NCBI GenBank assembly: GCA_018609185.1 | Contig: JAHCSD010000011.1 | Location: forward strand, 1-11,487 | Direction of reading: 5' to 3' | Origin: Patescibacteria group bacterium | Lineage (GTDB): Bacteria; Patescibacteriota; Minisyncoccia; JAHCSD01 | DNA: 11,487 nucleotides | Shown here: in pieces, positions 1 through 11,487 of the stretch | Numbering within the stretch: position 1 is the stretch's first letter | How the letters are laid out: each line of letters starts with the position of its first letter | The notes under the pieces: generated by a model | The model's database searches: none | Told to the model about the DNA's origin: nothing | Seen by the model: the letters and a program-made list of their open reading frames with translations, nothing else | Position numbers and translations under genes: made by a program

Positions 1-470
1 TACGCCCAAGGCAGTGAACCCGCAAACGTATAGAGGCAAAATTTCCTAAAATCCATCCGGGCAACCCCCGCAGGAAACGAAATGTACGTACGAATCACGG
101 GCAGCATTCTCGATACAAAAATAATCATTTGTCCGTATTTCGAAAATAAGCGATCCGCAATCTCAATATCATGATAAGAAATGAATACCCACCGGCCATA
201 TTTCTCGAGAAATCTTCTTCCGCCGTAAAATCCCACCGCATACAGAATAATCGACCCTAATAAATTTCCTACCGCTCCCCAAAAAACCACCCAAAGCAAC
301 TTGAACTCTCCCTCAAACACCAAGAAGCCAGAAAACGGCATGATGATTTCAGACGGAATAGGGATCGCCGCGCTCTCGAGAGTCATAAAAAGCAAAATAC
401 CGAAATAGCCTGTGGTCGAGATAACATTGATTACAAAAGAACTTATGAGTTCAAAAAATTGGTAAATCAT
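1..470 (-). CDS. DedA / VTT-domain membrane protein (C-terminus off the window)
   Basis: Translating the minus strand from the ATG at 470 gives 156 residues without a stop before the window edge, so the gene is partial at its C-terminus. It is a hydrophobic integral membrane protein of the DedA (SNARE-associated/VTT) family. The family includes bacterial inner-membrane proteins implicated in lipid carrier recycling and membrane homeostasis. Diagnostic features are the acidic/proline segment E32-S-A-A-I-P-I-P-S-E41 in the first re-entrant region and the R121-M-L-P-V-I-R127 motif followed by F-P-A-G (132-135), matching the F-x-x-R-x-x-P-x-x-R block of DedA proteins. The start codon directly follows the galT stop (TAGATG), with no Shine-Dalgarno, which suggests translational coupling. 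Family call is firm. The substrate and exact role cannot be told from this fragment. Confidence 0.88.
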   Translation of the reverse strand, partial: MIYQFFELISSFVINVISTTGYFGILLFMTLESAAIPIPSEIIMPFSGFLVFEGEFKLLWVVFWGAVGNLLGSIILYAVGFYGGRRFLEKYGRWVFISYHDIEIADRLFSKYGQMIIFVSRMLPVIRTYISFPAGVARMDFRKFCLYTFAGSLPWA

Positions 471-1481
471 CTATTTTTGTTTTCGCAAAAATGCCGCGGC
501 ATCTTCAGGTCTAATCGTACAAATTTCTATGCCTGTTCCTATTTCAAACCCTGCCCAGATAGCAGTCTTTGGCAGTATTTCTAAATGCCAATGGTAGAAA
601 TGATAGTCTTTTTCTCCTTTAGATGGGGCAGTATGGATAAAATAGTTGAATGCGGGATCCTTAAGGCCCTTGTATAATTTATAAAGACTTGCTTGCAGGA
701 CCCGTGAAAAAAGTTTCCTACTTATTCCTCCCATCATTTCAAAGTTAGCGCTATGGGTCTTAGGAGAGATAACTATTTCAAACGCGGTACGCGACGTATA
801 GGGGCACACCGCGATAAACTCATCATTTTCAAATACAATCCGCGTCCTGTCCTTACGCTCAACGTCCGTCATCACACAATGAGCGCACTTTTTATTTTTC
901 CTAAAATACTTTTCAGATCCTTCGAGGCTGCTAGTCACGTCTCCGGGAACAACTGGAATCGCAATGAGCTGCGAGTGGGGATGATAAATCGTTGCCCCCC
1001 CCTCTTCTCCGTAATTTTGGAAAATAGATACGTACTTCACGCAGTCCTCTCCCATAAGCTGCTTGTAGCGCTCCTGATACGACTGAACCAGAAGCTCTGT
1101 TTCTTTCGCGTTAAATTCTGCCACACCCCTATCGTGATCCCTTGTAATAAACACTTCGTGGAACCCTACGCCCTCCATGATAGTGTAGGGCCCATGTTTA
1201 AATTCGGGAGGGCAAAGGCCCGGATTAAAGGCGGGGAACTTGTTAGGAATCACCTGTACCCACCAGTCTTTATCTGATTTGTTGGATGAATATAAAAGAA
1301 CAGGGTCTTCGTTGCCAGATTTTTTTGGGTCTTCAAACGGGCACGTCCGCTTTGGCTGGTACCAGCGCGGACGCTTCTTTTTAACAAACGCGTTAGGGCG
1401 CTTAGCTCTCCCTGTTGCAATCACGATCCAGTCTCCGCTGACAAGATCTTGACGTAATTCTGATACTGACTTTACAGTCAC
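471..1481 (-). CDS. galT: galactose-1-phosphate uridylyltransferase (GalT, HIT superfamily)
   Basis: The product (336 aa from the chosen start) is a nucleotidylyltransferase that exchanges UMP between UDP-glucose and galactose 1-phosphate in the Leloir pathway, or a close relative acting on other sugar 1-phosphates. The active-site motif H167-P-H169-S-Q171 is present; the second His is the residue uridylylated in the family. Also visible are a CPFE block (C47) where many homologues have a C-x-x-C zinc site, a central C199-A-H-C202 pair, and the C-terminal H-W-H-L-E block. There is no ATG near the N-terminus. I chose the GTG at 1481; TTG codons at 1493 and 1505 are alternatives, all inside repeat R1, so the first residues are uncertain. 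It lies between a glycosyltransferase and a DedA gene, which fits a role in activated-sugar supply for envelope glycans. That role is an inference. Confidence 0.88.
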   Translation of the reverse strand: MTVKSVSELRQDLVSGDWIVIATGRAKRPNAFVKKKRPRWYQPKRTCPFEDPKKSGNEDPVLLYSSNKSDKDWWVQVIPNKFPAFNPGLCPPEFKHGPYTIMEGVGFHEVFITRDHDRGVAEFNAKETELLVQSYQERYKQLMGEDCVKYVSIFQNYGEEGGATIYHPHSQLIAIPVVPGDVTSSLEGSEKYFRKNKKCAHCVMTDVERKDRTRIVFENDEFIAVCPYTSRTAFEIVISPKTHSANFEMMGGISRKLFSRVLQASLYKLYKGLKDPAFNYFIHTAPSKGEKDYHFYHWHLEILPKTAIWAGFEIGTGIEICTIRPEDAAAFLRKQK

Positions 1482-1557
1482 AAATATGCACAAATGTACG
1501 CACAAATATCACGAATGTAAATTTGTGAAATTCGTGGTCGATTTGTGTGAATTCGTG
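1479..1557. repeat. family R hairpin repeat, copy R1 (unit CACRAAT / ATTYGTG)
   Basis: Four units of CACAAAT/CACGAAT (1479-1485, 1489-1495, 1501-1507, 1510-1516) are followed, after the 4-base loop GTAA, by four inverted units ATTTGTG/ATTCGTG (1521-1527, 1530-1536, 1541-1547, 1551-1557). Spacers are 3-5-2 on the left and 2-4-3 on the right, so the two halves fold into one long stem of four 7-bp segments separated by small, near-matched internal loops. The repeat spans the galT start and the glycosyltransferase end and is translated in part on both sides. Confidence 0.85.
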
Positions 1558-2366
1558 TGGTTCGTCAAGTTATACTTGGCGAACCACAAATTCATTCGTA
1601 TTTTCAAAAGCTCAACCAAAAGATAGAGGCCCCCGGCAAAACTTACTCGACTTTCGGGGTCATTCTCCCACACAATAGGAACTTCCTTTATTTTATACCC
1701 AAGCTTTCTTCCGAGCGCCAATGCCTCAATGTCAAACCCCCAACGGTCAATACGAGTCTTCCCAAAAATATTTTTTGCTGCAAACTCCGTAAAAAGTTTA
1801 AAGCCACATTGCGTATCCCAAATTCCAAACACGGCAACAATCTGAATAATGATATTAATAGTCTTCCCCACAATAACTCTATACAAAGGCTGGGAGGATG
1901 TAATAACACTTTTACGGAGTCCTCGTGACCCAATCACAATATCATAGTCTCCATAGCCTTTCTTTGTTGAAGTCTTTATCCGAGCATCCTTTGCAAACGG
2001 TAAAAGTTTTTCTACTTGATCAATGGTGGTAGAGTTGTCAGCATCCATGAAAATTCGGTATTTTCCCACAGAGGCTGTCATCCCGTGCCGCACCACCCAG
2101 CCTTTCCCGTGATTTTTTTTATTATCAAGAAGACGCAGATTTCTAATGGGAAGATCGATAAAACGCTGGACGACTTTCACGGTATTGTCTTTAGACCCGT
2201 CGTCAACCACAATGATTTCGTAATCCCGCCTAGTGTAACCATTTTGCTCGCACAGTTTCGCAAAACTTAAGGTGTGTAAATACCGATCTACATCAAGAAG
2301 CGTCTTTGGCAACCGTTTTTCTTCGTTATAGGCAGGAATGATGACGGAAAGAAAAATGGGTTTCAT
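1509..2366 (-). CDS. family 2 glycosyltransferase, dolichyl/polyprenyl-phosphate sugar synthase type
   Basis: A GT-A fold glycosyltransferase of 285 aa, closest in pattern to the DPG/ALG5-like synthases that transfer a sugar from a nucleotide donor to a polyprenyl phosphate at the cytoplasmic membrane. Motifs in order are S7-V-I-I-P-A-Y-N-E-E16 (nucleotide binding), V54-D-D-G-S58, N85-H-G-K-G89, the metal-binding D108-A-D110, then the family's D-T-Q-C-G-F-K-L-F and R-W-G-F-D-I-E blocks. I start at the ATG at 2366, because an in-frame upstream extension to 2426 runs into the terminator hairpin of the previous gene. The last roughly 18 residues, rich in Asn, Thr, Ser and His, are encoded by repeat R1 and the neighbouring hairpin, so they look like an acquired tail rather than part of the fold. 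No Shine-Dalgarno is seen. The acceptor is not known. Confidence 0.87.
   Translation of the reverse strand: MKPIFLSVIIPAYNEEKRLPKTLLDVDRYLHTLSFAKLCEQNGYTRRDYEIIVVDDGSKDNTVKVVQRFIDLPIRNLRLLDNKKNHGKGWVVRHGMTASVGKYRIFMDADNSTTIDQVEKLLPFAKDARIKTSTKKGYGDYDIVIGSRGLRKSVITSSQPLYRVIVGKTINIIIQIVAVFGIWDTQCGFKLFTEFAAKNIFGKTRIDRWGFDIEALALGRKLGYKIKEVPIVWENDPESRVSFAGGLYLLVELLKIRMNLWFAKYNLTNHTNSHKSTTNFTNLHS
1556..1588. repeat. second hairpin abutting R1
   Basis: Directly next to R1, GTGGTTCGTCAAG (1557-1569) pairs with CTTGGCGAACCAC (1575-1587) around the 5-base loop TTATA. There is one G-T wobble, plus an outer T-A pair at 1556/1588. It lies inside the C-terminal codons of the glycosyltransferase gene. It may be the tail of the R1 insertion or a separate small element. 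Confidence 0.7.
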
Positions 2367-2400
2367 TGTACATATTGTATCATAAATCAAAGGTTTGGTC

Positions 2401-2440
2401 ACAAACAAATAAAAAGCAGTAATCACGATGATTACTGCTT
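2401..2440 (-). terminator. rho-independent terminator after the small membrane protein gene
   Basis: On the minus strand a 10-bp perfect stem (2431-2440 with 2414-2423, 7-base loop) is followed by TTTATTTGTTTGT. It lies 13 bases past the stop codon of the 2454-2705 gene. It closes that short transcription unit and separates it from the glycosyltransferase gene. Confidence 0.8.
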
Positions 2441-2453
2441 GAATCTTTTGAAA

Positions 2454-2705
2454 CTATTTCTTTCGAGAGCCTCCCCCGCTTCTGCCATGTGCGCAGTTTC
2501 TGGGACTCTGCCCGCCATGAAGCGCATAAACCAAACCTGCAATCAGTCCCAAGGTACCCCCAAGGAAGAATAAAAGACTGAATACTACACCTATAATACG
2601 GAAAACGAAATGCATATCAGACGCTGCTACAAAAATCCCTGGAATACCAAGAGGAATCGACATCCCACACAGTACGGTAAAAAGAAACCACTGAGCCGTA
2701 TTCAA
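2454..2705 (-). CDS. small two-helix membrane protein, unknown function
   Basis: An 83-aa protein with two predicted membrane helices (about residues 5-28 and 34-62) and a short basic, Gly/Ser-rich C-terminal tail with a single Cys. I do not recognise the family. The gene is supported by its signals rather than by homology. The TTG start at 2705 is preceded 6 bases away by a full AAGGAGG Shine-Dalgarno, a TTGACA-17-TAATAT promoter lies upstream, and an intrinsic terminator follows. It is therefore its own transcription unit between map and the glycosyltransferase gene. The first ATG in frame lies 14 codons inside the first helix, so TTG is the better start. This is one of only two genes here with a strong Shine-Dalgarno. 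The other also encodes a small hydrophobic protein. Confidence 0.72.
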   Translation of the reverse strand: MNTAQWFLFTVLCGMSIPLGIPGIFVAASDMHFVFRIIGVVFSLLFFLGGTLGLIAGLVYALHGGQSPRNCAHGRSGGGSRKK

Positions 2706-2749
2706 GGTGTGCCTCCTTACACTATTCTCCCAACTTTCCGAACGCTTTC

Positions 2750-2778
2750 ATATTAACAAATTTCTACAATCTTGTCAA
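2750..2778 (-). promoter_or_regulatory. sigma-70-type promoter for the small membrane protein gene
   Basis: On the minus strand TTGACA (2773-2778) is a perfect -35, followed after 17 bases by TAATAT (2750-2755, four of six matches to the -10 consensus). It overlaps the last codons of map and would start RNA near 2743, giving a leader of about 40 bases that contains the AAGGAGG ribosome site. Confidence 0.75.
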
Positions 2779-3528
2779 CGTCTCGCCACCCGATTTCGTA
2801 ATCACCACCGTATGCTCAAAGTGGGCGGAAAGTTTCCCGTCTTTTGTTTTGAACACAAAGCCGTCTTCGCCTACCTCAACTTCATAACTTCCTTCGGTTA
2901 CCATGGGCTCGATTGCGATTGTCATGCCCTCTTTCAGCACTAAGCCTGCACCGGGTTTTCCGTAGTTCAAGATCATAGGATCTTCGTGAAGATTTTTTCC
3001 GATTCCGTGGCCCGATAGATCACGCACCACACCGTATCCTTTTGATTCAACGTATGTTTGAATAGCATACCCAAGATCTCCAAGTCGCGCGCCTGCTTTT
3101 GCATTCTTGATTCCAATATCAAGCGATTTTTTTGTCGTATCTATCAATTTTTTTGCTTCTTTACTTACACGGCCCACGGGAACGGTAATCGCAGAATCAG
3201 TATGATATCCTTTATATTTAACGCCAAAGTCTAAGCTTAAAATATCGCCTTCTTGTAACGCCCTACTACCAGGCACGCCATGTACAACTTCGTCATTCAC
3301 ACACGTGCAAAGAACCGCGGGATACGGTTTCGAATCCGACGTAGGCCGATATCCCTCAAATGAAGAAGTCGCGCCATACTTTTTTATTAATTCACGCGCC
3401 AGCTGATCTAGATGGGCTGTCGTAATTTCTGGCTTTACCTCTTTTTTCAGCACATCTAAAATGGCGGCTGTTATTTTGCCACCCTCTCTCATGGTTGCTA
3501 TTTCTTTTTCTGATTTTATAAAAGTCAT
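2764..3528 (-). CDS. map: methionine aminopeptidase type I
   Basis: This 254-aa cytoplasmic dimetal protease removes the initiator Met from new proteins. All five metal ligands of the pita-bread fold are visible: D100 (L-S-L-D-F-G), D111 (H-T-D-S-A), H174 (S-G-H-G-I-G), E207 (I-E-P) and E238 (F-E-H-T). The substrate-contacting H83 and H181 are also present. Length and motif spacing match the type I enzyme, without the zinc-finger extension of the type Ic form. The ATG at 3528 is the only sensible start and has no Shine-Dalgarno. In many bacteria map lies in the secY-adk-map part of the spc operon. Here it keeps the order secY...adk...map but with a sulfhydrylase gene and a PaaX/Cas2-like gene in between. 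Confidence 0.95.
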   Translation of the reverse strand: MTFIKSEKEIATMREGGKITAAILDVLKKEVKPEITTAHLDQLARELIKKYGATSSFEGYRPTSDSKPYPAVLCTCVNDEVVHGVPGSRALQEGDILSLDFGVKYKGYHTDSAITVPVGRVSKEAKKLIDTTKKSLDIGIKNAKAGARLGDLGYAIQTYVESKGYGVVRDLSGHGIGKNLHEDPMILNYGKPGAGLVLKEGMTIAIEPMVTEGSYEVEVGEDGFVFKTKDGKLSAHFEHTVVITKSGGETLTRL

Positions 3529-3647
3529 TTTAGTATATGTATTACTTTTGATATTACTCGAGCGAAAAATTCAGTCAATGAGGGGCTCACAATATTACTG
3601 TCCATTGGAACGCTTATCATTGTTTATAGTTTATACACCCATCTCAT

Positions 3648-3698
3648 CTCCCGTCAAAATACTGCCATGGCAGTATTTTGACGGGAGTTTGACGGGAG
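3648..3698. repeat. perfect palindrome P1 plus an extra half-motif, downstream of the PaaX/Cas2-like gene
   Basis: CTCCCGTCAAAATACTGCCA (3648-3667) is followed directly by its exact reverse complement (3668-3687), a 40-bp perfect palindrome with no spacer. The outer motif TTTGACGGGAG is then repeated once more in direct orientation at 3688-3698. No T-run follows on either strand, so it is unlikely to be a simple terminator. It closely resembles P2 at 4318-4365: both have CCCGTCA at the outer ends, an AT-rich middle, and a centre of the form TGYCA/TGRCA. Confidence 0.9.
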
Positions 3699-3737
3699 AC
3701 AAGTCACTGATCTAATATACACAGAACCTCCACTACA

Positions 3738-4301
3738 TTACTTGAACTTATATGCTCTCCGTAAATACAAATCATTTTCTATATCGCCAACTATAATCCG
3801 TATCTCGAAATCCCTTAATCCCAAAAAGTCTCTCAATAAATTAATCTCTTTCTTACATTCATGGGGATGTATCCATACGCTTTTCTGAAGCGAGTAAAAG
3901 CCGAGTTCTTTAAGCTTTCTTCTAAAGATGTCTCGCTTCATACGGTATTCGTGAGGAATATCGAAAATAATCACGCGCCATTTTCCATCCCACTTCTTAG
4001 GAATAGAGATTTCAAGTTCGTTGAGCTCGAACGTTCCGGTTATCCACTCTCCTTCTTTAGTAAGAGAAATGTGGATATCATGACCATCACGCTCAACCTC
4101 GATAAGGCCGCGCCGTCTAAGATTGTAAAACGTATTACTGAATTTTTCTTTTTCTCCTTCTCCGGGTCTTCCTCTAAAAATCTCTTTCATAAGATAGTGA
4201 GCAAAGTAAGGCGAAGAAGCGGCGACAGAAACAGTACCCACAATAAGGAGATACCTTAAAATCTTCTTTGATATGATACCGGGTTTTCTCCCTTTAATCA
4301 T
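3738..4301 (-). CDS. PaaX-like / Cas2-like domain protein with N-terminal helix-turn-helix
   Basis: A 187-aa protein in two parts. The N-terminal half (about 10-90) has a hydrophobic stretch at 15-30 and then what looks like a winged-helix region ending in L-T-K-E-G. The C-terminal half (about 100-185) is a Cas2/PaaX-C ferredoxin-like domain, with W104-D-G-K-W-R-V-I-I-F-D114-I-P, then R-R-K-L-K-E-L-G-F and Q139-K-S-V-W-I-H-P-H-E-C149. D114 is at the position of the conserved Asp of Cas2 nucleases. This arrangement is very common in Parcubacteria, where it is often labelled Cas2, but no cas1 or CRISPR array is present here. PaaX itself is a transcription repressor, so a DNA-binding regulator or a nuclease are both possible. 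I prefer the ATG at 4301; an in-frame start at 4331 would lie inside palindrome P2. Palindromes of one family lie on both sides of the gene. Confidence 0.82.
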   Translation of the reverse strand: MIKGRKPGIISKKILRYLLIVGTVSVAASSPYFAHYLMKEIFRGRPGEGEKEKFSNTFYNLRRRGLIEVERDGHDIHISLTKEGEWITGTFELNELEISIPKKWDGKWRVIIFDIPHEYRMKRDIFRRKLKELGFYSLQKSVWIHPHECKKEINLLRDFLGLRDFEIRIIVGDIENDLYLRRAYKFK

Positions 4302-4317
4302 TATAACATGGACGCTA

Positions 4318-4365
4318 TAACCCCCCGTCATATTGCTGTCATGACAGCAATATGACGGGGGGTTA
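4318..4365. repeat. perfect palindrome P2, upstream of the PaaX/Cas2-like gene
   Basis: A 48-bp perfect palindrome: the left arm 4318-4341 (starting TAACCCCCCGTCATATTG) is the exact reverse complement of 4342-4365, with no spacer. It ends 17 bases before the ATG of the 3738-4301 gene. Such a site could be an operator for the gene's own product, or the end of a mobile unit. It shares the CCCGTCA ends and the TG-Y-CATG-R-CA type centre with P1. Confidence 0.92.
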
Positions 4366-4440
4366 ATAAGTTAATTATTTCGACAATACCACCATCCCAA
4401 GACTAAATAATATCATCACAACAATAACATAATACAATTT

Positions 4441-5118
4441 TTAATCCAGCAAAACGACCGTATTTCGAAAAACGCTTACCGGATCCTCTTCGCCATTAAT
4501 TTCTGAAAGTAAATCTTTAGATTTAAAATAGTCTATCGCTTTTTTTGTTGTTTCGTCAAACAAACGTACACGTTCGTCAAATATTTCGGGTTTATCGAGC
4601 GACTTTCTTGTAAGTATGCCTTCACAGGACTCATCTTCACACCGCTGATTCTCAATATCTAATTCTTGAGAATAGCTCTTCTCACACGCCACACAAATCA
4701 ACCGCAGAGAAGAACGCTCAAACGCTGTACGGGAAGTTACCTCTAAATGAAGTGCTTTAATATTTTGCTCCCCATATAAGCCCAGAAGTGTTGGCATGAG
4801 GCGCTCTGCTTCCTCAAGGCTTCTCGGAGAACCGTCTAAAATAATACCGTTGGTGACGGAATACATCCTCCGAACCGTCTCCACAACCCATGGCGCAACA
4901 AGTTCCGGGTCGACTATCTTACCGGCATCATAGCGCTTTCGTTCTTCGTCAATCCTTGCATCTGCTCCTCGCGGGGTCGTTTTAAATTTGTCTCTAATAA
5001 TTCTACTTGTGGTAAGATGTAAAAAATCAAAGGCGTCCGCTAAACGGACGGCCTGTGTTGTCTTCCCAGCACCGGGAAGCCCTAGAAAAAGGATTACTTT
5101 TTTGTCGTTCTCGGCCAT
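4441..5118 (-). CDS. adenylate kinase-family nucleoside monophosphate kinase (zinc LID), copy 1
   Basis: A 225-aa P-loop kinase that transfers phosphate between ATP and a nucleoside monophosphate. Walker A is G13-L-P-G-A-G-K-T20, the NMP-binding T-T-S-R-I-I-R segment is at 36-42, and the D95-G-S-P-R-S block is kept. The LID carries four cysteines (C142, C145, C160, C165) that would bind structural zinc, with a wider C-x4-C second pair. The canonical R-x-D-D of adenylate kinase is replaced by R171-K-S-L-D175. It therefore departs from standard Adk in the LID while keeping the Asp of D-G-x-P-R, the reverse of its neighbour. The start ATG lies 4 bases after the stop of the next kinase gene, so the two are surely co-transcribed. 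Substrate could be AMP or another NMP. I withhold the adk symbol for that reason. Confidence 0.85.
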   Translation of the reverse strand: MAENDKKVILFLGLPGAGKTTQAVRLADAFDFLHLTTSRIIRDKFKTTPRGADARIDEERKRYDAGKIVDPELVAPWVVETVRRMYSVTNGIILDGSPRSLEEAERLMPTLLGLYGEQNIKALHLEVTSRTAFERSSLRLICVACEKSYSQELDIENQRCEDESCEGILTRKSLDKPEIFDERVRLFDETTKKAIDYFKSKDLLSEINGEEDPVSVFRNTVVLLD

Positions 5119-5122
5119 TATC

Positions 5123-5779
5123 CTATTCTAACGCATTCAGGATGTCTTTGAAAACCCCTTCGATGTCTTGCTCGCCGTTAACAACCTTAAGCAGCTTTTT
5201 CCTTTTGTAGTGTCTGATAACCGGGCCCACTTCTTTCTTAAACCACGAAAACCTTGTTCGAATTGCCGCCGGCTTGTCATCAGGACGTACCTTAAACTTG
5301 CCTCCACACTTTTGGCAGTTCTTCCAAGATTTGAACTCCCCTACATAAGGAACGATCATCCCGCACTTGCTGCATATCCTGCGCCGGATAAGACGTAGCA
5401 TAGCCTCTTTTTCGCTTACTTCGATTAGCACCACGAAAGGATCGCCCCTTCCGAGCCACGAAAGAACTTCATCAATAAGCGTTGCCTCATCAGGCATTCG
5501 AGGGCTTCCGTTAAAAATAATACCCATATGAGGTTTGAGTCCCACAAGCTTCTTAATCCAAAGATAAGACACAAGCCAAGTTGGGGCGAGATTGCCCTTT
5601 CTAATTTCTCCCGAGAGTCTTTTCCCTAAGATATTAGATTCTCTTCCAAGCTTCCTCAAGTTGTCTCCAGTAGTAAAAATATCGAATCCTAATTTTTTAA
5701 CCAAAAGACGTACCTGGGTATCTTTTCCGGAACCAGATCTTCCAAGTATTATGATGGTTTTGGGATACGTATTTTTCAT
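5123..5779 (-). CDS. adk: adenylate kinase (zinc LID), copy 2
   Basis: A 218-aa adenylate kinase homologue. Walker A is G13-R-S-G-S-G-K-D-T21, NMP binding T36-T-G-D-N-L-R42, and the LID has C136/C139 and C155/C158 as a classic two-pair zinc site. It ends with the canonical R165-P-D-D168 and R174-x-R176. The D-G-F-P-R block reads N90-G-S-P-R, so the usual Asp is an Asn. I start at the ATG at 5779; the frame stays open upstream to 5848, but only because it reads through repeat R3. This is the copy I consider the better match to true Adk, because of the R-x-D-D motif. It fits the conserved secY-adk-map neighbourhood, with a sulfhydrylase gene inserted in front. No Shine-Dalgarno is visible. Confidence 0.86.
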   Translation of the reverse strand: MKNTYPKTIIILGRSGSGKDTQVRLLVKKLGFDIFTTGDNLRKLGRESNILGKRLSGEIRKGNLAPTWLVSYLWIKKLVGLKPHMGIIFNGSPRMPDEATLIDEVLSWLGRGDPFVVLIEVSEKEAMLRLIRRRICSKCGMIVPYVGEFKSWKNCQKCGGKFKVRPDDKPAAIRTRFSWFKKEVGPVIRHYKRKKLLKVVNGEQDIEGVFKDILNALE

Positions 5780-5797
5780 AATAGTCAACAACGAATC

Positions 5798-5894
5798 TTC
5801 CGCGTTGTTCCGCGTGAGGTTCTGCGTGGTTCCGCGATAGAAACACATTTTTAACGCTGAACCAACGCGGAAAGGTACGCAGAACTACGCAGAA
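5798..5894. repeat. family R hairpin repeat, copy R3 (unit TTCYGCGT / ACGCRGAA)
   Basis: Four 8-base units TTCCGCGT, TTCCGCGT, TTCTGCGT, TTCCGCGA (5798-5805, 5808-5815, 5820-5827, 5830-5837) are followed after a 16-base loop by four inverted units ACGCTGAA, ACGCGGAA, ACGCAGAA, ACGCAGAA (5854-5861, 5865-5872, 5877-5884, 5887-5894). Spacers are 2-4-2 and 3-4-2. It fills the gap between the sulfhydrylase and adenylate kinase copy 2 genes. Confidence 0.88.
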
Positions 5895-5899
5895 AAATA

Positions 5900-7075
5900 T
5901 TACGATGTTGTGTCTAGTGATTGAGAAATATCTTCTATAATATCTTCCGGGTCTTCAAGCCCAACCGACATTCTTACAAGGCTCTGTGAAATTCCTGCTC
6001 GTTCCTGTTCTTCGGGAGGAACTTTGCTGTGAGTGGTGGAGGCAGGATGAATAGCAAGTGTTTTGGCGTCCCCTAAATTCGCCACGTGAGAGATAAGCTT
6101 GAGGTTTTCAATGAACTTCTTCCCCGTATTAACCCCACCCTCAAGTTCAAATCCCAAAAGGGAACTGGCTCCTGTCATTTGCTTTTGGCTAATTTCATAA
6201 TAGGGGCTTGAGAAGAGACCGGGATAATGAACGCGAGATACTTGAGGATGATTTTCTAGGTATCGGGCAACCTGTAAGGCATTCTCTGTATGTTTTTTCA
6301 TTCTCACGCCCAGAGTTTCCAGCCCCAATAAAAAAAGCCAAGCATGAAAGGGTGCAAGGCTCGCGCCAATGTCATAGACCAAACCTCCGCGCATTTCGCC
6401 CAATGTCTTCTTTGGGCCCAAAATAATGCCCCCCAGAGCCGTACCTGAACCAGAAATATATTTGGTAGCTGAGTGCACCACATAGTCGGCTCCTAATTCA
6501 AACGGCTGCTGAAGCGCCGGAGTTGCAATGGTGTTATCTACGACAAGAGGAAGGTTGTTTGTATGCGCAACGTCAGCGATCGCCTTGATATCAAAGACAC
6601 CAAGGGTGGGATTTGCGGGTGTCTCAAGAAATAAAAATTTCGTTTTTGGGGAAATGAGTTTTGCCCACTGTTTTGCTTCCGAAGGATTCTCTACAAAGCG
6701 TGTGGTGATCCCAAATCTCGGAAGAGTTTCATTAAAAAGATGGTAGGTCCCTCCATATACCATGGGAGAAGATACAATTTCATCTCCGTTCGCGGCAAGT
6801 GCTACTGACAATAAAAAAATAGCGGCCATTCCCGATGACGCCGCAAGGCCCGCACCCGCACCTTCGAGTTCCGCCATTCTCTTCTCAAACGCTTCCACCG
6901 TCGGGTTACTTATACGTGAATACACGTGCCCCTCTTCTTCCTGCAAGAAAAGTCGTGCGGCATGATCTGTATCACGAAACAGATGCGCAACCGTCTGATA
7001 AATCGGCACCGCCCGAGACCCATGATCACTCTCGGGTTCGTATCCCGCATGTAACGATTTTGTATCGAATTTCAT
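5900..7075 (-). CDS. O-acetylhomoserine sulfhydrylase-like PLP enzyme (Cys/Met metabolism family)
   Basis: A 391-aa pyridoxal-phosphate enzyme of the cystathionine gamma-synthase superfamily. The N-terminus (T-K-S-L-H-A-G-Y-E-P, G-S-R-A-V-P-I-Y-Q-T) and the V107-Y-G-G-T-Y-H-L-F-N115 block match O-acetylhomoserine sulfhydrylases, which make homocysteine from O-acetylhomoserine and sulfide. Key residues are Y52-x-R54 (cofactor phosphate, from the partner subunit), S81-G-M83, D180 (pyridine nitrogen) and K205 in H-S-A-T-K (Schiff base). The position equivalent to the catalytic Cys of methionine gamma-lyase is not Cys. It is shorter than most sulfhydrylases (usually about 430 aa), nearer the lyases in length, so a related gamma-elimination or replacement role is possible. 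The ATG at 7075 directly follows the GGC end of repeat E1. A biosynthetic gene between secY and adk is unusual and suggests insertion. Confidence 0.87.
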   Translation of the reverse strand: MKFDTKSLHAGYEPESDHGSRAVPIYQTVAHLFRDTDHAARLFLQEEEGHVYSRISNPTVEAFEKRMAELEGAGAGLAASSGMAAIFLLSVALAANGDEIVSSPMVYGGTYHLFNETLPRFGITTRFVENPSEAKQWAKLISPKTKFLFLETPANPTLGVFDIKAIADVAHTNNLPLVVDNTIATPALQQPFELGADYVVHSATKYISGSGTALGGIILGPKKTLGEMRGGLVYDIGASLAPFHAWLFLLGLETLGVRMKKHTENALQVARYLENHPQVSRVHYPGLFSSPYYEISQKQMTGASSLLGFELEGGVNTGKKFIENLKLISHVANLGDAKTLAIHPASTTHSKVPPEEQERAGISQSLVRMSVGLEDPEDIIEDISQSLDTTS

Positions 7076-7226
7076 GCCAATTTTCTCAGCGAAGCAAATC
7101 TAATGCGGCTGAGCTGTTAGAAAATTGAGCACCCCGTTAGATGAGCGAGCTCTATCTAACGGGGTTAAGTTTTGGCAACCAATCGCGCTGTGCCCTTCGG
7201 GCTTGCGCTCTTGGGCCAAGCCCTTA
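7076..7226. repeat. family E three-hairpin intergenic element, copy E1 (secY to sulfhydrylase)
   Basis: In gene direction the element begins with the secY stop TAAGGGCTT and ends GGCATG at the next start. Hairpin A: CCAA 7179-7182 with TTGG 7211-7214, GCGC 7185-7188 with 7205-7208, GCCC 7192-7195 with GGGC 7199-7202. Hairpin B: 7131-7142 with 7154-7165 (12 bp, ACCCCGTTAGAT and its complement), loop GAGCGAGCTCT. Hairpin C: CAATTTTC 7078-7085 with GAAAATTG 7120-7127, with an inner CTCAGC/GCTGAG stem. No T-run follows B, so it is not a standard terminator. Confidence 0.9.
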
Positions 7227-8492
7227 AAACCCCTCGTATTCACGCATAACAAGCTGTGACTCAACCTGCTTCATTGTCTCAAGCACCACGCTCACCACAA
7301 TCAAAAGTGCGGTTCCTCCGATTGCACCGACTCCGGTAATCCCCGTAGTCAAAAACGGCATAACCGCGATACTCCCCAGGAAAACTGCGCCAATGAGCGT
7401 TGTCCTGTTAAGTATTCTATAAAGAAAATCTGCGGTTTGTTGTCCCGGACGAATCCCCGGGACAAACCCTCCTTGTTTTTGAATGTTGTCTGCAATAGCC
7501 TTGGGATCAAATGTTACGGCAGTATAAAAATATGTGAACACGACCACAAGCAGAAAATAGAATGAACCGTAAACCCAAAGATTATTCTGAAAGGAATTAC
7601 TAAAACTAGTAGCAAGTTCGGCGATTCTCCCCCCGCCGAATGCGGCGACAAAGTTTGCAATCATACTGGGAAACAACAATATCGAAAGCGCAAAAATAAT
7701 GGGAATCACGCCCGCCTGATTTACCTTAAGGGGCAAGTAGGTGGAGACTCCGCCATAGACGCGGGAACCCCTGACTCGTTTTGCATAGTTAATCGGCACC
7801 CTTCTTTGCCCTTCAGTAATAAAGACGACCCCTGCGATAACAAGAAGAGAAACCGCAGAAAAGACCACGTAGGCCGGAAGTTTGTCCGGAGTAAACGTGG
7901 TGATACTCCGCACGATAGAAAGAGGCACGCTCACCACAATGCCTGAAAAAATGATCAGGGAAATCCCATTCCCAATTCCTTTCTCTGTTATCAATTCACC
8001 TAGCCACATAAGAAAAATGGTTCCGCTAGTTACAATAAGAATGTTTACAAAAAACTGAAACAGGGAAAGTTCGGGAAGAACTCCCTGATTTTTAAGAAGG
8101 CTAAGAAATCCATAGCCCTGAACAACGGCAAGGGGCAAAGTAAGATAACGGGAAATCTGATTAAACTTCTGGCGGCCTTCTTCGCCCGATTCCTGATACA
8201 TTTCTTTAAGCGCCGGGAATATCATGGTTAAAAGCTGCATGATAATGGTTGCGGTAATATAGGGTGCCACCCCCAACATCACAATCGAGAGGTTTTCAAG
8301 CGCTCCACCCGAGAAAATATTTAAAAGGCCAAAAAACTGGTTCCCCGAAAAAAAATCGGCGAGGCGCTGCTGATCGATTCCGGGAATAGGAATAACTGCT
8401 GCCACCCGAAATATCGCGAGCATCACCAATACAAACAAAATCTTGTAACGAAGTTCTTTTATTTTGAATAGTAATAAGAGTTTTTGAAACAT
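7224..8492 (-). CDS. secY: protein translocase subunit SecY
   Basis: A 422-aa integral membrane protein forming the pore of the Sec translocon together with SecE and SecG. About ten membrane helices can be seen. Family signatures include the plug-region P-I-P-G-I-D, the G-N-G-I-S-L-I-I-F block, the cytoplasmic R-R-V-P-I-N-Y-A-K-R loop, and T-F-D-P-K-A-I-A-D-N-I-Q-K-Q-G-G-F-V-P-G-I-R-P-G near the C-terminus, a region that contacts ribosome and SecA in known SecY proteins. It ends normally in M-R-E-Y-E-G-F. The ATG at 8492 is the expected start, with no Shine-Dalgarno. The 91-base gap to rplO is taken up by repeat R2. Position after L15 is the canonical spc order. Confidence 0.97.
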   Translation of the reverse strand: MFQKLLLLFKIKELRYKILFVLVMLAIFRVAAVIPIPGIDQQRLADFFSGNQFFGLLNIFSGGALENLSIVMLGVAPYITATIIMQLLTMIFPALKEMYQESGEEGRQKFNQISRYLTLPLAVVQGYGFLSLLKNQGVLPELSLFQFFVNILIVTSGTIFLMWLGELITEKGIGNGISLIIFSGIVVSVPLSIVRSITTFTPDKLPAYVVFSAVSLLVIAGVVFITEGQRRVPINYAKRVRGSRVYGGVSTYLPLKVNQAGVIPIIFALSILLFPSMIANFVAAFGGGRIAELATSFSNSFQNNLWVYGSFYFLLVVVFTYFYTAVTFDPKAIADNIQKQGGFVPGIRPGQQTADFLYRILNRTTLIGAVFLGSIAVMPFLTTGITGVGAIGGTALLIVVSVVLETMKQVESQLVMREYEGF

Positions 8493-8498
8493 CTAGCT

Positions 8499-8581
8499 GC
8501 GACCCGAATGACCCGAATACTTCATCCGAATGTCCCGAATATATTAGGATCATTAGGGTGCGATTCGTATATTGGGGTCGC
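8499..8581. repeat. family R hairpin repeat, copy R2 (unit CCCGAAT / ATTNGGG)
   Basis: Units CCCGAAT or TCCGAAT at 8503-8509, 8512-8518, 8525-8531, 8534-8540 are followed by degenerate inverted units ATTAGGA, ATTAGGG, ATTCGTA, ATTGGGG at 8543-8549, 8552-8558, 8563-8569, 8571-8577. The fold is closed by GCGA 8499-8502 with TCGC 8578-8581. Spacers are 2-6-2 and 2-4-1. It is more decayed than R1 and R3 but has the same four-plus-four plan, and it fills the rplO-secY gap. Confidence 0.82.
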
Positions 8582-8583
8582 TT

Positions 8584-9015
8584 TTACTGAATTTGCCCAC
8601 CTGCCTTTTCGACTTTCTCCTTAACGCTTTTCGATACCTTGCAACCCCGCACCGTAAGCTTTTTGGTAAGTTCCCCTATTCCTAACAGTTTCACCCTTGG
8701 CACCTTCCCTTTTATTCTACGAATTAATCTCTTTTTGAGCAACTGTTCAGGAGAAACGATGTCGTCACTCTCAAACTTTTCTTCCAGCATCAATAGATTA
8801 ACTATTTGTATTGGTTTGGCATTCGCTTTAAATTTAACTCCTCTTAATTTTGGGATTGTCTTAATGAGATCGCGAAGAGCCGGCCGAACGCGCGCGCCGG
8901 CACGAGAAGTTTGCCCCTTCATGCCTTTTCCCGAATACGTACCGCGCTTGCCGCCCCTGCCTACACGCTTACGTGTCTTTGTTTTATGGGTTGGTTTAAG
9001 TTGATGTAATTGCAT
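8584..9015 (-). CDS. rplO: 50S ribosomal protein L15 (uL15)
   Basis: A 143-aa large-subunit protein that binds 23S rRNA. The Gly/Arg/Lys-rich N-terminal tail (R-V-G-R-G-G-K-R-G-T-Y-S-G-K-G-M-K-G-Q) and the C-terminal G-x-L-T-K-K-L-T-V-R-G-C-K-V-S-K-S-x-K-E-K-V-E-K-A-G-G are typical of bacterial L15. I start at the ATG at 9015 (M-Q-L-H-Q-L), which matches family N-termini. The frame stays open 27 codons further up to 9096, but that part is hairpin C of repeat E2, not L15 sequence. It follows S5 directly, with no L30 gene between, as in Patescibacteria. Confidence 0.95.
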   Translation of the reverse strand: MQLHQLKPTHKTKTRKRVGRGGKRGTYSGKGMKGQTSRAGARVRPALRDLIKTIPKLRGVKFKANAKPIQIVNLLMLEEKFESDDIVSPEQLLKKRLIRRIKGKVPRVKLLGIGELTKKLTVRGCKVSKSVKEKVEKAGGQIQ

Positions 9016-9176
9016 GCCATTATTGCCCAAGAGGGCAAGCGTTAGCGCAGCCTGATTGGCTGCAATAATGAGCACCCCGTTAGATAGAGCTCGCAAGCTC
9101 GCTCATCTAACGGGGTAAGGTTTCGTAACCAATCAGCCTTCGTCCTTCGGACTCGGCTTCTTGGACAAAGCCCTTA
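9016..9176. repeat. family E three-hairpin intergenic element, copy E2 (rpsE to rplO)
   Basis: It runs from the rpsE stop (TAAGGGCTTT) to GGCATG of rplO. Hairpin A: CCAA 9129-9132 with TTGG 9161-9164, AGCC 9135-9138 with GGCT 9155-9158, GTCC 9142-9145 with GGAC 9149-9152. Hairpin B: 9074-9085 with 9105-9116 (12 bp); its 19-base loop is the exact reverse complement of the E4 loop, so B is flipped here. Hairpin C: CATTATTGC 9018-9026 with GCAATAATG 9062-9070, enclosing two smaller hairpins (9025-9036 and 9047-9063). Confidence 0.92.
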
Positions 9177-9677
9177 CTTTCTCTTCTTTTCCTTTTGATC
9201 TCCAGATGTCTTCTCCTGAGATTCTTTTTTAAACTCAGTCTTCTTTGCAGATTTCAACTGTTGTAAAGCCTTTATAGTTGCTCGCGCGATGTTGAGTTTG
9301 TTCTTTGTCCGGGACAAAAGTTTTCCGGAAACGCTATCAAGCCCTGCAAAATCACACACAACCCGTACCGGACCACCCGCGATAATACCCTTCCCGGAAC
9401 CCAGTGGTCGCAAAAATAGTTTTACGCTCGCGTATTTCGCTTCCACCATATGGGGGATGGTTCCTTCAATCATCGGAACAGTAATAAGATGCCTTTTTGC
9501 ATCGTGGATGGCTTTTTCAATCCCTTTCGCGACGTCTTTCCCTTTCGCGACTCCTACGCCCACCTTTCCGTTGCGGTTCCCGTACACCACCACCGCCCGA
9601 AAACTAAAACGACGCCCGCCCTTAACCACGCGCGCGACCCGTGCAATGTCTATTACTTTGTTTTCGTATTCTTCCAT
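9174..9677 (-). CDS. rpsE: 30S ribosomal protein S5 (uS5)
   Basis: A 167-aa small-subunit protein with the S5 N-terminal double-stranded-RNA-binding fold (V-A-R-V-V-K-G-G-R-R-F-S-F-R-A-V-V-V-Y-G, then G-K-V-G-V-G-V-A-K-G-K-D-V) and the C-terminal domain (L-R-P-L-G-S-G-K-G-I-I-A-G-G-P-V-R-V-V), typical of decoding-fidelity protein S5. It ends in a highly charged Lys/Glu tail of about 25 residues. The ATG at 9677 is preferred over an in-frame TTG at 9686. This ATG lies inside the outer stem of hairpin C of repeat E3 (CATATTT paired with AAATATG), unlike the other genes, where the stem ends just before GGCATG. The upstream gap to rplR holds the GIY-YIG element. Confidence 0.95.
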   Translation of the reverse strand: MEEYENKVIDIARVARVVKGGRRFSFRAVVVYGNRNGKVGVGVAKGKDVAKGIEKAIHDAKRHLITVPMIEGTIPHMVEAKYASVKLFLRPLGSGKGIIAGGPVRVVCDFAGLDSVSGKLLSRTKNKLNIARATIKALQQLKSAKKTEFKKESQEKTSGDQKEKKRK

Positions 9678-9730
9678 ATTTGTCAAAATTTTAGAACGAA
9701 GTGAATGAAATTTTGTTAGAAATATGAGAA

Positions 9731-10019
9731 CCCCGTTAGATAGAAAAATTATGCACTATCGTTTTTGAATCTGTGCTTCAGGTATCTTTTACCCCAAGCG
9801 GTTTTTAAGTATTCTTCTCTATGTATTGCGTCTTTTATATTATTACTCATTTCAGCATACATAAACTTCAATGGTCTACGATCTCTAGTACTCTCCACTC
9901 TACCTTTATTGTGGTCTACTAACCTTATTTTCAAGTCTTCTGTTCTACCTACATAAGATCCATTGTCTTTCAAGCTTTTCAAAACATATACGTAGTGCAT
10001 AATTTTTCATCTAATGGGG
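9731..10019 (-). mobile_element. putative GIY-YIG mobile element with terminal inverted repeats
   Basis: A unit whose outer ends are the arms of hairpin B (CCCCRTTAGATGA at the gene's 5' side, TCTATCTAACGGGG at its 3' side) and whose inner ends are 16-bp perfect inverted repeats, 9743-9758 and 9993-10008. Together they form an almost continuous 27-bp terminal inverted repeat. The inner repeats include the first bases of the ORF (ATGCACTA) and its last codons and stop (TAGTGCATAA). The four other hairpin B copies in the window share the same outer ends with only 11-19 bases between them. Mobility is an inference; no target duplication can be shown from one copy. Confidence 0.72.
9749..10000 (-). 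CDS. small GIY-YIG endonuclease-domain protein
   Basis: An 83-aa single-domain GIY-YIG nuclease of the UvrC/YhbQ-like group, often mislabelled as excinuclease subunit C. The motif is H2-Y-V-Y-V-L (GIY equivalent), Y16-V-G18 (YIG), R26 in T-E-D-L-K-I-R-L, H30-N-K-G33, and a C-terminal R61-E-E-Y-L-K-T-A-W-G-K-R-Y with the metal-binding Glu at 62 or 63. The fold's catalytic residues appear intact, so it could cut DNA. It sits between rplR and rpsE in the same orientation, fully inside the loop of hairpin B of repeat E3. Start ATG and stop TAA are both part of inverted repeats, so the ORF fits the element exactly. No Shine-Dalgarno is seen; expression would rely on the operon transcript. Whether it mobilises the repeat, homes, or is a passenger cannot be told from sequence. 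Confidence 0.9.
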   Translation of the reverse strand: MHYVYVLKSLKDNGSYVGRTEDLKIRLVDHNKGRVESTRDRRPLKFMYAEMSNNIKDAIHREEYLKTAWGKRYLKHRFKNDSA

Positions 10020-10078
10020 GTAAGGTTTTCTGACTAAATATTCTTCGCTCTTCGAGTTCGAATATTTAGAGAAAGCCC

Positions 10079-10438
10079 TTAAAACCTTAGGCCCCCCTTG
10101 CGCGCTCCTTCCGCAAGTTCCTTCACGCGCCCGTGATACTTATAGTGCCTTTTGTCGAAGACTACAACTGTGATTTTTTTTGCCTTGGCTTTCTCGGCCA
10201 AGAGCTCTCCAATCTTCGTTGCGATCTCCGCCTTTTTACCTTTTGCGGATTTTTTCAGTTCTCCGTCACTTACAGAGACAACAGTCTTACCCTCATCGTT
10301 AATAATTTGCGCATAAAGATGTTTGTTTGAACGAAATACAGAAATCCGAGGCCGGCTTTTCGTCCCTTTAATCTTCGCTCGCACGCGATGCTGTCTCCGT
10401 TTCTGCGCTGTTCGTTTTAATTTTTCTTTTACCTTCAT
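10079..10438 (-). CDS. rplR: 50S ribosomal protein L18 (uL18)
   Basis: A 119-aa large-subunit protein that binds 5S rRNA together with L5. The basic N-terminus (K-R-T-A-Q-K-R-R-Q-H-R-V-R-A-K-I-K-G-T) leads to R-P-R-I-S-V-F-R-S-N-K-H-L-Y-A-Q-I-I-N-D, and the end V-V-F-D-K-R-H-Y-K-Y-H-G-R-V-K-E-L-A-E-G-A-R-K-G-G-L-R-F is the family signature. I start at the ATG at 10438; the frame continues 15 codons up to 10483, but those codons are hairpin C of repeat E4. Order L6-L18-S5 is canonical, with the GIY-YIG insertion after this gene. Confidence 0.96.
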   Translation of the reverse strand: MKVKEKLKRTAQKRRQHRVRAKIKGTKSRPRISVFRSNKHLYAQIINDEGKTVVSVSDGELKKSAKGKKAEIATKIGELLAEKAKAKKITVVVFDKRHYKYHGRVKELAEGARKGGLRF

Positions 10439-10583
10439 GCCAATTTTGTCCGTGAGGTCACGAACGGTTTCAAAATTGAGCACCCCGTTAGATGAGCGAG
10501 CTTGCGAGCTCTATCTAACGGGGTAAGGTTTTGTTACCAATCAGCCTTCGCCTACGAGCTTGGCTTCTTGGACAAAGCCCTTA
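10439..10583. repeat. family E three-hairpin intergenic element, copy E4 (rplF to rplR)
   Basis: It runs from the rplF stop (TAAGGGCTTT) to GGCATG of rplR. Hairpin A: CCAA 10537-10540 with TTGG 10568-10571, AGCC 10543-10546 with GGCT 10562-10565. Hairpin B: 10482-10493 with 10513-10524 (12 bp), 19-base loop GAGCGAGCTTGCGAGCTCT. Hairpin C: CAATTTTG 10441-10448 with CAAAATTG 10471-10478, inner CGTG 10451-10454 with CACG 10459-10462. Confidence 0.92.
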
Positions 10584-11126
10584 CGTAGCCGCCGTCACTG
10601 CCCTCTTCCCAACCTTCCTCCTTACCACCTCGCCTACATAACGAATTCCTTTACCCTTGTACGGCTCGGGTTTTCGTTTTGAACGAATCCCTGCGGCCGC
10701 CTGTCCTACCTGCTGTTTATCAATACCTGATACGGTAATCACATTTTTCTCAATAGAAAACTCAATTCCGGCAGGTGCGGGATAGTTTATCAGATGGGAA
10801 AAACCTAGCTCAAGAACAAGATCCTTGCCCTCGAGTCTCGCGCGATACCCGACCCCATGGATCTCCAATTTCTTCTCATATCCGTTTGTTACTCCTTCAA
10901 TCATATTTGCGACAAGTGCACGGGTCAGCCCCCAAAGTGCCTTCCAATCACCGATCTTTCGCTTTGGAGTTACAATAAGTTCTTTATCCTTAATTTCAAT
11001 ATCTAAATGCGAATCAAACTCAAACGAAAGCTCCCCCTTAGGGCCTTTAACCGCAATCTCACCGTCTTTAACTTTCACATCAACTTTGTCGGGAATTTGA
11101 ATTGGTTGTTTGCCTATACGTGACAT
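10581..11126 (-). CDS. rplF: 50S ribosomal protein L6 (uL6)
   Basis: A 181-aa large-subunit protein with two repeated L6 folds, placed near the sarcin-ricin loop and factor-binding site in ribosomes. The N-terminus M-S-R-I-G-K-Q-P-I-Q-I-P is typical, as are the central G-V-T-N-G-Y-E-K-K-L-E-I-H-G-V-G-Y-R and the family signature P153-E-P-Y-K-G-K-G160 near the C-terminus. Length is normal. The ATG at 11126 directly follows the GGC end of repeat E5. In the usual spc order S8 precedes L6, but here the upstream region carries a divergent small gene instead, so rplF appears to be the first ribosomal gene of this unit or to have been cut off from its upstream partners. Confidence 0.96.
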   Translation of the reverse strand: MSRIGKQPIQIPDKVDVKVKDGEIAVKGPKGELSFEFDSHLDIEIKDKELIVTPKRKIGDWKALWGLTRALVANMIEGVTNGYEKKLEIHGVGYRARLEGKDLVLELGFSHLINYPAPAGIEFSIEKNVITVSGIDKQQVGQAAAGIRSKRKPEPYKGKGIRYVGEVVRRKVGKRAVTAAT

Positions 11127-11304
11127 GCCGATTTTGCCCGCGAGTCACGCGAGCGGTTACCTGCCCGCCATCGCTACGCTCAGGCGTTGCGGGCGGGGAA
11201 AATCGAGCACCCCATTAGATGAGCAAAGCTCTATCTAACGGGGTAAGGTTTTCTAGCTAAATTTTCTTCGCCCCTTGGACTCGAAAATTTAGAGAAAGCC
11301 CTTA
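11127..11304. repeat. family E three-hairpin element, copy E5 (upstream of rplF, no gene ending at its TAA)
   Basis: Hairpin A: CTAAATTTTC 11257-11266 with GAAAATTTAG 11283-11292 (10 bp). Hairpin B: 11209-11220 with 11233-11244, one A-C mismatch at 11214/11239, loop GAGCAAAGCTCT. Hairpin C: CGATTTT 11129-11135 with AAAATCG 11199-11205, enclosing GCCCGC/GCGGGC (11163-11168 with 11189-11194) and CGCG/CGCG (11139-11151). The TAAGGGCTTT end is kept at 11304, but the frame before that TAA holds only 11 sense codons after the previous stop, so here the TAA terminates nothing visible. Confidence 0.9.
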
Positions 11305-11309
11305 AGCTC

Positions 11310-11338
11310 TTGACAAATTATCATAAAATTGATATAAT
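11310..11338 (+). promoter_or_regulatory. consensus sigma-70-type promoter facing right
   Basis: TTGACA (11310-11315), a 17-base AT-rich spacer, then TATAAT (11333-11338): both hexamers are perfect. Transcription would begin near 11345 and give a leader of about 20 bases with an AAGGAG ribosome site (11354-11359), six bases before the ATG at 11366. It starts six bases beyond the outer end of repeat E5 and points away from the ribosomal genes. Confidence 0.9.
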
Positions 11339-11365
11339 TAAATCAGAAAAGGAAAGGAGTCGACC

Positions 11366-11487
11366 ATGAACCAATTTACGGATCCTTCGTTCGCCGTCCA
11401 ATGTAAAATTCTAGGGATAATCGTTGCCGAGGGGATCCTCATAAGTGTAATTATTGCTGGAATAATAGTCGGCACTTACGCAGTAAT
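11366..11487 (+). CDS. hydrophobic (probably membrane) protein, N-terminal fragment, unknown function
   Basis: The reading frame is open from the ATG at 11366 to the window end, 40 codons, so the gene is partial. It has an N-terminal polar stretch (M-N-Q-F-T-D-P-S-F-A-V-Q-C-K) and then a strongly hydrophobic helix from about residue 15 on, rich in Ile, Val and Gly with a single Glu. I do not recognise the family. Support comes from a perfect promoter, a strong Shine-Dalgarno at ideal spacing, and the clear membrane-type composition. It is the only gene on the plus strand here, and it lies where rpsH (S8) would be expected in the canonical operon order. Confidence 0.72.
   Translation, partial: MNQFTDPSFAVQCKILGIIVAEGILISVIIAGIIVGTYAV

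Follow-up and report, generated by a model that had tools for sequence, protein, structure and literature searches.

REPtrons combine REP sequences, which are palindromes located between genes, with RAYT transposases, and the latter belong to the Y1 HUH enzymes. To our knowledge, the enzyme classes of insertion sequences (DDE, DEDD, HUH, serine and tyrosine) do not include a GIY-YIG enzyme. GIY-YIG nucleases are well known as homing enzymes, and in Penelope-like retroelements a GIY-YIG endonuclease is used for mobility, together with a reverse transcriptase that these elements require. We know of no homing gene of which inverted-repeat arms and short target duplications form part, and of no UPF0213 protein that has been described as mobile. 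From CPR bacteria, GIY-YIG intervening sequences in rRNA genes have been reported (PMC11270868). A GIY-YIG element with terminal repeats was not encountered in the open-access titles and abstract openings that were searched; most subscription journals and bioRxiv fell outside this search, which makes the novelty of the element provisional.

In the locus described here a GIY-YIG ORF is the only gene between inverted repeats, and no transposase of a known class accompanies it. The locus lies in the window, by which we mean the whole stretch of 11,487 nucleotides that was analysed, derived from contig C66 of a Patescibacteria genome of 799 kb in 153 contigs. The window carries a ribosomal-protein operon on the minus strand, the genes of which (rplR, rpsE and the rplO-like, rplF-like and secY-like genes) were named by reading their translations and not by a search.

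Anatomy of the ORF-bearing unit and of the short copies

The coordinates of the features are collected in Table 1. The first-pass annotation of this DNA had proposed that an 83-aa GIY-YIG ORF lies inside the loop of a hairpin (B), that it is bounded by perfect inverted repeats of 16 bp which hold its own start and stop codons, and that these continue outward into the CCCCRTTAGAT arms of four short copies in the window; all three statements were borne out. The outer arms prolong the pairing of the inner ones, interrupted by a single unpaired base at 9742 and a G/T mismatch, and the ORF is surrounded by terminal inverted repeats as in a TIR transposon. Hairpin B, with the consensus CCCCRTTAGAT...ATCTAAYGGGG, adjoins two further hairpins in the order C, B, A, for which the consensus is TAAGGGCTTT...CCTTA (C) and TGCTCAATTTT...AAAATTGGC (A). 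The full unit thus consists of three hairpins across the rplR-rpsE gap, and the ORF-bearing copy possesses both A and C. At this copy no target duplication was found. No Rfam family matched at its gathering score in the window, meaning that no intron RNA structure was found, and a group I intron was rejected on this basis.

Table 1. Positions of the ORF-bearing unit, its parts and the four short copies within the window
Feature	Position	Strand	Remarks
Short C-B-A copy	7076..7226	-	between the secY-like stop and the start of the next gene; sequence pattern
Short C-B-A copy	9016..9176	-	between the rpsE stop and the rplO-like start; sequence pattern
Hairpin A, CATATTT/AAATATG stem	9675..9730	-	ends at the rpsE ATG
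Hairpin B outer arm CCCCGTTAGAT	9731..9741	.	sequence
Inner 16-bp arm with the stop codon (9749-9751)	9743..9758	.	100% complementary to 9993-10008
GIY-YIG nuclease ORF, 83 aa	9749..10000	-	sole gene between the arms; fills the hairpin B loop
Inner 16-bp arm with the start codon (9998-10000)	9993..10008	.	perfect partner of 9743-9758
Hairpin B outer arm ATCTAATGGGG	10009..10019	.	sequence
Hairpin C, minus-strand sequence TAAGGGCTTT...CCTTA	10021..10081	-	its TAA is the rplR stop codon
Short C-B-A copy	10439..10583	-	between the rplF-like stop and the rplR start; sequence pattern
Short C-B-A copy	11127..11304	-	immediately upstream of the rplF-like gene; sequence pattern

The ORF product matched the GIY-YIG profile PF01541 with an E-value of 6.4e-12. 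In an alignment of the window protein with nine relatives Y3, Y5, Y16, G18, R26, H30 and E62 are invariant, and we take these Y, G, R, H and E columns to be catalytic. Signature and conserved residues are both present and place the protein within the GIY-YIG superfamily. By profile, the closest solved structures are those of the UPF0213 proteins 1zg2 (E 1.3e-11) and 1ywl (E 2e-7); the I-TevI domain 1mk0 matched with an E-value of 0.0046. NCBIfam and PHROGs held no name for the protein. Phage and plasmid collections gave no match at 1e-5, and phage or plasmid cargo was rejected on that ground.

The four short copies in the window, with matching B arms at 7132-7164, 9075-9115, 10483-10523 and 11210-11243, each lie directly 5' of a gene. 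Genome-wide, the palindromic B pattern was recovered 56 times and its reversed control not at all, which is far above chance; four of the 56 matches are nested inside another copy. Most short copies resemble the ORF-bearing one in having all three hairpins, and at least two B hairpins stand alone (C3:2954 and C129:6037). Nine of the 56 places lacked an orientation or an A end, and 43 distinct informative copies were left after removal of nested duplicates and contig ends. In all 43 the A end adjoins an ATG with which an ORF 50 codons or longer begins on the same strand, as compared to 3 of 86 for the other two frames. At the opposite end, 22 of 35 copies provide, with the first bases of C-B-A (TAA or TAG), the stop codon of an ORF that likewise has 50 codons or more. 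The stems are well conserved as stems: over 29 copies 97.2% of the cells pair, against 85.9% (at most 88.6) after row permutation, and 20 of the 47 pairs have changed on both sides. No target duplication was found for the C-B-A copies. An A-C junction without B was absent from this genome and seen once in the other eight genomes that have a B-A junction, which we take to be chance.

Two GIY-YIG genes were detected in the genome, of which the one in the window is the sole arm-bearing one; the other is 45% identical and lies after the tmRNA gene. This paralogue (1501 onward, L002) follows the tmRNA gene (1068-1444) on its 3' side, unlike the usual 5' side. Palindromes of other families than hairpin B occur as well. 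In the window, perfect palindromes at 3648-3687 (CTCCCGTCAAAATACTGCCA...) and 4318-4365 (TAACCCCCCGTCATATTGCTGTCA...) flank the gene at 3738-4331. Elsewhere, five RAYT-type genes (L390-L394) are situated on contigs C116, C47, C142, C36 and C12, and at L390 the palindrome GAACGAGGTTAAACCTCGTTC is present on both sides.

Occurrence in related genomes

The B-A junction was recovered from 9 of the 383 genomes of the class, the window's own included, and its reversed control from none. It occurs 48 times in the window's genome (G000), 7 times in G280 and once or twice in each of the others. Among the matches listed, the closest named homologue of the window protein (80% identity) belongs to Candidatus Portnoybacteria RBG_19FT_COMBO_36_7 (L255), where a pilC-like stop codon is immediately followed by hairpin C, CCCCATTAGAT, the inner arm with the start codon, the ORF, the other inner arm, ATCTAACGGGG and hairpin A, in this order. 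The same element ORF is present in the class genome G160 and on the Candidatus Portnoybacteria contig MHMW01000027.1. A third C-B(ORF)-A, with CCCTGTTAAAT arms, was found in Parcubacteria group bacterium GW2011_GWD2_38_12 (L273), preceding a gene whose product starts with MHAQVPQFIDIEDKIVG, and a degenerate fourth unit in Colwellbacteria (L256) precedes a gene similar to that at L273. Given this similarity, inheritance or a target preference may act at the latter site. The ORF-bearing unit is thus found in three lineages at three different sites.

To evaluate the occupancy of these sites, rpsE was located in 33 genomes and its locus was obtained for 30; of the 29 loci of relatives 18 were resolved by script and 11 were not. 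The gap between rplR and rpsE spans 1-35 bp in 17 of the 18 resolved relatives, 223 bp in one, and around 400 bp in the window. The ORF is therefore not fixed between rplR and rpsE (it was fixation there that the annotation had named as speaking against mobility), and two other ORF-bearing units lie elsewhere; a fixed, vertically inherited gene was rejected in view of the short gaps. After pilC, seven same-family relatives (L400-L406) were scanned for the motifs over 923-1497 bases. Six of them show no C, B or A motif; in the seventh (L402, of G280) a pair of ORF-less CCCCGTTAGA repeats lies close to the start of a pilin-like gene, and C-B(ORF)-A is absent. Occupancy differs at both rplR-rpsE and pilC, implying that C-B(ORF)-A was gained or lost between lineages. 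Different sites as well as unoccupied sites in relatives were thus seen, in comparisons at the distance of genus, family or wider. The CCCCGTTAGA inverted repeats of L402 (strand -) are arranged in tandem and measure ~100 bp each; they are located 255-470 bases past the pilC-like gene, where the N-terminal part of the pilin-like product is encoded.

Inverted repeats, target duplications and gene starts in the wider family

Small GIY-YIG genes are present in 44 of the 55 genomes searched, and 33 genomes have two or more. We collected 111 loci (the two of the window's genome, 29 of relatives and 80 chosen by place), a set that leaves out 39 further, mostly weaker places; in relatives there are at least 150 places. 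Inverted repeats with a score of at least 11 lie right outside the ORF in 49 of the 111 loci. The control rates were 7 in 795 equal-sized windows (from 29 of the same loci) and 4.2% of mismatched flank pairs, the latter being inflated because arms are shared among loci. No inverted repeat was detected at the other 62 loci, which are mostly in other clades. The suggestion that homologues would be bounded by the hairpin arms therefore held for part of the family, including L255 with the same outer arms and both A and C, and failed for those 62. The arms of the proposed autonomous form measure 11 to about 27 bp, and the element is mostly about 260-320 bp long.

In 18 of the 49 loci the arms are bordered by direct repeats that are 4 bp long or longer, as compared to a permutation mean of 2.2 and a maximum of 8 (2000 permutations; trimming of up to 4 arm bases was allowed in data and control alike). 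When the boundary was fixed one base outside CCC, exact 4-bp repeats were present at 8 of 15 GIY-YIG elements of the CCCGTTAGA type (T1, with arms TCCCGTTAGAG; mean 1.8, maximum 6) and at 12 of 28 ORF-less hairpins with the same arms (mean 1.0, maximum 6), with 5000 permutations each. The former count leaves out L111, which by eye has TGAA on both sides; the latter is based on 30 loci minus one copy of the window's genome and one at a contig end. Such solo hairpins are present in 47 of the 383 class genomes, the window's own included, and the reversed control yielded none. ORF-less copies that share the ends of an autonomous element, as MITEs do, are thus represented both by the 56 B hairpins of the window's genome and by the solo hairpins. 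Pairs of similar copies were found as well: in G007, L114 and L116 share 94.5% identity over 309 bp, which stops at the arms, and their flanks are unrelated, with different 4-bp repeats; two copies in G032 are 87.9% identical.

The arm types T1, T2 and T3 (CCCGTTAGA, CCCAGTA and CCCxCAC) require two changes on the protein tree, which is the minimum for three states. The tree comprises 111 proteins and 84 columns, with 50 of its 108 inner branches open, and the window protein lies in a polytomy without placement. In a scan of named genomes 80 of at least 506 relatives were kept, among which the window's subfamily is abundant. By score 54 of the 80 have arms, although a few of these calls (L285, L310) are plainly not terminal arms. 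In this second set repeats of at least 4 bp occur at 8 of the 54 arm-bearing loci, four of them with T1-type arms. For the window's subfamily, the best of many offsets gave a target duplication at 4 of 43 loci, which we treat as noise because so many offsets were tried. Record titles beside Patescibacteria include bins of Omnitrophota, Bacteroidetes, Verrucomicrobia, Thermodesulfobacteriota and Cloacimonadota, which may be contaminated.

Outside the CPR, three loci (L276, L290 and L315) appear, as read by eye, to interrupt integrase- or transposase-like frames (for instance ...QAFNALVFLY..., split at TTC|AAC), and may reveal where exactly elements of the window's subfamily end. A hairpin of 46-48 nt, the arms of which read CCCGTTAGAG and the core of which resembles GCGAGGGCTCGCAGCG, is found across many families; of eight such hairpins (L178, L179, L184, L185, L191, L197, L198 and L199) six have an exact 4-bp duplication.

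At 9 of the 19 T1 (CCCGTTAGA) loci the nuclease ORF runs into the following gene, with a 4-bp overlap between its stop codon and the ATG of that gene. There the 3' arm is translated and the proteins end in ...SLTG; the duplicated target supplies the TGA, and the last A of the element together with the TG of the target rebuilds the ATG. The CCCAGTA elements duplicate TATG (L072 and L074; L069 by eye). Elements with CCCCTCAC arms are found at the 5' ends of tRNAs; their repeats are exact and at least 7 bp long at L127 and L135, and imperfect at L112. In 44 of the 111 loci the 150 bp downstream include the start of a tRNA or tmRNA gene on the same strand; no locus has such a start on the opposite strand, and in 12 an RNA gene of this kind is situated upstream, on the same strand. 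Of the 44 loci, 31 carry a duplicate of the 5' part of the RNA gene upstream of the ORF (1.3% in mismatched pairs). Considering that 38 of the 44 have no arms, the family may be divided into one branch that is transposon-like and another that is homing-like. Among the loci without an RNA gene, 35 have a codirectional protein gene downstream, which is weak evidence since this is usual in operons. Several armless clades precede one particular tRNA gene, namely tRNA-Cys (L109, L092, L120), tRNA-Lys (L139, L160) or tRNA-Leu (L129, L140, L146, L152), and in several the 5' part of the tRNA is present again upstream, as would be expected of an insertion within the tRNA gene.

Interpretation and comparison with known systems

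From the anatomy, the copy number, the recurrence elsewhere, the arms, the duplications in relatives, the congruence of clade and arm type, the gene-start placement and the lineage-specific occupancy, all of which were established by computation, we read the window element as a minimal transposable element that is composed of terminal inverted repeats and one GIY-YIG gene, has MITE-like derivatives and is aimed at gene 5' ends. We put the probability of this reading at around three in four. We also lean towards the broader view that it represents an undescribed class of prokaryotic transposons, with a GIY-YIG nuclease of ~85 aa as sole enzyme and with MITE families of its own. Members would insert at gene 5' ends (start codons and tRNA 5' ends), rebuild the gene start with their own last bases while the target supplies their stop codon, and be spread through Patescibacteria and several other phyla. 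The annotation's notion of a minimal mobile nuclease element is strengthened by the recurrence at other sites, but weakened by the lack of a target duplication for the window composite and by the single arm-bearing GIY-YIG gene in the genome. Its view of the short hairpin B copies as non-autonomous relatives agrees with the ORF-less copies that have 4-bp duplications in relatives, but needs amendment in that the repeated unit is C-B-A.

The autonomous form would consist of arms of the above length and one ~85-aa nuclease gene, a unit that in three lineages lies between the extra hairpins C and A. The nuclease would recognise the palindromic ends of its element, which may be extruded as hairpins, and make a staggered cut at a short gene-start target, be it TATG, TGA[A/G] within ATGA or the 5' end of a tRNA. 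Once the element is joined in, gap filling would produce the target duplication, and the last bases of the element would restore the start codon or tRNA end, making the insertion nearly harmless. As GIY-YIG enzymes are hydrolytic, the nuclease would make the cuts and host repair would be needed to complete the joining. The ORF-less hairpins, including the C-B-A copies behind the 48 B-A junctions, would be non-autonomous derivatives that are moved in trans. Several points count against a transposon. The window copy and C-B-A show no target duplication, no inverted repeat was detected at 62 of the 111 loci, repeats of 4 bp or longer occur at 8 of the 54 arm-bearing loci of the second set, and the window protein has no placement on the tree. 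Moreover, dozens of hairpins are matched by a single arm-bearing GIY-YIG gene, the mover could be one of the five Y1 (RAYT-type) matches of this genome, and the units of L273 and (degenerate) L256, which precede similar genes, may reflect inheritance and not movement.

The five Y1 matches (PF01797), and the likeness of C-B-A to REP sequences as intergenic palindromes, would suit a scenario in which C-B-A copies are REP-like sequences moved by a RAYT, one of them with the GIY-YIG ORF as a passenger. We consider this very unlikely, as none of the five stretches (2.2-3 kb each) around the RAYT genes contains a B arm. Instead, these genes are associated with other palindromes, with the same one on both sides in three cases, two different ones in one and one upstream only in another. 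Moreover, PF01797 matches are missing from four of the nine genomes with B-A junctions, including G280 with its seven, and the ORF-bearing C-B-A occurs in three lineages. RAYT mobilisation was rejected as the leading explanation because of the other palindromes and the missing Y1 matches. A selected RNA leader, i.e. an element for translation or processing 5' of genes into which the nuclease was inserted later or by which it was captured, would account for the ATG at the A end of all 43 informative copies and for the covariation of the stems (97.2% paired versus 85.9%). Palindromes can, however, also be kept perfect by template-switch repair. In addition, the copy number varies from 1-2 to 48 across nine genomes, the B-A pattern is absent from 374 of the 383, and solo B-type hairpins carry target duplications, all of which makes such an origin clearly unlikely. 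A leader role could nevertheless coexist with mobility, and domestication after insertion is compatible with a transposon.

A free-standing homing endonuclease, which would cut a fixed site and be copied in by recombination, with the arms as part of the target, is in our view unlikely for the window element. The armless relatives beside tRNA genes do carry a second tRNA 5' part, in the way that homing elements protect their site, and homing fits this tRNA branch better than the arm-bearing one. In the latter, near-identical copies occupy unrelated sites without common flanking homology, the arm type tracks the protein clade, and ORF-less hairpins duplicate 4 bp as well. That a palindrome happens to surround an ordinary, vertically inherited gene is barely credible: the single such copy in the genome would fit, but the control rate of 7 in 795, the recurrence at other sites in relatives and the short rplR-rpsE gap in 17 of the 18 resolved relatives do not. 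Chance was rejected on the 56 matches versus none for the reversed control, together with the control windows.

If the minimal transposable element is accepted as the explanation, another nuclease fold would join the drivers of bacterial DNA transposition, and few autonomous mobile elements would be smaller than this one of about 260-320 bp. The frequent presence of several small GIY-YIG genes in one genome of this group would be accounted for, as would the tolerance of streamlined genomes to insertions, which would land exactly at gene starts and restore these. Gene-start targeting by an enzyme of 85 aa would also be a lead for genome engineering.

Compared to the known systems, the window protein is closest by profile to the solved structures of UPF0213 proteins. 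The rRNA intervening sequences are likewise from CPR bacteria, but are found at rRNA gene sites, and the main text of that paper does not use the terms inverted repeat or hairpin (PMC11270868). The catalytic domain is shared with the free-standing GIY-YIG homing endonucleases (I-TevI, Seg), from which the element family differs by its arms and short target duplications, and the window by the lack of an Rfam intron match. Penelope-like retroelements also tie GIY-YIG to mobility, but no reverse transcriptase lies between the arms here. With REP/RAYT systems the element has in common a single-gene unit and many non-autonomous intergenic palindromes, although the sole gene is of the GIY-YIG type and the RAYT genes in the same genome are accompanied by other palindromes, none with a B arm. 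Insertion sequences and MITEs share the terminal inverted repeats, the short target duplications (in relatives) and the multi-copy ORF-less derivatives, whereas the GIY-YIG enzyme, the size of about 260-320 bp and the insertion at gene 5' ends with a rebuilt start codon set the element apart from insertion sequences.
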